This document shows, one piece after another, positions 1-64,000 of a stretch of DNA of 64,000 nucleotides (within the stretch, counting starts at the first letter, position 1; each line of letters begins with the position of its first letter). A model generated the notes under the pieces. It saw only the letters and a list, made by a program, of their open reading frames with translations. It had not been told where the DNA came from and ran no database searches. This DNA comes from Cystobacter ferrugineus (GTDB lineage Bacteria > Myxococcota > Myxococcia > Myxococcales > Myxococcaceae), in NCBI RefSeq assembly GCF_001887355.1, contig NZ_MPIN01000026.1:1-64000 (forward strand), given 5' to 3'. The translations under genes and the position numbers were made by a program.

Positions 1-366
1 GGCTGCGCGCCGGGCAAGATGTACTACGGCCGTGGCCCCATCCAGTTGTCGTGGAATGGCAACTACTGCGCCGCGGGCAACGCGCTCGGCGTGGACCTCA
101 AGAACGACCCCGACCGGGTCGCGCGCGATGCCACCATCGCCTGGCGCACCGGCCTCTGGTTCTGGATGACCCAGGCGGGCGCGGGCCCCCGGCCGGCGCA
201 TGACGCCATCGTCAACGGCTTCGGCTTCGGTGGGACCATCATGAGCATCAACGGCGCCCTCGAGTGCTATGGCCGCAACCCCGCCCAGGTGCAGAGCCGC
301 GTGAACAACTACCTGAACTTCACGGGCAAGCTCGGCGTGAGCCCCGGCGGCAACACCGGCTGCTGA
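1..366 (+). CDS. Family 19 glycoside hydrolase (chitinase), 3' part
   Basis: This is the C-terminal 121 codons of a chitinase whose start lies before the window. The reading frame is open from base 1. Residues YYGRGPIQLSWN near the start are the signature of glycoside hydrolase family 19, in the substrate cleft, and the later text FGGTIMSINGALEC also fits the family. These enzymes cut beta-1,4-linked GlcNAc polymers by inversion and are normally secreted, which suits a predatory soil bacterium. The catalytic glutamates would lie upstream and cannot be checked here. The protein ends in a short Gly/Asn-rich tail with a terminal Cys. A strong hairpin follows the stop codon. Confidence 0.85.
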   Translation, partial: GCAPGKMYYGRGPIQLSWNGNYCAAGNALGVDLKNDPDRVARDATIAWRTGLWFWMTQAGAGPRPAHDAIVNGFGFGGTIMSINGALECYGRNPAQVQSRVNNYLNFTGKLGVSPGGNTGC

Positions 367-381
367 GCCGCTCCGGCTCCG

Positions 382-417
382 GAGGGGCGGAACCCGGGGG
401 TTCGGGTTCCGCTCCTC
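382..417. terminator. Bidirectional terminator hairpin
   Basis: A 15-bp stem (GAGGGGCGGAACCCG against CGGGTTCCGCTCCTC, one G-T wobble) closes a 6-base loop. It lies between the convergent chitinase and glutathione S-transferase genes, 16 bases after the chitinase stop and 13 bases before the transferase stop. No U-tract follows on either side, as is common in high-GC genomes. Confidence 0.7.
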
Positions 418-429
418 GGATTCAGGGCA

Positions 430-1047
430 TTACAGCGGGGGCCGTGCCTTGCGCACGCTCTCGCGCGCTTCCAGGCGGGCCACCCAGGCCTTCACGTGGG
501 GGAAGGCCTCCAGCTCCAGTCCCATGGGGGCGCGCAGCAGCAGGTTGGAGACGAGCGAGAAGTCCGCGATCGTGAGTGAGCCGCAGAGGAACTCGCGCTG
601 GGTGAGTACCCCCTCCAGGATGCCGAGATCCCTGCGGACCTTCTCCAGGCCGGCCACGTACTTCGCCTCGTCCTTCTCGCGGCCCATCATCTTCGCGTAG
701 ACGGTCTCCATCAGCACCTCGGTGGTGGACGGCGCCAGGGTGGTGGCCTGCCATTGCAGCCACTGCTGCACCTGGGCGACGCCCCGGGCGTCCATGGGCA
801 TCAGCCCACTGCCGGGCTTCAGGGCCGCCAGGTAACAGAGGATGGCGTTGGATTCCCAGACACAGAAGCCGTCGTCGTCCTCCAGGACGGGCACCTTGCC
901 ATTGGGGTTCTTGGCGAGGAACGCGGGAGACTTGTGCTCGCCTTTCATCATGTCCAGGGGGGCCAGGGTGACGGGCAGGGCGAGCTCGTGCACGACGGCG
1001 AGCACCTTGAAGGCGGCGGTGGAAAGGGGAGAGGCGTAGAGCTTCAT
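430..1047 (-). CDS. Glutathione S-transferase family protein
   Basis: A 205-residue protein that would conjugate glutathione to electrophiles or act as a related thiol transferase in the cytoplasm. It has the thioredoxin-like N-terminal half (MKLYASPLSTAAFKVL, then NPNGKVPVLEDDDGFCVWES with the cis-Pro and the ES pair that bind glutathione) and the all-helical C-terminal half with the N-capping motif LTIADFSL. Length and order match phi-type bacterial GSTs. The ATG at 1047 is chosen because it begins directly at the conserved first beta strand; an upstream in-frame extension shows no family similarity. It converges on the chitinase gene. Confidence 0.88.
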   Translation of the reverse strand: MKLYASPLSTAAFKVLAVVHELALPVTLAPLDMMKGEHKSPAFLAKNPNGKVPVLEDDDGFCVWESNAILCYLAALKPGSGLMPMDARGVAQVQQWLQWQATTLAPSTTEVLMETVYAKMMGREKDEAKYVAGLEKVRRDLGILEGVLTQREFLCGSLTIADFSLVSNLLLRAPMGLELEAFPHVKAWVARLEARESVRKARPPL

Positions 1048-1451
1048 CAGGGTGGACTCCAGAGTCGGGGGTGAAACGAGGCGGACCCTAGCCGGAATGG
1101 CGGTCTCCCGCCCCTCAGATGTGGGCTCCCCTTCCCGCCGCCCGTCCCTTCCTCTGTCGGTGAGGCGCCTGACGAACGGCTGCAACCCATACATCCCGCA
1201 TGCCCGTCTGGATAAGGCACCCAGCGGCTACGCCAGTCCCTTTGATGTGGCCCTGGTCCCATGTGGTACCCCGCTTGCCCCTCGTCGACGACGGCGATGA
1301 AGGTTGGGTGTCCATGCGTACCTGGGCTCGGACTGGATGCGCTGGGGAGAGGAAGAAGTGGTTTCGGCGCTTTCACCTGGCTTGGGGGGGAGCGGGCAGC
1401 GAGGCCGAGGGAGGAGTGGTACGCTCCCCGCTCCACGCCCTGCTCGCGTTC
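1048..1451. other. Gene-free divergent intergenic region
   Basis: About 400 bases lie between the divergent transferase and kinase genes. Frames are open on both strands but none resembles a protein, and I see no clear promoter, repeat or RNA. The region presumably carries the promoters of both neighbours. Confidence 0.4.
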
Positions 1452-4400
1452 ATGAACAACGACAAGACAGCTCCGACCCCACCCGACTCTCCTCTTGAGA
1501 TTGCTCCGATGGGAAAGGTGCTCGCCGGCCGTTTCACCCTCGAGGACTTTGCCGGACGCGGAGGCATGGGCACCGTCTATCGTGCCAGTGACTCCTCCAC
1601 GGGCCGCCGCGTGGCCCTCAAGCTGCTGCATGCCGCCACATCCCCGGCTGCGGGCCTGCGCTTCAGCCGCGAGGCTCTTCTGCTGGAGGAACTGCACCAC
1701 CCCGCAATCGTCTCCTATGTCGCCCATGGTACCCTCGAGGGAGGCCAGCCCTATCTGGCCATGGAGTGGCTCGAAGGAGAGGTCCTGGCGCGCCGTCTGC
1801 TGCGCAAGCCCCTGAGCCCCCCCGAAGTCGTGTCGCTACTGAGCCGCGCCGCCGAGGGGCTGGCCACGGCTCATCGGCGGAACATCGTCCACCGCGACAT
1901 CAAGCCCTCCAACCTTTTCCTGCGCGAGGGCCGGCCCGAGGACGTGGTGCTACTGGATTTCGGCCTGGCTCGCCATGCCGTGCCCACGCTGGTGGGAGTG
2001 ACGGGCTCCGGTGCCGTGGTGGGCACCCCTGGCTACATGGCTCCAGAGCAGGCCTCCAGCCAGTCGGAGATCTCTCCCGCCGCGGACATCTTCTCGCTGG
2101 GGTGCGTGCTGTACCAGTGCCTCACGGGCAAGCCACCCTTCGAGGCTCCGCACTTCGCCGCCGTGCTGGCCAAGATTCTCTTCGCCGAGCCGGTGCCCCT
2201 TCAGAAAGTGCGTCCGGGTCTACCCATGGGCTTGCAGGTGCTGATGGAGCGCATGCTGGCCAAGGCCCCCACGCAGCGACTGCCGGATGCCGACAGCCTG
2301 CTGGAGGCGCTCTCCGAGTTGGAGCCGGTGCCTGGGTTGTTGCTGTTACAATCTGGGATGGACTCGCGCCCCCACGGCCTGGCGGGGGCCGAGCAGAAGC
2401 TCGTCAGCGTCCTGCTCGTGTCCCCGCGCCCCATGCAGGAGGAGGAAACGGCGGATTGGGGCCAGGGGGTCGCGCTGCGCGACGCGCTGCGCCTGGAGGT
2501 TTCTCCCCATGGCGCCCAGGTGGAGTTGCTGGCGGACGGCTCGCTGGTGGCCACGATGGTGCCGGAGCGCGGCACGGCCACCGACCTGGCGGCACTGGCG
2601 GCGCGCTGTGCGCTCACCTTCAAGGAGCGCTGGCCCGAGGCCGCGGTGGTGCTGACCACGGGCCTGGGCATCTTCAACGAGCGACTGCCGGTGGGCGAGG
2701 CCATGGACAGGGCGGGGAGGCTGCTGCGCCGAGTGGGCGGGATGCCGGCTTCCCCGCCGGTGGTGATGGACGAGGTGACCGCGGGACTGCTCGGGCCGGG
2801 CTTCCGGCTCTCGCGCGCCGATTCGGACACCTTCCTGCTGCAAGGCGAGGAGCTCAGCGTGGACGAGTCCCGCCCTCTGTTGGGCAGGCCCACTCCCTGT
2901 GTGGGCCGTGAGCAGGAACTGGCCCTGCTCGAGCTCGCCTTCACTTCCTGCACCGAGGAACCGGCCGCGCGGGCTCTGCTCGTGACGGCGCCCGCGGGCG
3001 TGGGCAAGTCGCGGTTGCGCTACGAGTTCCTGCGCCGCCTCAAGCGCAAGGAGCTTCAGCCGCTGGTGCTGATGGGGCGCGGAGATTCGATGAGCACGGG
3101 TGCCTCGTACGGGCTGCTGGGCCAGGCGCTGCGGCGGCTGTGTGGCATCGGGGAGGGGGAGCGCCAGGAGGAGCACCGGAAGCGGCTGTTCCAGCGCGTC
3201 TCCAGGCACCTGCCGGAGGCCCGGGCCCGGGAGGCCGTGGAGTTCCTGGGCGAGCTATGCGCCATTCCCTTTCCCGAGGAGGAGGGCAGTCCCCGTCTGC
3301 GTGCGGCCCGGAGCGATCCGCGATTGCTGAGCGCGCAGGTCGGCCGGGCACTGGTGGCATTCCTGAAGGCCGAGTGTGACCATCACCCGGTGCTACTGGT
3401 GCTGGAGGATCTCCACTGGAGCGATGCGCTCACCGTGGCGCAGGTGGACGAGGTGCTGCGGGAATTGGGCGAGCACCCTTTCCTGGTGCTGGCGCTGGCC
3501 CGGCCCGAGGTGAAGACGCTCTTTCCGGGCCTGTGGTCGCGGAGCCTGCAGGAGGTGACGCTGCGCGGGCTGAGCCGCAAGGCGGGGGCACGGCTGGTGC
3601 GTGAAGTGCTGGGGCCCCAGGTGCCGGACTCCGTCGTGCAGCGAGCCGTGGAGATGTCCGATGGCAACGCGCTCTTCCTGGAGGAACTCATCCGTGGAGT
3701 GGCCGAGGGGCGCGGGGAGGGAGTCCCGGAGACGGTGCTGGCGGTGCTCCAAGCGCGTCTGCAGCGGATGAAGCCGGGGGCGCGCCAGGTGTTGCTGGCG
3801 GCCAGCGTCTTCGGCCGTGCCTTCTGGACAGGAGGCGTGGCCGAACTGCTGGGCGGGCAGGTCGCGAACGCAGCGCTGGAGCAGTACCTGCGGCTACTCG
3901 TGGAGCAGGAGGTCATCGAGCGGCAGCCCGACAGCCGTATCTCCACCGAGGCAGAGTATCGCTTCCGGCATGCGCTGGTGCGGGATGCGGCCTACGGCCT
4001 GATCCCCGACAGCCATCGTGCAGTGGGCCACCGGTTGGCCGCCACCTGGCTGGAGCAGAGGAGTGAGCCGGATCCGCTGGTACTCGCCACCCACCACCAG
4101 CTCGGCGCGCAGCCGGAGCGCGCCGCCCATTTCTACACGCGGGCCGCCGAGCAGCTCTTCGAGCGTTACGACATGCTGGGGGCGATGCGCTGTGTGGATG
4201 CGGCCCTGGCCTGCGGCGTGGATGACGGGAAGTCCGTCCGGCTGCGCGGGCTCCAGGCCGTGGTGACCTTCTGGATGGATGACACGCCGAGGTCCCTGGC
4301 GCTCGGTAGTGCCGTCCTGGACGAACTGGAGGGGGGCGATCGGCTGTGGTGCTGGGTGCTGGGCGGACAGATTCTGGGGGGCATCTATAGCGGCATGCGC

Positions 4401-5399
4401 CAGGAGCAGCTCACCCGGTTGAAACAGCTCCTGCGGAGCACCCCACCGGCGCCCGAGGCCATCGTCGCCTACCATTGGGCCATCGCCTGCATGGGCCTCT
4501 CCTTCGTGTTCTCCGGCTCGCGCTGGGAATTGGAGGACTGGCTCGGAGAGATGGGGAGGGTGGTCGCGGACGGGCCGTCGCGAGGATGGACCGGGTACAT
4601 CGACGGCTTCTTCCATTACCTCTTCGAACCCAGGCCGTGGCACGCGTTCCTACGGGCCGAGCAGGGGATGCGGGACTTCCGCGAGCTTGGCGTGGAGCGC
4701 GATGCCCTCGTCGTGCAGGCGTTGCAGGGGCTGACCCTGGCGGCGTTGGGAGACGTGCCCGGGGCCGTGGAGCGGATGCGGGAGGTCCTGACCGTGGGCC
4801 GGCGGCTGGAGGCAAACCTCATGGTGGGCATGGCCACGCACTTCTTGAGCCGGATCCTGGTCGACAGCCCTGACCCAGCGCACCGGCAAGAGGCGTATGA
4901 GCTGGTGCGCGAGTGGGTGAACATCGAGGACTTGTATTCCTTCCGGCGGGGCTTTGCCCACTCCGTGCTGGCGAAGGTGATGCTGGAGCGTGGAGGGGTG
5001 CACGAGGCCGAGGCGCATGCGCGCAAGGCCTGTGCGCTGCTGGCTCCATTCCAGGCCGACGTGGTCTACGCGCGCGGGATCCTCAGCAACATCCTGCTCG
5101 CCCAGGGGAAGGCCGCGGAGGCCCGCGGGGTGGCGGCGCTCGGTGTGCGCGAGTTGGAGGAGACGCGTGGCATGGGCACCTACGCGGTGGCCATGCGCCT
5201 GGCGCTGGCGGAAGCCTGCTTCGCGGAGGGAGACGCCGAGACGGGAGAGGCTGCCCTGCGCGAGACCTTGCGGTGTGTGCGGGCCCGCGCCAGTGACATC
5301 CCCGACCCCGATGTCCGCGAGCACTTCCTGCGCCATGTGCCCGAGAACGCCCGCACCCTCGAGCTGGCCCGCGAGCGCCTGGGCAACGCCGCGACGTAG
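1452..5399 (+). CDS. Ser/Thr protein kinase fused to AAA ATPase and TPR-like region
   Basis: A 1315-residue cytoplasmic signalling protein. The N-terminus is a Hanks-type kinase: glycine loop GRGGMGTVYR near residue 35, VALKLL lysine, HRDIKPSN near 147, DFG near 169 and YMAPEQ. About residues 310-470 look like a degenerate nucleotide-cyclase homology domain (starts KLVSVLLVS, without the metal-binding aspartates). An AAA_16-type ATPase follows, with Walker A APAGVGKS near 517 and Walker B VLLVLEDLHWSD near 652. The last 400 residues are helical, TPR-like. This order is known from large myxobacterial and actinobacterial kinase-ATPase regulators. I chose the ATG at 1452, just before the kinase domain; an in-frame ATG at 1509 is possible and there is no strong ribosome site for either. 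Substrates are unknown. Confidence 0.88.
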   Translation: MNNDKTAPTPPDSPLEIAPMGKVLAGRFTLEDFAGRGGMGTVYRASDSSTGRRVALKLLHAATSPAAGLRFSREALLLEELHHPAIVSYVAHGTLEGGQPYLAMEWLEGEVLARRLLRKPLSPPEVVSLLSRAAEGLATAHRRNIVHRDIKPSNLFLREGRPEDVVLLDFGLARHAVPTLVGVTGSGAVVGTPGYMAPEQASSQSEISPAADIFSLGCVLYQCLTGKPPFEAPHFAAVLAKILFAEPVPLQKVRPGLPMGLQVLMERMLAKAPTQRLPDADSLLEALSELEPVPGLLLLQSGMDSRPHGLAGAEQKLVSVLLVSPRPMQEEETADWGQGVALRDALRLEVSPHGAQVELLADGSLVATMVPERGTATDLAALAARCALTFKERWPEAAVVLTTGLGIFNERLPVGEAMDRAGRLLRRVGGMPASPPVVMDEVTAGLLGPGFRLSRADSDTFLLQGEELSVDESRPLLGRPTPCVGREQELALLELAFTSCTEEPAARALLVTAPAGVGKSRLRYEFLRRLKRKELQPLVLMGRGDSMSTGASYGLLGQALRRLCGIGEGERQEEHRKRLFQRVSRHLPEARAREAVEFLGELCAIPFPEEEGSPRLRAARSDPRLLSAQVGRALVAFLKAECDHHPVLLVLEDLHWSDALTVAQVDEVLRELGEHPFLVLALARPEVKTLFPGLWSRSLQEVTLRGLSRKAGARLVREVLGPQVPDSVVQRAVEMSDGNALFLEELIRGVAEGRGEGVPETVLAVLQARLQRMKPGARQVLLAASVFGRAFWTGGVAELLGGQVANAALEQYLRLLVEQEVIERQPDSRISTEAEYRFRHALVRDAAYGLIPDSHRAVGHRLAATWLEQRSEPDPLVLATHHQLGAQPERAAHFYTRAAEQLFERYDMLGAMRCVDAALACGVDDGKSVRLRGLQAVVTFWMDDTPRSLALGSAVLDELEGGDRLWCWVLGGQILGGIYSGMRQEQLTRLKQLLRSTPPAPEAIVAYHWAIACMGLSFVFSGSRWELEDWLGEMGRVVADGPSRGWTGYIDGFFHYLFEPRPWHAFLRAEQGMRDFRELGVERDALVVQALQGLTLAALGDVPGAVERMREVLTVGRRLEANLMVGMATHFLSRILVDSPDPAHRQEAYELVREWVNIEDLYSFRRGFAHSVLAKVMLERGGVHEAEAHARKACALLAPFQADVVYARGILSNILLAQGKAAEARGVAALGVRELEETRGMGTYAVAMRLALAEACFAEGDAETGEAALRETLRCVRARASDIPDPDVREHFLRHVPENARTLELARERLGNAAT

Positions 5400-5402
5400 G
5401 AC

Positions 5403-5574
5403 CTACGACACGCCGCGCACCTTGATGTCGCGGTGGCGGTTGACCGCAGCGAGGCTCAGCTCATCCGGCTGCGCGTCGAGCATCTGCACGCAGTCGGCGC
5501 GCACCTTGGCCTTGAGGGTCTCGCGGCCCGTTGGCTCACAGCCGGAATTGATCACCGCGCGGGGACCAACGAAT
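5403..5574 (-). pseudogene. Orphan C-terminal gene fragment
   Basis: The minus strand reads VGPRAVINSGCEPTG, then a Lys/Arg/Asp-rich stretch and NRHRDIKVRGVS before a stop at 5403-5405. The codon use and the mix of residues look like real protein, but stops in the same frame lie immediately upstream (near 5590) and no start codon or ribosome site is evident. I read it as the tail of a gene whose front has been deleted. The family is not recognised. It abuts the stop of the upstream kinase gene and the tandem repeat that follows. Confidence 0.4.
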
Positions 5575-5789
5575 GTCTGTAGCCATACTCATCAAGTTTA
5601 AAGCGCAGGACTGGAGGAGTCCTACTTTCCCAGGGCTACGGAAGGAATGTACAGCTTGGATGTTCGGCCCTCTCCCAGCAAGCAGCCCCTATGCGCTTTC
5701 AAGGTCCCAGCAAGCAGCCCCTATGCGCTTTCAAGGAACTGGGGCTTGTTCCCAATCAAACCAGAGGCAATCCCACTCCAGGCCCCTTC
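5575..5789. other. Non-coding debris between convergent kinases
   Basis: This stretch is less GC-rich than the surroundings and holds only the 32-bp tandem repeat and scattered stops. With the orphan gene tail next to it, it looks like a scar of past rearrangement. No terminator hairpin is clear. Confidence 0.4.
5673..5736 (+). repeat. Perfect 32-bp tandem duplication
   Basis: The 32-base unit beginning TCCCAGCAAGCAGCCCCTAT and ending CTTTCAAGG occurs twice back to back (5673-5704, 5705-5736) without mismatch. It lies in the gene-free stretch between the two convergent kinase genes and codes for nothing recognisable. Confidence 0.9.
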
Positions 5790-8700
5790 TCACTGGCTGG
5801 CTCGGAGCAGGTTGGCGCGAAGGTCCTGAGCCTCGCGCCAGTCGGGCCGGATTTTCAATATCTGGTCGGCCAGCGCGAGCCCGCGCTTCAACACCAGGCC
5901 GTGTTCCCCTCCTGACTGCTTCTGCCAGGTGGCCCACGTGTAGCAGTGCTGGCCAAGCCGGAGGAGGTGTTCCAGTTCGTCCGGTTCCAGCCCGATCGCC
6001 TTTTCATAGGACTTCGTCGCCTCCTCGAAGTCCTCGGCCCGGGCCCTTCCACTGCGTGCTCGCCACTTGGCGCGGAGCGCCTGCACCTCGCCGAGCTGAA
6101 GCCATGCTTCCTCATCGTTGCGATTCTGCGTCAGTACGTTGCGGAGTTCTTTCTCGGCGCGTGCGAGGTCTGGTCCAGGAGCGCGCCCGCGGTCCACGTT
6201 GAAACCTGCTCGGATGACATGGACCGAGATCAGGTTGACGAAGTTCGGTCGCCCTTTGAGGTCACGCTTCAATACCTCCTCTGCCTCGCGCAGGCTCAGG
6301 CTCGGGTCTTCTCCGCGAGCGCGCAGGTAGCTGGCGCGCTGGGTGAGAATCATTCCGAGGACTCTGAGGCTAGTAGGGTTGTAGGTGATGCCTTGCACCG
6401 GCGCAGCGCTTATGGCTTGGTCGATGGACGCTCGGGCCTGGTCCAGCAGAGGGAAGGGATTTCCGCCCCGCTCCCAGGTCTCTCTCGCCTGTTTCTGGAG
6501 CGCAAAACCCATGACATGGTACAGTCCCGGCCATTTGGGATCAATTGTAAATCCCTGCCGGCACAGCATCAGGGCGTTCATCAGGTCTGGCATGGGATCC
6601 CCGCCACGGTTGCGCAGCCACTGGGCCCGGCGCAAGTAGTATAATCCCACGATCACATATGTCTTTGCTTGCTTGGGGTTGATGCTCCGCGCCCTGTTGT
6701 ACGCAAGCAGAGCTTGCGCTTGATCACGATCCGGCTCGGGGTTGTGGCGATTCTCCGCCCGGGCAAAGTAATTGTCGCCAAGTTGTATCCAGATGTCAAA
6801 CACGCGATCATCGATGGCAAGGGCTGCCTGCAACTCTTGTATACCCCTGTCCATGTGGCCCAGTGAGTTTTCACCGAGGCTCTTCTCGTAGCTGGCCCAC
6901 CAAAAGAAGATGTTAGAGAACTGGCGGTGGAATTCAAGGTCTCGGTCGTTCGGGCGAACGCTCTCCAATAAGTCAGCGGCTTTGCGGAATAGCTCGCGCG
7001 TATCCGGTCCATTGGCCCGGCGGCGGCGCGCCAAAATCAAGAAGCTGCGTGCCAGGGCCATCCGGGCTTCGCGCCGTGTGGGGGCAAGAGCGAGGGCGTG
7101 CTCGGCGGCCTTTATGGCCTTCGCAATGACTTCCTCCACTTCACTACCACCCATGTTGCGCTGGTACAGGGTCAGGTTGACGTGCAGGCGTGCCAACTCC
7201 ACCCAACACATGTAGTCATCTGGTGCGACCGCGAGGCACTGCATGAGCGCGTCTTGAGAGCGGGTATAGGCGGGCATTATGTCACCCTGAGTGATGACTT
7301 GTATAATCATCTCGGTGGTTTCGAGTTGCGCGAGGCCCCGATACACGGCGGGAACGCTCTCGGCGATGGATGCTGCGGCGGCGTAAGCCTTCCTGCCAGC
7401 CTCCAGGTCGGCCTTTGCCCCGTCGAGGTTTTCCTCGCGCCGGTGCTTGTGGAACCGTGCCACGAGGATGTCCCCGCGCAGCTTGGGGGCCTCGTAGATC
7501 CATGGTTGCTTACTGCTCACGGCGTCCAGTCGGGCCAGGGCGTCGTCGAGGCGGCCCTCGTAGAAGGCGATGAGCGCCGCGACGTACTCGGCCGATGGCA
7601 CCTCGGCGGATCCCTGGCTCTGTTTGAGGTACGCGAGCGCCGGGTCGCGATAGCGGCGCTCGATGTCTCGCAACCGAGACTCCCGCAGCTCGGGTGCGTC
7701 GCGGATCTGTTCCACCTCCAGGAGTTGCGGCTGATAGAGCTGCCCCAGAGCTAGGGCGAGCGCATAGGCGACCCGCGGCTCGCGGAATCCGTGCTGCCAC
7801 GCGGACTCGAGGTGCTCACGGGCCTTCTCAGGGTCTCCGAGGGCGAGGGCTCCTCGCCCCAGCGCGTAGTGACCCGGACCCAGCGCCTGCTCGCCGCCCT
7901 GGCGGATCTCCGCCTCCAACTTTTCCATCTGGGCATGGAGGCTCTGGATGGCCTGGCGGTCCTCCCGTGCATCGTGGAGACGGGAGAGCGCGGAGTAGCG
8001 GGTCGTGGCCTCGATGCGCTCCACCAGCTCGGTGAAGTGGCGAGCGAGGCGCTCGCGCTCGGATGCCTCGTGGCGGGCCAGGGCTCCCCAGACCACGGCC
8101 ACGGCCATGGCGAGGAGCGCGGCAGTGGCCGCCGACAGGAGGAACCGGTGCTTGCGCAGCTGCTTGCGCAGCCAGTACCCGGGGCCCGTGCGTGCCAGCA
8201 CGGGCTCTCCCGCGAGGAAACGGTTCAGGTCGTCAGCCAGGGCTCGCGCCGAGTCGTAGCGGGCGGAGCGCTCCTTCTCCAGACACTTGAGAGTGATGGC
8301 CTCCAGATCTGGCGGGATGTCCCGGTCCAGCGCACGCGGTGGGAGCGGCTCCACGGTCGCGAGGTTGTTGAGCACCTCCAGTCCGTTGCCGCCCTGGATG
8401 GGGGGCTGTCCGGTGAGGAGGGCGTAGAGGGTGGCGCCCAGACTGTAGACATCCGCCCGGCGATCCAGCCGGGCGACTTCTCCGCGGGCCTGCTCGGGGG
8501 CCATGTAGTGGGGAGTCCCCAGCACGGTGCCGGTGACCGTCACGCCCTCGTTCCAGTCGCGCGCCAGCCCAAAGTCCATGACGTAGGGTCTGGGGACACC
8601 GTCCTCTCCGCGCTCCACCATGATGTTGGAGGGCTTGATATCGCGATGGATGAGGCCGGCGCGGTGGGCTTCGTGCACTCCCAGGGCCGCGTCCCGGAGC

Positions 8701-9377
8701 ACCAGGGCCTTCTGCTCGACGGTGAGCTCGTGCGCGAGAGCGCCCAGTGGCCGACCCTCCACGTACTGCATGGAGATGAAGAACTTCCGGTTGACCTCTC
8801 CGACCTCATACACCTTGCAGACGCGCTCGTGATTCACCTTGGCCTGGGCGCGGGCCTCGGAGAGGAATCGGTGGGTGAGTTCGGGGTGGTCGTCGCGGAC
8901 GAACTTGAGGGCCACCTGTCGGCGCAACCTGGGGTCATAGGCGAGGAACACCCGCCCCATGCCCCCCTGACCGAGGAACCGCACGTACTGGTAACGGTCC
9001 CATCCAGGGACCGGGAAGGCCAACTCCGCGCCATCCCCCAGCCGTGGAGTGGTGGGCGGGGGGCTCGCGCCAGCCGGCACCATGGAGGCCGTCGTCTCGT
9101 CCAACGGGGAGACCTGCTCCTGGGCGAGGGCCTGTCTGTCATTGGCCTGCTCGCCGGGGGCTGCTTCCTCGGGTCTGGCGTGCCGCTTTTCCGGACCCGA
9201 GGCTCGTCGCTGGAGCGAGGCGAGGGTCTCCTCGGAGATCCGGCCGCGCTCCCGGAGGAGTTCCAAGGGGCCGCGTTCCAGGCGGCGGGCCTCTTCTCGT
9301 ATGGAGTCCTCCTCCTGCCGGGTGAGAATGCCCTCCTCGAGGGCAATACGGATCTCCGTCTCGTGGTCACCGTGCAT
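5790..9377 (-). CDS. Ser/Thr protein kinase with transmembrane segment and TPR tail
   Basis: A 1195-residue membrane-anchored Hanks-type kinase. A helical N-terminal region of about 110 residues, rich in Glu and Arg, precedes the kinase domain: glycine loop GQGGMGRVF near residue 132, VALKFV lysine, HRDIKPSN near 246, DFGLAR near 269 and YMAPEQ. A basic stretch (LRKQLRKHR) leads into one hydrophobic segment near residues 408-430, after which about 750 residues of TPR-like helices make up the presumed periplasmic sensor. The ATG at 9377 has AGGAG about 10 bases upstream. The 3' half (roughly 5.8-7.4 kb) is visibly poorer in GC than the kinase half. It converges on the preceding kinase gene. 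Ligand and target are unknown. Confidence 0.88.
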   Translation of the reverse strand: MHGDHETEIRIALEEGILTRQEEDSIREEARRLERGPLELLRERGRISEETLASLQRRASGPEKRHARPEEAAPGEQANDRQALAQEQVSPLDETTASMVPAGASPPPTTPRLGDGAELAFPVPGWDRYQYVRFLGQGGMGRVFLAYDPRLRRQVALKFVRDDHPELTHRFLSEARAQAKVNHERVCKVYEVGEVNRKFFISMQYVEGRPLGALAHELTVEQKALVLRDAALGVHEAHRAGLIHRDIKPSNIMVERGEDGVPRPYVMDFGLARDWNEGVTVTGTVLGTPHYMAPEQARGEVARLDRRADVYSLGATLYALLTGQPPIQGGNGLEVLNNLATVEPLPPRALDRDIPPDLEAITLKCLEKERSARYDSARALADDLNRFLAGEPVLARTGPGYWLRKQLRKHRFLLSAATAALLAMAVAVVWGALARHEASERERLARHFTELVERIEATTRYSALSRLHDAREDRQAIQSLHAQMEKLEAEIRQGGEQALGPGHYALGRGALALGDPEKAREHLESAWQHGFREPRVAYALALALGQLYQPQLLEVEQIRDAPELRESRLRDIERRYRDPALAYLKQSQGSAEVPSAEYVAALIAFYEGRLDDALARLDAVSSKQPWIYEAPKLRGDILVARFHKHRREENLDGAKADLEAGRKAYAAAASIAESVPAVYRGLAQLETTEMIIQVITQGDIMPAYTRSQDALMQCLAVAPDDYMCWVELARLHVNLTLYQRNMGGSEVEEVIAKAIKAAEHALALAPTRREARMALARSFLILARRRRANGPDTRELFRKAADLLESVRPNDRDLEFHRQFSNIFFWWASYEKSLGENSLGHMDRGIQELQAALAIDDRVFDIWIQLGDNYFARAENRHNPEPDRDQAQALLAYNRARSINPKQAKTYVIVGLYYLRRAQWLRNRGGDPMPDLMNALMLCRQGFTIDPKWPGLYHVMGFALQKQARETWERGGNPFPLLDQARASIDQAISAAPVQGITYNPTSLRVLGMILTQRASYLRARGEDPSLSLREAEEVLKRDLKGRPNFVNLISVHVIRAGFNVDRGRAPGPDLARAEKELRNVLTQNRNDEEAWLQLGEVQALRAKWRARSGRARAEDFEEATKSYEKAIGLEPDELEHLLRLGQHCYTWATWQKQSGGEHGLVLKRGLALADQILKIRPDWREAQDLRANLLRASQ

Positions 9378-9642
9378 GGGGACTGGCTCTCCTGGGGACG
9401 CGCCCGCGCGACAGGCGCTCGGCCACCGGTCCGCGAAGCATAGCTGGGAGAGGGACCCTCCTGCGCGCGATGGGCTGGTGCCGAGAGGCAGAGGCGCGCC
9501 GTCCTGGTCCTTTCCTGACACCCGCGCCAGTCAAGGTATGGCGGGCCAACCCGGCCCGTCAGGCTTGCTCCCCGCGTTGGAGCGCTCCCTCAGGCCGCGA
9601 TGGGCTTCTTGGCGCGCTCGTAGTGGCCGGACAGGACATTCG

Positions 9643-10559
9643 CGCTACCTCGTCTATCTTCTCGGTCTTCAGCCGGATCCGGCGCGTCTGTCCTTGTTCG
9701 GCGTGTCCGATGCGCCCTACCGCATCCGGGGTGGCAACGAGCAACTCCCCCGGGCCATCGCCGCGCACCTCGGAGCCGAGGCCCTCCAGAGCGGCATGAC
9801 CCTGGAAGCGCTCGCTCGCACTCCGGCGGGTGCCTGCGCGCTCACCTTCTCGTCGCCGGGTGGCCGGGTGACGCGGGTGCTGGCGGACATCGTGTTGCTC
9901 ACGCTGCCCTTCGCGGTGCTGCGCGGGCTGGATTACGGGCGCTCGGGCTTCGATGCGCTCAAGCACCAGGCCATCCAGGAGTTGGGCCGGGGCCGCCAGA
10001 GCAAGCAGCACCTCCAGTTCACGCGGCGCCTGTGGAGCGAGCAGGGGTCCCGTCCGGCTCCTGGCACGGGCGGCAGCTACTCCGACGCCGGATATCAGGC
10101 GACCTGGGAGGCCTCGCGCGGTCTGCCCGGGGAACACGGCCTCCTCGTCGGGTACGCCGGAGGCGCCTTCGCGACGCCATGGAGACACGGGAGCCCGCGG
10201 CCACCTCGGCGCTCGCGTCGGTGAGCGCGGACGCACGGCGCTTCCTTTCCCAGGCCGAGCCGATGTTCCCCGGCCTCTCCCGCCTGTGGAATGGCAAGGC
10301 CACCATGGGTCTGCCCCGGCTCGACCCCAACTTCCAGTGTTCCTCCTCGTACTGACGGCGTGGCCAATACCAGACATTCGCCGGCTACGAAGGTGTCACC
10401 CGGGGCAACGTGTTCTTCGCGGGAGAGCACACGTCCCTCGAGTTCCAGGGCTTCATGGAGGGCGGGGCCTCCGAGGGCATCCGCGCCGCGCGGGAGCTCC
10501 CCGCCACGCTCGGACTCCAGGCGCCGCGGAGGGCCGCCTCTGGTGGCCAATCCCGGTAG
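9643..10559 (+). pseudogene. Broken flavin monoamine oxidase
   Basis: Remnant of an FAD-dependent amine oxidase. One frame gives YLVYLLGLQPDPARLS, IRGGNEQLPRAIAAHLG and LLTLPFAVLRGLDYG up to about base 10170. A frameshift then moves the similarity to another frame (FLSQAEPMFPGLSRLWNGKA), which meets an in-frame TGA at 10353-10355. It resumes without gap as GQYQTFAGYEG and FFAGEHTSLEFQGFMEGG to the stop at 10557-10559. That last block is the conserved C-terminal FAD-binding region. The N-terminal GxGxxG dinucleotide-binding part is missing altogether. Frameshift, nonsense codon and truncation together mean it is not functional. Confidence 0.85.
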
Positions 10560-10656
10560 GCGCGGTGGGGGCCGCGCTGTTGGCTTCACCAGGATTCAAT
10601 TACAAACCAGAAAAGTCAGACGGAAGCACCTCCACCCATTCCCCTCCCGGGTCGTG

Positions 10657-10676
10657 TCCACCCCAGCCGGGGTGGA
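10657..10676. terminator. Perfect 8-bp hairpin
   Basis: TCCACCCC-AGCC-GGGGTGGA forms a perfect stem with a 4-base loop, downstream of the amine oxidase remnant and 110 bases before the FHA gene. It has the shape of an intrinsic terminator without a U-tract, and could equally be a protein-binding palindrome. Confidence 0.4.
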
Positions 10677-10786
10677 TGACCCGGACTTCCCACCGGGCGA
10701 AAATCCTGTCACGCTTGCATGCAATGCTTCTGGCCATGGATGGCCACACAGCCCGTGGCGGCGTGGAACCCGGAGAGGAGTTGGTC

Positions 10787-11806
10787 ATGTCTGAGTATTC
10801 GGGAATTCACGGCATGTGGGGAGGGAACGAGGGCACCCGGGTCCGCGCACCCTGGGCGCGGCGGAGGCGACCAGGTCCCCTCGATGCGCGCGAGGCCTTC
10901 CGGGCCGCCTATGGCCGGTTGAAGAGCCTGGCCGACGTCACCCGGGGTCCGGCGGTGCTCGGGGTGGCGGTGGACGGCCGCGGGCGCGTGGTCGATGCGG
11001 TGAGCGTCGAGCCAGGCCACTCGCTGATCATCGGCCGGCACACCGGCTGCGGGCTCCGGCTTCCGTCCGACACCATCGCGTTGCGGCAGCTCGTGTTGTA
11101 CGCGCAGTCCGGTGCTCCGGGGGCCGCGCCGGACGTCCGGCTGTGGGACCTCAACACCGAGCAGCTCTTCCACACCGAGGACGGCGAGCCCAACGCGGCG
11201 GTCATCGCCCAGGGCCTGCTCTACGCCGCGGTGGAAGAGTACTCGCTCCTCTTCCTCCCCACCCGCGGGGGGGGCTCCGCGCGATCCTGGCCGGAGTGGG
11301 CCGAGGAGGCCTGGGAGGCGCTCCCGCCGCGCCACTTCATCGACCAGCGGGCTCCCTCCGCCGACCGCCGCCGGCATTCGCGTCACCTGCGGTTGGACGG
11401 CCAGGAGTACCACACGAATGTCACCCGGCTGGGTCCGCTGATGCTCTTGAGCGGGCACGAGCGGCCCGAGGCCGCCTGGGGCTCGCTGCGGCTGGTGGGC
11501 GCGGAGCGCGAGGAGGAGCACCACATCTCCCTGGCGCGTCTGGAGCAGGGCGTGCTGTTGGGCCGCTACGAGCGCTGCGGCATCGTGCTGGCGGCGGAGG
11601 GCCTGGGCCTGTCGCGCGTGCACCTGCTCCTGGTCCGCACGGGCGGGGAGGTGCTGGCCATCGACACCGCCAGCACCAACGGAACCTGGCGGGGCCCCGT
11701 CGAGGTCCAGACGACCGTGCTGGAGGACTCGGACAGCCTCGAGCTGGGAGAGTCCCTCGTCCTCCACTGGCGCCGCCTGCCCCGGCGCTCCAGCACCATG
11801 GGTTGA
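10787..11806 (+). CDS. FHA-domain protein with two FHA-like modules
   Basis: A 339-residue cytoplasmic protein. A first FHA-like block near residues 80-130 (IIGRHTGCGLRLPSD) lacks the usual Ser-x-x-His. A second, canonical FHA domain near 250-320 has LLGRYERCG, the core LSRVHLLL and TASTNGTWRG, which bind phosphothreonine peptides. A spacer rich in Trp, Glu and Arg separates them. It probably reads the output of Ser/Thr kinases such as the two giant ones upstream; that link is inference. The ATG at 10787 has GGAGAGGAG six bases upstream, which decides the start. No operon partner is evident. Confidence 0.8.
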   Translation: MSEYSGIHGMWGGNEGTRVRAPWARRRRPGPLDAREAFRAAYGRLKSLADVTRGPAVLGVAVDGRGRVVDAVSVEPGHSLIIGRHTGCGLRLPSDTIALRQLVLYAQSGAPGAAPDVRLWDLNTEQLFHTEDGEPNAAVIAQGLLYAAVEEYSLLFLPTRGGGSARSWPEWAEEAWEALPPRHFIDQRAPSADRRRHSRHLRLDGQEYHTNVTRLGPLMLLSGHERPEAAWGSLRLVGAEREEEHHISLARLEQGVLLGRYERCGIVLAAEGLGLSRVHLLLVRTGGEVLAIDTASTNGTWRGPVEVQTTVLEDSDSLELGESLVLHWRRLPRRSSTMG

Positions 11807-11964
11807 GCGCTCCAGGACGCTCGCCCGGCGGGAGTCCGAGCGGACCAGGATGCGCTACCTGGGTGTCCCTCGGACGGACATACCCCTGATCGAGGGCGCC
11901 GTGTCCGGCCTCTCGGTGGGACAGTCTCAGGGCGGAGGGCCCTTCTTGGGGTTAGACTTCGCCA

Positions 11965-14403
11965 ATGAACTCCAGCCCATCCAGCCGGCCGTCTGTCGTC
12001 GTGGCGGAGTTGGGGCCTACGAACACGGGAAAGACCCACCGCGCCATCGAGCGCATGCTCGAGCACGACACGGGCATCATCGGTCTCCCGCTTCGCCTGC
12101 TCGCTCGCGAAGTCTATGACCGGGTGACCGCTCGGGTGGGCGAGGGGCGGGTCGCGCTGATGACGGGAGAGGAGAAGCGCCTGCCTCCCCGCCCTGATTA
12201 CTGGATTTGCACGGTCGAGGCGATGCCGCTGGATCGGCCGGTCGACTTCCTCGCCGTGGATGAAATCCAGCTCGCCGCCCACCGGGAGCGCGGGCACGTC
12301 TTCACCGACCGACTGCTCCATGCGCGGGGGCTTCGGGAGACCTGGTTCCTCGGCGCGGACACGATGCGGCCGATGGTCCAGGCGCTCATCCCCCATGCTT
12401 CGGTGAAGCGTGCCACCCGCCTGTCCCAGCTTCGCTTCTCCGGGCGTCACTCCCTCAAGAGCCTGCCTCCACGCTCGGCCGTGGTCGCGTTCTCCGCGGA
12501 CCGCGTGTACGAGCTCGCCGAGGCGTTGCGCCGCCTCCGGGGTGGGGTCGCCGTGGTGCTGGGCGCGCTCTCCCCGCGGACGCGCAATGCCCAGGTGGCG
12601 ATGTACCAGGCCGGCGAGGTGCAGTACCTCGTGGCCACCGATGCCATCGGCATGGGGCTCAACCTCGACCTCAACCACGTGGCCTTCGCGGCGCTCTCCA
12701 AGTACGACGGCGCCGAGCAGCGAGACCTCTTCCCGGACGAGCTGGCCCAGATCGCCGGCCGCGCGGGGCGCCACTTGAATGACGGGAGCTTCGGCACCCT
12801 GAACACGCTGCCCGAGCTGCCTCCTCGGGTGGTCTCGGCCATCGAGTCCCACCGGTTCCCCGCGGTCCGCAGCCTCATCTGGCGCAATTCGTCGCTCGAT
12901 TTCTCGAGCCCGGAGTCCCTGCTGGATTCGTTGTCGCGCGCTCCGCGTCACGGTGCCTTCATCCGGGTGGAGCGCGCGGACGACTTCGATGCGCTCAAGG
13001 AGCTGTCGCACGTTCCCGCCATTCGCGAGGTGGCCACCGACCGGGCCACGGTCGAGCTGCTGTGGCAGGTCTGCCAGATTCCGGACTTCCGCAAGGGGCT
13101 CTTCGGTCAGCACGTCGCGCTGCTGCGGGAGACCTTCCTTCAGCTCTCCGAGGGGGACGGGAAGCTGGAGCAGGCCTGGCTGTCCCGGCAGGTGTCGCCG
13201 CTCGATGATGTGTCCGGAGACATCCACACCCTGATGGACCGGCTGGCCGCCATCCGCATCTGGACGTACATCAGCCATCGGTCGAGCTGGCTCCACGACG
13301 CGGAGCACTGGCAGGAGCGCACCCGCCGCATCGAGGATGCCTTGGGCGACGCCCTGCATGAGCGGCTCGTGGAGCGCTTCGTGCAGCGGGCCGCGCGCCG
13401 GAGTGCACGCCGCTTCGTGAGAGCCGCCGCACCCGCTGCTCCCGGCTCGGACAGCCCCTTCGCCAAGCTGGGGCTCCTGCTGGGGGAGGTGCCGGGCACG
13501 GATGGCGCGGTGACGGAGGAGCAGTTCGTCCAACGGGTGGTCGATGCGACGCATGAGGACTTCCAGGTGGACGCGTCGGGAAGCATCTCGTTCGAGGAGC
13601 AGCCGCTGGCCCGTCTGGTGCGTGGGAAGGATCGGCGCTCACCGCAGCTCGCGCTCACGGAGCCGGAGGTCTGGACCGGAGGCGCGCGGCGGCGGCTCGA
13701 GCGCCGTCTGGTGGCGCTGGCGAGGGATCTCGTCACCGAGGCCATGGGGGGCTTTCCCGCCGAGTCCCTCGCCGGTGGGGAGCGCTCCGCGGAGACGCGG
13801 GGCCTCGCCTACCGTCTGGCCGAGGGGCTGGGGGTGATTTCCCTGGGGGAGGCACGTGAGCAGTGGCGGCTGCTGGACGAGGAGTCCCGCGAGCGGTTGA
13901 AGACGTTGGGCGTCCGCGAGGGCCAGCGCTTCCTCTACGTCGCCGAGGCGCTCTCACCGAACGCGCTCGCGCGGCGCCGCATGCTGACGGCGCTGTTCCT
14001 CCAGAGTCCCGCTCCCAAGGGCGTTCCGCGGGAGCCGGCGCTTTCGGTCGCGGAGCTGGGCGGCCTGAGTGCGCGGGCCTTCGGCTATGAGGTGCTCGGG
14101 AGCGTGGCGTTGCGGATCGACGTCGTCGAGCGGCTCAGCGAGGCGCTGCGCCACCCGCACGGGGCCCGGCAGGCGCACACGCTCCTGCAAGAGCTGCGTC
14201 TGGAGAGCGGTGTTCGCGCGCGGGTTCTGCGCGAGCTCGGAGGCCAGTCCGGGGGCGCTCCGGTGAAGCGGCGACGGCGACGGCGGGGGGGCGGCAGGAG
14301 TGGCGCGCATGGGCCATCGGCTCATGTGGGCGCGCACCAGAAGCCTCGAAGGAGCGGAGCCGGGGAGGGGAGTGTCCAGGGGGCGGGACCCAAACCCGAG
14401 TGA
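11965..14403 (+). CDS. Suv3-like DExH RNA helicase
   Basis: An 812-residue superfamily 2 helicase. Walker A is GPTNTGKTH at residues 17-25, the Walker B/DExH box is DEIQ near 98, and the second RecA domain has DAIGMGLNLDL and the arginine finger QIAGRAGRH. The unusual GPTNTGKT loop and DE(I/V)Q box are those of Suv3/SUPV3L1, the mitochondrial degradosome helicase, and of its bacterial relatives. It would unwind RNA with ATP, perhaps feeding a 3'-5' exoribonuclease. The C-terminal 60 residues hold a run of Arg (RRRRRR) and are Gly/Ser/His-rich, suggesting a disordered RNA-binding tail. The start ATG is 12 residues before Walker A. It converges on the SRPBCC gene. Confidence 0.82.
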   Translation: MNSSPSSRPSVVVAELGPTNTGKTHRAIERMLEHDTGIIGLPLRLLAREVYDRVTARVGEGRVALMTGEEKRLPPRPDYWICTVEAMPLDRPVDFLAVDEIQLAAHRERGHVFTDRLLHARGLRETWFLGADTMRPMVQALIPHASVKRATRLSQLRFSGRHSLKSLPPRSAVVAFSADRVYELAEALRRLRGGVAVVLGALSPRTRNAQVAMYQAGEVQYLVATDAIGMGLNLDLNHVAFAALSKYDGAEQRDLFPDELAQIAGRAGRHLNDGSFGTLNTLPELPPRVVSAIESHRFPAVRSLIWRNSSLDFSSPESLLDSLSRAPRHGAFIRVERADDFDALKELSHVPAIREVATDRATVELLWQVCQIPDFRKGLFGQHVALLRETFLQLSEGDGKLEQAWLSRQVSPLDDVSGDIHTLMDRLAAIRIWTYISHRSSWLHDAEHWQERTRRIEDALGDALHERLVERFVQRAARRSARRFVRAAAPAAPGSDSPFAKLGLLLGEVPGTDGAVTEEQFVQRVVDATHEDFQVDASGSISFEEQPLARLVRGKDRRSPQLALTEPEVWTGGARRRLERRLVALARDLVTEAMGGFPAESLAGGERSAETRGLAYRLAEGLGVISLGEAREQWRLLDEESRERLKTLGVREGQRFLYVAEALSPNALARRRMLTALFLQSPAPKGVPREPALSVAELGGLSARAFGYEVLGSVALRIDVVERLSEALRHPHGARQAHTLLQELRLESGVRARVLRELGGQSGGAPVKRRRRRRGGGRSGAHGPSAHVGAHQKPRRSGAGEGSVQGAGPKPE

Positions 14404-14421
14404 ACGGGCCGGATAGGGAAC

Positions 14422-14901
14422 TCAGTGCGCGCGCGCGAAATACCGCGCCAATCGGCGATGCCGGTGCGCGAAGAATGCCGCCACCACGCGCGCCAGGAGC
14501 GGCCGCGCCCACAGCAGCCCCCATCGCGGCACGAACGTGATCCGATCCGTGAGCTCGGTCGAGCCGTCCCGCTCGACGAGGCATCGCTCATGCTCCCATC
14601 TCCGCATGCTCGCCATGGTCGACTTCTCGTGGAAGCGACGGCCCGGCTCCAGCTCGGCGATGGTCAGGTGATCGTAGTCGAAGGGGATGACGCCGAAGAG
14701 CCTCAACCACGCGCGGCCAATGGGCACGCCCACGGGGATGGTCTCGAGATGGAGCACGCCGGTTCCACGCGGAGCACTCATCGTGAGCCACGGCCGCATC
14801 TCGTCGTTGATTCCCTCGGGACTCGCGATGCGCTCCCACACGGACCAAAGGGGTGCGTTGATCGTGCTCGTCCGCTCGAAAACCGTGGCCATTTCGTCCA
14901 T
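14422..14901 (-). CDS. SRPBCC-family protein
   Basis: A protein of about 159 residues with the start-related lipid-transfer fold: TSTINAPLWSVWERIASPEG at the N-terminus, a central beta region and a long C-terminal amphipathic helix with a basic end (HRHRRLARYF). Such proteins form a hydrophobic pocket and act as polyketide cyclases, stress proteins or ligand binders; nothing here fixes the ligand. Start choice is uncertain: ATG at 14901 or 14892 fit the fold, and a GTG lies at 14928. It converges on the helicase gene with 18 bases between stops. Confidence 0.65.
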   Translation of the reverse strand: MDEMATVFERTSTINAPLWSVWERIASPEGINDEMRPWLTMSAPRGTGVLHLETIPVGVPIGRAWLRLFGVIPFDYDHLTIAELEPGRRFHEKSTMASMRRWEHERCLVERDGSTELTDRITFVPRWGLLWARPLLARVVAAFFAHRHRRLARYFARAH

Positions 14902-15068
14902 GACGTGTTCGTGAATCCTCGGTAGCACATCGGGTTGCTCGGCTCAGACGAACCACAGCGACAAGACGTTACGGTGTCGCCGGTTCTTCCATGAGGAAGA
15001 TGGAAGGAGACATTCGTGTGGTTTGTCTTGAGCGCGATGTTCGCTGTTTCATTCTGCTGCCGGGCCAT
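14778..15068 (-). CDS. Small ORF with strong ribosome site, doubtful
   Basis: The ATG at 15068 is preceded by AAGAGGGAAGGAG with ideal spacing, one of the best ribosome sites in the window. The 96-codon frame starts MARQQNETANIALKTNHTN and then has a CRCGSSEPSNPMC cluster. Its last 120 bases overlap the start of the SRPBCC gene in another frame and look like shadow. Either the first 50 codons are a real small gene continued by a frameshift, or this is a leader relict. No family is recognised. Confidence 0.25.
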   Translation of the reverse strand: MARQQNETANIALKTNHTNVSFHLPHGRTGDTVTSCRCGSSEPSNPMCYRGFTNTSWTKWPRFSSGRARSTHPFGPCGSASRVPRESTTRCGRGSR

Positions 15069-15134
15069 CGCCGCTCCTTCCCTCTTGCTGGATGAGCGAC
15101 GATGGCACCCCAGAACGGACTTACCCCGGATGGC

Positions 15135-17414
15135 TTAGCCGTCGGAGGGCGCCACCAGCGAAGGGGAGTAGTCCGCGGCCACGGACACCACACCGCTCGG
15201 CCCCTGCACCTGAACCGGAGTCAGTTGGTCGCTCGTGGTGCCATCCCCCAGCGCACCGTAGGAGTTGGAGCCCCAGGCCCATACGGTGCCGTCGGAGCGC
15301 ACGGCCAGCGAGTGGAAGGAGTCGGCCGACACGGACGCCACCCCGCTCAACCCTTGCACCCGCACTGGCAGCAAACGGTTGGTCCCGGTGCCATCCCCCA
15401 ACTGACCGTAATGGTTTCTACCCCAGGCCCACACGGTGCCGTCGGAGCGCACCACCAGCGAATTGTAGTTGCCCGCGGCCGCCGACATCATTCCGCCCAG
15501 CCCCTGCACCTGACGCGGCTCCAGGTGGTCGCGCGTGGTGCCATCTCCCAACTGACCGTAGTAGTTGCGGCCCAAGGTCCATACGGAACCATCGGAGCGC
15601 ACCGCCAGCGCGTGGCTGACGCCCATCGCCACGGTCGCCACCTCGCTCAATCCCTGCACCTGCACCGGCACCAGACTTTCGGCCCAGCCCCGTCCCCAGA
15701 CCCACACCGTGCCGTCGGAGCGCACCGCCAGCGAATGCTCGGCGCCCGCCGCCACGGCCACCACCCCGCTCAGCTCTTGCACCTGCACTGGCACCAGGCG
15801 GTTGTCCTGGGTGCCGTCCCCCAGTTGGCCAACGCTATTTCTACCCCAGGCCCACACGGTGCCGTCGGAGCGCACCGCCAGCGAATGGTCGACGCCCGCC
15901 GCCACGGCTACCACCCCGCTCAGCCCTTGCACCTGCACTGGCACCAGGCGGTTGTCCTGGGTGCCGTCCCCCAGTTGGCCAGCCCAGTTGTCGCCCCAGG
16001 CCCACACGGTGCCGTCGGAGCGCACCGCCAGCGAGTGGGCTTTGCCCGCCACCGCGGCCACCACTCCGTTCAGCCCCTGCACCTGCACTGGCACCAGGCG
16101 TTTGCTCTGGGTGCCATCGCCGAGTTGGCCGTGCGCGTTGTCGCCCCAGGCCCACACGGTGCCGTCGGAGCGCACCGCCAGCGAATAGTGATAGCCCGCC
16201 GCCACGGCTACCACGCTGTTCAGTCCCTTCACTCCCTGCATCCACATCCGCACTGACAGCGAACGGTCGCTCGTGGTGACATCCCCCAGTTGGCCGAAGG
16301 AGTTGAAGCCCCAGGCCCACACGGTGCCGTCAGAACGTACCGCCAGTGAATGGAAGATGCCCGCGGCCACGGCCACCACTCCGCTCAGCCCCTGCACCTG
16401 CACCTTCTCCAGACTGTTGTAGCCCTTTTTGCCATTGCCGAGTTGGCCGTACTCGTTGTAGCCCAAGGCCTTCACGGTGCCGTCCTCCATCAGGAGGAGT
16501 GAGTGGCCGTAGCCCGCCGCCACAGACACCGCCCTATACACCCAGTTCATCGACACTGGCGTCGAACGGAATTCCCGGGTGTCATCTCCCAACTGGCCGT
16601 AGGTGTTGTCGCCCCACGCCCACACGATGCCGCCAGAATGTAACGCCAGCGAATGGTAGGCGCCCGCCGACACGGCCACCACCCCGCTCAACCCCTGCAC
16701 CTGTACCGGAACAGGATGGCGAGTGACCCAGTTGTCGCCCCAGGTCCACACGGTGCCGTCGGAGCGCAACGCCAGCGAATGGGAGAAGCCCGCCGCCACG
16801 GACACCACTCCGCTCAGCCCCTGCACCTGCACTGGCACCGAACGGTCGGTGGTGGTGCCGTCCCCCAGTTGGCCAGCCCAGTTGTCGCCCCAGGCCCACA
16901 CGGTGCCGTCGGAGCGCACCGCCAGCGAATGGCCGAGGCCCGCCGCCACGGCCACCACCCCGCTCAGCCCCTGCACCTGAACCGGAGTCGGGCGGTGGTC
17001 GCCCCTCGTACCATCCCCCAACTGGCCTTCGGTGTTGTCGCCCCAGGCCCACGCGGTACCGTCAGCGCGAGCCACCAGCGAATGGTAGGTGCCCGCGGCC
17101 ACGGCCACCACTCCATTCACCCCCACCACCTGCACGGGCACCGAGTGGTTGACCTGGGTGCCATCTCCTAGCTGGCCCGAGCCGTTGGAGCCTGTTGCCC
17201 AGACAGTGCCATCTGGGAGCGCCACCAGCGAATGATACTCGCCCGCGGATATGACCGCCACTCCGCCTGGCCCCCGCAAGGGGGCCGAGCGATTACTCGT
17301 GGTGCCATCCCCTCGCTTTCCTGAATCATCAATGGGCTGACCACAAGCCATCACCAGCACCGCGAGCCAGACTTCCAGCAGTCTGGTCATCCAGCGTTTC
17401 GCATTGATTTGCAT
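15135..17414 (-). CDS. RCC1-repeat (BNR-like) lipoprotein
   Basis: A 759-residue secreted protein with a lipoprotein signal (hydrophobic stretch ending VLVMACGQ, Cys near residue 24). The rest is 14 full RCC1 repeats of about 50 residues, each with the pattern VVAVAAG..HSLAVRSDGTV and WAWGDN..GQLGDGT, plus the first third of a fifteenth. Seven such blades make one propeller, so 14 fit two propellers. The protein stops abruptly at PSDG, inside blade 15, which could be a closing strand or a truncation. Blades 4 and 11 are short, lacking GQLGDGT. Family members are extracellular or cell-surface binding scaffolds; the partner is unknown. The start ATG at 17414 has AGGA about 8 bases upstream. Confidence 0.85.
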   Translation of the reverse strand: MQINAKRWMTRLLEVWLAVLVMACGQPIDDSGKRGDGTTSNRSAPLRGPGGVAVISAGEYHSLVALPDGTVWATGSNGSGQLGDGTQVNHSVPVQVVGVNGVVAVAAGTYHSLVARADGTAWAWGDNTEGQLGDGTRGDHRPTPVQVQGLSGVVAVAAGLGHSLAVRSDGTVWAWGDNWAGQLGDGTTTDRSVPVQVQGLSGVVSVAAGFSHSLALRSDGTVWTWGDNWVTRHPVPVQVQGLSGVVAVSAGAYHSLALHSGGIVWAWGDNTYGQLGDDTREFRSTPVSMNWVYRAVSVAAGYGHSLLLMEDGTVKALGYNEYGQLGNGKKGYNSLEKVQVQGLSGVVAVAAGIFHSLAVRSDGTVWAWGFNSFGQLGDVTTSDRSLSVRMWMQGVKGLNSVVAVAAGYHYSLAVRSDGTVWAWGDNAHGQLGDGTQSKRLVPVQVQGLNGVVAAVAGKAHSLAVRSDGTVWAWGDNWAGQLGDGTQDNRLVPVQVQGLSGVVAVAAGVDHSLAVRSDGTVWAWGRNSVGQLGDGTQDNRLVPVQVQELSGVVAVAAGAEHSLAVRSDGTVWVWGRGWAESLVPVQVQGLSEVATVAMGVSHALAVRSDGSVWTLGRNYYGQLGDGTTRDHLEPRQVQGLGGMMSAAAGNYNSLVVRSDGTVWAWGRNHYGQLGDGTGTNRLLPVRVQGLSGVASVSADSFHSLAVRSDGTVWAWGSNSYGALGDGTTSDQLTPVQVQGPSGVVSVAADYSPSLVAPSDG
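15175..17290 (-). repeat. DNA-level tandem repeats encoding RCC1 blades
   Basis: Units of about 150 bases recur along the gene; those between 15.8 and 16.4 kb are nearly identical and share CCCACACGGTGCCGTCGGAG and CCGCCAGCGA. Such near-identity in the middle and divergence at both ends suggests recent expansion by unequal recombination. Confidence 0.85.
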
Positions 17415-17826
17415 CGTTCAATTCCTGGCAAGAGGGAGAAGTGGGCATCCGGGGCCGTGTGTCTTCGAGGAGGCTTCATGGGGATGCCCTCCTGACAGTA
17501 CCTTGTTTGACACTCCAGGTGAACACAAGACATCGTCGTGACCCGTCTCGGGCAGACCCTGCGAATTCACAGAGAGGACACAAGGACGAGTTGCCATAAG
17601 ACTTCTTCAAGACTCCTGATCGCGTCGCCTCGACTCGGCGATTTGCTCGTCCGTGGGCGGGCCGTCCCCTATGTCGCTTTGCATTGCATTACTCCTGGCT
17701 GTCAGGGGCAGTCGTTGTTGAAGTCGTGGCGCACGGGCCCGTCGTCCAGGCCCGGTGTACCCGAGGAGCGGAAGGCCGCGAGCGCCGATGAGAGAGAAGC
17801 CGCGAGGTTGGAGGCTCAGGAGCCAC
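17415..17826. other. Gene-poor intergenic region
   Basis: About 410 bases separate the RCC1 gene start from the stop of the small lipoprotein gene. Apart from a possible gene tail on the minus strand (17702-17812), I find no convincing gene, RNA or terminator. The part next to 17414 presumably carries the RCC1 promoter. Confidence 0.4.
17702..17812 (-). pseudogene. Possible C-terminal gene remnant
   Basis: The minus strand reads LAAFRSSGTPGLDDG then VRHDFNNDCP before a stop at 17702-17704, with an in-frame stop about 37 codons upstream and no start codon. The residues look protein-like, but the piece is short and the family is not recognised. It may be the tail of a lost gene. Confidence 0.22.
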
Positions 17827-18378
17827 TCAAGGCGCGCTCAATGACTGCAGGACCAGCACATCCAGCTCGATGACGTCGCCCGGGGCACCCTCGGCGCCGG
17901 TCACCTCCACCCCCACCCGCTCGGTTCCGGCCGGGGCCGTCAGCTCGCGAGCAGTCCGAACCCACTCCGCGGAAAGCACCGGGCTGGAGAGCACCTCCGA
18001 CTGCAGCTCCTGGCCGCTCGCATCACGCCAGCTCACCCGCATCTCGGCGACCAGTGAGCGTCCCGGCGTCCCGCGGGCCCAGAAAGAAGCGCGGTGCGCT
18101 CCCGGGGATGCGGCAAATCCCGGCCAGTTGTCGAGATGGACGCCCCAGCCGTACAGCTCAGTCACCTCCACACGCATGCCCGCTTCGCCATCTCTCGCGG
18201 CGGTGGGCTCTCTCGAGACGTTCACCGAGAACCACGGGACCCACTGTCCGAGCCCGGTCTCGAGAGACGCCGTCTCGGCGTCGAGCAGATTGGAGGTGGG
18301 GGGATGGTCGATGATGGCAGGCTCGCAGGCGGTGAGCGCCGCGACCAGCGACAGCACGCTCCAGCGCCCCGGTCTCAT
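17827..18378 (-). CDS. Putative lipoprotein with carbohydrate-binding-like fold
   Basis: A 183-residue exported protein. The N-terminus has a lipoprotein signal (LSLVAALTACEP, Cys at residue 18). The mature part reads like the jelly-roll of family 4/9-type carbohydrate-binding modules: a Trp/Phe-rich strand GQWVPWFSVNVS, then HRASFWARGTPGRSLVAEM and a final VIELDVLVLQSL strand. The fold assignment is by pattern only. Its start overlaps the end of the FecR gene by four bases (ATGA), so it is the last gene of the sigma/FecR operon and may be the surface component that this regulatory pair serves. Confidence 0.65.
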   Translation of the reverse strand: MRPGRWSVLSLVAALTACEPAIIDHPPTSNLLDAETASLETGLGQWVPWFSVNVSREPTAARDGEAGMRVEVTELYGWGVHLDNWPGFAASPGAHRASFWARGTPGRSLVAEMRVSWRDASGQELQSEVLSSPVLSAEWVRTARELTAPAGTERVGVEVTGAEGAPGDVIELDVLVLQSLSAP

Positions 18379-19409
18379 CGCCCTGTCTCCCCGTCACGGG
18401 CCTGACAGGACAGCGTCTCACGGGCACGCTGGACTGCCTCTGCATAGCGCCCACGCTGGAACTGTCGTTCGTGGCGGGCCCAGTGCGCACAGGCGCGCTG
18501 CGCGTCCTCGAGCTGGTACGTGAGCAGCGAGCCCAGCTCGAAGCTGAGGCGCTCCCTCGTCGCCGCGGGCTGCTTGCGCATCGCCGCCTCGAGGTACCGC
18601 GCCGCTTGCTCGAACTCGTGCCGACCGCGAAGGACCTCCAGCTCTCGCAAGATTTCCTCCACGCTCGGGGCACGGCCCGCCGCGGCGGGGGGGCGGGAGG
18701 AAGCGACCACCGGGCTGGGCGTGGCCAGGGGCTGGGGCGGTTCCGGCTCGGGAGACGCCAGCTCGCGACGTGCTGGCTCGGCGGGTTCGGCCACCGGCCA
18801 CCCCAACGTCTGCCCCGGCCGAAGCTGAACCACCTCACCCGTGAGCCGACGGAAGAGAATTGCGCCTTCGTGCAGGGTGACCGCTCCACCCGCTTCCCGC
18901 TCCTCCACTGTGAAGCGCGTCCCCATGACCTCAATCGCCCCACCCGACACGAGCACGACAACGGGGGAGGCCCCTGGCTTTCGGCGCTCCACCGAGAACT
19001 CCGCGCGGCCGCGGACCAGTCGCACCCCCGACGGCTCGCGACGAACGACGAGCGGCCCCAGGTTCCGAAGGGCGAGGCCTCGGGCGTCGTCCACCAGGGC
19101 GGCCTCACCCATCTGGATTTCCACCCCCGCGGCGTCTTCCCGCACCCTCAGGTCGGGAGTGGCCTGTGCGAGTTCGAGCCCCCCCAGCGAGCGTGCGGAC
19201 GGAGCGCTCCAGAAGAACACCGCGAGGGCGAGCGCCGCTGCCGACGCAGCGACCATCAACCATACGGGACGTCTGTGCCGTGCCGGCTTCGGCTCGCGCG
19301 CGTCCCGCAGCCGCGACCACAGCCGGGCCCGGGCGGCCGGGGGCATCCCCTGCTCGCGGCGGAACTGGTCTTCACGCCGGAGCTCGGCGCGGAAGTCACG
19401 GGGAGCCAT
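18375..19409 (-). CDS. FecR-domain anti-sigma/regulatory membrane protein
   Basis: A 344-residue inner-membrane protein. A cytoplasmic N-terminus of about 47 basic residues is followed by one transmembrane segment (MVAASAAALALAVFFW) and a periplasmic FecR domain (about 95-195) with VRGRAEFSVERR and VMGTRFTVEERE. A Pro/Glu-rich linker and a helical, TPR-like C-terminus follow. FecR proteins pass a periplasmic signal to an ECF sigma factor held at the membrane. The gene overlaps the preceding sigma gene by 14 bases and the following lipoprotein gene by 4, so the three are translationally coupled. Confidence 0.82.
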   Translation of the reverse strand: MAPRDFRAELRREDQFRREQGMPPAARARLWSRLRDAREPKPARHRRPVWLMVAASAAALALAVFFWSAPSARSLGGLELAQATPDLRVREDAAGVEIQMGEAALVDDARGLALRNLGPLVVRREPSGVRLVRGRAEFSVERRKPGASPVVVLVSGGAIEVMGTRFTVEEREAGGAVTLHEGAILFRRLTGEVVQLRPGQTLGWPVAEPAEPARRELASPEPEPPQPLATPSPVVASSRPPAAAGRAPSVEEILRELEVLRGRHEFEQAARYLEAAMRKQPAATRERLSFELGSLLTYQLEDAQRACAHWARHERQFQRGRYAEAVQRARETLSCQARDGETGR

Positions 19410-19959
19410 CGTCCACCTTCCATCCCCAGGCCGACAGGCGGCCCTGGGCGCGGCTGATCAACTTCGACACGTAGCCCTCCGACAGCGAGAGGAGCTGGGC
19501 AATCTCGCGCTGGCTCAGGTCATCCAGCATCTTCAAACTCATCACCACCCGCTCCTGCCCCGGCAAGCGGTCCAGCGCCGCCGTGGCGCCGCGCACCGCC
19601 TCTCGCCGCTCGAGGGCCGCCTCGGGCGTGGACTCCGTCTCCGTGCGCTGCGACGGAAACAGGAGGGCGGCGAGGCGCCGTCGAAACGTGTTCTCGCGCC
19701 GCAGGGCGGAGAGCGCCACGTTCTGCGTGACGCGAAACAGCCAGCCCCTCACGTCCTCCTCGCGCAGCCAGGCCCGGTGCTCCCAGGCCTTGAGAAAGAC
19801 ATCGTGCGTAACGTCTTCGGCCCAGCCCGAGCGGCCCGCCGCATACCGCATGGCCCAGAAGAAAACATCCTCGGCATGCTCCTCGTAGAGCGTGTCGAAC
19901 GACACAGGTCGGGCGGGCAGGGCGGGCGGGGCCTTCTTGGAGTGGGGAGCGCGCGACAT
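19396..19959 (-). CDS. ECF-type RNA polymerase sigma factor
   Basis: A 187-residue extracytoplasmic-function sigma factor with only regions 2 and 4. Region 2 carries AEDVTHDVFLKAWEH and WLFRVTQNVALSALRR (-10 recognition). Region 4 carries LPGQERVVMSLKMLDDLSQR and the helix-turn-helix QREIAQLLSLSEGYVSKLIS (-35 recognition). It directs polymerase to a small regulon and is presumably held by the FecR protein encoded next. A candidate promoter, GGAAAGTT-N14-CGTAGG, lies at 19974-20001, just ahead of its start. The same motif fronts the DUF1592 operon 1.1 kb away, implying autoregulation plus control of that operon. Confidence 0.9.
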   Translation of the reverse strand: MSRAPHSKKAPPALPARPVSFDTLYEEHAEDVFFWAMRYAAGRSGWAEDVTHDVFLKAWEHRAWLREEDVRGWLFRVTQNVALSALRRENTFRRRLAALLFPSQRTETESTPEAALERREAVRGATAALDRLPGQERVVMSLKMLDDLSQREIAQLLSLSEGYVSKLISRAQGRLSAWGWKVDDGSP

Positions 19960-19973
19960 CCATCACCTGGGCA

Positions 19974-20001
19974 CCTACGATGGGCGCCGGAGAAACTTTC
20001 C
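19974..20001 (-). promoter_or_regulatory. Candidate ECF promoter of the sigma operon
   Basis: On the minus strand GGAAAGTT is followed after 14 bases by CGTAGG. The arrangement matches the site at 21032-21059 in sequence and spacing and resembles two-part ECF promoters. Transcription would start about 8 bases before the sigma ATG at 19959. Confidence 0.6.
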
Positions 20002-20008
20002 TCGGAGG

Positions 20009-20947
20009 TTACGGCCACCAGGAGAGGCTGGCGCCGGTTTCGAGCCTCGCGCCTCCCCGCGACCACAGCGTTCCGCCCTCGTTCGTATGGCTCACTGGTC
20101 TCAGCAGGCCCAGGGCCACGCGCAGCTCCGCCGCGAGGCGCTCGGTGAATCTCCACCGGAGCTTCATCCGGGCCCAGCCCGCGGGAGACACCTGCGTACC
20201 GGACCGGGCCGACACCCAGGAGGCCGCGAGCTGGTAGGTGTGGAGGACGACGCCCGCGCCCACGCCAGGTTCGAGCTGAAGACGCTCCGACGCGGAGAGC
20301 CGATAACTGAAGAAGGCGCCACCTTGCGCCTCGAGCACGGCCAGCTCCGCGCCGCGAGACCCCCCGAGCCCCGCCTCCGCCTCGAGGCCGAACGCCCCCA
20401 GGCCATGCCGGATGGACAGCAGGAGGTGTGGGTCGACGGCGGGTCCACGCCAGAGCGAACCCAGGCCCAGGCTCAGGTCCAGCTCGGAGCTCCGTGGGGC
20501 GGAAGCCACCCCCACGGGAGGCTGGGGCACGGGCCCAGCAATCTGGGTCTCGGGCTCGGCCGCCTGGGGCTCGGGAGGGGGCGGCTCCGGTTCGGGCTTC
20601 AGCGCCCGCGTCATCTCGGACAGCTTCTGTGCGATCTCCAAGTGGAACTCCGCGAGCGAGCCCCGCCCCATGCGAACACTCTGCTCGACCCGCTGCCGCG
20701 GCCCGACTGCCTCGAGCCGCAGTCCTTCGGGAGTGCGGCTCACGCGCAGTCGAAGCTGAGCCGGGCTCTCCGGAGAAACGACCGCGAAGCCCTCCTGTAT
20801 CAACCGGAGCGCCACCTTCCGCTCCAGCTCCACACCTTCCCACCGCCGGTAGTCCTGGTAGGGCAGGGGGCGAAGGTCGAAGGAAACGGACACCGCCGGG
20901 GCCTGGGTCAGGAAGATGAGGGACAGCGCGCTGAGTAGAGCAGTCAT
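20009..20947 (-). CDS. Secreted protein with N-terminal Pro-rich-linked domain and beta-rich C-terminus
   Basis: A 312-residue protein of unknown function. A Sec signal peptide (MTALLSALSLIFLTQAPAVS) leads to a domain of about 100 residues, then a Glu/Pro-rich linker (EPEPPPPEPQ), then about 150 residues of alternating beta strands with many Gly and aromatic residues (LDLSLGLGSLW, GVGAGVVLHTY), like a small outer-membrane barrel. It lies 49 bases ahead of the ECF sigma gene on the same strand. A gene with the same build (58885-59934) precedes a second ECF sigma gene in this window, so the protein is probably part of the signalling unit. The ATG at 20947 is chosen because the signal peptide starts there. 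Confidence 0.65.
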   Translation of the reverse strand: MTALLSALSLIFLTQAPAVSVSFDLRPLPYQDYRRWEGVELERKVALRLIQEGFAVVSPESPAQLRLRVSRTPEGLRLEAVGPRQRVEQSVRMGRGSLAEFHLEIAQKLSEMTRALKPEPEPPPPEPQAAEPETQIAGPVPQPPVGVASAPRSSELDLSLGLGSLWRGPAVDPHLLLSIRHGLGAFGLEAEAGLGGSRGAELAVLEAQGGAFFSYRLSASERLQLEPGVGAGVVLHTYQLAASWVSARSGTQVSPAGWARMKLRWRFTERLAAELRVALGLLRPVSHTNEGGTLWSRGGARLETGASLSWWP

Positions 20948-21031
20948 GCGGTGACGATGATAGTACCGTCGACCGTGGACCCCCGTCAGCTTCGGCTGTC
21001 CGGGCCCTCCAGCGGATCGTCCCCACAAGGA

Positions 21032-21059
21032 GGAAAGTTCTTTCGGCCTGGCGCGTAGT
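21032..21059 (+). promoter_or_regulatory. Candidate ECF promoter of the DUF1592-DUF1552 operon
   Basis: GGAAAGTT, 14 bases, then CGTAGT, matching the motif upstream of the ECF sigma gene at 19396-19959. The start codon at 21066 lies only about 7 bases beyond the -10 box, so the transcript would be nearly leaderless. The AGGAGG at 21029-21034 is too far away to serve as a ribosome site. Confidence 0.6.
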
Positions 21060-21065
21060 GGGGGC

Positions 21066-22859
21066 ATGACTTCTCCACGCCTTGTGAGCCTCCTGCTTCT
21101 CTGCGCGGGCGCGGTCGCCTGCTATGGCAGCATCGAGCAACCCGTCTCCGGCGGAAACGACTCCGCCGGCGAAGACGACCCTGCTCCGCCCGCTTCGTCC
21201 GCGCCCATCCCCCCCGCACCGGAGCAGTTCTCCTGCGACGTGAACGCCGTCCCCGTCGACCTGCCATTGCCCAGGCTGTCCCGGACCCAACTGGGGAACT
21301 CGCTTCGCTTCGCCATTGCCCGTGCCTTGCCGAGCGAGGCGGACGCCATCTGGGCGAAGGTAGCGCCCACCTTCGCCCGGTACCCCACGGACCAGCGCAC
21401 ACCCGCCCCCGGTGACCTGAAGGGAGGCTACAGCCGGCTGGACCAGTCCATCCAGCAGGCCCAGATCGACGCCATGTACGACCTGGGGCAAGCCGTGGCC
21501 CAGGAGCTCACCGGCAGCGACGCGCGCCGCAATGCCCTCCTGGGGAGCTGCGCGAGCGACGGACAGACTGCCAACGACCGGGCCTGCCTGGAGACCTTCA
21601 TCCGCGGCTGGGGCTCCCGCGTCCTGCGCCACCCACTGCCGGCGGCGGAGGTCACTGCCTTCGCGGACATCGCGGGGAGTACTCCGGTGGACAGGGCGGC
21701 GGTGGCCGGCGTCATCACCGCGCTCCTGAACTCGCCCTGGTTCCTCTACCGGGTCGAGCATGGAACCGACGCCAGCCAGCCGGTGAGCCCGCTCTCCGCG
21801 TTCGAGCTGGCCTCGAGGCTGTCCTACCAATTCTGGCAAGCGCCTCCCGACGACGAGCTCTGGGCCGCGGCGGTCAATGGCTCGCTCCTGACCGAGGCCG
21901 GCTTCGCTGCCCAGCTCAATCGGATGCTCCAAGGTCCCCAACTGCGAAGCTCGCTGGACGAGTTCGTCAGCGAGTGGCTGCGGCTCGAGGAGCTGCCGTC
22001 GCTGGTCGCGCTCCGGAACGACCCGGTCTATCAGGCCTTCGTCGGGGAGGAGATGCCCACGGACGCTGCTCGCACCGCGATGTTCGAGGACGTCCAGCTC
22101 TCCGCCTGGCAGACAATCGTGTCGGGTGGCTCGGTGAGCGACTTCCTCCACGACCGGAGGTCCTACACGGGGGAGCACTACCTGGCCTCCATCTACGGTG
22201 TGCCCGTCTGGAGCGGCTCCGGTCCGGCACCGGTCATCCCTTCCCAGAACCGCAGCGGGCTGCTGACACGCGCCGCCCTGCTGGCCACGGGAACCGCGTC
22301 GACGCGTCCCATCCACAAAGGATACATGGTGCGGAACGCGCTGCTCTGCCAGCAGGTCGGGGCCCCACCTCCCAACGCCAGCGACAGGCCTCCCTCGCCG
22401 ACCGAGGATATGACGACGCGACAGGCTGTGACCCAGCTCACCTCCGGAGGCAGTTGTGGAGGCTGTCATGACCAGACCATCAACCCGCCGGGCTTCGTGC
22501 TGGAAGGGTTCGATGCGCTCGGACGGGAACGCAGCGTGGAGCGGCTGTATGACCCGCAGGGCCACGTGACGAACACCCCGCCGGTGGACACCGTAGCGGA
22601 AGTGCGGGTCTACGGCTCCGAGCGGCGGGTCGTCACCAGCGCCGCCGAGCTCACGCAGTTGATTGATGACAGCCAGCTCTTCGAGTCCTGCCTCGCGCTC
22701 CAGTACTTCCGCTTCTCGCATGCTCGCGTGGAGTCCACCTCGCGGGATGGCTGCCTGCTCTCGGAGATGGAGGCAGCCGCGCGCAGCGGAGCACCGATGG
22801 CCGACATGCTGAAGGCGTTCGCCAACCACCCCACGTTCAAGCAGAGGAGCTTCCAGTGA
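21066..22859 (+). CDS. DUF1592/DUF1588 lipoprotein with cytochrome-type CxxCH motif
   Basis: A 597-residue exported protein (signal LLLLCAGAVACYGS, likely a lipoprotein) of the DUF1587-1592-1588-1585 family found in myxobacteria and planctomycetes. Recognisable blocks are TFIRGWGSRVLRHPLP (DUF1595), FLYRVEHG and SAFELASRLSYQFWQAPPDD (DUF1592), NRSGLLTRAALLA with THKGYMVRN-like text and CGGCHDQTINPPGF (DUF1588), and FRFSHARVESTSRDGC near the end. CGGCH is a heme c-type CxxCH motif, although heme binding is unproven in this family. It overlaps the DUF1552 gene by four bases (ATGA), and these two families are regular partners. The ECF-like promoter in front suggests stress or substrate control. 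Confidence 0.85.
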   Translation: MTSPRLVSLLLLCAGAVACYGSIEQPVSGGNDSAGEDDPAPPASSAPIPPAPEQFSCDVNAVPVDLPLPRLSRTQLGNSLRFAIARALPSEADAIWAKVAPTFARYPTDQRTPAPGDLKGGYSRLDQSIQQAQIDAMYDLGQAVAQELTGSDARRNALLGSCASDGQTANDRACLETFIRGWGSRVLRHPLPAAEVTAFADIAGSTPVDRAAVAGVITALLNSPWFLYRVEHGTDASQPVSPLSAFELASRLSYQFWQAPPDDELWAAAVNGSLLTEAGFAAQLNRMLQGPQLRSSLDEFVSEWLRLEELPSLVALRNDPVYQAFVGEEMPTDAARTAMFEDVQLSAWQTIVSGGSVSDFLHDRRSYTGEHYLASIYGVPVWSGSGPAPVIPSQNRSGLLTRAALLATGTASTRPIHKGYMVRNALLCQQVGAPPPNASDRPPSPTEDMTTRQAVTQLTSGGSCGGCHDQTINPPGFVLEGFDALGRERSVERLYDPQGHVTNTPPVDTVAEVRVYGSERRVVTSAAELTQLIDDSQLFESCLALQYFRFSHARVESTSRDGCLLSEMEAAARSGAPMADMLKAFANHPTFKQRSFQ

Positions 22860-24466
22860 GCAGCACACCTGTCTTCCGAGTGGACCGCCGCATGTTCCTT
22901 CGCGGCGCGGGCGGAGCCGTCCTGGCGTTGCCGCTGCTCCCATCGCTGCTGAGCCCGAGAGAAGCGAAGGCCCAGGCGGCCCAGCGCCCGAAGTGCTTCG
23001 TGCACTTCCGTACCCCCCATGGCGCCATCTTCGGCGCGAACATGTGGCCGGCGGACTCGGCGCTGACGCAGGCCCTGTTCTACGCGAGCCACGACGTCCG
23101 GAGAGGGGCGCTGGCCGCGCCGGTCAACGCGAGCGGTGATGCGGTCATCAGCCGGGTGCTGACCGCGCGGTCGACGGTGCTCACGCCCACCCTCGTCTCG
23201 AAGATGAACATCCTGCGGGGCCTCGACTTCCCCCTGTACATGGGTCACAACTTCGGCGCCGCGCTGGGCTACTACGACTTCGACAAGCAGCGGCCCGCCT
23301 CGCCTCGGGCGACCATCGACCAGGTGATGGCCTACTCTCCGGCCTTCTACCCGAGTGTCGCCTCCGTCCGGAAACGAAGCGTCGCCATCGCCGCCTCGGG
23401 TACCGCGAGCGGGAGCTGGGGCTACAGCACCCCCGGGGTTCGCTCCTCCGGGGTCGCCTCGAGCCCCATCAGCTCCATGGAGAGCTCGCTCGCCCTGTTC
23501 GACATCCTGCTGGCCGGCACCAGCGGCTCCGGCAACACCCGGGCACCGGTGGTGGACAGGATTCTCGACAGCTATCGGCGGCTCCGCAACGGCAACAGCC
23601 GACTCTCGGCCGAGGACCGAACGCGACTGGACCAGCACATCGACGCCGTCGCCGAGCTGCAGCGCCGGCTGGAGGCGACCACCGGCGCCGGCTGTCAGGT
23701 GCCGCAGCGGCCCACCACCGACAACCTGTCGCTCAAGCGCTCGGGCTCCTTTGCGGGAGACCCCGCGAAGAACGTCGAATACTTCCGGCTCATCAACGAG
23801 GTGCTCGCCGTGGCGATGAACTGCGGCGTCTGCCGCATCGCCACCATCAGCATCGACGAGAACAACCAGAACCTGACGTTCACCACCCGCGCCCCGCAGG
23901 GTGAAGACTGGCACAACAACGTCGTTCATCCGTCGACCGTGGCCGGGCCGAACCAGGACCTGGTGGTCCAGTTCAACCAGGTCTTCTTCTCGCAGGTGTT
24001 CCTCGACCTCGTCTCCCGTTTCGAGCGGTTCTCGAACGGCGCGGGTGGAACGCTGCTGGATGACTCGCTGCTCGCGTGGGCCCAGGAGAACGGCAACACC
24101 CCACACTTCTCCTTCTCCGTCCCGGTGGTGACCGCCGGGAGCGCGGGAGGCGCGCTCAAGACCGGCAGCTACTGCGACTACCGGAACACCACGCGCAAGG
24201 TGAGCGGAGACTCCAGCACGGGCAGCGAGGGCAACTACCTGTGGGCAGGCCTCCTCTACAACCAGTGGCTCGGCACCGCGCTCCAGGCGATGAGCATCCC
24301 GAAGGCGGAGTGGAGTGAGTCCGACCATCCCGGTTACGGCTGGAAGGCGTCGTACCAATCTACGTACGAGTACTTCTTCACGAACAAAGGCTTCACCTCG
24401 GCGCAGGCCTATCCGTCGTCGATGTGGCAGAAGACCGGAGAGCTGCTGCCGTTTCTCGCGCCGTAG
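22856..24466 (+). CDS. DUF1552 protein with Tat signal
   Basis: A 536-residue protein with a twin-arginine signal (VDRRMFLRGAGGAVLALPLL), meaning export in folded form, often with a cofactor. The mature part shows DUF1552 landmarks: HFRTPHGAIF, the LRGLDF and YMGHNFG region, and a C-terminal GWKASYQSTYEYFF block. It is translationally coupled to the DUF1592 gene and is its standard neighbour. The family's biochemical role is not established; a periplasmic redox or polymer-degrading pair is a guess. Confidence 0.85.
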   Translation: MSSTPVFRVDRRMFLRGAGGAVLALPLLPSLLSPREAKAQAAQRPKCFVHFRTPHGAIFGANMWPADSALTQALFYASHDVRRGALAAPVNASGDAVISRVLTARSTVLTPTLVSKMNILRGLDFPLYMGHNFGAALGYYDFDKQRPASPRATIDQVMAYSPAFYPSVASVRKRSVAIAASGTASGSWGYSTPGVRSSGVASSPISSMESSLALFDILLAGTSGSGNTRAPVVDRILDSYRRLRNGNSRLSAEDRTRLDQHIDAVAELQRRLEATTGAGCQVPQRPTTDNLSLKRSGSFAGDPAKNVEYFRLINEVLAVAMNCGVCRIATISIDENNQNLTFTTRAPQGEDWHNNVVHPSTVAGPNQDLVVQFNQVFFSQVFLDLVSRFERFSNGAGGTLLDDSLLAWAQENGNTPHFSFSVPVVTAGSAGGALKTGSYCDYRNTTRKVSGDSSTGSEGNYLWAGLLYNQWLGTALQAMSIPKAEWSESDHPGYGWKASYQSTYEYFFTNKGFTSAQAYPSSMWQKTGELLPFLAP

Positions 24467-24567
24467 CCGACCCCGGCCTCTCCACCTGCCTGGCGCACTG
24501 CTCGGCCGGCCTCTGTCCGCGGCTCTCCCCTCCCGCTTGCTTCACGTCCGCCAAGACCCACCGCCTG

Positions 24568-24581
24568 CCTCCAAATGGAGG
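24568..24581. terminator. Weak hairpin between convergent genes
   Basis: CCTCC-AAAT-GGAGG, followed by ATTCTTCC, lies between the convergent DUF1552 and hydrolase genes. The stem is only 5 bp, so the call is tentative. Confidence 0.3.
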
Positions 24582-24593
24582 ATTCTTCCAACT

Positions 24594-25391
24594 TCAGGCG
24601 TGGGAGAGGTGCTCGGCAATGCGCTCGTTGACGAGGGAGCCATGGGTGAGGGGGCCCATGTGCCCGGCTCCGGGGAACTGGACGAGCGTGGCCGCGGGCA
24701 GGGCCTGGGACAGCAGGGTGACGACCCGGCGCGCGGCGGCGGGAGACTTCTCTCCGAACATCAGGAGCGCGGGCATGGCCACCTTCGCGTAGGCGTCGAG
24801 GCCCGTGCGGTCGAGCATCAGCGTGCGGACCTCCTGGAAGACCTTCCGGCCCACCCGGAGGAAGGAGGCACGCGAGGGCTCGGGCATGGCGCGCCAGGTG
24901 CCGGGGCCGTTCCAGTAGTCCACGAATGCCTGCATCCAGGCATCGCTTCCCCCGAGTTGCTCGTCCGTGAAGACGGGGTTGTCCGCCGCCCGCGCCAGGT
25001 CGGACAGGCCCTCCATGTCCTGGGCGCCGTGGAGGACGCCGAAGGCCACCGGATCGAAGACGGCGAGGGAGCGCACCCGCTCCGGGTACTTGCGCGCGAG
25101 GGTGAGCGCGAGCAGGCCGCCATACGAGTGGCCCACGAGGTGCGCGGGTCCGGGCAGGGTGCCGAGCAGGGTCGCGAGGGCGTCCACGTCCAGGCCGAAC
25201 TCGAAGGGCCGATCCTCTGGCCAGGGGGGATTCTCCCCGGAGCCCAGCAGATCCGGCGCGAGGACGCGGTAGGTCCCGGCGAGCCGATCCGCCAGCTTCT
25301 TCCACTGCCGCGAGGACATTCCTCCACTGTGCACCAACACGACGGGCTCGCCCGCGCCCCAGGACGCGACGTACAGCGGCGCTTCATTCAT
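24594..25391 (-). CDS. Alpha/beta-fold hydrolase
   Basis: A 265-residue cytoplasmic hydrolase of the BioH/epoxide-hydrolase-like group. The oxyanion loop VVLVHSGG, the nucleophile elbow GHSYGG (Ser near residue 92) and the catalytic His in FPGAGHMGPL near the end are present; the acid is probably in the LMFGEKS strand region. The substrate cannot be deduced. The ATG at 25391 begins the first beta strand. Convergent with DUF1552; the hairpin element lies upstream. Confidence 0.85.
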   Translation of the reverse strand: MNEAPLYVASWGAGEPVVLVHSGGMSSRQWKKLADRLAGTYRVLAPDLLGSGENPPWPEDRPFEFGLDVDALATLLGTLPGPAHLVGHSYGGLLALTLARKYPERVRSLAVFDPVAFGVLHGAQDMEGLSDLARAADNPVFTDEQLGGSDAWMQAFVDYWNGPGTWRAMPEPSRASFLRVGRKVFQEVRTLMLDRTGLDAYAKVAMPALLMFGEKSPAAARRVVTLLSQALPAATLVQFPGAGHMGPLTHGSLVNERIAEHLSHA

Positions 25392-25630
25392 GGGTCCTGA
25401 CCTCCAGATGGGGGCGAGGTTAACAACGTGCCCAGCACGCCGTCGCCGGAAGTGCGGATCTCGTAGTCCTTTCGGGGGACGCGGTGCGGCCGCGGCTCCA
25501 GACGGTTGGACGAGCCCCTACGCGTGCGCCTCACCGGCGCGAACCGAGGACTGCATGAGCAGGGTTTGTAGCCTCGGAGGCAACGAACCGCGTGAAGACA
25601 ACCATGACAGCGCCACGGGCGACATCGGTG
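25392..25630. other. Gene-free flank of hairpin element
   Basis: About 240 bases upstream of the hydrolase gene carry no convincing reading frame. They join the 143-bp hairpin element so that the whole gap between hydrolase and VOC gene is about 390 bases. Confidence 0.35.
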
Positions 25631-25773
25631 ATGGGCTTACCCCGGTTGCATGGCTCTCCCGCATGTTGTGTGCTCGCCATGCGGATGGTGGGTCGCATGC
25701 GACGGAGCAGTGGGTTTCCCAACTCGTGGGTCACATGAAGTGCGGGAGAGCCACGTAACCGGGGCAAGCCCAT
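25631..25773. repeat. Long imperfect inverted repeat (hairpin element)
   Basis: Two 33-base arms, 25631-25663 (ATGGGCTTACCCCGGTTGCA and on) and 25741-25773, are reverse complements with three mismatches. They enclose 77 bases that include the perfect 12-base palindrome GTCGCATGCGAC (25692-25703). Similarity extends outward with a gap (GCGACA on both flanks). As RNA it would fold into a very stable hairpin. The form fits a small non-autonomous mobile element or a structured RNA. No matching copy is present elsewhere in the window. Confidence 0.75.
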
Positions 25774-25785
25774 TGTGTCGCGGGG

Positions 25786-26775
25786 TCACCCCGCCGTCGC
25801 TTCGCGGAAGATGATCGCGGTGCCGAGTGCCGCAGCGGCTGGCACGAAGGTGTCACCAGAAGCCGTTCGGTTGAGCGGGAACCCGTTGTCCCGCAGGAGG
25901 TTTCGGGTGACGGAGATGTCGCGTACGGCGACCGTATAGGCGACGAAGGCGGGTAGCGCGGCGGGTCGTTCGCCCGGCAGGAGGGTCGCGAGGTCGGAGT
26001 CGGGCACGAGCGTCAGCCTGGCGCCTTCGAGGTTGAAGACCCGCGAGGGACCGTCCGTCCGCGCCGGTCGGCCTAGATAGTTCTCATACCTGGCTTGGAC
26101 GGTGGTGAGGTCGGCCCTCGCGACACAGAGCATGACCTCGACGAGATCGACGGCGCCGTTGGGGTGATCCAACCGTCGTGCACTCTGGATTTCCGGGTCC
26201 AGAGCCGCGACGACTCCGACTCGTCCCTCCGCGACGGTGCCCGGCTTCGTTCCGGGTTCGTCGCTATCGAGCTCCAGATAACGGACGAGCTCCATTCGAG
26301 CTCCGGATTTTGTCTCCACGGGACGCTGCACGGTGTTCACTCCGCCGTGTCTCACGCCCGCCGCGCTCAGTCGCGTGGCGGCGGCATCGATGTCAGGCGA
26401 GGAAAACATCAGGATGTGCAAGCCCTCGAAGCGGTCCAGGTACGTGGCAAGGCTGGCACTGGTGTTGCTGATTCGCTCCAGGAGCCTGGGCATCAGCTCG
26501 GCCGGTGCCTGAAGGGGAACGAGCTTCGCGTCGCTCGGGATCCGGTCGGAGTGGCCTTCCTTCACGTACGTTGCGAGCTCGACGAAACTGCGTGGAAAGT
26601 CGGCGTGGGTGTTCGCCGCACCGAACGGCACGGGAGCAGCTCCCTGCCTCGGGGCCATGGTGGGATAGCTCGGGGGCGGCAGGACGAAGCCCAACCTCCG
26701 GTAGAGCGTGAGGGCCTCGCTCATGTCGTTCACGATGTGGCCAACGTGATGCAAGTTCACGATGTCGTAGTCCAT
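25786..26775 (-). CDS. VOC-family (glyoxalase-like) protein
   Basis: A 329-residue protein with two vicinal-oxygen-chelate modules. The N-terminal one starts NLHHVGHIVNDMSEALTLY and includes EGLHILMFSSPDIDAAA. The second half carries PNGAVDLVEVMLCVA and ends with ALGTAIIFREATAG. Such proteins bind a divalent metal and act as glyoxalases, dioxygenases or resistance proteins; this length fits the Glyoxalase_3-like group. The ATG at 26775 is chosen because the fold starts there. Across a 27-bp gap lies a broken TetR-type regulator gene on the other strand, with a palindrome between, so it was probably once TetR-controlled. Confidence 0.75.
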   Translation of the reverse strand: MDYDIVNLHHVGHIVNDMSEALTLYRRLGFVLPPPSYPTMAPRQGAAPVPFGAANTHADFPRSFVELATYVKEGHSDRIPSDAKLVPLQAPAELMPRLLERISNTSASLATYLDRFEGLHILMFSSPDIDAAATRLSAAGVRHGGVNTVQRPVETKSGARMELVRYLELDSDEPGTKPGTVAEGRVGVVAALDPEIQSARRLDHPNGAVDLVEVMLCVARADLTTVQARYENYLGRPARTDGPSRVFNLEGARLTLVPDSDLATLLPGERPAALPAFVAYTVAVRDISVTRNLLRDNGFPLNRTASGDTFVPAAAALGTAIIFREATAG

Positions 26776-26794
26776 GACGCTCACCCTATGTTGG

Positions 26795-26811
26795 TTTGAC
26801 CGGTGGTCGAA
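26795..26811. promoter_or_regulatory. Candidate TetR operator
   Basis: TTTGACC-GGT-GGTCGAA is an inverted repeat (6 of 7 pairs) in the gap between the VOC gene and the broken TetR gene. Its size and place suit a TetR-family operator. Confidence 0.4.
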
Positions 26812-27340
26812 CAATATGTGCATCGCCGGTCGGTTCGCCTCGGCACCGTCGGCCGGGTAGATGAGGAACACATCGACGGCCGGCGTCTTCGTTATCAGCA
26901 TCGACGGCCAGAGCTGCTGAATGACATCGCCGACTATGTTCTGGAGCACGGTGTCGGCGGTCTGGCGATGCGGCCACTGGCTGTGGCGCTAGGGGTGAGT
27001 CACGGAACGTTGCTTCATCACTTCATCTACCGACTGCTGTTCGAGGTCTACGCACAGGCCGCGGCAGCCTGAGCACTACGAACGCTTCCTCCAGCATGTC
27101 GTCCACGACTCCCTGAAACCGATGGAGGGCCTTGTCGTGGCCGAAGGATGTCCGACGGAGCAGGCTCCCCTTGTTGCTTCGATTCTCGTGGCCCGGGCAC
27201 GTGGCCTACAACTCGACTTGCTCGCCACCGGAGATCAGGAACGTGTCGATCGCAGTTTCGCACTGTTCGTCGATCTGATTGTCCGGCTCCGGCGAACCTG
27301 GCGCCGCGAAAGAAAGAACATCGGCGGACGTAGCCGCTGA
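26803..27340 (+). pseudogene. Broken TetR-family regulator
   Basis: The first frame gives RRPELLNDIADYVLEHG and LAMRPLAVALGVSHGTLLHH, a TetR helix-turn-helix, then stops near 27072 after garbled text. The similarity continues in another frame with ERFLQHVVHD, then ARGLQLDLLATGDQERVDRS, a typical TetR C-terminal effector domain ending at 27340. About 40-50 residues around the junction seem lost along with the frame. It would have controlled the adjacent VOC gene. Confidence 0.7.
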
Positions 27341-27522
27341 CGGTGTCCCTTCTCCGGCCCGGCCCCGTGCCGGGTGCCCAGCAGGGACCGCGTCTTGAGC
27401 GGGCCGGTGAGCAGGGCGATGAACTGTTTGGCGGCCTCGGCCGGGTTGCTCGCGCTCAGGCGGCCGGCGAGCGAGAGCCGTGCCAACCGATCGGCCAGTG
27501 CCTCATCATTCGCCCATGCGTG
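27235..27522 (-). pseudogene. Second TetR C-terminal fragment
   Basis: The minus strand reads HAWANDEALADRLARLSLAG, SASNPAEAAKQFIALLTGPL, then KTRSLLGTRH, which is the end of a TetR/AcrR C-terminal domain. A stop codon at 27523-27525 cuts it off upstream, and there is no DNA-binding half. It faces the other TetR remnant and overlaps its end. Confidence 0.5.
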
Positions 27523-27623
27523 TCATGCCCTACGAGTCGTCTAACCCCCTGCTGGGGCGTCACCTCAAGCGAGCGATCGAGCACTCCTGCAGTTCGCGAG
27601 CGTCGGCTGCTTAGATTCTTGCC

Positions 27624-28052
27624 ATGGACATACCCGACCGCGAGGCACTGGGACAATTCGCACGGGAGCGTCACGTGCACTACGACGTCGAGCGCGAGGT
27701 CGTCGAAGGCGAGCAGCGCGAGGTCGTCGGATTCCGGGTCCGGCTCTTCGCCGCGCACGGCAAGTCGGGGCCGGGGACGCCGATGTGCCCGAAGTGCGTC
27801 GAGCTGTTCCGCGAGTTGCAGTCGTTCGTGGAGCGGCTCGTCCGCACGAGCGAGGCGGCGAGCCGCACGGAGATAGTTCCCGCGACGCCGGCGCTGTACG
27901 AGTCCGCGGAGGACCGGAACGAGGACGAGGTGGCGCTCACGGTGCACGTCCGCTGCCAGTCACCCGAACACCGGCGGCTGGGGGCAGGCGAGGACCTCTG
28001 CCTGCGCGACGTCCGGGAACGCCTGGAAGCGGTCGGTGTTCCCCGGCGCTGA
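27624..28052 (+). CDS. Hypothetical protein with CxxC motif
   Basis: A 142-residue soluble protein of unknown family. It is charged and helical (ERHVHYDVEREVVEGEQREV), with a single CPKC near residue 55 and a lone CLRDV near the end. No signal peptide or membrane segment is present. The ATG at 27624 lacks a good ribosome site. It sits alone among broken genes, so it may be accessory cargo. The reading frame and third-position GC look genuine. Confidence 0.5.
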   Translation: MDIPDREALGQFARERHVHYDVEREVVEGEQREVVGFRVRLFAAHGKSGPGTPMCPKCVELFRELQSFVERLVRTSEAASRTEIVPATPALYESAEDRNEDEVALTVHVRCQSPEHRRLGAGEDLCLRDVRERLEAVGVPRR

Positions 28053-28132
28053 GGGGCTGATTGCGGAGGTCCGTTGTCCATTCCCATGTAACCGCAGTGT
28101 TCGAACCAGCCGAGGTGGCCGGCGCTCCGCTC

Positions 28133-28236
28133 TCAGACAAAGCACCCCTCGGCATCCGCCCAACCGTAGCTGCGCGGCTCGCCGATGATGCGCACCGCGT
28201 CCTCCCAAGCCCCCGGCTCGCGGAAGGCGCGGGGAG
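28133..28236 (-). pseudogene. C-terminal gene remnant
   Basis: The minus strand reads FREPGAWEDAVRIIGEPRSY then GWADAEGCFV before a stop at 28133-28135. An in-frame stop lies about 8 codons upstream of this block and there is no start. The text is protein-like with many aromatic residues, but I do not recognise the family. Confidence 0.35.
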
Positions 28237-28278
28237 GCGAGCTCTCCGCTCAGCCGCTGCGCCTCCAGCAATCCGCTC

Positions 28279-28530
28279 TCATCCTCGCTGCCGCGTATAG
28301 GCGGGATGGGGGCTGTAGGCCGCGGCTACCCAGTACAATTGCAGCCCGACGCGTCGCTGGCCTCGGTAGCGCGTCTTGCGCATTCCTCCCACTGTCTTCA
28401 TCCACCCAAATATCTCTTCCACCTTCTTTCTCGCTCGCTGGCTCAGGGCGTAGCCCTCATGCCTCGTCGTGCGTGCATCCACGTTGAGTGCGTAGAGCAC
28501 CTGCCGGTCGGGCGGGACTCGTTCGAGTCA
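28279..28530 (-). mobile_element. IS transposase C-terminal remnant (IS5/IS1182-like)
   Basis: The minus strand encodes LNVDARTTRHEGYALSQRAR, KKVEEIFGWMKTVGGMRKTR and YRGQRRVGLQLYWVAAAY, the conserved end of IS4/IS5-superfamily transposases, including the E of the DDE triad within VEEIFGW. The N-terminal two thirds are gone and the last residues (SPHPAYTRQRG) are out of family, so the gene is dead. No terminal inverted repeats were found. It sits directly behind the ArsR-type gene. Confidence 0.75.
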
Positions 28531-29127
28531 GGGCTGGGGCCGGGGCCGCCGCTTCGCTCGAGGACGGATGGGGGCGAGCACGAAGGCGAGGCTCATCAGG
28601 CGCTCGCGGCCGGGCGCGCGCGGCTGGCTGGTGAGCTCACAGAGGCGCTCGATGAGCCTGTTGACCTCCTCCAGGTCCTTGGGACCCAGCCAGCCCTTGT
28701 TGCGCGCCGTCCAGAGCTCGCGTCGCGGACCGCTGACGGCCACGTCCTCCAACCGCAGCGCCTCTTCGAAGTCTCGCGTGGCGATTCGCAGCAGGCCTCG
28801 GGCGAACCGTCCCAGGGCCGCGAGGTTGCCGGCCCTTCCGGCACGGTAGGCCAGGCGAAGGGGCGCATCACCGGTGCCGGCGAGGCGGTAGCGCCGCTCT
28901 TCTCCCTCGGCGGGCTCCACTTCGCGGACCAGCCCGCCGCGGCAGAGCACCCGTAGATGGTAGTAGAGCCCGTCCGCCGGACGCCCGAGCTGTTCCGCCA
29001 GGTCGGCGACGCTTGCCTCGCCGCCAAGCGCGGCCAGGGTGTCCACGAGCTCCTGCCGCACCGGAGAGGCGAGCAGCCGAATCTGCGCCGTATCGTGGAT
29101 GGCGCGACGGTCGAAGGTCCTGGGCAT
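28528..29127 (-). CDS. ArsR-type helix-turn-helix regulator
   Basis: A 199-residue DNA-binding protein. Residues 13-90 form a winged helix: IRLLASPVRQELVDTLAALG, then ASVADLAEQLGRPADGLYYH as helix-turn-helix and VREVEPAEGEERRYRL as wing. The C-terminal 100 residues are helical with a basic tail (RPRAKRRPRPQP) and would mediate dimerisation or ligand sensing. It is divergent from the S41 peptidase gene, and the palindrome between them is the likely operator for both. The ATG at 29127 begins just before the fold. Confidence 0.8.
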   Translation of the reverse strand: MPRTFDRRAIHDTAQIRLLASPVRQELVDTLAALGGEASVADLAEQLGRPADGLYYHLRVLCRGGLVREVEPAEGEERRYRLAGTGDAPLRLAYRAGRAGNLAALGRFARGLLRIATRDFEEALRLEDVAVSGPRRELWTARNKGWLGPKDLEEVNRLIERLCELTSQPRAPGRERLMSLAFVLAPIRPRAKRRPRPQP

Positions 29128-29150
29128 GCGAGACGGGCTCCCCTCTTTTT

Positions 29151-29177
29151 GTTGAAAATCAGCGGCACTATTTCAAC
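29151..29177. promoter_or_regulatory. Candidate operator between ArsR and S41 genes
   Basis: GTTGAAA and TTTCAAC form a perfect 7-bp inverted repeat with 13 bases between, in the AT-richer middle of the divergent gap. It lies 24 bases from the regulator start and 45 from the peptidase start. ArsR-type dimers bind such sites. Confidence 0.55.
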
Positions 29178-29221
29178 ACTGTGTGGTCGGCGCAAGCTGT
29201 GCCGGCCACCTGGGAGCATCC

Positions 29222-30607
29222 ATGTTCGACCCGTCCGTGCTTCAGGCCGTGCGCAGCGGCGCACTCGCGGCCTGGGCCGCCATCCTCGCGGCCTGTGCCG
29301 CCGTTCCCGCCTCCCCAGTGGCACCGGAGAAACTCTCACCCGAGGCGATCCGAGCGGACCTGCGCTTCGTGCTGGAGACCCTCGAGCGCAACCATCCGGA
29401 CCTGGCTCACTCGGTTGACCGGAGCGAGCTCGACCACGTCCTGGCAGCGGTGGAGCGTACGCTCGACCATCCCCTGACCCGCGACGAGGCGTGGGCGGCG
29501 CTGGCCCGGCTGAACCCGGCCTTCGCGGACGGACATGTGCTGATCGGCCTCCAGGACTGGCGGGAGGAGAGCCGCGCACACCTGGCGCGGGGCTCCGGCT
29601 TCTTCCCGTTCGAGGTGTCGCTCACGCCGGACGGAGCGCTGAAGATTCTGTCGGCGCTCGGCGGCGGCGCCACGGCGCATGCCGGCCGGACCCTCACGCG
29701 CATCAATGGCCAGGACGCGCGACAGGTCACCCGGGAGCTGCTGGCCCGTACCCACGGAGACACCCCGCTCTTCCGCGTGGCATTGCTCTCGCGGCGCTGG
29801 TGGCTCTATTACTGGAAGCTCCACGGCACGCCCACGCGCTTCGAATTGGAGCTGGACGGGGCCGAAGTCGTCCGCGCGCCGGCCAGCCGGGCGCTCCCCG
29901 CGATTCTGCAGGAGGAGGCCCGCTTCGAGCACCTCTTCCGCTTCGAGCTGCTCGACGGGGAGAGCGCCCTGCTCACCCTGGGTTCGTTCTCCTGGCCTGA
30001 CAAGGCGCGCTACTTCGCCTTCGTCCACGACGCCTTCGGGCGGATGCGGACCGCGGGGACGCGGCGGCTCATCATCGACCTCCGTGCCAATGGTGGAGGG
30101 GACGACGACATGTGGAAGGAGGGCATCCTCCGCTATGTGGCCGACCGTCCCTATCGCGCGGGCTCGAGCTACATCAAGCGGGTGCTGGAGCCCTATCGCA
30201 AGCCGGGTGAGACCATGGGCGAGGTGGTGACGGGAGAAATCACCAGCCTCGAAGAGCCCCGGCTGGACGAGCCGCTTTGCTTCGAGGGAGAGGTGTGGCT
30301 GCTCATCGGGCCGCTCACCTACTCGTCGGCGGTCCTCTTCAGCAACGTGGTCCAGGACTACGGCTTCGGTGCCGTGGCCGGGGTGGGTGGCGCGGCGCGA
30401 GTCCGTCAATCCGGTGGCGTGCGGAGCGTGGTCCTTCCCAACACGAAGCTGACGCTGTCCTACCCGAGGTTCGTGCTCGACCGTCCCTCGGGTGCGCGGG
30501 AGCCGGCGCTGCTGCGGCCGGAGCTGGTGCTCGACGACGACCCCGTGCGGCCCCGTGCGGCCGTCGATGCCCTGCTGTCGCGGAGCGCGGACCTGCGGCA
30601 CCCCTGA
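29222..30607 (+). CDS. S41-family peptidase, lipoprotein
   Basis: A 461-residue exported protease of the C-terminal-processing/tricorn-core family. The signal (WAAILAACAAVP) has a lipobox Cys. The mature N-terminal region is helical (residues 40-110), a PDZ-like stretch follows (RTLTRINGQDARQVTRELL), and the S41 core has LIIDLRANGGGDDDMWKE and the catalytic Ser in GPLTYSSAVLFSNVVQDYG. A later Lys/Glu pair completes the site but I cannot place it surely. The start at 29222 has GGGAGC six bases upstream. It is probably repressed by the divergent ArsR-type regulator. Confidence 0.83.
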   Translation: MFDPSVLQAVRSGALAAWAAILAACAAVPASPVAPEKLSPEAIRADLRFVLETLERNHPDLAHSVDRSELDHVLAAVERTLDHPLTRDEAWAALARLNPAFADGHVLIGLQDWREESRAHLARGSGFFPFEVSLTPDGALKILSALGGGATAHAGRTLTRINGQDARQVTRELLARTHGDTPLFRVALLSRRWWLYYWKLHGTPTRFELELDGAEVVRAPASRALPAILQEEARFEHLFRFELLDGESALLTLGSFSWPDKARYFAFVHDAFGRMRTAGTRRLIIDLRANGGGDDDMWKEGILRYVADRPYRAGSSYIKRVLEPYRKPGETMGEVVTGEITSLEEPRLDEPLCFEGEVWLLIGPLTYSSAVLFSNVVQDYGFGAVAGVGGAARVRQSGGVRSVVLPNTKLTLSYPRFVLDRPSGAREPALLRPELVLDDDPVRPRAAVDALLSRSADLRHP

Positions 30608-30741
30608 ACCGGCGTAGTGTCCATGGGCGGCGGCCTTCTTCGCGAAGGCGAGCTGCGCGCCCGCCACGCTCAGCCCGTAGCGCCCAACATCCTCGATGAA
30701 GCGCGCAGAGGGATCGCCCCGGGCGTCTCCGGGTGGAGGGC

Positions 30742-32148
30742 TCAGGACTCCCGGCGCTCGGGGGTCTCCGGCTTGAGCGCCCCCGCCAGCACCAGCATCT
30801 GCCTCACCAGCGTGGTCAGCGCCTGGCCCTCCTGGGCGCCTGCCGCACCGCCAATGCTCACCGAGCGCAGTTCCTGGGGCTGGGGCAGCTTCTCGGCGAT
30901 GGCGGGCAGCAGCTCCACCAGCCGCGCCTGGAGGTTGGCCGGGGTCCGCCCGTTGAGGATGCGCTCGCGGTCGTCCTGTAGCTCCAGCTCCGCGCGGGCC
31001 TGCCGGTTGGCCGCCGCCCGCTCCGTGTCCAGCACGTCGATGGCCGCCAGCGCCTGGCGCTTGCGCTGCGCCGCCTCCACCTCTTGCTTGAGCTTCGCCA
31101 GCTCCGCCTCCACCGCCAGCCGCGCCTTCTCCAGCTCGGCGTTCTGCAGCGCCGTCTGCTGGTGCTCCACGGCCAGCTTCCGCGCGTCCTCCTCCTCGCG
31201 CTGCCGCCGCCGCAGGTGCTCGGCCTGCTCCCGGTCGTACGCCTCCGCCTCCTTGCGCGCGCGCAGCATGGACAGCTCGCCCTCGCTCTCCAGCCGCATC
31301 CGCTCGCGCGCCTGCTCCACCTCCTGCTCCCGGTGGGCAATGGCCTCCTCCGTCTCGAGCGTGGCCAGCCGCGCCACGCGCTCGCGCTCGGCCCGGAAGG
31401 GCTTCTGCAGGCTCTCCCACAGCCGCCCGGAGCTCACCACCGCCTCCTTCACCTGCACCGTGACGATCCGCAGCCCCAGGCCCTTGTCGCCCCCGCCCAG
31501 GCCCTCGGCCACGTGGCGCAGCCGCGCCGTCAGCTCCTCGATGATGGGCTGTTTGTCCGAGAGCACCGCGTCGATGCTCATGGTGGCCACCTTGTCCTTG
31601 ATGGCCGCCTCCGCCTGCTCGCGCAGCTGCACGTTCACCACTCGCATGGGCTCCTCGGCGTCCGTGAAGTCCAGCTTCTTGTAGGCCGTGGCGAAGTCCT
31701 CGATGATCCACTGCACGTAGCCCTGCACCAGCAGCCCCTGCAGCTCGCGGCAGATGCAGTGCGCGTTGATGAGGATGGTCTGCATGGCGCCCGGGACCAC
31801 CAGGAACGAGTCCGTGGCCGGGTTGAAGCGGAAGGACACCCCCAGGCCGATGTGCAGCGGCTGCGCATGGCCGCGCCGGGTGTGCACGACGTAGGCGTTG
31901 GGCGGCACCACCACCGTCTTCCACCGCCAGAAGCCCGTGATGCGCACGTCCACGGCGTTGCCTGGAATCTCGCGGGGGGCCGCGACGGCCAGCGCCCGGG
32001 CCCGGCCGCCCATGGGCGCCTGCACCTGCGCCACCATCTTGCGGGCCTTCAGGTCCACCTCGACGCGCTGCTGCTGCTCGCGCACCTGGTCCAGGTACTC
32101 GTTGCGCACCGGCTCGTGGTTGCTGTGGATGCTGTTGTTCGCCGACAT
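30742..32148 (-). CDS. SPFH/band-7 (flotillin-like) protein
   Basis: A 468-residue protein. The first 220 residues form an SPFH domain (VVVPPNAYVVHTRRG, then VNVQLREQAEAAIKDKVATM), and residues 240-410 are a long coiled coil packed with Glu, Arg, Ala and Gln (QAEHLRRRQREEEDARKL). The C-terminus has QARLVELLPAIAEKLPQP. No N-terminal membrane segment is visible, unlike classic flotillins, so membrane binding would need acylation or a partner. Flotillin-like proteins organise membrane microdomains or act as scaffolds. The ATG at 32148 is used because the frame further upstream only mirrors the VOC gene. Confidence 0.8.
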   Translation of the reverse strand: MSANNSIHSNHEPVRNEYLDQVREQQQRVEVDLKARKMVAQVQAPMGGRARALAVAAPREIPGNAVDVRITGFWRWKTVVVPPNAYVVHTRRGHAQPLHIGLGVSFRFNPATDSFLVVPGAMQTILINAHCICRELQGLLVQGYVQWIIEDFATAYKKLDFTDAEEPMRVVNVQLREQAEAAIKDKVATMSIDAVLSDKQPIIEELTARLRHVAEGLGGGDKGLGLRIVTVQVKEAVVSSGRLWESLQKPFRAERERVARLATLETEEAIAHREQEVEQARERMRLESEGELSMLRARKEAEAYDREQAEHLRRRQREEEDARKLAVEHQQTALQNAELEKARLAVEAELAKLKQEVEAAQRKRQALAAIDVLDTERAAANRQARAELELQDDRERILNGRTPANLQARLVELLPAIAEKLPQPQELRSVSIGGAAGAQEGQALTTLVRQMLVLAGALKPETPERRES

Positions 32149-32328
32149 CGTCACGGACCCCCAGGACTCCGGAGGGCCGCCGACCGCCGGCGAGCCAGCA
32201 CCCGGAGGCTCTGGCGCCCATCTCACCACATTCCCGGTCGTGCTAGGGTCCCGGGGCCGCGACCGGGCGTCCTTCCCTCCTCGTGGTCGACGACGACCCC
32301 CACCTGCCCGACACTGAGAGCCGTTGAG

Positions 32329-32727
32329 ATGCCCCATCTTGCCCATATCGCCCTCGTCGTCCGCGACTATGACGAGGCGCTCGCGTTCTACGTCGGCAGG
32401 CTCGGCTTCACCCTCGTCGAGGACACCGAGCAGCCGGAGCAGAACAAGCGCTGGGTCACGATCCGCCCGCCCGGCGCACCGGAAAACACCACCACCCTCC
32501 TGCTCGCCCGCGCCGCCACGCCCGAGCAGGCCGCATTCATTGGCAATCAATCCGGCGGGCGCGTCTTCCTCTTTCTCGCCACCGACGACTTCGAGCGCGA
32601 CCATGAAGCCTTCACCGCCGCTGGCGTGACGTGGGTCCGTCCTCCCACCGAGCAGCCCTATGGCAAGGTCGCCGTCTTCGCCGATCTCTACGGCAACCTC
32701 TGGGATCTCGTGCAGTTCGCCCGCTGA
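32329..32727 (+). CDS. Small VOC-family protein
   Basis: A 132-residue single-module glyoxalase/bleomycin-resistance/dioxygenase-family protein. It starts with the metal-ligand His in MPHLAHIALVVRDYDEALAF, has RVFLFLATDDFERDHEAFTA in the middle, and ends with VFADLYGNLWDLVQF, where the usual Glu ligand is replaced by Asp. Length is standard for a protein that dimerises to form the active site. Substrate unknown. The upstream 180 bases separate it from the divergent SPFH gene. Confidence 0.8.
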   Translation: MPHLAHIALVVRDYDEALAFYVGRLGFTLVEDTEQPEQNKRWVTIRPPGAPENTTTLLLARAATPEQAAFIGNQSGGRVFLFLATDDFERDHEAFTAAGVTWVRPPTEQPYGKVAVFADLYGNLWDLVQFAR

Positions 32728-33216
32728 AACGCCCCGTTGATCGGCTGCTCTCATGCTCGACCCCCAGCACGACGCCCACCTGCCGCACGTCGGCGCGGGA
32801 GAAGCGCCGCACCCTGCGGCCGAAGAAGGTGTCAGACGATTTGTAGGAGACGAGATGTCGGAACGAGTTCTTTGACGCCTTCCCGGGACACCTTCCCGGC
32901 GGAATGGGGTGGAACGGGGCGGGACGGGAGGGGACGCGGCGGGATATCGATTCCCAAGCATTCCGGGTGGTTGTGAGGTAAGGGCGCGATTCTGATGGGA
33001 GTTTCGCACCGCCCGGCGCGGGTTCGATTCCCGTCGCCTCCTCCAAAACAAATCCCTCGGCCGCGGTTACAGAGCGACGCATGGACGAATACGCAGCCAC
33101 TTGCGTGTGGCGGCTGGGGGGATAGCAGTGGAGTGTCGCTGCTGGGGGCCAGAAGGGCCTCCGCCGCGTCGGTGCTCCGGCCGGATGCGGTGGCGAAGGA
33201 ACACCGGCTCCTGACT
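32728..33216. other. Gene-free region with tRNA-like 3' end
   Basis: About 490 bases without a supported gene. A minus-strand stretch near 32750-32850 reads TFFGRRVRRFSRADVRQVG, which is protein-like and may be a gene remnant. Near its right end lies a tRNA-like T-arm and acceptor end (33018-33045). Frames running across it look like the false reading frames tRNA sequences typically produce. Confidence 0.45.
33018..33045 (+). tRNA. tRNA- or tmRNA-like 3' end fragment
   Basis: GCGGG-TTCGATT-CCCGT forms a T-arm (one G-U pair). CGCCTCC, a discriminator T and CCA follow directly, as at the end of a tRNA with 5' acceptor GGAGGCG (a combination seen in tRNA-Ser). No matching 5' half, D-arm or anticodon arm can be drawn in the 100 bases upstream. 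It is therefore a fragment, possibly the attachment site left by an integrated element. Confidence 0.45.
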
Positions 33217-34194
33217 TCAAGTATGGGGGAGCTTGCGCAGTACCTCGATAGCCTCCTCGTACACCCTGCCAAGCACGTCGTCTTGGGACTTGTATTCCGC
33301 CAGCAGGTCGGCGTCCTCCCGATGTCCCACGTACTCAAGGATAGTCGCGGCTTTGATGATGCGTACAGTCTCCGGGGCCGCAACCATTCTCCGGGCCACC
33401 TCGCGCAATCCGGCGCGGGCCTTGGGTGGGAGCGCGGGAAGAAGACGCTCGCGGTGTAGGAGCAGCAGGGTGAACAGGCGATCACAGAAACGCCTTTCCT
33501 GCCCCTTGCGTGTGGATGCCACTCCAATGATGGACCGGGCCAGGAAGATGAATGAGGGGAGCAAAGGGACCAGTTCATCTGGTACCTCCTCATCCAGCAC
33601 GGTCAGGACCTTGGTCTTCTGCTCGACAGGCACCGACTCGTCCTCAATCCACACTCGCAGTTCTTCCGAAGAGTTCTCCAGCAAGCGAAGGAGGGCCAGC
33701 AGGCCCTCGGAAGCAGGTGGAGCGATCCGCTCCAGGGCCCCGCGAACAGCGGGGATCAACTCTGGATGACGCTTGCGCCAAAGTGCATAGGTCAAGTCAT
33801 CCACATCGGACCCCTCTGGCGCGCCAGCGGCCAATCGATTCAGCCTGCGTACGAGGGTTGCCCTCGAGCTGGCGCTCTTGAGCTGACCAAGTGCCTGGGT
33901 GATGACCTGCACGACAGACGAGGCGTCGTAGCCCCCTCGAGACCCCTCCAGGAGGAGTTGCTGCTCCAAGCGTCTGGCGTTCGCAGGACCACCTAGCTCA
34001 CCCAGGCCAAAGGCGGCCGCCTGGCGCACCTTCCCGTCAGGAGACTGGAGCATTTGTTCCAGAACACTCTGGACTCTTCTGGGCTGCGCCTCGCGCAATG
34101 CCGCCACCAGGGTGCGTGCCCTCTCCTGATCTCCCCAGTGGAAGGCATCAACCAGCTCTGACCGCCACTGCTCCAAATCGATTTCCCATGACAT
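33217..34194 (-). CDS. HEAT-repeat protein, putative immunity partner
   Basis: A 325-residue soluble protein made of alpha-helical HEAT-like repeats (RVQSVLEQMLQSPDGKVRQA, AAFGLGELGGPANARRLEQQ, VVQVITQALGQLK and more). It has no signal peptide, so it acts in the cytoplasm. It starts 20 bases after the SitA-like toxin gene, with GGAG 7 bases before its ATG, so the two are one operon. Immunity proteins in toxin pairs are regularly encoded just downstream of the toxin, and helical-repeat immunity proteins are known. The role is inferred from position only. GC is lower than in the flanking housekeeping genes. Confidence 0.65.
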   Translation of the reverse strand: MSWEIDLEQWRSELVDAFHWGDQERARTLVAALREAQPRRVQSVLEQMLQSPDGKVRQAAAFGLGELGGPANARRLEQQLLLEGSRGGYDASSVVQVITQALGQLKSASSRATLVRRLNRLAAGAPEGSDVDDLTYALWRKRHPELIPAVRGALERIAPPASEGLLALLRLLENSSEELRVWIEDESVPVEQKTKVLTVLDEEVPDELVPLLPSFIFLARSIIGVASTRKGQERRFCDRLFTLLLLHRERLLPALPPKARAGLREVARRMVAAPETVRIIKAATILEYVGHREDADLLAEYKSQDDVLGRVYEEAIEVLRKLPHT

Positions 34195-34214
34195 GCGTCG
34201 CTCCAGAATCCAGG

Positions 34215-35714
34215 CTATGGATACTGAACTCCGGGAGGCACATACCGCCGGACGAGCGTTCCATTGAGCATGTAGAGTTCGTGGATGGCATCCGGGTCCG
34301 CCCGGCGCATGGCTTCAAATGCATCCAGCTCACGCTGTAGATCCTTCGCATTGGAGACATAGTTGGTATTGTGTCGCACTCCATCGGGGCGTAGCGAGGA
34401 AGCGTCGGGCTTGCGGGAGCGTGTGCTCCTCACAGGTCTGGTATCAAAGACACGATCACCTGCAGAGTCCCTCTGGGCCTTGTTCTTGTCGAGTCTGGTA
34501 TGTCCGGCTCCCTCCCTGGCAGCGAGCTCGTCCTCAATGGCCTCATTGTGGGGCGGGTTGCTCCGAGTGTGCGGAGGCCCATAGCGGGTTGAGAGAGCCG
34601 GGCTGCTGCCACTGTAGTTGCTCGCCATGGAGCACACGCCCATGTCAACGCAGGTGGACGAGACGGCGAGGCCTGCCGAGACTCCGGTGACAACGAGTGT
34701 TCCATCCGCCACCACCTGCACCGTGGTGACTGCGCCCACGGAGGAGCCTCCTGCCAGGGCTACGCTCCAGGAGCGAACCTCTCCGGCAACGCCTCCTGCG
34801 GGGACATCCGGCAGTAGCCGCCCCAACCCCAGGGTGGCCACCAACACCACCACCCGGAAGCCCACGCCCCCCATTGCCGCTCCGAAGCGCGCCGAGGCCG
34901 CCTCTACTTGCGCTGGCGTCCTCGCCGCCTGCGCCTCCTGGTAAAGCCGCAGACACGCTTGTGCTACTCGCGTCAATTCCACCAGCCCCACCACCATCGC
35001 CAACCTTACCGTCAACGTCGCCGCGAATGCCTTTGAGAAGAAGGGCTCGGGCATGAGCCACGCGGAGAAGTACAGCATGACGGACAGGTACACGCTGTGG
35101 ATGAAGAGCGGCGAGTTGAAGAGTTCCTCGGCAGCCTGTCGGACGCCCTCGCCCATGAAGCGGGAAGACATCTTCAAGGCGGCCCACAAAGGACTCCCCT
35201 CAAGGGAATTCGGCAGCGGCAACACGCCAGGTCCGAACTCGGAGAGAAACTCCTCGCGCACCCGTAACTGGAACTGCTGGGGGGCCGATCGCGGCGAGTG
35301 CCTCGGCGCAGACACCTCCAGCAGGTGCAGGCGAGGTTCGGGAGATGACCGCACTGCCGCCAGGGCTTTGCTCAGGGAGCGTGCTTCCGCAACGCTCAGA
35401 GGATCAAACTCCGGAGGGACAGGGCGCGAAGGGAGAAACAGCTTGATGCTCCCGTCCTCCAACTCTCGGATACCAACAGGAAGGGCGGAGGCATAGGAGA
35501 CTGGGGTGCTGCGAGCACGTACCGCTGAGGGGCTCTCATGCGGTGGCTGATGAGGAGCAGCCGCTCGGGCCGGGCCCTGGGCAAGGGTGGAGCTTGCAGG
35601 CAGTGAAATCTGCGCCCCTCCTGGGGGCTGCCTTGGCGGAGTGGCACAAGTGGTTGTCAGCAGCGAGAGGCTCACCACGATGCCAAGTCGCAATAGGGAG
35701 GAGGGAAGACCCAT
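34215..35714 (-). CDS. SitA-like lipoprotein polymorphic toxin
   Basis: A 499-residue exported protein with three zones. Residues 1-22 are a lipoprotein-type signal (SLSLLTTTCATPP; the lipobox is weak, Thr before Cys). Residues about 185-370 are hydrophobic and Gly/Ala-rich, including SAWLMPEPFFSKAFAATLTV and FRVVVLVATLGLGRLLPDVP. This W..PEP..K..AA.LTV plus ATLGLG...LPDVP pattern is the shared trunk of myxobacterial SitA-type toxins delivered by outer membrane exchange. Residues about 385-499 are a hydrophilic, basic, variable end (HTRLDKNKAQRDSAGDRVFD, then NTNYVSNAKDLQRELDAFEA), the likely toxin domain, whose activity I cannot name. The HEAT-repeat gene follows by 20 bases. No sitB-like gene is visible. 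Confidence 0.65.
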   Translation of the reverse strand: MGLPSSLLRLGIVVSLSLLTTTCATPPRQPPGGAQISLPASSTLAQGPARAAAPHQPPHESPSAVRARSTPVSYASALPVGIRELEDGSIKLFLPSRPVPPEFDPLSVAEARSLSKALAAVRSSPEPRLHLLEVSAPRHSPRSAPQQFQLRVREEFLSEFGPGVLPLPNSLEGSPLWAALKMSSRFMGEGVRQAAEELFNSPLFIHSVYLSVMLYFSAWLMPEPFFSKAFAATLTVRLAMVVGLVELTRVAQACLRLYQEAQAARTPAQVEAASARFGAAMGGVGFRVVVLVATLGLGRLLPDVPAGGVAGEVRSWSVALAGGSSVGAVTTVQVVADGTLVVTGVSAGLAVSSTCVDMGVCSMASNYSGSSPALSTRYGPPHTRSNPPHNEAIEDELAAREGAGHTRLDKNKAQRDSAGDRVFDTRPVRSTRSRKPDASSLRPDGVRHNTNYVSNAKDLQRELDAFEAMRRADPDAIHELYMLNGTLVRRYVPPGVQYP

Positions 35715-36031
35715 GAGCCGTGGAGACTATCTCATGCTCTCCGCACCATGCCGGCGTGGCGTCCGACGACGGCGCCGTGGAGTGGCATCTGGCCGGTGTC
35801 TGCGGCGCGCGTTCGGGTCCGCGCCGGCCTCAAGCAACAGCGACACTTGCCGCTTATCGCCCGCGAGGGGACCAAATCGGACAGACGCGCATGGACTCGC
35901 CCGGACAGATGGGCGCCCCGTTTACAGAGGGAAAACGGTGGATGTGCCTCCGGTCCCGAGTGGCGGCGGATCGGCATTCAGCGGCTTCGATTCCCGCCGG
36001 CTCCACGTTCGGGCTCAGAACCCCACTTTTG
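35715..36031. other. Gene-free region upstream of the toxin gene
   Basis: About 317 bases between the toxin start and the RecQ stop. It should hold the toxin promoter. A second tRNA-T-arm-like sequence lies at 35982-36003 near its left-to-right end, beside RecQ. No gene is supported. Confidence 0.4.
35982..36003 (+). other. Second tRNA-3'-end-like sequence
   Basis: GCGGCTTCGATTCCCGCCGGCTCCA shares TTCGATTCCCG plus the surrounding GCGG and CTCC pattern with 33018-33045. The outer T-stem pair is mismatched and no CCA follows. An upstream stretch (GGTCCCGAGTGGCGGCGG) resembles a tRNA D-arm, but no anticodon arm can be drawn. It may be a decayed attachment site on the far side of the toxin-immunity pair, or chance. 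Confidence 0.25.
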
Positions 36032-38107
36032 TCAGGAGCGCGAACTCCGCGAGCCCTTGCGGACGCGGGGCGGGGTGGGAGCCACGGCGATGGGCTCGTG
36101 GCCCGCGGCGCGCGCCATCAGGCAGATCTCCACCACCTTGACGCCGAAGCGCTCCCAGCGGCTCTCCCCCGTGCCCTTCACCGCGAGGAACGCCTCGCGC
36201 TCGATGGGCAGCGCCGCTGCTAGCCCCCGCAGCGTCTCGTCGTTGAAGATGATGAAGGGGGGCACCTGGAGGTCTTTCGCGAGCTCCTTGCGCCAGCGCC
36301 GTAGCTCCGTGGCGGCCAGCTCGCTGTAGCCCTCGGGCCGGCCCGGCGCGAGCGTCGGCGTGGCCCGGGGCGCGGTGGACGAGCGCGCCATCCCCTCCAG
36401 CCGCTGCAGCCGGCTGCCCGCGCACCGGTCACAGTTGCCGCACGTGGCCTCCACGTCCTGCTGCCCGAAGTAGTCGAGGATGAAGGCGCGGCGGCACCGC
36501 TTCGTGTACGCGTAGTCCGTCATCCGCTTGAGGTGCATCAGCGAGCGCCGCTCCTGCTCGCGCACCTTGCTCAGGTCCACCCCCAGCTCGCGAAAGGGCA
36601 CCTGCTCCAGTGCGCGGATGGTGCGCCCGGAGAAGGGCCGGCGCACCTTCACCGCCCCCGCGCGCTCCAACAGCTTGAGCGCGTGCTGGATGTCCTCCGA
36701 GGACAGGCCCGTGCGCCGCGCGAGGATGGGCAGTTGCGTGGTGGCCGAGCGCCCCACGGGAAACGTCTCCAGGAAAGACGCGAGCAGCCTCCGCGCGTCC
36801 GGCGCATGCGGCTGGGTCGTGGGCGCCTTGTCCGTGAGCGTAATCCCATACTCGCCCTCGCCGCGGCTGCCGCGCTCCACCTTCCCCTCGCGCTCCAGGA
36901 TGCGCAGCGCGGCGGAGATCTCGAACTCACTCGCCCCCGTCTGCGCCGCCAGCACGTGCTGGCCCTTGTCGTACTCGGGCACCTCGCGCAGCACGTTCCA
37001 CAGGTCGGCGATGACGGCCTCCGAGGGGTGGTTGCCCTGGATGAGCCGCTCCTGCGTGTACACGTCCGCGTGGTTGAAGAGGAGCGCGGCGAAGGCGGGT
37101 CCCCGGTCCCGGCCCGCGCGGCCGATCTCCTGGTAGTACGCCTCCACCGCCTTGGGGATGTTCGCGTGCGCCACGAAGCGGATGTCCGGCTTGTCGATTC
37201 CCATGCCGAAGGCGTTGGTGGCCACCGCCACCGCGTCCTTGCTGGACATGAACTCGTCCTGGGCCCGGCGCCGCGCGTCGTCGTCCATGCCCGCGTGGTA
37301 GAGGATGGCGTTCACCCCCCGCTCGCACAGCGCCGAGTGCGTGTTCTCCGCCGACTTGCGCGTGGAGCAGTAGATGATGCCGCTGCCCCCCAGCTTCGCC
37401 AGCCCCGCGCACGCCCGGCGCTTGTCCTCGTCCCCTCCGACGTCGAACACCTCCAGGAAGAGGTTGGGCCGGTCGAAGCCCTCGGCGAACACCTGCGGGT
37501 CCTTCATCAACAACGAGCGCACGATGTCGTCGCGCACCTCCGGCGTGGCCGTGGCCGTGAGCGCCACCGTGCGCGGAGGCCGCAGGCGCTTGCGCACCTG
37601 GCCGAGCTGCGCGTAGTCCGGCCGGAAGTCATGGCCCCACTGCGAGATGCAGTGCGCCTCGTCCACCGCGAGCAGGTCCACGCCCACCTGGGTCAGCGTG
37701 TCCACGAAGCTCGGGCTGCGAAAGCGCTCCGGCGCCACGTAGACGAGCTTGAACTCGCCCGCGCGCAGGCGCCGCAAGCGGTCGGCGCGGTCCATATCCG
37801 ACAGCGACGAGTTGATGAACGTGGCGGGGATGCCTCGCGCGGTGAGTTGCTCCACCTGATCCTTCATCAGCGCGATGAGCGGGGAGATGACGAGCGTCAC
37901 CCCGGGCAGCAGCATCGCCGGGAGCTGGTAGCACAGGCTCTTGCCCGCCCCCGTGGGCATCACCACCACGGTGTTGCGCCCGCTGAGCACGGAGCTGATG
38001 ACCTGCGCCTGTCCCGGGCGGAACTCGGTCAGGCCGAAATGGCGGACCAATCCCTCCTGGGCTTGCTCGAAATGGGGCAGGTCCACCGGCATCCGTCGCA
38101 TCTTCAA
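36032..38107 (-). CDS. recQ: RecQ-family ATP-dependent DNA helicase
   Basis: A 691-residue 3'-5' DNA helicase for recombination and fork repair. Motif 0 is FGLTEFRPGQAQVI, Walker A MPTGAGKSLCYQLP near residue 50, DEAH box VDEAHCISQWGHDFRP, and motif VI QEIGRAGRD. The RecQ zinc domain has CRRAFILDYFGQQ with CGNCDRC. A C-terminal HRDC domain is present (LRRWRKELAKDLQVPPFIIF, LRGLAAALP), ending in a basic tail. Full domain set and normal length. ATG at 38107, with in-frame alternatives at 38101 and 38092. It lies next to radC, another repair-linked gene, on the same strand but with a separate unit between. Confidence 0.92.
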   Translation of the reverse strand: MKMRRMPVDLPHFEQAQEGLVRHFGLTEFRPGQAQVISSVLSGRNTVVVMPTGAGKSLCYQLPAMLLPGVTLVISPLIALMKDQVEQLTARGIPATFINSSLSDMDRADRLRRLRAGEFKLVYVAPERFRSPSFVDTLTQVGVDLLAVDEAHCISQWGHDFRPDYAQLGQVRKRLRPPRTVALTATATPEVRDDIVRSLLMKDPQVFAEGFDRPNLFLEVFDVGGDEDKRRACAGLAKLGGSGIIYCSTRKSAENTHSALCERGVNAILYHAGMDDDARRRAQDEFMSSKDAVAVATNAFGMGIDKPDIRFVAHANIPKAVEAYYQEIGRAGRDRGPAFAALLFNHADVYTQERLIQGNHPSEAVIADLWNVLREVPEYDKGQHVLAAQTGASEFEISAALRILEREGKVERGSRGEGEYGITLTDKAPTTQPHAPDARRLLASFLETFPVGRSATTQLPILARRTGLSSEDIQHALKLLERAGAVKVRRPFSGRTIRALEQVPFRELGVDLSKVREQERRSLMHLKRMTDYAYTKRCRRAFILDYFGQQDVEATCGNCDRCAGSRLQRLEGMARSSTAPRATPTLAPGRPEGYSELAATELRRWRKELAKDLQVPPFIIFNDETLRGLAAALPIEREAFLAVKGTGESRWERFGVKVVEICLMARAAGHEPIAVAPTPPRVRKGSRSSRS

Positions 38108-38421
38108 TATTCCTTCCGCTCCGTCAACGACTCAGGGGCTCCTGGGTCGAGGTCCAGCCTGTCAGGTACGCTGACGGCCAGACGGGCCCGCCACTCGGCC
38201 ACCTCCCGCGCGAGCCGGGCTCCCACGTCCCTGTCCACGCGGCCCTCGCGCACCACGTCTCCTTCCCGGACATCCCGGGGCAGCGTGGAGCGCGGCACCA
38301 CCCGGGCCTCGCCGCCCCCCATGGGGACGACCTGTGCCACCTCGTCCTCCAACACCTCCACCTGGACCGCTCCTTCCGGCGTGCCACACGCCACCCCACT
38401 CATCGCTCCCATGAGCCTCAT
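38104..38421 (-). CDS. DUF3006-like small protein
   Basis: A 105-residue protein. The middle (VQVEVLEDEVAQVVPMGGGE, then VPRSTLPRDVREGDVVREG) matches the small beta-barrel DUF3006 pattern, in which a conserved VP.S.LP..VREGD motif is typical. Function of the family is unknown. The start is fixed by overlap: ATG at 38421 shares ATGA with the radC stop, so it is translationally coupled to radC. Its end overlaps the first codon region of recQ by 4 bases. Confidence 0.6.
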   Translation of the reverse strand: MRLMGAMSGVACGTPEGAVQVEVLEDEVAQVVPMGGGEARVVPRSTLPRDVREGDVVREGRVDRDVGARLAREVAEWRARLAVSVPDRLDLDPGAPESLTERKEY

Positions 38422-39188
38422 CCATGCTCTCCCGCCATGCCCCATGACGCCTTCTCCCCACCCACCCGCGGCAGCTCCCCCCGCTCCACCAGCGAGCTGT
38501 AGCTCCCATCCCCAATCACCACGTGGTCCAACACCTTGATGCCCAGCACCCGGCCCGCCTCGATGAGCTGCGCGGTGAGGCTCAGGTCCTGCCCGGAGGG
38601 CTCCGGATCCCCCGAGGGATGGTTGTGCGCCAGCACGATGGCCGTGGCGCGAGAGGTGATGGCCGCGGCGAACACCTCGCGCGGGTCCACCATGCACGCG
38701 TTGATGGTGCCCTCGGCCACCCGCGCGTCCAGCAGCAGCACGTTGCGCGCGTTGAAGCACAGCACGTGGAAGACCTCGCGCCGCAGCGCGCTCAGGTGCG
38801 GCGCCAGGTACGTGAAGATTTCCCTCGGGGTGCGCAGCCTCGGCCGGCGCTCACGGACGCGCTGCGCCCGGCGTCCCCACTCCAGCGCCGCCAGCATCTG
38901 GGCCGTGCGCGCCGCGCCCATTCCGGGCCGCGCGCTCAGCTCCCGCGGCTCCTGCTGCACCAGCGCCTTGAGTCCCCCCTGCATGGCGAGCAGCGTCTCG
39001 GCCAGCGCTCGCATGCGCGCTCCCCCTCCCAACAACACGCCCAGGAGTTCCGGGTCGGTGAGGGCCGACGCCCCCAACCGGAAGAGACGCTCCCGGGAGT
39101 CATCCACCTCCCCGGGCCTGTCCCTCACCGACCCCTCCCCCGCGGAGACCTCCCGCCCCACCGCCTCCAACACCGCCCGCCGTTCCAT
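38418..39188 (-). CDS. radC: RadC-family JAB-domain protein
   Basis: A 256-residue protein with an N-terminal helix-hairpin-helix (RERLFRLGASALTDPELLGV, then LSARPGMGAARTAQMLAALE) and a C-terminal JAB1/MPN-like domain with the metal motif HNHPSGDPEPSGQD. RadC is widely kept but its role in repair is disputed. Related JAB proteins are metallo-deubiquitinases, though peptidase activity is unproven here. Length is close to the usual 225. The ATG at 39188 has GGAGGG upstream. It heads the radC - DUF3006 - recQ string. Confidence 0.88.
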   Translation of the reverse strand: MERRAVLEAVGREVSAGEGSVRDRPGEVDDSRERLFRLGASALTDPELLGVLLGGGARMRALAETLLAMQGGLKALVQQEPRELSARPGMGAARTAQMLAALEWGRRAQRVRERRPRLRTPREIFTYLAPHLSALRREVFHVLCFNARNVLLLDARVAEGTINACMVDPREVFAAAITSRATAIVLAHNHPSGDPEPSGQDLSLTAQLIEAGRVLGIKVLDHVVIGDGSYSSLVERGELPRVGGEKASWGMAGEHG

Positions 39189-39430
39189 CCCGCCCTCCCT
39201 CCGCGTGCCGAGCGTTGAGCAACGCGCGTGCCGCGGGCCGCTCCATCGGAGGGAAAGCGGGCCGCCGTCTCGTCTTCGCGCGAGTGGCTCGTCTCCGGGA
39301 TGGATCCAGCTCGCATGGCGGTGGGCGCCATCACCGGGCTCCCGGGGGGCCATACCTGCTTCGTCTCCGCCAGGGCATACTGACGGGGACGTGTGCCGGG
39401 TCTCCTGGCACGCCGGGAGGACGTCCTGAC

Positions 39431-40834
39431 ATGAGACGAAGCGCTTGGGGCTGGCTGTTGCTGCTCGTGGTGGTATCGGGGTGCACGTCGCGTTTCGTGG
39501 ACTTCGCCCCCGACGAGGAGGCCATCTACGCGCAGCCGATCGACGAGGTGTGGCCCCAGGTGCGTGCCTGGTTCCGGGCGAACGGGTTCGCCTTCCGGGA
39601 GGCGCCGGGCGGGGCCTCGCTGGTGACGGAGTGGCGCGAGGAGTTCGCGGGCTCGCGGGTGTCGGCCTACTGGCACCGCTATCTGGTCACCGCGCGGCCC
39701 GAGGGGCCCCACCGTTGCAAGCTCGTCATCACCCGTGAATCGCGCAGCGTCAACAAGGCCCTGAAGGCGCCGGGCAGCGATCTGCTCTGGGTCGTGGACG
39801 CGCGGACCGACGACAACCCCGCGGGCATCGGCAGCCCCATGGCCGCCCTGCTGGCGCAGCAGCAGTCGGATGATGCCGCCGTGCTGGTGGGCGAGTCCCA
39901 GCAGAGCGCGCGTGACATGGTCCTGGAGTGGAAGGTGTTCCGGAAGATCTCCCCGGTGCTCGCGCGCGAGACGAAGAGGTCCAGTGAGGGCCCCGACGTG
40001 GAGGTGATGAAGGACGCGACGATCGAGTGTGGCGTCCCCATCCTCGGGCTGGGGCGGCTGGCGCGGGCCGGCAACGTGGTGCTGCTGGGCGAGGTGCATG
40101 GCACGCAGCAGGTGCCCCACTTCGTCGCCCAGAGCGCGTGCCAGGTGGCCCTCCAGGGCATTCCGGTGACGGTGGGAGTGGAGGTGCCCGCCGGCAACCA
40201 GGCACGGCTGGAGACGTTCCTCGCCAGCCAGGGAGGAGAGGAGGACTGGGCGAAACTGATGGAGAGCCCCTTCTGGCGCAGCCCCTACCCGGATGGCCGC
40301 AACAGCGAGGCCGTGGCCTACCTCTTCGAGGCCCTGCGCAAGCTGCGCGCCCAGGGACTGGACGTGCGGCTCTTCGCCTATGACCATCCGCCCCTGGAGG
40401 GCGAGGCGCGCGAGGAGGCCATGGCCCGGACGGTGCTGGAGGTGGCCGCCGCGTCGCCGGGGCGGGCGCTGCTGGTGGTGAGCGGCAACCTGCACCCGCG
40501 TCAGGTCCAGGGCCTGCCCTGGAACCGGGACTACCGGCCCATGGGGCTGCGCGTCGCGCGGGAGCGCGGCGGCGTGTACTCGCTGGACGTGGCCTACAAG
40601 AGCGGCACGGCGTGGATCTGCGCCGTGGGGCCGGAGCAGAAGCTGGACTGCGGCGTGAAGCCCGCCCGCGGCCAGGACAACGGGGACCGCTACTTCGTCC
40701 AGCTCTTCGGCGACCGCAATGCCCAGGGCTACCACGGTATCTTCTACGTGGGCGCGGTCTCGGCCTCGCCGCCGGCCGTGTCCCAGGGGGTGGAGCCGGC
40801 GGGGGACGCGCGCGCCACCTCGTCTGGCAGGTAA
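39431..40834 (+). CDS. Two-domain lipoprotein with ChaN/EreA-like C-terminus
   Basis: A 467-residue lipoprotein (VVVSGCTS, Cys at residue 18). The first 190 residues look like a small alpha/beta lipoprotein domain of the BamC type (PIDEVWPQVRAWFRANGF, RYLVTARPEGPHRCKLVITR). From about residue 205 a ChaN/TraB/EreA-like domain follows: VVLLGEVHGTQQVPHFVAQS holds the conserved E-x-H-G motif, and later VGVEVP, RLFAYDHPP and SGNLHPR match the family. ChaN binds heme in iron uptake; EreA is an erythromycin esterase. Which applies cannot be told. The start ATG lies directly before the signal peptide. Not part of an evident operon. Confidence 0.7.
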   Translation: MRRSAWGWLLLLVVVSGCTSRFVDFAPDEEAIYAQPIDEVWPQVRAWFRANGFAFREAPGGASLVTEWREEFAGSRVSAYWHRYLVTARPEGPHRCKLVITRESRSVNKALKAPGSDLLWVVDARTDDNPAGIGSPMAALLAQQQSDDAAVLVGESQQSARDMVLEWKVFRKISPVLARETKRSSEGPDVEVMKDATIECGVPILGLGRLARAGNVVLLGEVHGTQQVPHFVAQSACQVALQGIPVTVGVEVPAGNQARLETFLASQGGEEDWAKLMESPFWRSPYPDGRNSEAVAYLFEALRKLRAQGLDVRLFAYDHPPLEGEAREEAMARTVLEVAAASPGRALLVVSGNLHPRQVQGLPWNRDYRPMGLRVARERGGVYSLDVAYKSGTAWICAVGPEQKLDCGVKPARGQDNGDRYFVQLFGDRNAQGYHGIFYVGAVSASPPAVSQGVEPAGDARATSSGR

Positions 40835-40900
40835 CCGCTCCCGGGCGCGCGCCCCGCGTTTCCCCTGGCGGGGGCCAGCCGGGGCGCTAGCCTGGAGGGG

Positions 40901-42220
40901 ATGACCGCTTCCGTTTCCGCTACCGACGCCGCCGCCCAGGACCTGCTGGCCTTCATCGATGCCTCGCCCACGCCCTACCACGCCGTGGCCGAGGCGAGCC
41001 GCCGCCTCACCGCCCGGGGCTACCGTGCCCTGGACGAGCGCGAGCCCTGGGACTTGAAGCCCGGTGACAAGTTCTTCGTCACCCGGGGCGATACCAGCAT
41101 CGCCGCCTTCCACCTGGGCCAGACGCCCGTGGACCGCGCGGGCTTCCGCCTCGTGGGGGCCCACACCGACTCGCCCAACCTGCGCGTCAAGCCCCAGCCC
41201 CAGGCGGGACGCGCCGGCTACCACCAGCTCGGCGTGGAGGTGTATGGCGGCGTGCTCTTCAGCACGTGGATGGATCGGGATCTGTCACTCGCCGGCCGCG
41301 TGGTGACGGCCAGGGAGGGGAAGCTCGCGCACCACCTGGTGGACTTCCGCCGCCCGCTCTTGCGCATCCCCAACCTCGCCATCCACCTCAACCGCTCCGT
41401 CAACACCGAGGGACTCAAGCTCAACGCGCAGGATCACCTGGTGCCGGTGCTCGCCCTGGAGCGCTCGGGGGCGGTGGACTTGAAGGCGCTGCTCGTCGAG
41501 GAGCTGGCGCGCCACTCCGTCCAGGCCAGCGCGGGGGACATCCTCGGCTATGACCTGTGCCTCTACGACACGCAGCCCTCCACCCGCTCGGGCGCGTTCG
41601 GCGAGTTCCTCCATGCGCCGCGCCTGGACAACCTGGCCAGCAGCCACGCGGGCCTGTCCGCGCTGCTGGAGCTGGAGTCGCCGGGGGCGGCCACCCGGGG
41701 CGTCGTCCTCTATGATCACGAGGAGTGCGGCAGCGTGAGCGCCCAGGGCGCCGCGTCCCCCTTCTTGAAGGATCTGCTCGAGCGCATCACCCATGCGCAC
41801 TCGGATGGACGGCGCGACGCGTTCCACCGCGCCATGCGCCACTCCTTCCTGGTGTCGGCGGACATGGCGCACGCGGTGCATCCCAACTACGCGTCCATGC
41901 ACGAGCCCAAGCACCAGCCGCTCTTGGGCGGGGGACCCGTCATCAAGTCCAACGTCAACCAGTCCTACGCCACCGATGGCGAGACGTGGGCCTGGTTCGC
42001 CCTGTGCTGCCGGGAGGCGGGGGTGGTGCCGCAGAACTTCGTCACGCGCACGGACCTGGGCTGTGGCAGCACCATCGGTCCCATCTCCGCGGGCGAGCTG
42101 GGCATCCGCACCGTGGACGTGGGCAGCCCCATGCTCTCCATGCACTCCATCCGCGAGATGGCCGCCGCGGCGGACGTGGCGGCGATGATCTCCGTGCTGC
42201 GCCAGCACTATTCGCGCTGA
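40901..42220 (+). CDS. apeB: M18-family aspartyl aminopeptidase
   Basis: A 439-residue cytoplasmic zinc aminopeptidase that removes N-terminal acidic (or hydrophobic) residues. Conserved blocks are SPTPYHAVAEASRRL near the start, VGAHTDSPNLRVKP with the first metal His and Asp, GGVLFSTWMDRDLSLAGRVV, YDHEECGS with metal and catalytic acids, DMAHAVHPN, and DLGCGSTIGPISAGELGI near the end. Size and order match the family throughout. It starts with an ATG preceded by GGAGGGG. Convergent with the Crp gene, with 15 bases between stops. Confidence 0.92.
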   Translation: MTASVSATDAAAQDLLAFIDASPTPYHAVAEASRRLTARGYRALDEREPWDLKPGDKFFVTRGDTSIAAFHLGQTPVDRAGFRLVGAHTDSPNLRVKPQPQAGRAGYHQLGVEVYGGVLFSTWMDRDLSLAGRVVTAREGKLAHHLVDFRRPLLRIPNLAIHLNRSVNTEGLKLNAQDHLVPVLALERSGAVDLKALLVEELARHSVQASAGDILGYDLCLYDTQPSTRSGAFGEFLHAPRLDNLASSHAGLSALLELESPGAATRGVVLYDHEECGSVSAQGAASPFLKDLLERITHAHSDGRRDAFHRAMRHSFLVSADMAHAVHPNYASMHEPKHQPLLGGGPVIKSNVNQSYATDGETWAWFALCCREAGVVPQNFVTRTDLGCGSTIGPISAGELGIRTVDVGSPMLSMHSIREMAAAADVAAMISVLRQHYSR

Positions 42221-42235
42221 GCGCCGGCCCCGGAC

Positions 42236-42916
42236 TCATTCGGCGTTGAGGCTCAGGTCCTCCGGGTCCAACAGGGTGATGACGCCATCCTCGTAGGTGA
42301 GCAGCCCCTCGCGGGCATAGAAGCGCAGCCACCGGTTGGTGCTCTCGCGCGTGAGGCCGCACAGGTTGGCCAGCTCGCTCTGGGTCAGCCGGGGAGAGAT
42401 GGCCACCCCCTGGGCGCCGGGCCTGCCCCGGCTCTGGGCCAGGTCCAACAGCACCCGCGCCAGCCGGGCCCGCGCGTCCAGGAAGCTCGTGTCGTGCACC
42501 GTCCGGGTGACCCGCCGCACGAGCTGGCTCAGCTCGGCCAGCAGCGGGGGGAGCACCTGGGGGCGCTCCTGGAGGAACTGCCGGAAGGGCTCTCGTTGGA
42601 GGCTCAACAGCTCCGTGTCCTTGCGCGCCACGGCGTCCGTGGAGCGGGGGGCGTCGTCGAGCAGCGCCAGCTCCCCGAAGGCATCTCCCCGGCCCAACAG
42701 CGCCAGGGAGACCTCCTTGCCGTCCGCCGCGCTCAGGCGGATGGTCACCTCGCCCTCGTGGATGATGTACAGGTCCGTGCCCATGTCCCCCCGGTGGAAG
42801 AGCACCTCCCCGGCGCCCAGCCTTCGGGGGCGGAGCCGGGCGGAGAGCTGCTCCAGGTCACCCGGCTCCAGGGAGGAAAAGAGGGGAACCTGCAAGAGGA
42901 GTTCCGTGTAGGACAT
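42236..42916 (-). CDS. Crp/Fnr-family transcription regulator
   Basis: A 226-residue regulator. The cyclic-nucleotide-binding roll contains RLGAGEVLFHRGDMGTDLYI and the phosphate cassette GELALLDDAPRSTDAV, with the Arg-Ser pair that binds cyclic nucleotide. The C-terminal helix-turn-helix is LTQSELANLCGLTRESTNRW. It lacks the cysteines of Fnr, so cyclic nucleotide rather than iron-sulphur sensing is likely. It is divergent from a gene for an FHA-GAF adenylate cyclase, suggesting that the cyclase makes its ligand. The ATG at 42916 begins at MSYTELL, the family start. Confidence 0.88.
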   Translation of the reverse strand: MSYTELLLQVPLFSSLEPGDLEQLSARLRPRRLGAGEVLFHRGDMGTDLYIIHEGEVTIRLSAADGKEVSLALLGRGDAFGELALLDDAPRSTDAVARKDTELLSLQREPFRQFLQERPQVLPPLLAELSQLVRRVTRTVHDTSFLDARARLARVLLDLAQSRGRPGAQGVAISPRLTQSELANLCGLTRESTNRWLRFYAREGLLTYEDGVITLLDPEDLSLNAE

Positions 42917-42949
42917 GGCGGTGCGCGGTCCGGGACATGGGCGTGAGGC

Positions 42950-42972
42950 GAACTCGTCCACCCGGTGAGTTC
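42950..42972. promoter_or_regulatory. Inverted repeat between crp-like and cyclase genes
   Basis: GAACTC and GAGTTC form a perfect 6-bp inverted repeat with 11 bases between, in the divergent gap. It is not the E. coli TGTGA-N6-TCACA site but has the symmetry expected of a Crp-family target. Confidence 0.35.
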
Positions 42973-43063
42973 ATCTTGCCTGGAGCGAATGGAGCAAACC
43001 AGGGGGGGTTGGATGCGCTTGTCGGGTGGGGAGCACCCCGGTGTTAAGCTGCTGCCCTCATCT

Positions 43064-44674
43064 ATGCAGCTCATCGTGAACCCAGGACTGTTGGACGAGC
43101 GGGTCTTCGACTTGCCGGAGGGCGCCACGACCATCGGCCGTACGCAGGAGAGCACCCTGTGTGTGCTGCACATGAGCCTGTCGCGGCGGCACGCGCGGCT
43201 CGAGCGCCAGGGAGCGCGTGTCCTGCTGACGGACCTGGACAGCAAGAACGGGACGTTGGTGGACGAGGTGCGCCTGGAGAAGTTCACGCCTCGTGAGCTG
43301 AAGGAGGGGGAGTCCTTCCGGTGTGGCGAGGTGCGGTTCACGCTGGTGTCCCCGATGGGGAGCGTGCCGTTGGCGCCCACGCAGGTGCAGCCGCTGCACA
43401 CCCAGTTCTCTCCCGCGGCCATGGACGAGCTGCTGGAGCGCTCCCCCGAGTCCTCCTCGGGCTCGGCGCTCCGGGTGAAGCGCGCGTCGCACGAGAGCCG
43501 GGCCAACGAGAAGCTCCAGGTGTTGCTCAAGGTGAGCCAGATGTTGTCCTCGCCCGGGCAGATCGAGACGCTGCTCGAGCGCATCCTGGACCTGGTCTTC
43601 CAGATCATGGACGTGGACCGGGTGGCCATCCTGCTGGTGGATCCCTCCACGGGCATGTTGCGTCCGCGAGTGGCGCGGGTGTCCACGGGAGAGGCGCCCG
43701 AGGGGGCGTTCTACAGCCAGCGCATCGTCGACTACGTGCGCACCCACAGCTTGGCGGCGCTCTTCTCGGACGCGTGGATGGACCCCCGGCTCAACGACGC
43801 CGCCTCGGTGGTGTTGCAGTCCATCCGGGCCTCCATGTGCGCCCCGCTCAAGCCCCGCGACGAGGTGTTGGGCGTGTTGTACGTGGACAACCTGTCGCGC
43901 GCCGATGGCTTCAGCCAGGAGGATCTGGAGTTCCTCACCGCCTTCGCCAACCAGGCCGCCATCGCGCTGGACAACTCGCTCCTGGCGCAGAAGCTGGCGG
44001 AAGAGGCCGTGCTGCGCAACGCCTACGCGCGCTTCTTTCCCCCGGCCACGCTCCGGAAGCTGACCATGGCGCGGGGCGGGCCCCTGGAGACGATCGAGAC
44101 CGAGGTGACGGTGCTCTTCTCGGACATCAGCGGCTTCACCGCGCTCTCCTCGTCGCTCGAGCCCCGGCAGGTGGTGGATCTGCTCAACGACTACTTCCCG
44201 GTGATGGCGGACATCGTCTTCCGGTACGAGGGGACGTTGGAGAAGTACATCGGAGACGCGTTGATGGCGGTGTGGGGCGCGCCCTTCGCGCATCCGGACG
44301 ACGCGACGCGGGCGGTACGCGCGGCCGTGGAGATGCAGCGGGCACTGGCGGGGTTGAACGCGCGCTGGCGCGAGCGGGGCTGGCCCGAGCTGCGCATCCA
44401 CGTGGGGCTGAACACGGGCCGGGTGGCGGCGGGCAACATCGGCTCCGAGCAGTACCTGCAGTACGCCACCATCGGTGACGCCACCAACGTCGCCAGCCGG
44501 GTGTGCTCCGCGGCGGCCGAGGGGGAAATCTTCATGAGCCAGGCGACCTACGAGCGCTGGCTCGAGCGCGACTGGAACGTCACCCCCCTGCCTCCCACCC
44601 TCGTGAAGGGCAAGCTGGAGCCCCTCACGCTCTACCGGGTGGAGTGGAACGCCCCTCCGCCCGAGTGGTCCTGA
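43064..44674 (+). CDS. FHA-GAF-class III adenylate cyclase
   Basis: A 536-residue cytoplasmic signalling enzyme. Residues 1-95 are an FHA domain (IGRTQES, LSRRHARLER, DLDSKNGT) that binds phosphothreonine. About 150-310 are a GAF domain (RILDLVFQIMDVDRVAILLV). About 340-520 are a class III cyclase with VTVLFSDISGFTALSSSL (first metal Asp), KYIGDALMAVWGAP (second Asp) and IHVGLNTGRVAAGNIGS. The later YATIGDATNVASRV carries the transition-state Asn/Arg. It would make cAMP when a kinase phosphorylates its partner or a GAF ligand binds. The ATG at 43064 is next to the FHA strand; upstream frame is not family-like. Divergent from the Crp gene. Confidence 0.9.
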   Translation: MQLIVNPGLLDERVFDLPEGATTIGRTQESTLCVLHMSLSRRHARLERQGARVLLTDLDSKNGTLVDEVRLEKFTPRELKEGESFRCGEVRFTLVSPMGSVPLAPTQVQPLHTQFSPAAMDELLERSPESSSGSALRVKRASHESRANEKLQVLLKVSQMLSSPGQIETLLERILDLVFQIMDVDRVAILLVDPSTGMLRPRVARVSTGEAPEGAFYSQRIVDYVRTHSLAALFSDAWMDPRLNDAASVVLQSIRASMCAPLKPRDEVLGVLYVDNLSRADGFSQEDLEFLTAFANQAAIALDNSLLAQKLAEEAVLRNAYARFFPPATLRKLTMARGGPLETIETEVTVLFSDISGFTALSSSLEPRQVVDLLNDYFPVMADIVFRYEGTLEKYIGDALMAVWGAPFAHPDDATRAVRAAVEMQRALAGLNARWRERGWPELRIHVGLNTGRVAAGNIGSEQYLQYATIGDATNVASRVCSAAAEGEIFMSQATYERWLERDWNVTPLPPTLVKGKLEPLTLYRVEWNAPPPEWS

Positions 44675-44680
44675 GGGGCT

Positions 44681-46588
44681 TCACCCCGCGGAGGTGAGCA
44701 CCTCGCGGGTGATCTCCAGCAGCGTGCGCGCGTTGAAGGGCTTCTCCACCCGGCGGTTGGGCACCCGCTCCAGGAAGGCCTTGGCCTGCGGGGTGAAGGC
44801 GCCTCCGGTGAGGAAGATGACCCGGCCGGTGAGCTCCGGCCGCAGCCGGTGCAGCGCCGCGTGGAAGTCCATGCCGTTCATCCGCGGCATCATCAAGTCA
44901 CACAGGATGAGATCGAAGCGCTCGCCGGCCTCCAGCCGGGGCAGTACCTCGGCCGCCAGCGTGGTGAACACCACGTCGTGGTGGGGCCGGAGGATGCGCT
45001 CGAGCGCCGAGCACAAGAGGGGCTCGTCGTCGATGACCAGCACGCGGCCCCGCGGCCCTCCGCTGTACTCCGGGACGGGCTCGAGCAGCGCGGGCACGAT
45101 GGGCTCGCGCGAGGAGGGCATCCGCACCTGGAAGGTGGTGCCCCGGCCCAGGTCGCTGAACACGTGCAGCTCCCCGCCCATCGCGGTGATGAGGTTGTGG
45201 CAGATGGACAGGCCCAGGCCCGTGCCCACGCCGGGCGGCTTGGTGGTGAAGAAGGGATCGAAGATGCGGCCCATCAACTCCGGGGCGATGCCCGCTCCGG
45301 TGTCGGCGATCTCCACCGCCACCTGGCCACTGGCGTCCAGGCGCGTGGTGACGCGGATTTCGTGCTGCTCCGCGTCTCCATCCGAGGGCAGCGACTGCAC
45401 GGCGTTGACCAGCAGGTTGAGGAACACCTGGCCCAGGCGGGACTCGTTGCCGTGGATCGGGGGGACATCCTCCCCGTAGTTCTTCACCAGCTTCGCCCGA
45501 TGGCGGATCTCCGCGGCCGCCAGGTTGAGCGTGGAGTCCAGCACCTTGCGCACGTTCACCGCGTGGAACTGCTCGGAGGTCGACTCGCGCGAGAACGTCT
45601 TGAGGTCGCCGACGATGGTCTGCACCCGCTCGGCGCCATGCAGCGCCTCGCCGAGCGCCGTGCTCACGGGCTGGAGCACCCCGGGCGCTCCCCGCGCGAG
45701 CTGCCGCGACAGCTCGCCGTTGGCATAGCCGAGGTTGGCCAGCACGTACGCCAGCGGGTTGTTGATTTCGTGCGCCACGCCGGCCGCCAGCGTGCCCACC
45801 GACGCCATGCGGTCGGCCAGTTGCAGCCGCGCCTGCATCAGCTTGCGCTCGGTGACGTCCGGGAAGAGCGTCACGATGTGCGGCGTGCCCGCGTACTCGG
45901 CGATGCCCACGTAGACGAGCACGTCGCGCAGCTCCCCGCTCTTGGTGCGCACGCGCGACTCCACCCCGCGCACCATGCCCTGCTCGCGCATGCGCGCCGC
46001 CAGCCGCTCCTGCTCGATGGGTGATTCCCACAAGTCCAGGTCGCGCGCCGTGCGCCAGAGCATCTCCTCGCGCGAGTAGCCGAACAGCCGCGTGAAGGCC
46101 TCGTTCACCTCGACGAAGGCATTGCCCTCGCGCGTGGTGATGCAGGTGGCCAGGGGGCTCTCGCGCAGCAGCACCGCGCACAGCCCATCCAGCTCGAAGT
46201 TCTCCGGCAGGGGCGCGGGCCGCTCGGCCAGGCGGCGCTCGGCGAGCTGCAACCGGAGCATCGCCGCCGTCTCGTCCAGGGGCAGCATCAGGAAGTCGTC
46301 CACCCCGGCGTCGATCATCGACGCGAGCCCCTCGAGCTGCTCGGGGCGGGCCACCAGCACGATGGCGGCCTGGGCCCCATTGGGAGAGGCCCGGAGCGCG
46401 CGCACGAGCACGATGCGGTCTCCCTCGTCATCCATTCCCAGGAGCACCAGGGGGAAGGGGGACTGGCGGAAGGCGGCGATGGCGGATTCGTCGTCGCTTC
46501 GCCGGGTGGGCGTCATCCCGAGCTGGCGCACCAGCAGCTCCACGGACGACAGATCGATGCTCGCGGATGGAACCAGCAGGACCCTCAT
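44681..46588 (-). CDS. Hybrid sensor histidine kinase with pseudo-receiver
   Basis: A 635-residue soluble kinase: degenerate receiver (1-125), PAS (about 145-255), HisKA, HATPase and a C-terminal receiver. In the first receiver the phosphoacceptor position reads VLLGMDDEGD (Gly where Asp is expected) and the acidic pair is missing, so it cannot be phosphorylated. PAS shows FVEVNEAFTRLFGYSREEML. The H-box is GTLAAGVAHEINNPLAYVLA, the N-box NLLVNAVQS, and the G-box FFTTKPPGVGTGLGLSICHN. The C-terminal receiver has VLVIDDEP and DLILCDLMMPRMNG with a good Asp. No membrane segment. It converges on the cyclase gene, six bases between stops. Confidence 0.92.
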   Translation of the reverse strand: MRVLLVPSASIDLSSVELLVRQLGMTPTRRSDDESAIAAFRQSPFPLVLLGMDDEGDRIVLVRALRASPNGAQAAIVLVARPEQLEGLASMIDAGVDDFLMLPLDETAAMLRLQLAERRLAERPAPLPENFELDGLCAVLLRESPLATCITTREGNAFVEVNEAFTRLFGYSREEMLWRTARDLDLWESPIEQERLAARMREQGMVRGVESRVRTKSGELRDVLVYVGIAEYAGTPHIVTLFPDVTERKLMQARLQLADRMASVGTLAAGVAHEINNPLAYVLANLGYANGELSRQLARGAPGVLQPVSTALGEALHGAERVQTIVGDLKTFSRESTSEQFHAVNVRKVLDSTLNLAAAEIRHRAKLVKNYGEDVPPIHGNESRLGQVFLNLLVNAVQSLPSDGDAEQHEIRVTTRLDASGQVAVEIADTGAGIAPELMGRIFDPFFTTKPPGVGTGLGLSICHNLITAMGGELHVFSDLGRGTTFQVRMPSSREPIVPALLEPVPEYSGGPRGRVLVIDDEPLLCSALERILRPHHDVVFTTLAAEVLPRLEAGERFDLILCDLMMPRMNGMDFHAALHRLRPELTGRVIFLTGGAFTPQAKAFLERVPNRRVEKPFNARTLLEITREVLTSAG

Positions 46589-46811
46589 GTGATCCTTCTC
46601 GAGGGGAGGGGGACGCCCTCGGTGATGGCGCTTGGGCTTCGCGCACCCTCTGTCCTATCACGAGCGGGAAGCCGCCTGGAGAGGGGACGAGCGAGCATTC
46701 TTCCCGGAGTTGGCGCGGCGCGTCGGCTCCGGAGTGCTCCCGCCGGGGGCTGCTCTTGACAGGGGACGCCCGTGAGCGCTGATGATTCCCCCGCGCCCAG
46801 CCCCCAGCCGG

Positions 46812-47600
46812 TCACGACTCCGGGGGCGGACTGTCGAGGCCCCTTAGCTGCTCCTCGGCCATCCGGCGGTATTGCGGCACGATCTCCACGGCCAGCACGT
46901 CACGCATCTGCTGGCGGGCACCTTCGATGTCACCCGAATCCCGGAGGCTCGTCATCCGGTACATCGAATTCAAGAATCGGCGCTTGCTCTTCCGGAAGCG
47001 AGAGAGAATCGTCTCCATCAAGGCCTCGGCGCCATCCGGACTCTTCAGGGCCTCTTCCGTCTCGGCCTCGCTGATAGCCGCCGTGGGGGCGGTCTGGCGT
47101 AGAAGAGCGCGTAGGTCGTCGGTGAGTTCCAGGGCATGACCCCGCTGGATGCGTTGCGCGAGAACGGCGAGTTGTTGCCGGTCGTGAAGGTCCGGATTGA
47201 GCCGCCCGGTTGCGAGAACGTCCGCGAGCCCAGTCAATTCGTCGAGCAGGATTTCGGCATGCCTCCGGTAGAGGGGGACAACCTCCACGGCGAGCACGTC
47301 ACGTATGACGTGGAATGCTCCGTTGAAGTCCCCTTTCTCTTGAAGTTCCTCCACCCGGTCTTCAGCCTTGCCGAGCCGGTACGATCCATCCCGGATGCGT
47401 TGGCGAATCTCCCTTAGCAGGGTTGTCGCGGTGGGCAGACCGCGCAGAGCATCATCCGCCTCCTGCGCGCTGATAGCCACCTCTCGGGCGCTCTTGAGCA
47501 ACAGGGCCCGGGTATCATCCGAAAGCTCCAGCGGCTCGCTACGTTCCAGTACCCGCTGAGCCAAATCCCAAATGCGGTCCCAGTTGATTTCGTCGGACAC
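46812..47600 (-). CDS. Tandem DUSAM-domain protein
   Basis: A 262-residue soluble helical protein made of two copies of the DUSAM domain, a family known almost only from myxobacteria. Copy 1 (about 5-130) has INWDRIWDLAQRVLERSEPL, ELSDDTRALLLKSAREVAIS and IRDVLAVEVVPLYRRHAE. Copy 2 (about 133-258) has LAVLAQRIQRGHALELTDDL and MRDVLAVEIVPQYRRMAEEQ. Function is unknown. It is followed upstream by a Cys-rich lipoprotein gene on the same strand (stop 11 bases before this start), so the two form a unit in a lower-GC patch. ATG at 47600. Confidence 0.8.
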   Translation of the reverse strand: MSDEINWDRIWDLAQRVLERSEPLELSDDTRALLLKSAREVAISAQEADDALRGLPTATTLLREIRQRIRDGSYRLGKAEDRVEELQEKGDFNGAFHVIRDVLAVEVVPLYRRHAEILLDELTGLADVLATGRLNPDLHDRQQLAVLAQRIQRGHALELTDDLRALLRQTAPTAAISEAETEEALKSPDGAEALMETILSRFRKSKRRFLNSMYRMTSLRDSGDIEGARQQMRDVLAVEIVPQYRRMAEEQLRGLDSPPPES

Positions 47601-47611
47601 GGCTTCTCACC

Positions 47612-48073
47612 TCACTCGCGGGGTTTGCACATCTCTTCAGGCCATTTATGCTGCCCTTCGCAACGGCGTAGGCAGTCGTCGCATTTGCCCGTCCATTTAC
47701 GATCCTGGCACCTGTTGTACTTGCGAATGCAATCCTGTTTCCACTCGGGCAGAGAAGCGTTGTTGGAGTAGTCGTCATCGTCAGCATCGGCGCGCGCGGC
47801 CCGGAGCACCTGCTCAACCTCGGATGGCGTGGCCCCACAAGCGCCTACCGGGTCCTGTGGATGCTTCTTGATGCAGCACGTCATGGTGGAGTCGCCAGGC
47901 CGACAATCCATCGTAGCCGCTTGCGCCAGGAGTACGGGACGGGTCGATGTGCAGGTGTAGTGCGTCGGTCCACCGGAGTAGGCGTAACGCGCTCTACTTA
48001 CCGAGCAACCGGACACGAGCACCCCCCACAGCAGGGCCTCAATGACCAAAATGCGGGAAGTCGAGTTTTTCAT
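47612..48073 (-). CDS. Cys-rich lipoprotein of myxobacterial accessory type
   Basis: A 153-residue lipoprotein (signal ALLWGVLVSGCSVSR). The mature part has MTCCIKKHPQDPVGACGATP, an acidic run (ADADDDDYS), and a Cys-rich end with paired Cys, Arg and Trp (EWKQDCIRKYNRCQDRKWTG, CDDCLRRCEGQHKWPEEMC). I recall similar Cys-rich ends in myxobacterial exported proteins near polymorphic toxins, but cannot name the family. The Cys pattern suggests disulphide bonds or metal binding. The start is uncertain: ATG at 48073 (GGATGGAG just upstream) or at 48082. It is divergent from the DUF2381 gene and precedes the DUSAM gene. Confidence 0.6.
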   Translation of the reverse strand: MKNSTSRILVIEALLWGVLVSGCSVSRARYAYSGGPTHYTCTSTRPVLLAQAATMDCRPGDSTMTCCIKKHPQDPVGACGATPSEVEQVLRAARADADDDDYSNNASLPEWKQDCIRKYNRCQDRKWTGKCDDCLRRCEGQHKWPEEMCKPRE

Positions 48074-48173
48074 GCTCTCCATCCTAGAGCGGTGGGCTTT
48101 CAGGGCTCTATGACGGGCCAAGGCTCGGGGGCCTGGATGTTCGTTCGGGTTATCGGATAGGTTGGCCCGCTGT

Positions 48174-49121
48174 ATGCGGAACTTCTTACCTCCCGGGTCT
48201 GCCCTGTTTCTCGTCCTAGTAGCGTCCGTAGCCATGGCCAGGGAACGCATCCCCTCGGTCCGGAGCGTATACGTTCGGAATAGCGAGTGGGAGACGGCCA
48301 ATCAGTTGTTCGTGACTCGTGACGTGACGACCGTTCTCCGGTTCCAGCAGTCGTGCACCGAGGCCGGAACCAAGATGCTGGGCTGGGAAGGTCGTTTTGA
48401 GCCTGTGCAGTGTGCCGGCAAACGGGTGCTTGTCGAGCCAATCCAAAAGCTTGAGCCCGAGGATCGGTTTCTCCTGGTGGTGAGGCTCGCGGATGGAACC
48501 GAAGTGCCTTTTACCGTTTCCGGGTCGAGTTGGAAGGAGGGAGAGTGGCCTGATCAACAGGTCAACGTGTTCTTGAAACCGGACGACCCGGATGCACTTC
48601 GTAATCAGTTGGAGGAATCCAAGGCGAGAGAGCGTGAGCTTTGGGAGCAGCTCAGGGTTGAGAGCTTTACGGGGTCGTCTGAAAACCACACCCTCGCGGC
48701 TCTCCTTACGCAAGGCGCGGTGAGGTTCACGCCATTTGTGTTTCGTAAAGCCTGGATCTTCAAGAATGAGGATTCAAACATTCAAGCTAGCGTTCTTACC
48801 GATGGCAAGGAAAAGGTGGCGGTTCTGTTTCGTGTGACAAACAAAGCTTCCTCCAATCCTTGGAGATTGATGGACGCTCGCCTATTTGTGCTGCCACCGG
48901 GGTTCCAGCCCCCGTTGTTCGTCGGTGAAGCAAGGCCGTTTGCCCTACGAACGGACAAAAAGGTGATTCCTCCTGGCGAAACAGGATTTGTTGCTGTTGT
49001 CGCGGATAAGAGCGTGTTTGACCCACCACGGGGCCCCAGCAATCTTACCCTAGGAATTTTTCGCCACGATGGGATGCTGGCGGCGCATGTGACGCTGGAT
49101 CGTAGGCTCTTCAAGAAGTAA
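48174..49121 (+). CDS. DUF2381 (TIGR02268) family secreted protein
   Basis: A 315-residue protein with a signal peptide (ALFLVLVASVAMARE) and no lipobox. It has the features of the Myxococcus paralogous family TIGR02268/DUF2381: a strand-rich N-terminus (SVYVRNSEW, RVLVEPIQKLEPEDRFLLVV), a helical middle (RNQLEESKARERELWEQLRV) and a beta-rich end (RPFALRTDKKVIPPGETGFV). Members often stand beside Ser/Thr kinase genes, but none is here. Function unknown. Base composition is clearly lower in GC than the housekeeping genes. It is followed after 5 bases by a small lipoprotein gene. Confidence 0.78.
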   Translation: MRNFLPPGSALFLVLVASVAMARERIPSVRSVYVRNSEWETANQLFVTRDVTTVLRFQQSCTEAGTKMLGWEGRFEPVQCAGKRVLVEPIQKLEPEDRFLLVVRLADGTEVPFTVSGSSWKEGEWPDQQVNVFLKPDDPDALRNQLEESKARERELWEQLRVESFTGSSENHTLAALLTQGAVRFTPFVFRKAWIFKNEDSNIQASVLTDGKEKVAVLFRVTNKASSNPWRLMDARLFVLPPGFQPPLFVGEARPFALRTDKKVIPPGETGFVAVVADKSVFDPPRGPSNLTLGIFRHDGMLAAHVTLDRRLFKK

Positions 49122-49126
49122 GAGAA

Positions 49127-49621
49127 ATGCTCATGCGTTCGGCTAGAGCACTCATTTGCCTCTCTCTCCTCCTGTTTCTCGCGGCCACGGGTTGCCCAAC
49201 GGCGGGAGTGCCCTTGCGTCCGGATGGGAGCCCTGGACCGGAGAAGTGTCCGGAGGAGGCCCTTACGGCGATGCGAATTCTTCGGCTACGTCCTGGGGAC
49301 GCGGCTTTCGTTGAACTCGATGTGAACCAGACCGACACCAGCCCCATCACCCTGTATGACGGGCCTGTCGAGAGCATGTTGAACGAACCTCTCGGACTAC
49401 TTGAAGCGCCTACACGGCTATACGGACGGGTCTGGACAGGTGGCCCGCAAGTCGTCGTCCGATATTACGAAGCACGGCCGCCACACGGCGAAACAATCCC
49501 GATTTGCGCGGTGGCAAGGCTCGCGCACGGCCAACTGAAGAAACTGCCCGAATCGAAACCGGGAATGGCGGTGCTCGAATTCTCGTCGTCAGGCGTGTTC
49601 GTCGTGGACTCGTTCCGTTGA
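49127..49621 (+). CDS. Small lipoprotein downstream of DUF2381 gene
   Basis: A 164-residue lipoprotein (LLLFLAATGCPTAG, Cys at about residue 23). Mature sequence has VELDVNQTDTSPITLYDGPV and VVRYYEARPPHGETIPICAV, strand-rich, with two further Cys likely in a disulphide. Not a family I recognise with certainty, but it is a plausible partner of the DUF2381 protein, since it starts 5 bases after that stop. ATG at 49127 or 49133. Confidence 0.65.
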   Translation: MLMRSARALICLSLLLFLAATGCPTAGVPLRPDGSPGPEKCPEEALTAMRILRLRPGDAAFVELDVNQTDTSPITLYDGPVESMLNEPLGLLEAPTRLYGRVWTGGPQVVVRYYEARPPHGETIPICAVARLAHGQLKKLPESKPGMAVLEFSSSGVFVVDSFR

Positions 49622-49678
49622 ATCGACCCACCGGGGCGCCTCGCCTGAACGACCCCGGTCATCTCCTCTGGGGCGGGA

Positions 49679-50662
49679 CTATTGCAGATAAGCCTTGGGC
49701 GCCGCCCGGTAGGCGAGCGCGGACTGGGCCTGGAGCCAGCGGCCGATGACGCTCAGCAGGCCGTCGAGCGTGTCCCGCAGGGCCCAGGCGCACGCGTCCG
49801 CGCCCTGCAACCGCGCGCACCGCTCCATCCCGTGGCGCAGGGCCTCCTGAACGCCGGGACAGTCGGGGCGCTCGCGGATGAGGCGCTCGACGGTGTGGGC
49901 ATACAGGCGGTAGCACGAGGCCGCGTCCCCGCGGTTGTAGAGCGGCGCGCCGAGCTGGATGGTGCGCAGGAGGGTGTAGGCCACCTCCTCCAGCACGTCC
50001 GGGGCGCACCCCTCCAGCAGGGACAGGGAATGGGTGGGGATCTGCCGCTGGCGGGAGGCCGCGGGCCTGGCGAGGCCGAGGGTGGACAGGGGCAGGGCGT
50101 CCGTGCGCTCCAGCAGCGGCAGGACGTAGCGCGAGGGGATGACGATGGTGACCGGACGCCCATCCGCAAAGGCACACGTGGCCACGCCAATCCACGCGCC
50201 CGTGGCATCCAGGACCGGGCTGCCCGAGATGTCCTCGGGCAGAACGGCTTCCAGTTCGAGGAAGGTGAAACTCTCGTCGAGCACCTGCTCCGAGCGCACC
50301 CGGGTCTCCAGGAGGAAGGGCGGAGCGCCCGGGGCGGGGTGGAGGATGAAGAGGGGATCGCCTTCCACGGGGAGCATCCCGGACTCGAGCCGCAGGGCGG
50401 GCAAGTTGGCCACGGGGAGCTGGAGCACGGCCAGGTCATGCTTCTCATCGAAGGCGATGACCTGCTCCACCTGGAGCAGGCGCCCGTCGGCGAGCAGCGC
50501 GGAGATGTCCTCACAGCCGGCCACCATGTGGAGGTTGGTGACGAGCTGGCCCGCCGGGGTGGCCACGAAGCCGACTCCCCGCCGGTTGGGCATGTCCAGG
50601 GTCACGAGCGTGGAAGTGGCGGCGTCCCGGACGGCGGACAGGCCGGTGTCGACGGCGGGCAT
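49679..50662 (-). CDS. Trypsin-like serine peptidase
   Basis: A 327-residue protein with a chymotrypsin-fold protease in the first 200 residues: GVGFVATPAGQLVTNLHMVA has the catalytic His, KHDLAVLQL the Asp and EDISGSPVLD the Ser (oxyanion GSP). It resembles the HtrA/trypsin_2 group, but no PDZ follows. Instead a helical region of about 120 residues with several Cys and Tyr (LYNRGDAASCYRLYAHTVER) completes it. No signal peptide is seen, so it is probably cytoplasmic or exported otherwise. ATG at 50662 has AGGAGG seven bases upstream. Confidence 0.75.
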   Translation of the reverse strand: MPAVDTGLSAVRDAATSTLVTLDMPNRRGVGFVATPAGQLVTNLHMVAGCEDISALLADGRLLQVEQVIAFDEKHDLAVLQLPVANLPALRLESGMLPVEGDPLFILHPAPGAPPFLLETRVRSEQVLDESFTFLELEAVLPEDISGSPVLDATGAWIGVATCAFADGRPVTIVIPSRYVLPLLERTDALPLSTLGLARPAASRQRQIPTHSLSLLEGCAPDVLEEVAYTLLRTIQLGAPLYNRGDAASCYRLYAHTVERLIRERPDCPGVQEALRHGMERCARLQGADACAWALRDTLDGLLSVIGRWLQAQSALAYRAAPKAYLQ

Positions 50663-50775
50663 GGGGCATCCTCCTGGATACACCATGGCCACGCTCCGGG
50701 GATGGGGCAGGCCGCGGCTCCCGGGTGGCTCGACATGGGACGAGCCGCCGAGCGCCCGGGGAGCGTCCGTGCGCG

Positions 50776-51966
50776 TCAGCTCTCGTGCGGCACGAGGGGC
50801 AGCCGCGCGGGGCCGCGCACGATGAGCGAGCTATTCCACTGGATGGGCTGGGCGCCCGCGGTCAGGCGGGTGAAGCGGGAGAGCAGCGCCTCCAGGGACA
50901 GCCGTGCTTCCAGCCGTGCGAGCTGGGAGCCGACGCAGAAGTGGATGCCGTGCCCGAAGGGCAGGTTGCTCGAGGGGCGGTTCATGTCGAAGCGGTCCGG
51001 ATCCGGGTGCTGGGCCTCGTCGCGGTTGGCCGAGCCCATCAGCATCAGCAGCCGCGCGCCCTTGGGCAGCCGCACCCCGCCCAGCACCGTCTCCTCGCTC
51101 GTCAGCCGCATCACGCCATGCGCGGGCGTCTCGTGGCGCAGCACCTCGTCGATGAAGCGCGGCACGAGCGAGGGCTGTTCGCGCAACTGCCGCATCAGCT
51201 CCGGCTGGAGCTGCAGCCGCAGCGCCGAGTGGCTCAGCAGGTGGATCGTCGTTTCCATGCCTCCCACGAGCAGCAGGAACATGAAGCCGAGCAGATCCGT
51301 GTCCGACAGGCTCTCGCCTTCGACGCGCGCGCGCAGCAGGTCGCTGATGAGATCATCCCCGGGGTTGCGCCGGCGCTCCGCCAGTACCTGCTCGAAATGG
51401 CCCCGGGCCTCGTTCACCGTGGCGCGCACGGCCTCCTGGCGCTCGGTGTCCGCGGGGCCGACGCCGGTGAACTGGCCGAGCCATTCCACCCAGCTCAGCA
51501 GGCGCGGTTGCACCTCGGTGGACAGCCCGAGCAGATCGCCCAGCACGTACATGGGCATGAGGACCGAGAAGTGCTCCACGAAGTTCACCTCCTGCCCGTT
51601 GGGCAGCGCCTGGACGATGCGCTGGGCGAACTCCCGCACGCGCGGCTCGATGCGGGTGACGACCTGGGTGCCGAACGCCCGGTTGATGAGCGTGCGCCGC
51701 TGCGTGTGCTGCGGGGGATCCATCACCAGCGCCGAGTCGGCGAGCGGGTAGTTGGAGATCCAGGGCGGGCGGTAGGCCTGACGGAAGCCCTGGGAGGAGA
51801 AGATCTGCGGGTTCTTGAAGACGTGCATCACGTCCTCCTGCCGTGAGACGGCCCACAGTCCACCGGGATCCACCTGGCTCACGGGGGCGTTGCGGCGCAG
51901 TTCCGCGTAGGCGGGGTACGGATTGGCGCGGATCTCGGGTGCAAGCAGGTTGATGCGTCCACTCAT
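50776..51966 (-). CDS. Cytochrome P450
   Basis: A 396-residue soluble monooxygenase. The I-helix oxygen-binding motif is LLVGGMETT, the K-helix ExxR lies in FIDEVLRHETPA, and the heme-thiolate loop is FGHGIHFCVGSQLARLE with the axial Cys. MDPPQHTQRRTLINRAF is the typical C-helix region. It matches bacterial class I P450s that act with ferredoxin partners; no ferredoxin or biosynthetic gene is next to it, so its substrate stays open. ATG at 51966. Confidence 0.92.
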   Translation of the reverse strand: MSGRINLLAPEIRANPYPAYAELRRNAPVSQVDPGGLWAVSRQEDVMHVFKNPQIFSSQGFRQAYRPPWISNYPLADSALVMDPPQHTQRRTLINRAFGTQVVTRIEPRVREFAQRIVQALPNGQEVNFVEHFSVLMPMYVLGDLLGLSTEVQPRLLSWVEWLGQFTGVGPADTERQEAVRATVNEARGHFEQVLAERRRNPGDDLISDLLRARVEGESLSDTDLLGFMFLLLVGGMETTIHLLSHSALRLQLQPELMRQLREQPSLVPRFIDEVLRHETPAHGVMRLTSEETVLGGVRLPKGARLLMLMGSANRDEAQHPDPDRFDMNRPSSNLPFGHGIHFCVGSQLARLEARLSLEALLSRFTRLTAGAQPIQWNSSLIVRGPARLPLVPHES

Positions 51967-52115
51967 GGGGGGAGACCTCAGGGCAGAGGTGGATGAAGTC
52001 GGGGCATGCTATCGGCTTTCGCATGCGGGGGGAGGTGGGCGAGCGACCGAGCCGAGCCCCATTTAAGAGATTCTTTTGGCGGACCCGACTTCAGCCGTTA
52101 AACACCGCCCCGCCC

Positions 52116-55100
52116 ATGCACAAGACACACCTCGTCGGCGCCCGCACCCACAACCTTCAATCACTCTCCGTGGATCTCGCGGAAGGCGAGTTGGTGTGTC
52201 TCACGGGAGTCTCGGGTTCCGGGAAATCCAGCCTGGCGCTCGACACCCTGTACGCCGAGGGGCAACGCCGCTTCGTCGAGAGTTTCAGCCCCTATGCCCG
52301 CCAGTTCCTCGAGCGGCTGGAGCGGCCCCCGATGGACACGCTGGAGCCCGTGGCCGCCGGGGTGGCGGTGGACCGGCGCGCGCCGGTGAAGAGCTCTCGC
52401 TCCACCGTGGCCACGCTCGCCGACGTGGAGGCCTACCTGTCGGCGCTCTTCACGCGCGAGGCGATGCCGGTGTGCTCCGCGTGTGGGGTGGAGGCGGTGC
52501 GCACCGACGCGCGCGTGGCCGCCCAGGCCGCGCTCGCCGCCGAGCCCGACGCCCCGGCGGTGCTGACCTTCCCGGTGCGCATCGCGGACACCGCGGACTT
52601 CATCGACGCGCGGGCCCGGCTGCTCAAGGACGGTTTCCACCGGCTGATGGTGCGCGGCGAGGTGAAGGAGCTGGAGTCGCTCAAGCCAGGCGAGGCCACG
52701 GACTCGGCGGGTGTGGCGTACGTGGTGGTGGACCGGGTGAAGCTCGCGCCGGGGCAGCTCGGGCGGGTGACGGCGGCGGTGGAGTCCGCGTGGGCCCAGT
52801 CCAATGGCGAGGCGGTGGCCTTCACGCCGGCGGGTCCGCGGCGCATCCGCCGGGGGCTCGTGTGTCCCAAGTGCTCGCGCGAGTTCGAGCCGGCCCGGCC
52901 CGGCCTCTTCAGCTACCAGTCGCCCACGGGCGCGTGCCCCACGTGCCGGGGCTTCGGCCGGACCATCGGCATCGACTGGGACAAGGTCATCCCCAACCCG
53001 AACCTGAGCCTCGCCAAGGGCGCCATCCGCCCCTGGTCGGGCAAGACGTCCGAGTGGGAGCGCAAGATGCTGGGCAACTACGCGCGCCAGCACCGCATCC
53101 CCATGGACGTGCCCTGGGGACAGCTCACCCCGGAGCAGCGCGAGCGGGTGTTGCAGGGCGAGGGCGACTACGACGGCGGGCGCGTGTACCCGGGCGTGCG
53201 CGCATGGTTCCGCTGGATGGAGAGCCGCACGTACAAGATGCACGTGCGGGTGCTGCTCTCACGCTACCGCGCCTATACGCTGTGCGAGAGCTGCAAGGGC
53301 GCGCGCCTCAACGAGGCCGCCCTGGCGTGGCGCGTGGGCGGGTTGGACCTGGCGGCGTGGCATGGGCTGGAGCTGGCCGACGCGCGCACGCGCCTGGAGT
53401 CGCTGCGCACCCACACGGGCCAGGGCGAGCTGGTGCGCCGCGAGCTGGCGGCCCGTCTGGGTTACCTCTCGCGGGTGGGGTTGGGCTACCTGACCCTGGA
53501 TAGACCCGCGCGCACGCTGTCCGGAGGCGAGGCGCAGCGCGTGTCGCTCACGGCGGCGTTGGGCACCTCGCTCACCGGTGCGCTCTTCGTGCTGGACGAG
53601 CCCACGGTGGGACTGCACCCCGCGGACGTGGGGCCGCTCACGGGCGCCATGGCCGAGCTGGCCACCCGGGGCAACATCGCCCTGGTCATCGAGCATGATC
53701 CGCTCGTCATCCGCTCCGCGCACCGGGTGTTGGAGCTGGGGCCAGGGGCGGGCAAGCACGGGGGGCGGCTGTGCTTCGACGGCACGCCCCAGGCGCTGGC
53801 CCGGCGCGAGGACCTGCCCACGGGCCGGTTGCTGTCGGGCACCGAGGACGTACAGCGCGTGCCGCGCGCGCGCACCGGCGAGCTGCGGGTGCGCAATGCC
53901 CAGGCCCACAACCTCCAGGGCGTCTCCGTGAGCGTGCCGCTCGGCGTGTTGTGCGCCATCACCGGCCCCAGTGGCTCGGGCAAGAGCACCCTGATGGACG
54001 AGGTGCTCTACCGGCACCTGGCGCGCGCCCTGGGCGAGAAGGACGCCGAGGTGCCTGGCGAGGCGGATGGCGTGGATGGGCTGGAGGCCATCGAGCGCGT
54101 CACCTTCGTGGATCAGTCCCCACTGGGGCGCACCTCGCGCGGCAACGCCGCCACGTACACCAAGGCGTGGGAGCGGCTGCGTGATCGTTTCTCCTCGGAG
54201 CCCGAGGCCGAGGCCCGGGGCCTCACGCCGGCGCACTTCTCCTTCAACGTGGACAAGGGCCGCTGCGAGGCGTGCGCCGGCGAGGGCTACGAGACGGTGG
54301 AGATGCAGTTCCTCGCGGACGTGTCGCTCTTGTGTCCGGTGTGCCGGGGCCGCCGCTTCAAGGAGGAGGTGCTGGCCATCCGCCACCACGGCTGGTCCGT
54401 GGCGGACGTGCTGGAGGCGACCGTGGACGAGGTGCTCCAGCGCTTCGAGGGCGACAAGGTGCTCGCGCGCACGCTTGGGCCCGTGTCCCGGCTGGGGCTC
54501 GGCTACCTGAAGCTCGGTCAGCCCCTGTCCACCCTGTCCGGTGGCGAGGCGCAGCGCTTGAAGCTCGCGCGTGCCCTGTCCAGTGAGGCCAAGGGCTCGC
54601 TCTTCCTCATCGACGAGCCGAGCGCGGGCCTGCACGACGCCGACGTACGTCAGGTGCTCGCCGCGCTGCACGAACTGGTGGACGAGGGCGCGAGCGTCCT
54701 GGTGGTGGACCATGATCTCGTGGTCATGCGGGGCGCGGACTGGATCATCGATCTGGGGCCGGGCGGAGGCCGTCACGGCGGTTTGTTGGTGGCCGAGGGC
54801 ACGCCGGAGCAGGTAGCCCGCGGCCAGGGGCTCACCGCGGCGGCGCTGCGCGGAGAGCTGGGCACGGCGGCGGCGCCGGTGAAGCGGGGCAAGGACGCGG
54901 CCAAGGCCCCCGCGGCCATCGAGGTGGAGCACGCGCGCGAGCACAACCTCCAGGACGTGTCCTGCCGCATTCCGCTGGGGAAGATGACGGTGGTGACGGG
55001 GCCGAGCGGCTCGGGCAAGAGCTCGCTCGTGTTCGACGTGGTGTTCGCCGAGGGGCAGCGGCGCTTCATGGAGACGCTCACGCCCTACGCGCGCCAGTTC

Positions 55101-57416
55101 CTGCCCAGCATGCCGCGCCCGGACGTGGAGCGCATTGGCGGCATTCCGCCCTCCGTGGCGCTCGAGCAGCGCACCTCGCGCGCGGGCTCCACGAGCACCG
55201 TGGCCACCGTCACCGAGGTGGCGCACTACCTGCGCCTGCTGTTCGCCAAGCTGGGCCTGCCGCACTGCCCGAATGACGGCGAGCCCATCGCCGCCACCAC
55301 CGCCGAGGCGCTCTACGCGCAGGTGCTCGCCATGAAAGGGGAGGGCACGCTGCTGGCCCCCGCCGTGCGCGCGCGCAAGGGCACCTATCTGGACGTCTTC
55401 ACCGCCGCGGCCCGCGCGGGCATCGAGAAGGCGTTCGCGGATGGGAAGGACGTCTCCACCGACCAGCCGCCCCAGCTCGTCAAGACGCGCGAGCACGACA
55501 TCGATCTGGTGATGTACCAGGGGCGCCTGGCGAAGCTGCCGCGCGAGGTGTTCGACAAGTCGCTCACCTGGGGCAAGGGGGCGTTGAAGGTGCGCACCGC
55601 GGGGGCTCGCGAGACGCTCCTGTCCAGCGAGCGCACCTGCCCCGTGTGTGGCTTCTCCGTGCCGGAGATGGATCCGCGCTGGTTCTCCTTCAACACGAAG
55701 CAGGGCCGGTGCGAGGCGTGCGAGGGCACGGGCGTGCAGGGCGGCCCGGAGGCGCAGGCCGAGGGGAAGACGGAGCCGTGCCGCACGTGCGAGGGCTCGC
55801 GGTTGGAGCCGGTGCCGCGCGCCGTGCGGTTGGAGGGCTCGCGCTACCACGAGGTGGTGCAGCAGTCCGTCACCGCCGCGCTGGCGCAGGTGCGGGAGTG
55901 GAAGTTCCGAGGGGATCAGGTGCTCCTGGGCGAGCCCTCGCGCCAGGAGTTGTTGCGGCGCCTGGAGTTCCTGGACCGCGTGGGCCTGGGCTACCTGTCG
56001 TTGGATCGCAACGCGGCCACGCTCTCGGGCGGGGAGATGCAGCGGTTGCGGTTGTCGGCGCAGTTGGGCGCGGGCCTCACCGGGGCGATGTACGTGCTGG
56101 ACGAGCCGACCATCGGCCTGCACCCGCGCGACACGCACCGGCTGTTGAACAACCTGCGCTCGCTCGTGCAGACCGGCTCCACGGTGCTGGTGGTAGAGCA
56201 CGACACGGACACCATCCGCGCGGCGGACCACCTCATCGAGCTGGGGCCCACGGGAGGCCGGGGCGGCGGACGCATCCTCGCGGAGGGTCCGCCCGATCAG
56301 GTGTTGCAGAACGAGGAGGCGCCCACGGCCCGGGCGCTGCGCGAGCCCGCGGTGCAGGCGGCGGTGCCTCGGGGCGAGCCGGAGCGGTGGATAGAGCTCA
56401 AGGGGGCGACGGCCCACAACCTCAAGGGCGTGGACCTGCGCATTCCGGTGGGGCGGCTCACCGTGGTGTCGGGCGTGTCGGGCTCGGGCAAGAGCACGCT
56501 GGTGCGTCAGGTGTTGTACCCGGCGCTGCGCGAGAAGCTCGGGCTGGTGACGGCGCGTCCGGGGGCCTTCAAGTCCCTGACGGGCGTGGAGGCCATCCGC
56601 CGGGTGATGGCGGTGGACCAGTCCCCCATCGGACGCACGCCGCGCTCGGTGCCGGCCACCTTCCTGGGGCTGTGGGACGAGCTGCGCCGGGCCTTCGCGG
56701 CGACTCCGGAGGCGAAAGTGCGCGGCTTCGGACCCACGCGCTTCTCGTTCAATTCGACTTCGGGTGGGCGGTGCACGGCGTGCGAGGGGCAGGGGGCCAT
56801 TTCCCACGAGATGTCCTTCCTGCCGGACGTCGTCACCCCGTGCGAGGTGTGTGGGGGGGCGCGCTTCGACGCGGCGACGCTGGAGGTGCGCTACCACGGG
56901 TTGACCATTGGAGACGCGCTGCGCCTGTCGGCGGACGAGGCGAAGGACGTCTTCCATGCCCTGCCCAAGGTGGCGGCGCCGCTCACGTGCCTGTCGGACC
57001 TGGGAGTGGGCTACCTGCAACTGGGCCAGGGCTCCAACACGCTGTCGGGCGGCGAGGCGCAGCGGTTGAAGCTGGCGGCGGAGCTCACGGCGAGCACGCG
57101 TCACGAGCCCACGCTGTACGTGCTGGACGAGCCCACCACGGGCCTGCACCTGGGGGACGTGTCGAAGCTCATCGCCTTTCTGCACCGGCTGGTGGACCGG
57201 GGGGACACGCTGGTGGTCATCGAGCACCACCCGAGCGTCATCGCGTCGGCGGACTACGTGGTGGAGCTGGGGCCGGAGGGAGGCGAGGAGGGAGGAACGC
57301 GGGTGGCGGAGGGGACGCCGCGCGAGGTGTCCCGGCTGAAGACGGCCACGGGCCGGGTGCTGCGCTCGGTGTTCTCCGCGGACGAGCCCTTCCGCAAGGC
57401 CGCGCGAGGCCGGTAG
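52116..57416 (+). CDS. uvrA: Double-length UvrA-like excinuclease subunit (tandem fusion)
   Basis: A 1766-residue protein made of two complete UvrA-like halves, about twice the usual 940. Each half has the two ABC ATPase modules. Walker A sites are [10 protein letters not shown] and [10 protein letters not shown] in half 1, [10 protein letters not shown] and [10 protein letters not shown] in half 2. Four LSGGE signatures each precede a D-E Walker B ([40 protein letters not shown]). Zinc-finger Cys pairs occur in both halves (CPKCSREF with [16 protein letters not shown] with [16 protein letters not shown] with [16 protein letters not shown] with CEVCGGARF). It would act in ATP-driven damage recognition. 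The join lies near residue 935. Being a covalent dimer, it may bypass UvrA dimerisation. ATG at 52116 precedes the family start [11 protein letters not shown]. Confidence 0.9.
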
Positions 57417-57434
57417 GGGACGCCGGGGAGCGGG

Positions 57435-58247
57435 CTACTGGGGGACCTTGCGCAGGTCGTCCAGGCGGCGCCGCGCGCTCCCGGCGAGCAGGGAGTCCGG
57501 ATGCGCGGCGAGCAACTTCTCCAGGGCCTGGGCTTCGTGCTCGGTGTCCCCGAGGGCTCGCCAGGACTCGGCCACGCCCTGCAGGGCCTCCTCGCTCAAC
57601 ATGCCGCGGGGCTTCGCGCGCAGCGCCTGCTGGTACTGGCGCAGGGCGCCTTTCGCGTCTCCCAGGTGCTCCAGCCGCAGCCCGCCGGAGGCCACCTGGG
57701 CGACGTAGGCCGACGTCGTCCCCGGCGAGGACTGGATGACGCGCAGGTAGAGTGCCTCCGCCTCCCGCCATTGTCCCGCGGCCCGGCGTTCATTGGCCCG
57801 GCGCAGCAGATCCTCCGGCTCCGAGGCGACGGGCGTGGGCCCGGTGCGCGCCACCGGAGGCGCCGGGGGCTCCGCCACCACCTTCTCGGAAGGCGCTGCT
57901 TCGGGGAGCGGCTCGGGAGCGACCGGAGCGGCGGGCGGGGGGGCCACCTGCACCGAGGCCACCTCCTGGGGCGCCCCTGCCTTGGGCGTGCGATGCGCCC
58001 ACAAGCTATAGCCCGTGGCGGCCGCCGCGCTCATCACCCCCAGGCACGTGCTCGTGACCAGCACGCCCTTCCAGGGGAGTTTCCTCGGGGGCGTGGGCGC
58101 GGGGGCGGTGGGGAGCGCCGCCGCCAGGGCTCCCTGGATGAGGTCGGCGGAGCGTTGGCGGGAAATCCGCCTGGCGGGCCCGACGCTTTCGTCCAGAGGC
58201 CCGAGCAGTTCGAAGCGCTCTTCCAGTTCGTGGATCCCGTCACTCAT
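57435..58247 (-). CDS. Membrane protein with TPR-like tail, sigma-operon partner
   Basis: A 270-residue single-pass protein. About 55 cytoplasmic residues (RISRQRSADLIQGALAAALP) precede one transmembrane helix (VLVTSTCLGVMSAAAATGYS), a long Pro/Ala/Glu-rich periplasmic linker, and a TPR-like region (NERRAAGQWREAEALYLRVI, LEHLGDAKGALRQYQQALRA). It overlaps the ECF sigma gene by 4 bases, so it is the likely anti-sigma or signal-transfer partner, as FecR is in the other operon, though no FecR or zinc motif is visible. Last gene of the operon. Confidence 0.7.
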   Translation of the reverse strand: MSDGIHELEERFELLGPLDESVGPARRISRQRSADLIQGALAAALPTAPAPTPPRKLPWKGVLVTSTCLGVMSAAAATGYSLWAHRTPKAGAPQEVASVQVAPPPAAPVAPEPLPEAAPSEKVVAEPPAPPVARTGPTPVASEPEDLLRRANERRAAGQWREAEALYLRVIQSSPGTTSAYVAQVASGGLRLEHLGDAKGALRQYQQALRAKPRGMLSEEALQGVAESWRALGDTEHEAQALEKLLAAHPDSLLAGSARRRLDDLRKVPQ

Positions 58248-58840
58248 TCCGCACCCCCGCTCGTGCCCGACTCCCGTGCGTAGAGCGCCCGGAGGTTGGC
58301 CCGTCCCAGACGCAGCCGGCTGCGCACCGTCTCGAAGGGAATGCCCAACTCCTCGGTCATCTCCGGCACGCTCATCTCCAGGACGTAATGCAGCACCAGC
58401 GCGTGGCGCTGCTCGTCGGAGAGTTCATCCATCAGCCGTACCATGTCCCGGCGGAACACGTAATCGTCCGGGAGTGCCTCCTCCGAGACCACCGTGAGCT
58501 CCATGGGCTCGGCTTCCGGCTCGCTCTCCATGGTACGCACCTTCCGCATCGCGGCGAAGGTGGTCCGGGCAACCACCCGGTCCGACCAGGATTTGAAGGA
58601 GCCCTCGCGGCGCCACGTCGGCAGTCCACGCAGGATGGCGATCAGAGCCTCCTGGGCGATGTCATCCACGTCATGATCTCCGCGCACCAGGTAGCGCACG
58701 AGGTTGCGCACCCGGGGCAACAATTCCGTCAACAAGGACTCGGCCGCGTCGCGCCGCCCCTCGATGACCGCTTGGATGCGGCTTTCCTCGGAGGGAAGCG
58801 CCTCCTGGCGTCCCCGCGTCGTCGCCCTCATTGCCCTCAT
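58244..58840 (-). CDS. ECF-type sigma factor
   Basis: About 198 residues with sigma region 2 (VDDIAQEALIAILRGLPTWR, KSWSDRVVARTTFAAMRKVR) and region 4 (LSDEQRHALVLHYVLEMSVP, EELGIPFETVRSRLRLGRAN). It would direct polymerase to ECF-type promoters. The ATG at 58840 is preferred; GAGG lies just before an in-frame ATG at 58831, and only a TTG supports a longer form. It overlaps the membrane TPR gene by four bases and follows the secreted-protein gene by 44 bases, so all three share one operon. Confidence 0.85.
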   Translation of the reverse strand: MRAMRATTRGRQEALPSEESRIQAVIEGRRDAAESLLTELLPRVRNLVRYLVRGDHDVDDIAQEALIAILRGLPTWRREGSFKSWSDRVVARTTFAAMRKVRTMESEPEAEPMELTVVSEEALPDDYVFRRDMVRLMDELSDEQRHALVLHYVLEMSVPEMTEELGIPFETVRSRLRLGRANLRALYARESGTSGGAE

Positions 58841-58884
58841 TGTCGGGATGGAGGAGGGAAGGGAAGATTTCGGGTCACGAGCGG

Positions 58885-59934
58885 TCAATGCGCCCCCAGG
58901 AGGATGGCGAGGCCGAACCGGGGCTGGGCTCGCCAGAGAGAGTTGCGGACGACGAACGTCCCCTGTTGCAGGTAGCCAAGGGTGGGCACCGTTGTCAGGA
59001 CGTCCAAGGCGAGGTTGGCTTCCAGCGCCACGGGCCCTGCCCGCCAGCGGGCCGCGAGGGTGGGCGCTCCGTAGACGGAGGGCGTGAGCCGGGGCGCTGA
59101 GGCCTGGACGCCTGGCGCCAGGGCCTCCGTACTGCGCAGGTGACCCGCGAGCCCCACTTCGAGTCCGGCTCCGAGCCGGAAGTGTTCCGTGGACACCACG
59201 GCGGCATCCACTCCCGCGCCCAGGCCATGCCTCGACAAGGAGACCCGGGTGTATTCATCGCTCAGCGGGGAGGGGAGGCTCGCCAGCAGCAGCACCCGCG
59301 CGCGCAGCCGTGCCCCTTCCCACCCCATCCCGAGCTGGGCGCCGTGCTGCCCGAGCGGACCGTCTCCCACGAGCGTGCTCTGCCATCCCACGCTCACGCC
59401 CCAACCCGCTCGGGCCGGGGCTGGAGGAGGCGTGGGCGGCGAAGGGGAGGGCTCGAGGGCTGGGACGGGAACTTCGGGGAGCTCCTCCACCACGTCCCCC
59501 ACGGGGCTGCCGGCCGCCAGGGCCTTCAACGCGGAGCGGACGATCAGGGCCGCGGCCTCGGCCGCCGCGGAGCGGCCCTTTCGCTGGTGGGTTTCCACCT
59601 GGACTCGCCGCACGAGCAGCCGCCGGGTGGCGGGTTCCGCGACGTGGACGACGATCGCCTCGGGCTCATGGTGGAACCAGATGACCACGCGGAAGGGCCC
59701 CTGCTCGGCCAGCGCCACGGCGGTGCGCCATTGCTCCGCGGCCTCGGTGCTCGGCGCGGGCCCGGGACTCACCCGCAGTACGACAGGCAGATCACTGAGC
59801 TGTCCTTGGAGTCGCTCCGCCAGCTCCGTGTCTTCCGGAGAGGAGGCGCGGAGCATCGCGGCCCAGGGCTCCTCCTGGGCGGCGCTGTCCGTGCCCCACC
59901 CCACGAGGACACACACAACGAGGAGTCGGGTCAT
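58885..59934 (-). CDS. Secreted protein preceding the ECF sigma gene
   Basis: A 349-residue protein with a signal peptide (MTRLLVVCVLVGWGTDSAAQ), an N-terminal domain of about 130 residues (FRVVIWFHHEPEAIVVHVAE), a Pro/Ser-rich linker (ALEPSPSPPTPPPAPARA), and a beta-rich C-terminus of about 180 residues (GVSVGWQSTLVG, GLGAGVDAAVVS, LGAGLEVGLAG), barrel-like. It has the same layout as the 312-residue protein at 20009-20947, also directly upstream of an ECF sigma gene. The family is unnamed to me; a cell-surface sensor or stress target is inferred from context. Confidence 0.65.
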   Translation of the reverse strand: MTRLLVVCVLVGWGTDSAAQEEPWAAMLRASSPEDTELAERLQGQLSDLPVVLRVSPGPAPSTEAAEQWRTAVALAEQGPFRVVIWFHHEPEAIVVHVAEPATRRLLVRRVQVETHQRKGRSAAAEAAALIVRSALKALAAGSPVGDVVEELPEVPVPALEPSPSPPTPPPAPARAGWGVSVGWQSTLVGDGPLGQHGAQLGMGWEGARLRARVLLLASLPSPLSDEYTRVSLSRHGLGAGVDAAVVSTEHFRLGAGLEVGLAGHLRSTEALAPGVQASAPRLTPSVYGAPTLAARWRAGPVALEANLALDVLTTVPTLGYLQQGTFVVRNSLWRAQPRFGLAILLGAH

Positions 59935-60003
59935 GCACAGGTCAGGGGCTCTCACGCTCGGCCCACGACCGTAACATGTAAACGAGGAACTCCGGATAGA
60001 CCT

Positions 60004-60018
60004 CACACCCGGGGTGTG
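60004..60018. other. Perfect palindrome in divergent gap
   Basis: CACACCC-G-GGGTGTG is a perfect inverted repeat between the divergent secreted-protein and lipoprotein genes, about 70 bases from the first and 87 from the second. It may be a regulator site or a short hairpin. Confidence 0.35.
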
Positions 60019-60104
60019 TTCTTCCTGGGACGGGAAGGGGATAGGTGACCCGAAATCCACGTGGGGTGACTCCATCGCCCTGGAGACCTGCTCGGGAGTG
60101 ACGC

Positions 60105-61283
60105 ATGCGCTGGACCCACGGACTCGTTCTGCTCGCCGTCACGGGGGCCTGCTCCGTGGACGACTCCGTGGCGATCCTGCCCGAGCCCGATCGGGCCGGG
60201 TATTGCGCCTCGGGGGAGCAGACCCGGCTGGTGGAGGATGGCGCGACGGGGCGGGAGATCTGCGGGGGGCGCCTGGCGTCCCGGGTGTTCACGCGGGCGT
60301 TGTGCTCCTGTGGGGAGCTGGTGGTCAGTGCTTCCTCGGCTCTGGATGCCTTCCGGGGTTCCCTGGGTCCTGGGAGCGCGGGTGGAGCCGGGGCGTCCGT
60401 GGGCGCCAATGGGGGCGTCCAGTTGACGTCGGAGCTGAGGGTGAGTGGCTCGCTCCAGGCGGGAGACCCGGGCCTCGCCCTGGGCGCCGCGCTCCTGTCC
60501 ATCCAGGGCGAGTTGCGCGACGCGGGCCGGCTTCAGGGCGCTTCCTCCACGGTGCGGGTGGGTGGGGATGCGTGGGTCGCGGGGGATATCGAACTCCAGG
60601 AGCTGACGGTGGAGGGTGTCCTGTCGCATCCCGCGGAGCGGCGCCTGACCGTGCCGCAGCCGCCCTCGCGCGTGCGGCGTGAGCCGGTGGGCCCGTTCGC
60701 GCCGCCCTGCTCCTGCGACACCCCCGAGGACGTGGGCGCCTATGTGAAGAATCACGTGGCGGCCCATCACAACGCCGACATCGGGTTGGCGGTGGACGCG
60801 TTGGCGGACTTCTCCGGGGACGCGGCCCTGGAACTGCCGTGCGGGCGTTTCTACCTGACGCGGGTTCACGGTGCGGGCTCGCTTCTTCTTCGCGTGACGG
60901 GGCGGGCGGCGCTGCTCGTGGATGGGGACGTGGACGTGGGCGGGCTCGACGTACAACTGGACGAGGGGGCGGAGTTGGATCTCCTCGTCGCGGGTGGCGT
61001 GTCCGCGCGCGGGCCCGTGCGGATGGGCTCGCCCGGGTTCCCCTCTCACCTGCGGGTGTACGTGGCGGGCGCCTTCGATCTTGATGCCGGGGATCCGTGG
61101 AACACCCTGCCCGAGTCCAGCGAGCTGGCGGGCAACTTCTATCTTCCCCGAGCGAACCTGGACCTGAGCCGGCGCGCGGAGCTCTCCGGCTCGGTGTTCG
61201 CCCAGCGCGTGGCGGCCTCGGCGGGCCTGTTCATCCACTACGACCTGGATGTGCAGGGGTTGGGCGAGCGCTGCCCGGATTAG
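60105..61283 (+). CDS. Lipoprotein with beta-helix-like DUF7305-type C-terminus
   Basis: A 392-residue lipoprotein (LVLLAVTGACSVDD). The mature chain is Gly/Val-rich and built of short strands (LQAGDPGLALGAALLSIQGE, STVRVGGDAWVAGDIELQEL), as in right-handed beta helices. A CSCDTPEDV cysteine cluster lies in the middle. The end (SELAGNFYLPRANLDLSRRA, LSGSVFAQRVAASAGLFIHY) matches the DUF7305-type pattern of pilus-associated or surface proteins. Function is unknown. It is divergent from the sigma operon across 170 bases and may be under its control. Confidence 0.7.
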   Translation: MRWTHGLVLLAVTGACSVDDSVAILPEPDRAGYCASGEQTRLVEDGATGREICGGRLASRVFTRALCSCGELVVSASSALDAFRGSLGPGSAGGAGASVGANGGVQLTSELRVSGSLQAGDPGLALGAALLSIQGELRDAGRLQGASSTVRVGGDAWVAGDIELQELTVEGVLSHPAERRLTVPQPPSRVRREPVGPFAPPCSCDTPEDVGAYVKNHVAAHHNADIGLAVDALADFSGDAALELPCGRFYLTRVHGAGSLLLRVTGRAALLVDGDVDVGGLDVQLDEGAELDLLVAGGVSARGPVRMGSPGFPSHLRVYVAGAFDLDAGDPWNTLPESSELAGNFYLPRANLDLSRRAELSGSVFAQRVAASAGLFIHYDLDVQGLGERCPD

Positions 61284-61292
61284 GCGGGGCAC

Positions 61293-61931
61293 TCACCCCG
61301 TGGCGCGCGTGGCCTCGCCGATGCGCTCGGAGACCCGCTGCACGGCGGGCCAGAAGTGCTCGGCCATGCGCACATAGCCCGTGTCGGACGGGTGGAAGCC
61401 GTCGGCCGAGAAGTAGTCGGGGCTGCCGGGCAGCTCCACGCGGCTGGGGGTGTGGAGGTCCACCCCGATGAGCCCATGACGGGCCACCACGCGCTCCACC
61501 GCCGCGTTGAAGTGGCCGATGCGCTGCGCGATGAGGGGCAGGGGAAGGAAGTTCGCCGCCAGCCGGGCCACGGGGGCCAGGGACATGTCCGGCAGGTTGG
61601 AGACGACCACCGCCGCGCCCGTGGACACGAGTCCTCGCGCGAGCGAGTCGAAGTGGGACTCGAACTGCTCGGGCGTCACGCCGCGCCACAGGTCATTGAT
61701 GCCCACCCCGAGCGTCACGAGGTGGGGCGAGGACCGCAGGGCCCGGGGCAGTTGGCCGGACAGGACGGTGGCGCTGGTGGCTCCGCTCACGGCCAGGTTG
61801 AGCAGACCCACACCGGTGCGAGTGCGGCGCAGCCGTTGGAAGAGGTGCTCCACGTAACCACCCTGGCGCGCGCCCACACCCACGCCAGAAGAATCACCCA
61901 GGGCCACATATCTCAGGGAGAGTACGCTCAT
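61293..61931 (-). CDS. SGNH/GDSL hydrolase
   Basis: A 212-residue esterase/lipase-like enzyme. Block I has ALGDSSGVGVG with the catalytic Ser, block II LNLAVSGATSATVL, block III LGVGINDLWRG (GxND oxyanion) and block V SADGFHPSDTGY with catalytic Asp and His. No signal peptide is visible with the start at 61931, so it is probably cytoplasmic. Substrate is not predictable. Convergent with the preceding lipoprotein gene, 9 bases between stops. Confidence 0.87.
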   Translation of the reverse strand: MSVLSLRYVALGDSSGVGVGARQGGYVEHLFQRLRRTRTGVGLLNLAVSGATSATVLSGQLPRALRSSPHLVTLGVGINDLWRGVTPEQFESHFDSLARGLVSTGAAVVVSNLPDMSLAPVARLAANFLPLPLIAQRIGHFNAAVERVVARHGLIGVDLHTPSRVELPGSPDYFSADGFHPSDTGYVRMAEHFWPAVQRVSERIGEATRATG

Positions 61932-62021
61932 GAGCCTTCTTCCATAGCGCGCGCTCGCGCCCTTCGCATGGGCGCCTGGGTGCTGCCTCGACGCCCCCTT
62001 GCCCACGGGGCGTGCGTCCGC

Positions 62022-62519
62022 TCACGGCTTCCAGCGCATCCGCGCGTGCCGCCCCTCGCGGTCCGACTTCATCAGGTTCGCCTCCTTGCGTCCGCCATGC
62101 CGGGCGAGGGAGATGGCGAGCTGGGCCCGCTTCTGGGGAGGCAGATCCTTGGCGAGCGCCTGGTACAGGTCGCGCTCCAGGGCGGTGAGCTGGGCTCTGG
62201 CCTCGAACACCCGCTGCACCGCCTGATCCACCTGGGCCTGCGCGGCGGCATCCCCCTTGGCGGCCTTCTTCAGGAGCTGCGCGGACTCGCGGACCTGCTC
62301 GAGCAGGGGGCGCCGGCGCTCATCGAACTGGCGCATCGTGTCCGCCATCTTCAACGTCTGGGCCTCGTTCAGCTCCAACTCCTCCGCGAGGCTCAACATC
62401 CGCATCATCCGCGTGCGCTTCTCCGCGCGCTCCGAGGCGTCCGGGGCGCCGGGCGGAGCAGCCCGCGTCACGAGGGGTAGCAGCAGGAGGGGGAGGACCA
62501 GCAGGCGCAAGGGCTTCAT
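62022..62519 (-). CDS. Spy/CpxP-like periplasmic protein
   Basis: A 165-residue exported protein (signal RLLVLPLLLLPLVTRA). The mature chain is all helical and basic, with LSLAEELELNEAQTLKMADT (the LTxxQ-like segment) and LTALERDLYQALAKDLPPQK, as in Spy, CpxP and periplasmic heavy-metal sensors. These act as ATP-free chaperones or stress sensors. Its ATG overlaps the anti-sigma stop (TGATG), so it is the third gene of the sigma - anti-sigma operon, a known arrangement for envelope or metal stress. Confidence 0.75.
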   Translation of the reverse strand: MKPLRLLVLPLLLLPLVTRAAPPGAPDASERAEKRTRMMRMLSLAEELELNEAQTLKMADTMRQFDERRRPLLEQVRESAQLLKKAAKGDAAAQAQVDQAVQRVFEARAQLTALERDLYQALAKDLPPQKRAQLAISLARHGGRKEANLMKSDREGRHARMRWKP

Positions 62520-63064
62520 CACAGCGACTCTCCGTAGGGGGTGGAAGACAGGAAGTCATCGGCCTCGACGTCCCAGGAGCCGGTGGCCTCCTGGGCATCC
62601 TCCAGATCCACGTCCGTCAGGTCGAGCGCGTCGGACAGCGGATCCGCCAGCGCCCATTGCTCCATCGCGAGGACGTCCTCCTCGGTGGAGAATGTGGTCT
62701 CGGTGGAGGCGTGGGGCGTGGAGGGGGCGGGCCTCCGGGGTGACACCACGGGACCCAGCAGGAGCAGGAGCACGGCGGCCGCCGCCATCAGGAGGCCCGT
62801 GGTGCGCAGGTGTGCCGCCCGCTGGACCTGGTCCCGGCGCCAGCGGCTCACCGTGGTCTGGGGGAGGGCCTCCAGGACGGTCTGCTCCCGGGGCGAGAGG
62901 GCAGGCTGCGCGGCGAGGCCCAGGGTGTCCTGGAGAGCGGTCACCTCGTGGCGGCAGTCGGCGCAGGTGTCCAGGTGCGCGCGCACCCGAGCTTCTTCCT
63001 GGGGGTCCAGGGCTCCCGCGGCGAACAGGGTCAACGATTCATCCATGTGCTGGCACACGCTCAT
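62519..63064 (-). CDS. Zinc-finger anti-sigma factor
   Basis: A 181-residue membrane protein. The cytoplasmic N-terminus has a zf-HC2 anti-sigma motif (VCQHM, then AHLDTCADCR), which binds zinc and the sigma factor. One transmembrane segment (TTGLLMAAAAVLLLLLGPVV) follows, then a short acidic periplasmic tail (DLTDVDLEDAQEATGSWDVE). It overlaps the sigma gene by 4 bases and the Spy-like gene by 1. Confidence 0.85.
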   Translation of the reverse strand: MSVCQHMDESLTLFAAGALDPQEEARVRAHLDTCADCRHEVTALQDTLGLAAQPALSPREQTVLEALPQTTVSRWRRDQVQRAAHLRTTGLLMAAAAVLLLLLGPVVSPRRPAPSTPHASTETTFSTEEDVLAMEQWALADPLSDALDLTDVDLEDAQEATGSWDVEADDFLSSTPYGESL

Positions 63065-63672
63065 GGGCGCTCCTCCTCGGACGTTTCGGCCATGTGCTCG
63101 CGCAGGCGCTTCACGGCGTGATGGAAATTCACCTTCGCGTTCGTCTCGGTGATGCCGAGCGACTCGGCGATATCGCGGAAGCCCAGCCCGGCGTCCACCC
63201 GGAGCGTCAGCACCTCGCGCTGGCGGCGGGGCAGGGTGAGCACCGCCGCGCGCACCGCCCTCTCCCGTTCGGCTCGCTCCAGGGACTCCTGGGCGGACTC
63301 CTCGGGCGCCTCGGTCTCGGGGAGTTCCACGGCCCGGAGCCAGCGCCGCCCCTGACGGGCATGGTTCTTCGCCAGGTTGAGCGCGATGCGGATGAGCCAG
63401 GCCCGGAAGGGCACGGGCCCCGAGGGGCTCCAGCGGGAGAAGACCCGGCGCGAGGCCTCGAGGGCGCGCAGGAAGGCCTGTTGGGTCAGGTCCGCCGCGT
63501 CCTCGGGGCTCGAGGCGTAGCGGCGCATGAGCGAGAACACCAGCGCCCGGTGGCGATCCACCAGGGTGCCAAAGGCCGCTTCGTCGCCCGCCAGGAAGGC
63601 GCGGCAGAGCGCCTCGTCTCCGGGCGTGAGGGCGGCTTCCTGTAGCCGCAAGGGTGTCTCCAGGGCCTTCAC
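63061..63672 (-). CDS. ECF-type sigma factor (RpoE-like)
   Basis: A 203-residue sigma factor with region 2 (YASSPEDAADLTQQAFLRAL, FRAWLIRIALNLAKNHARQG) and region 4 (LPRRQREVLTLRVDAGLGFR, IAESLGITETNAKVNFHHAV). The start is a GTG at 63672 with weak ribosome signals. It heads the operon with its zinc-finger anti-sigma and the Spy/CpxP-like protein. Divergent from the coiled-coil gene, 115 bases away. Confidence 0.88.
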   Translation of the reverse strand: MKALETPLRLQEAALTPGDEALCRAFLAGDEAAFGTLVDRHRALVFSLMRRYASSPEDAADLTQQAFLRALEASRRVFSRWSPSGPVPFRAWLIRIALNLAKNHARQGRRWLRAVELPETEAPEESAQESLERAERERAVRAAVLTLPRRQREVLTLRVDAGLGFRDIAESLGITETNAKVNFHHAVKRLREHMAETSEEERP

Positions 63673-63787
63673 GCCTCGATCAACACCGGAGCCGGCGAAA
63701 GGTTAAAGCGGCCATTTTCCCGGGGCTCGAAGTCTCCAGAGGTAGGTTGTGTCACCCTACTTGAAAGGTAACGAAAGAGGCCTTACC

Positions 63788-64000
63788 ATGCAGGTCATCC
63801 CGTTGCCGAGGAGAAGACCGATGGTGGAGACGAAGGGCGATGAGTTGGGACTCCAGATCCTGCGGGCCGTGCAGGATCTGGGCGTGCGGATGGACCGGTT
63901 GGAGGCACAGGTCAACCACCTGGGCGTGCGGATGGACCGGTTGGAGGCGCAGGTCAACCACCTGAACACGCGGGTGGATGCGCTGACCACGCGGGTGGAT
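63788..64000 (+). CDS. Coiled-coil protein, 5' part
   Basis: The first 71 codons of a gene that continues beyond the window. After a short basic start (IPLPRRRPMVETKG) the chain is a regular heptad coiled coil with repeated units LGVRMDRLEAQVNH (14 residues, twice) then LNTRVDALTTRVD. Such repeats occur in tail-fibre-like or tropomyosin-like proteins and in DUF1640-like proteins; no call is possible on the fragment. AGAGG lies 8 bases before the ATG. Confidence 0.6.
   Translation, partial: MQVIPLPRRRPMVETKGDELGLQILRAVQDLGVRMDRLEAQVNHLGVRMDRLEAQVNHLNTRVDALTTRVD
63878..63961 (+). repeat. 42-bp tandem repeat in the coiled-coil gene
   Basis: The 42-base unit beginning CTGGGCGTGCGGATGGACCG occurs twice in tandem (63878-63919, 63920-63961) with one silent difference. 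It encodes the 14-residue double heptad, and more copies may lie beyond the window. Confidence 0.9.

Follow-up and report, generated by a model that had tools for sequence, protein, structure and literature searches.

An ECF sigma factor gene and a DUF1592-DUF1552 operon of Cystobacter ferrugineus are preceded by the same bipartite promoter signature, and since this signature is kept together in 20 myxobacterial genomes, the sigma factor of the locus very probably activates both itself and the pair. Both transcription units belong to a self-contained cassette, g4-FecR-sigma-OMP / DUF1592-DUF1552, at positions 17804–24473 of the window, by which we mean the whole stretch of 64,000 nucleotides that was analysed. 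For DUF1592-DUF1552 proteins, which are common in myxobacteria, this yields one particular predicted regulator and a regulon of two promoters that can be tested.

A pattern scan of the window located two copies of GGAAAGTT-N14-CGTAG with the same spacing, as the initial annotation had described, one on the minus strand at 19975–20001 and one on the plus strand at 21032–21058. The minus-strand site ends 15 nt upstream of the sigma ATG (19959) and the plus-strand site ends 7 nt upstream of the DUF1592 ATG (21066). No third copy is present in the window even when two mismatches are allowed, which bears out the earlier statement that there was no other, and the two are the only exact matches on both strands of the whole 12.05-Mb genome, where the reversed-pattern control gave 0 and the order-0 expectation for 13 fixed bases is ~0.09 per genome. 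When one mismatch was allowed in the 12-base core, the genome-wide count was 19 versus 25 for the reversed control, that is, there was no enrichment. Further targets in the C. ferrugineus genome were considered and rejected, as the 17 sites with one mismatch are not in excess of the control; none of these 17, genome-wide, stands in a clean position ahead of a coding frame. The exact-motif regulon in this genome would be the cassette alone.

Conservation was followed in 20 cassettes with a close sigma orthologue, the window included, using loci from genome collections. Loss of the motif from orthologous loci in related genomes had been named as an outcome that would speak against a common regulator. 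Both sites were retained in 20 of 20 cassettes, which are not independent events because much of the species set is closely related. The orthologue alignment defined the conserved core as GGAAAGT-N15-CGTAG, nearly always with an A just before it, and this core makes up both the sigma-gene element and the DUF1592-operon element of the window. Other likenesses that had been noted between the two window sites, namely GAG before the element, CGGC in the spacer and an eighth base T, are not conserved among the orthologues. GGAAAGT, the predicted −35 element, reached 2.0 bits at every column of both alignments. CGTAG, the predicted −10 element, reached 2.0 bits at sigma and 1.88 bits at DUF1592, the lower value arising because three loci (L063, L159 and L160) have AGTAG. 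The spacers vary (1.40 bits at sigma and 1.54 at DUF1592), as do the 40 nt upstream (1.24 and 0.79 bits respectively).

It could be argued that the likeness of the two sites arose by chance and was conserved merely through close kinship, and in shuffled windows, where the two-mismatch search gave a mean of 0.36 matches, 8 of 100 shuffles did reach 2 matches. The real sites, however, are exact and unique in 12 Mb, their two elements stay constant while spacers and flanks diverge, and the site is also found at the relocated and unlinked targets described below, so that chance is an extremely improbable explanation. A second possibility is that the conserved DNA binds a repressor, or some other regulator, at a site that overlaps the promoters, since such a protein could recognise any conserved bipartite element. 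Against this stands the arrangement itself: GGAAAGT, a 15-nt spacer and CGTAG are followed by a start codon 7–16 nt further on, there is no dyad symmetry, and an ECF gene is adjacent. A bipartite layout, adjacency to an ECF gene and a lack of dyad symmetry are traits of ECF promoters, and a regulator site is thus very improbable. We prefer to read both sites as −35/−10 elements recognised by the local ECF sigma.

More distant sigma homologues (42–50% identity) are, in most loci, also preceded by a related site, GGAAA[GC] … [CG]GTG. At two of these loci, L065 (15639/15696) and L070 (7776/7815), a flavin amine-oxidase-like gene and a BNR-repeat-type gene are separated by a divergent pair of related sites, which may mark another regulon within this sigma family.

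The distance from the −10 element to the DUF1592 ATG is 7 nt in the window and 8 nt in the 19 other cassettes, and this ATG is backed by a lipoprotein signal sequence right after it. Before the sigma gene, the distance is 14–16 nt where the start is conserved. The usual ECF spacing from the −10 element to the transcription start is ~5–9 nt, which would place the 5′ end of the DUF1592 mRNA on its ATG or no more than a few bases away. A nearly leaderless DUF1592 mRNA, as initially proposed, is therefore a good prediction for the cassette lineage, where it fits the 7–8 nt seen in 20 of 20 loci if the usual start spacing is assumed; the proposal does not extend to Archangium, where the −10 element lies 32 nt from the DUF1592 ATG. 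A literature search brought up nothing useful on leaderless transcripts in Myxococcus.

One rearranged locus keeps the site at a relocated target. In Archangium lansinium (L084), the sigma operon has the DUF1592-DUF1552 pair on its opposite side, past g4; this pair is just 38–47% identical to that of the window, and still GGAAAGTTTGTTGGGCCTCGTTCGTAG is found upstream of it. The Archangium sigma gene itself is without the site (L084 9951–10010); autoregulation is therefore not universal, and in Archangium it may have been lost or may be different.

Unlinked sites were found in seven genomes of the Myxococcus group, each with an additional exact site far from the cassette, before the gene for an Apiosidase-domain lipoprotein (~900 aa). 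This apiosidase-like gene is present in exactly 7 of the 96 genomes surveyed, all seven of which own the sigma and carry the site before the gene. The idea that these extra sites mark second DUF1592 operons was rejected, since what lies behind them is the apiosidase-like gene, preceded by a short relic of a DUF1592 gene start. In five of the seven loci, a relic of an Archangium-type DUF1592 gene start lies between the site and the apiosidase-like gene, with homology of up to 131 bp at 85% identity (E 3e-36); in the other two, DUF1592 homology ends just past the promoter. The relic (MRFDRK.INA) stands behind an intact sigma-type promoter in L151, L154, L155, L156 and L158 (genomes G115, G120, G121, G122 and G123). 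The simplest reading of these sequences is that a DUF1592 gene was lost and its promoter was captured by the glycosidase gene; takeover in the reverse direction is also possible. Two sister genomes have a further exact site (L153 position 2057 and L157 position 2483) before a gene for a 464-aa lipoprotein, which gave a weak beta-propeller match.

The relation between motif and sigma was then measured across 96 family genomes, with sigma scored as present when an orthologue of at least 66% identity was found. The 21 genomes with the sigma contained 51 exact core matches versus 6 for the reversed pattern, whereas the 75 genomes without it contained 19 versus 35. The excess in sigma-bearing genomes corresponds to a Poisson probability of ~1e-30 if phylogeny is ignored. 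The close form of DUF1592 (at least 73% identity) and the close sigma were found in one and the same set of 20 genomes. Outside the cassette, the nearest DUF1592 homologues (39–45% identity, L072–L078) had no site where examined, and the notion that every myxobacterial DUF1592 operon has one was rejected.

These counts bear on whether some other ECF sigma might be the main reader of the promoters and have the local sigma as one of its targets. The genome encodes 76 first-look sigma-like candidates, ECF promoter motifs can overlap, and in Archangium it is the DUF1592 gene and not the sigma gene that has the site, all of which would be compatible with such an arrangement. However, the motif excess is confined to genomes owning the local sigma, the glycosidase gene with its site is found only in sigma-bearing genomes, and related sigma genes elsewhere are preceded by a related site. 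Because of this co-occurrence of motif and sigma, a different ECF sigma with the same specificity is considered improbable. Control of both promoters by the sigma of the locus is the reading that we hold with high confidence, and the proposal that the sigma/FecR system controls the DUF1592-DUF1552 pair gains support from the 20 of 20 cassettes, the relocated Archangium target and the sigma-linked motif excess.

The sigma gene (19396–19959, minus strand) encodes a protein of 187 aa that matches Pfam Sigma70_r2 and Sigma70_r4_2 and the NCBIfam sigma70-ECF model above cut-off. Like ECF sigmas, the protein is ~190 aa long with sigma-70 regions 2 and 4 only, and a bipartite promoter is conserved before its own gene and before its predicted target. 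The end of the sigma gene is overlapped by the gene for a FecR-domain membrane protein, a putative anti-sigma factor (18375–19409, minus strand; Pfam FecR above cut-off), in which one hydrophobic segment and a short cytoplasmic N-terminus were recognised by inspection. A FecR-domain gene beside the sigma gene is the Fec-type arrangement, and it is retained in orthologous loci. The third gene of the sigma operon, g4 (17827–18378, minus strand), encodes a small lipoprotein-like protein with a Cys after the signal sequence, seen by inspection; it is possibly carbohydrate-binding, as a g4 orthologue gave a weak CBM_4_9 match (E 0.0026, below cut-off). In G111, a second, partial g4 copy lies near the cassette (L159 2923–3280).

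While the initial annotation located the two sites correctly, it left unmentioned the gene that sits between them (20009–20947, minus strand). This gene lies directly upstream of sigma, both in the close set and in most of the distant homologues, and its 5′ end faces the DUF1592 promoter. The product had no Pfam match, and its AlphaFold2 model (pLDDT 81) consists of a periplasmic alpha/beta domain and an outer-membrane barrel of the eight-strand type. The barrel matches OmpA, NspA and OmpW, with a best structural match of Z 18.8 and 2.5 Å over 155 residues. On the basis of this model, the outer-membrane protein (OMP) is a plausible candidate sensor.

On the plus strand, the first gene of the target operon (21066–22859) encodes a DUF1592/1588/1595 lipoprotein matching Pfam PSD4, PSCyt3 and PSD5, with a CxxCH haem motif (CGGCH) and a lipobox that were both read from the sequence by inspection. 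The second (22856–24466) encodes a DUF1552 protein with a Tat-like signal, likewise recognised by inspection, and a match to Pfam HXXSHH; PF07631 and PF07586 are thus found in adjacent genes, as in a DUF1592/DUF1552 exported pair. The model of the DUF1552 protein suggests, with modest confidence, a sulfatase/alkaline-phosphatase-like fold (matches with Z up to 15.8, 4.0 Å over 263 residues), and because its pLDDT is only 67, no claim is made beyond the fold class.

The limits of the cassette were set by blastn. Homology to 11 relatives runs from ~17,804 to ~24,473, which is exactly the six genes, at 82–91% identity. The flanks of the window matched those of none of the 20 relatives compared, with the exception of an RCC1-repeat gene on the same side in L166, and many of the relatives' flanks differ from one another too. 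In the window, a long RCC1-repeat lipoprotein-like gene (15135–17414, minus strand) adjoins the cassette. Three other genomes of the genus of the window are without the sigma. Since homology is limited to the six genes and the flanks are unrelated, the module appears to travel, or to be retained, as a unit. Myxococcus/Pyxidicoccus loci match the six-gene block at up to 91% identity, yet their flanks do not match those of the window; this pattern, together with the lack of the sigma in those three genomes, suggests transfer of the cassette as a unit. Between L166 (G124) and the window, identity is 96% for sigma and 92% for FecR but 73% for DUF1592 and 77% for DUF1552, which suggests that L166 is a mosaic cassette produced by recombination within the cassette.

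The locus can be put together as follows. The FecR-domain protein would most likely keep the sigma in an inactive state at the inner membrane. The OMP encoded beside the sigma would be the likely source of the signal, although we regard this sensor step as tentative. A signal would release the sigma, and the active sigma would drive transcription of two operons, its own (sigma-FecR-g4) and DUF1592-DUF1552, thereby inducing an exported c-type-cytochrome-like lipoprotein and its sulfatase-fold partner. The DUF1592 haem motif, the CBM_4_9 match of the g4 orthologue and the glycosidase target together make extracellular carbohydrate-related chemistry the leading guess for the role of the system. 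Action of the induced pair on an extracellular (poly)saccharide-like substrate is the step of which we are least confident, and it is rather doubtful.

No regulator of a DUF1592-DUF1552 pair was found in the literature searched, nor any paper covering both DUF1592 and DUF1552; DUF1592 was named in just two of the papers. DUF1592-type and c-type cytochrome proteins have been described near carbohydrate functions: Cbp2D is an extracellular c-type cytochrome protein of polysaccharide degradation (PMC12542752), and a CBM2 DUF1592 protein is listed in a lignocellulose-degrading community (PMC6004670). The DUF1592 protein of the cassette resembles both as an exported haem-motif protein, a likeness that is a functional analogy only.

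The closest known arrangement is FecI/FecR/FecA cell-surface signalling (E. coli fec and relatives), in which an ECF sigma and a FecR-domain membrane regulator are likewise accompanied by the gene for an outer-membrane protein next to the target operon. In Fec-type systems, proteins with a FecR domain serve as anti-sigma or signal-relay factors (PMC9249621), and from this the role of the FecR protein at our locus is inferred. The differences are in the sensor, the sigma promoter and the output. The sole OMP gene of the cassette encodes a protein modelled as a small OmpA/OmpW-like barrel and not a TonB-dependent receptor, and a TonB-dependent outer-membrane transducer with a signalling domain is absent from the cassette. 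fecIR is reported not to be autoregulated (PMC9249621), whereas in the cassette the motif of the target promoter also stands before the sigma gene. The predicted target is a haem-motif lipoprotein with a sulfatase-fold protein, unlike that of Fec iron uptake. Because the cassette has no TonB-dependent transducer and the sigma appears to be autoregulated, the locus was not classed as a member of the Fec type, although it would work in the manner of Fec surface signalling. It resembles autoregulated ECF sigmas in general, whose sigma gene and few targets have a GGAA…CGT-type bipartite promoter in common. A sigma regulon is here kept as one cassette and seems to have gained a new target through a left-over promoter. 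We suggest, tentatively, that a small outer-membrane barrel has replaced the TonB-dependent receptor as the FecR/ECF sensor, in a compact, transferable cassette that has its own complete output and may recruit genes by promoter capture, as with the apiosidase-like gene behind the relic DUF1592 promoter. In comparison with the Fec paradigm, the cassette offers a readily testable example of surface signalling of the FecR type in which no TonB-dependent receptor is obvious.
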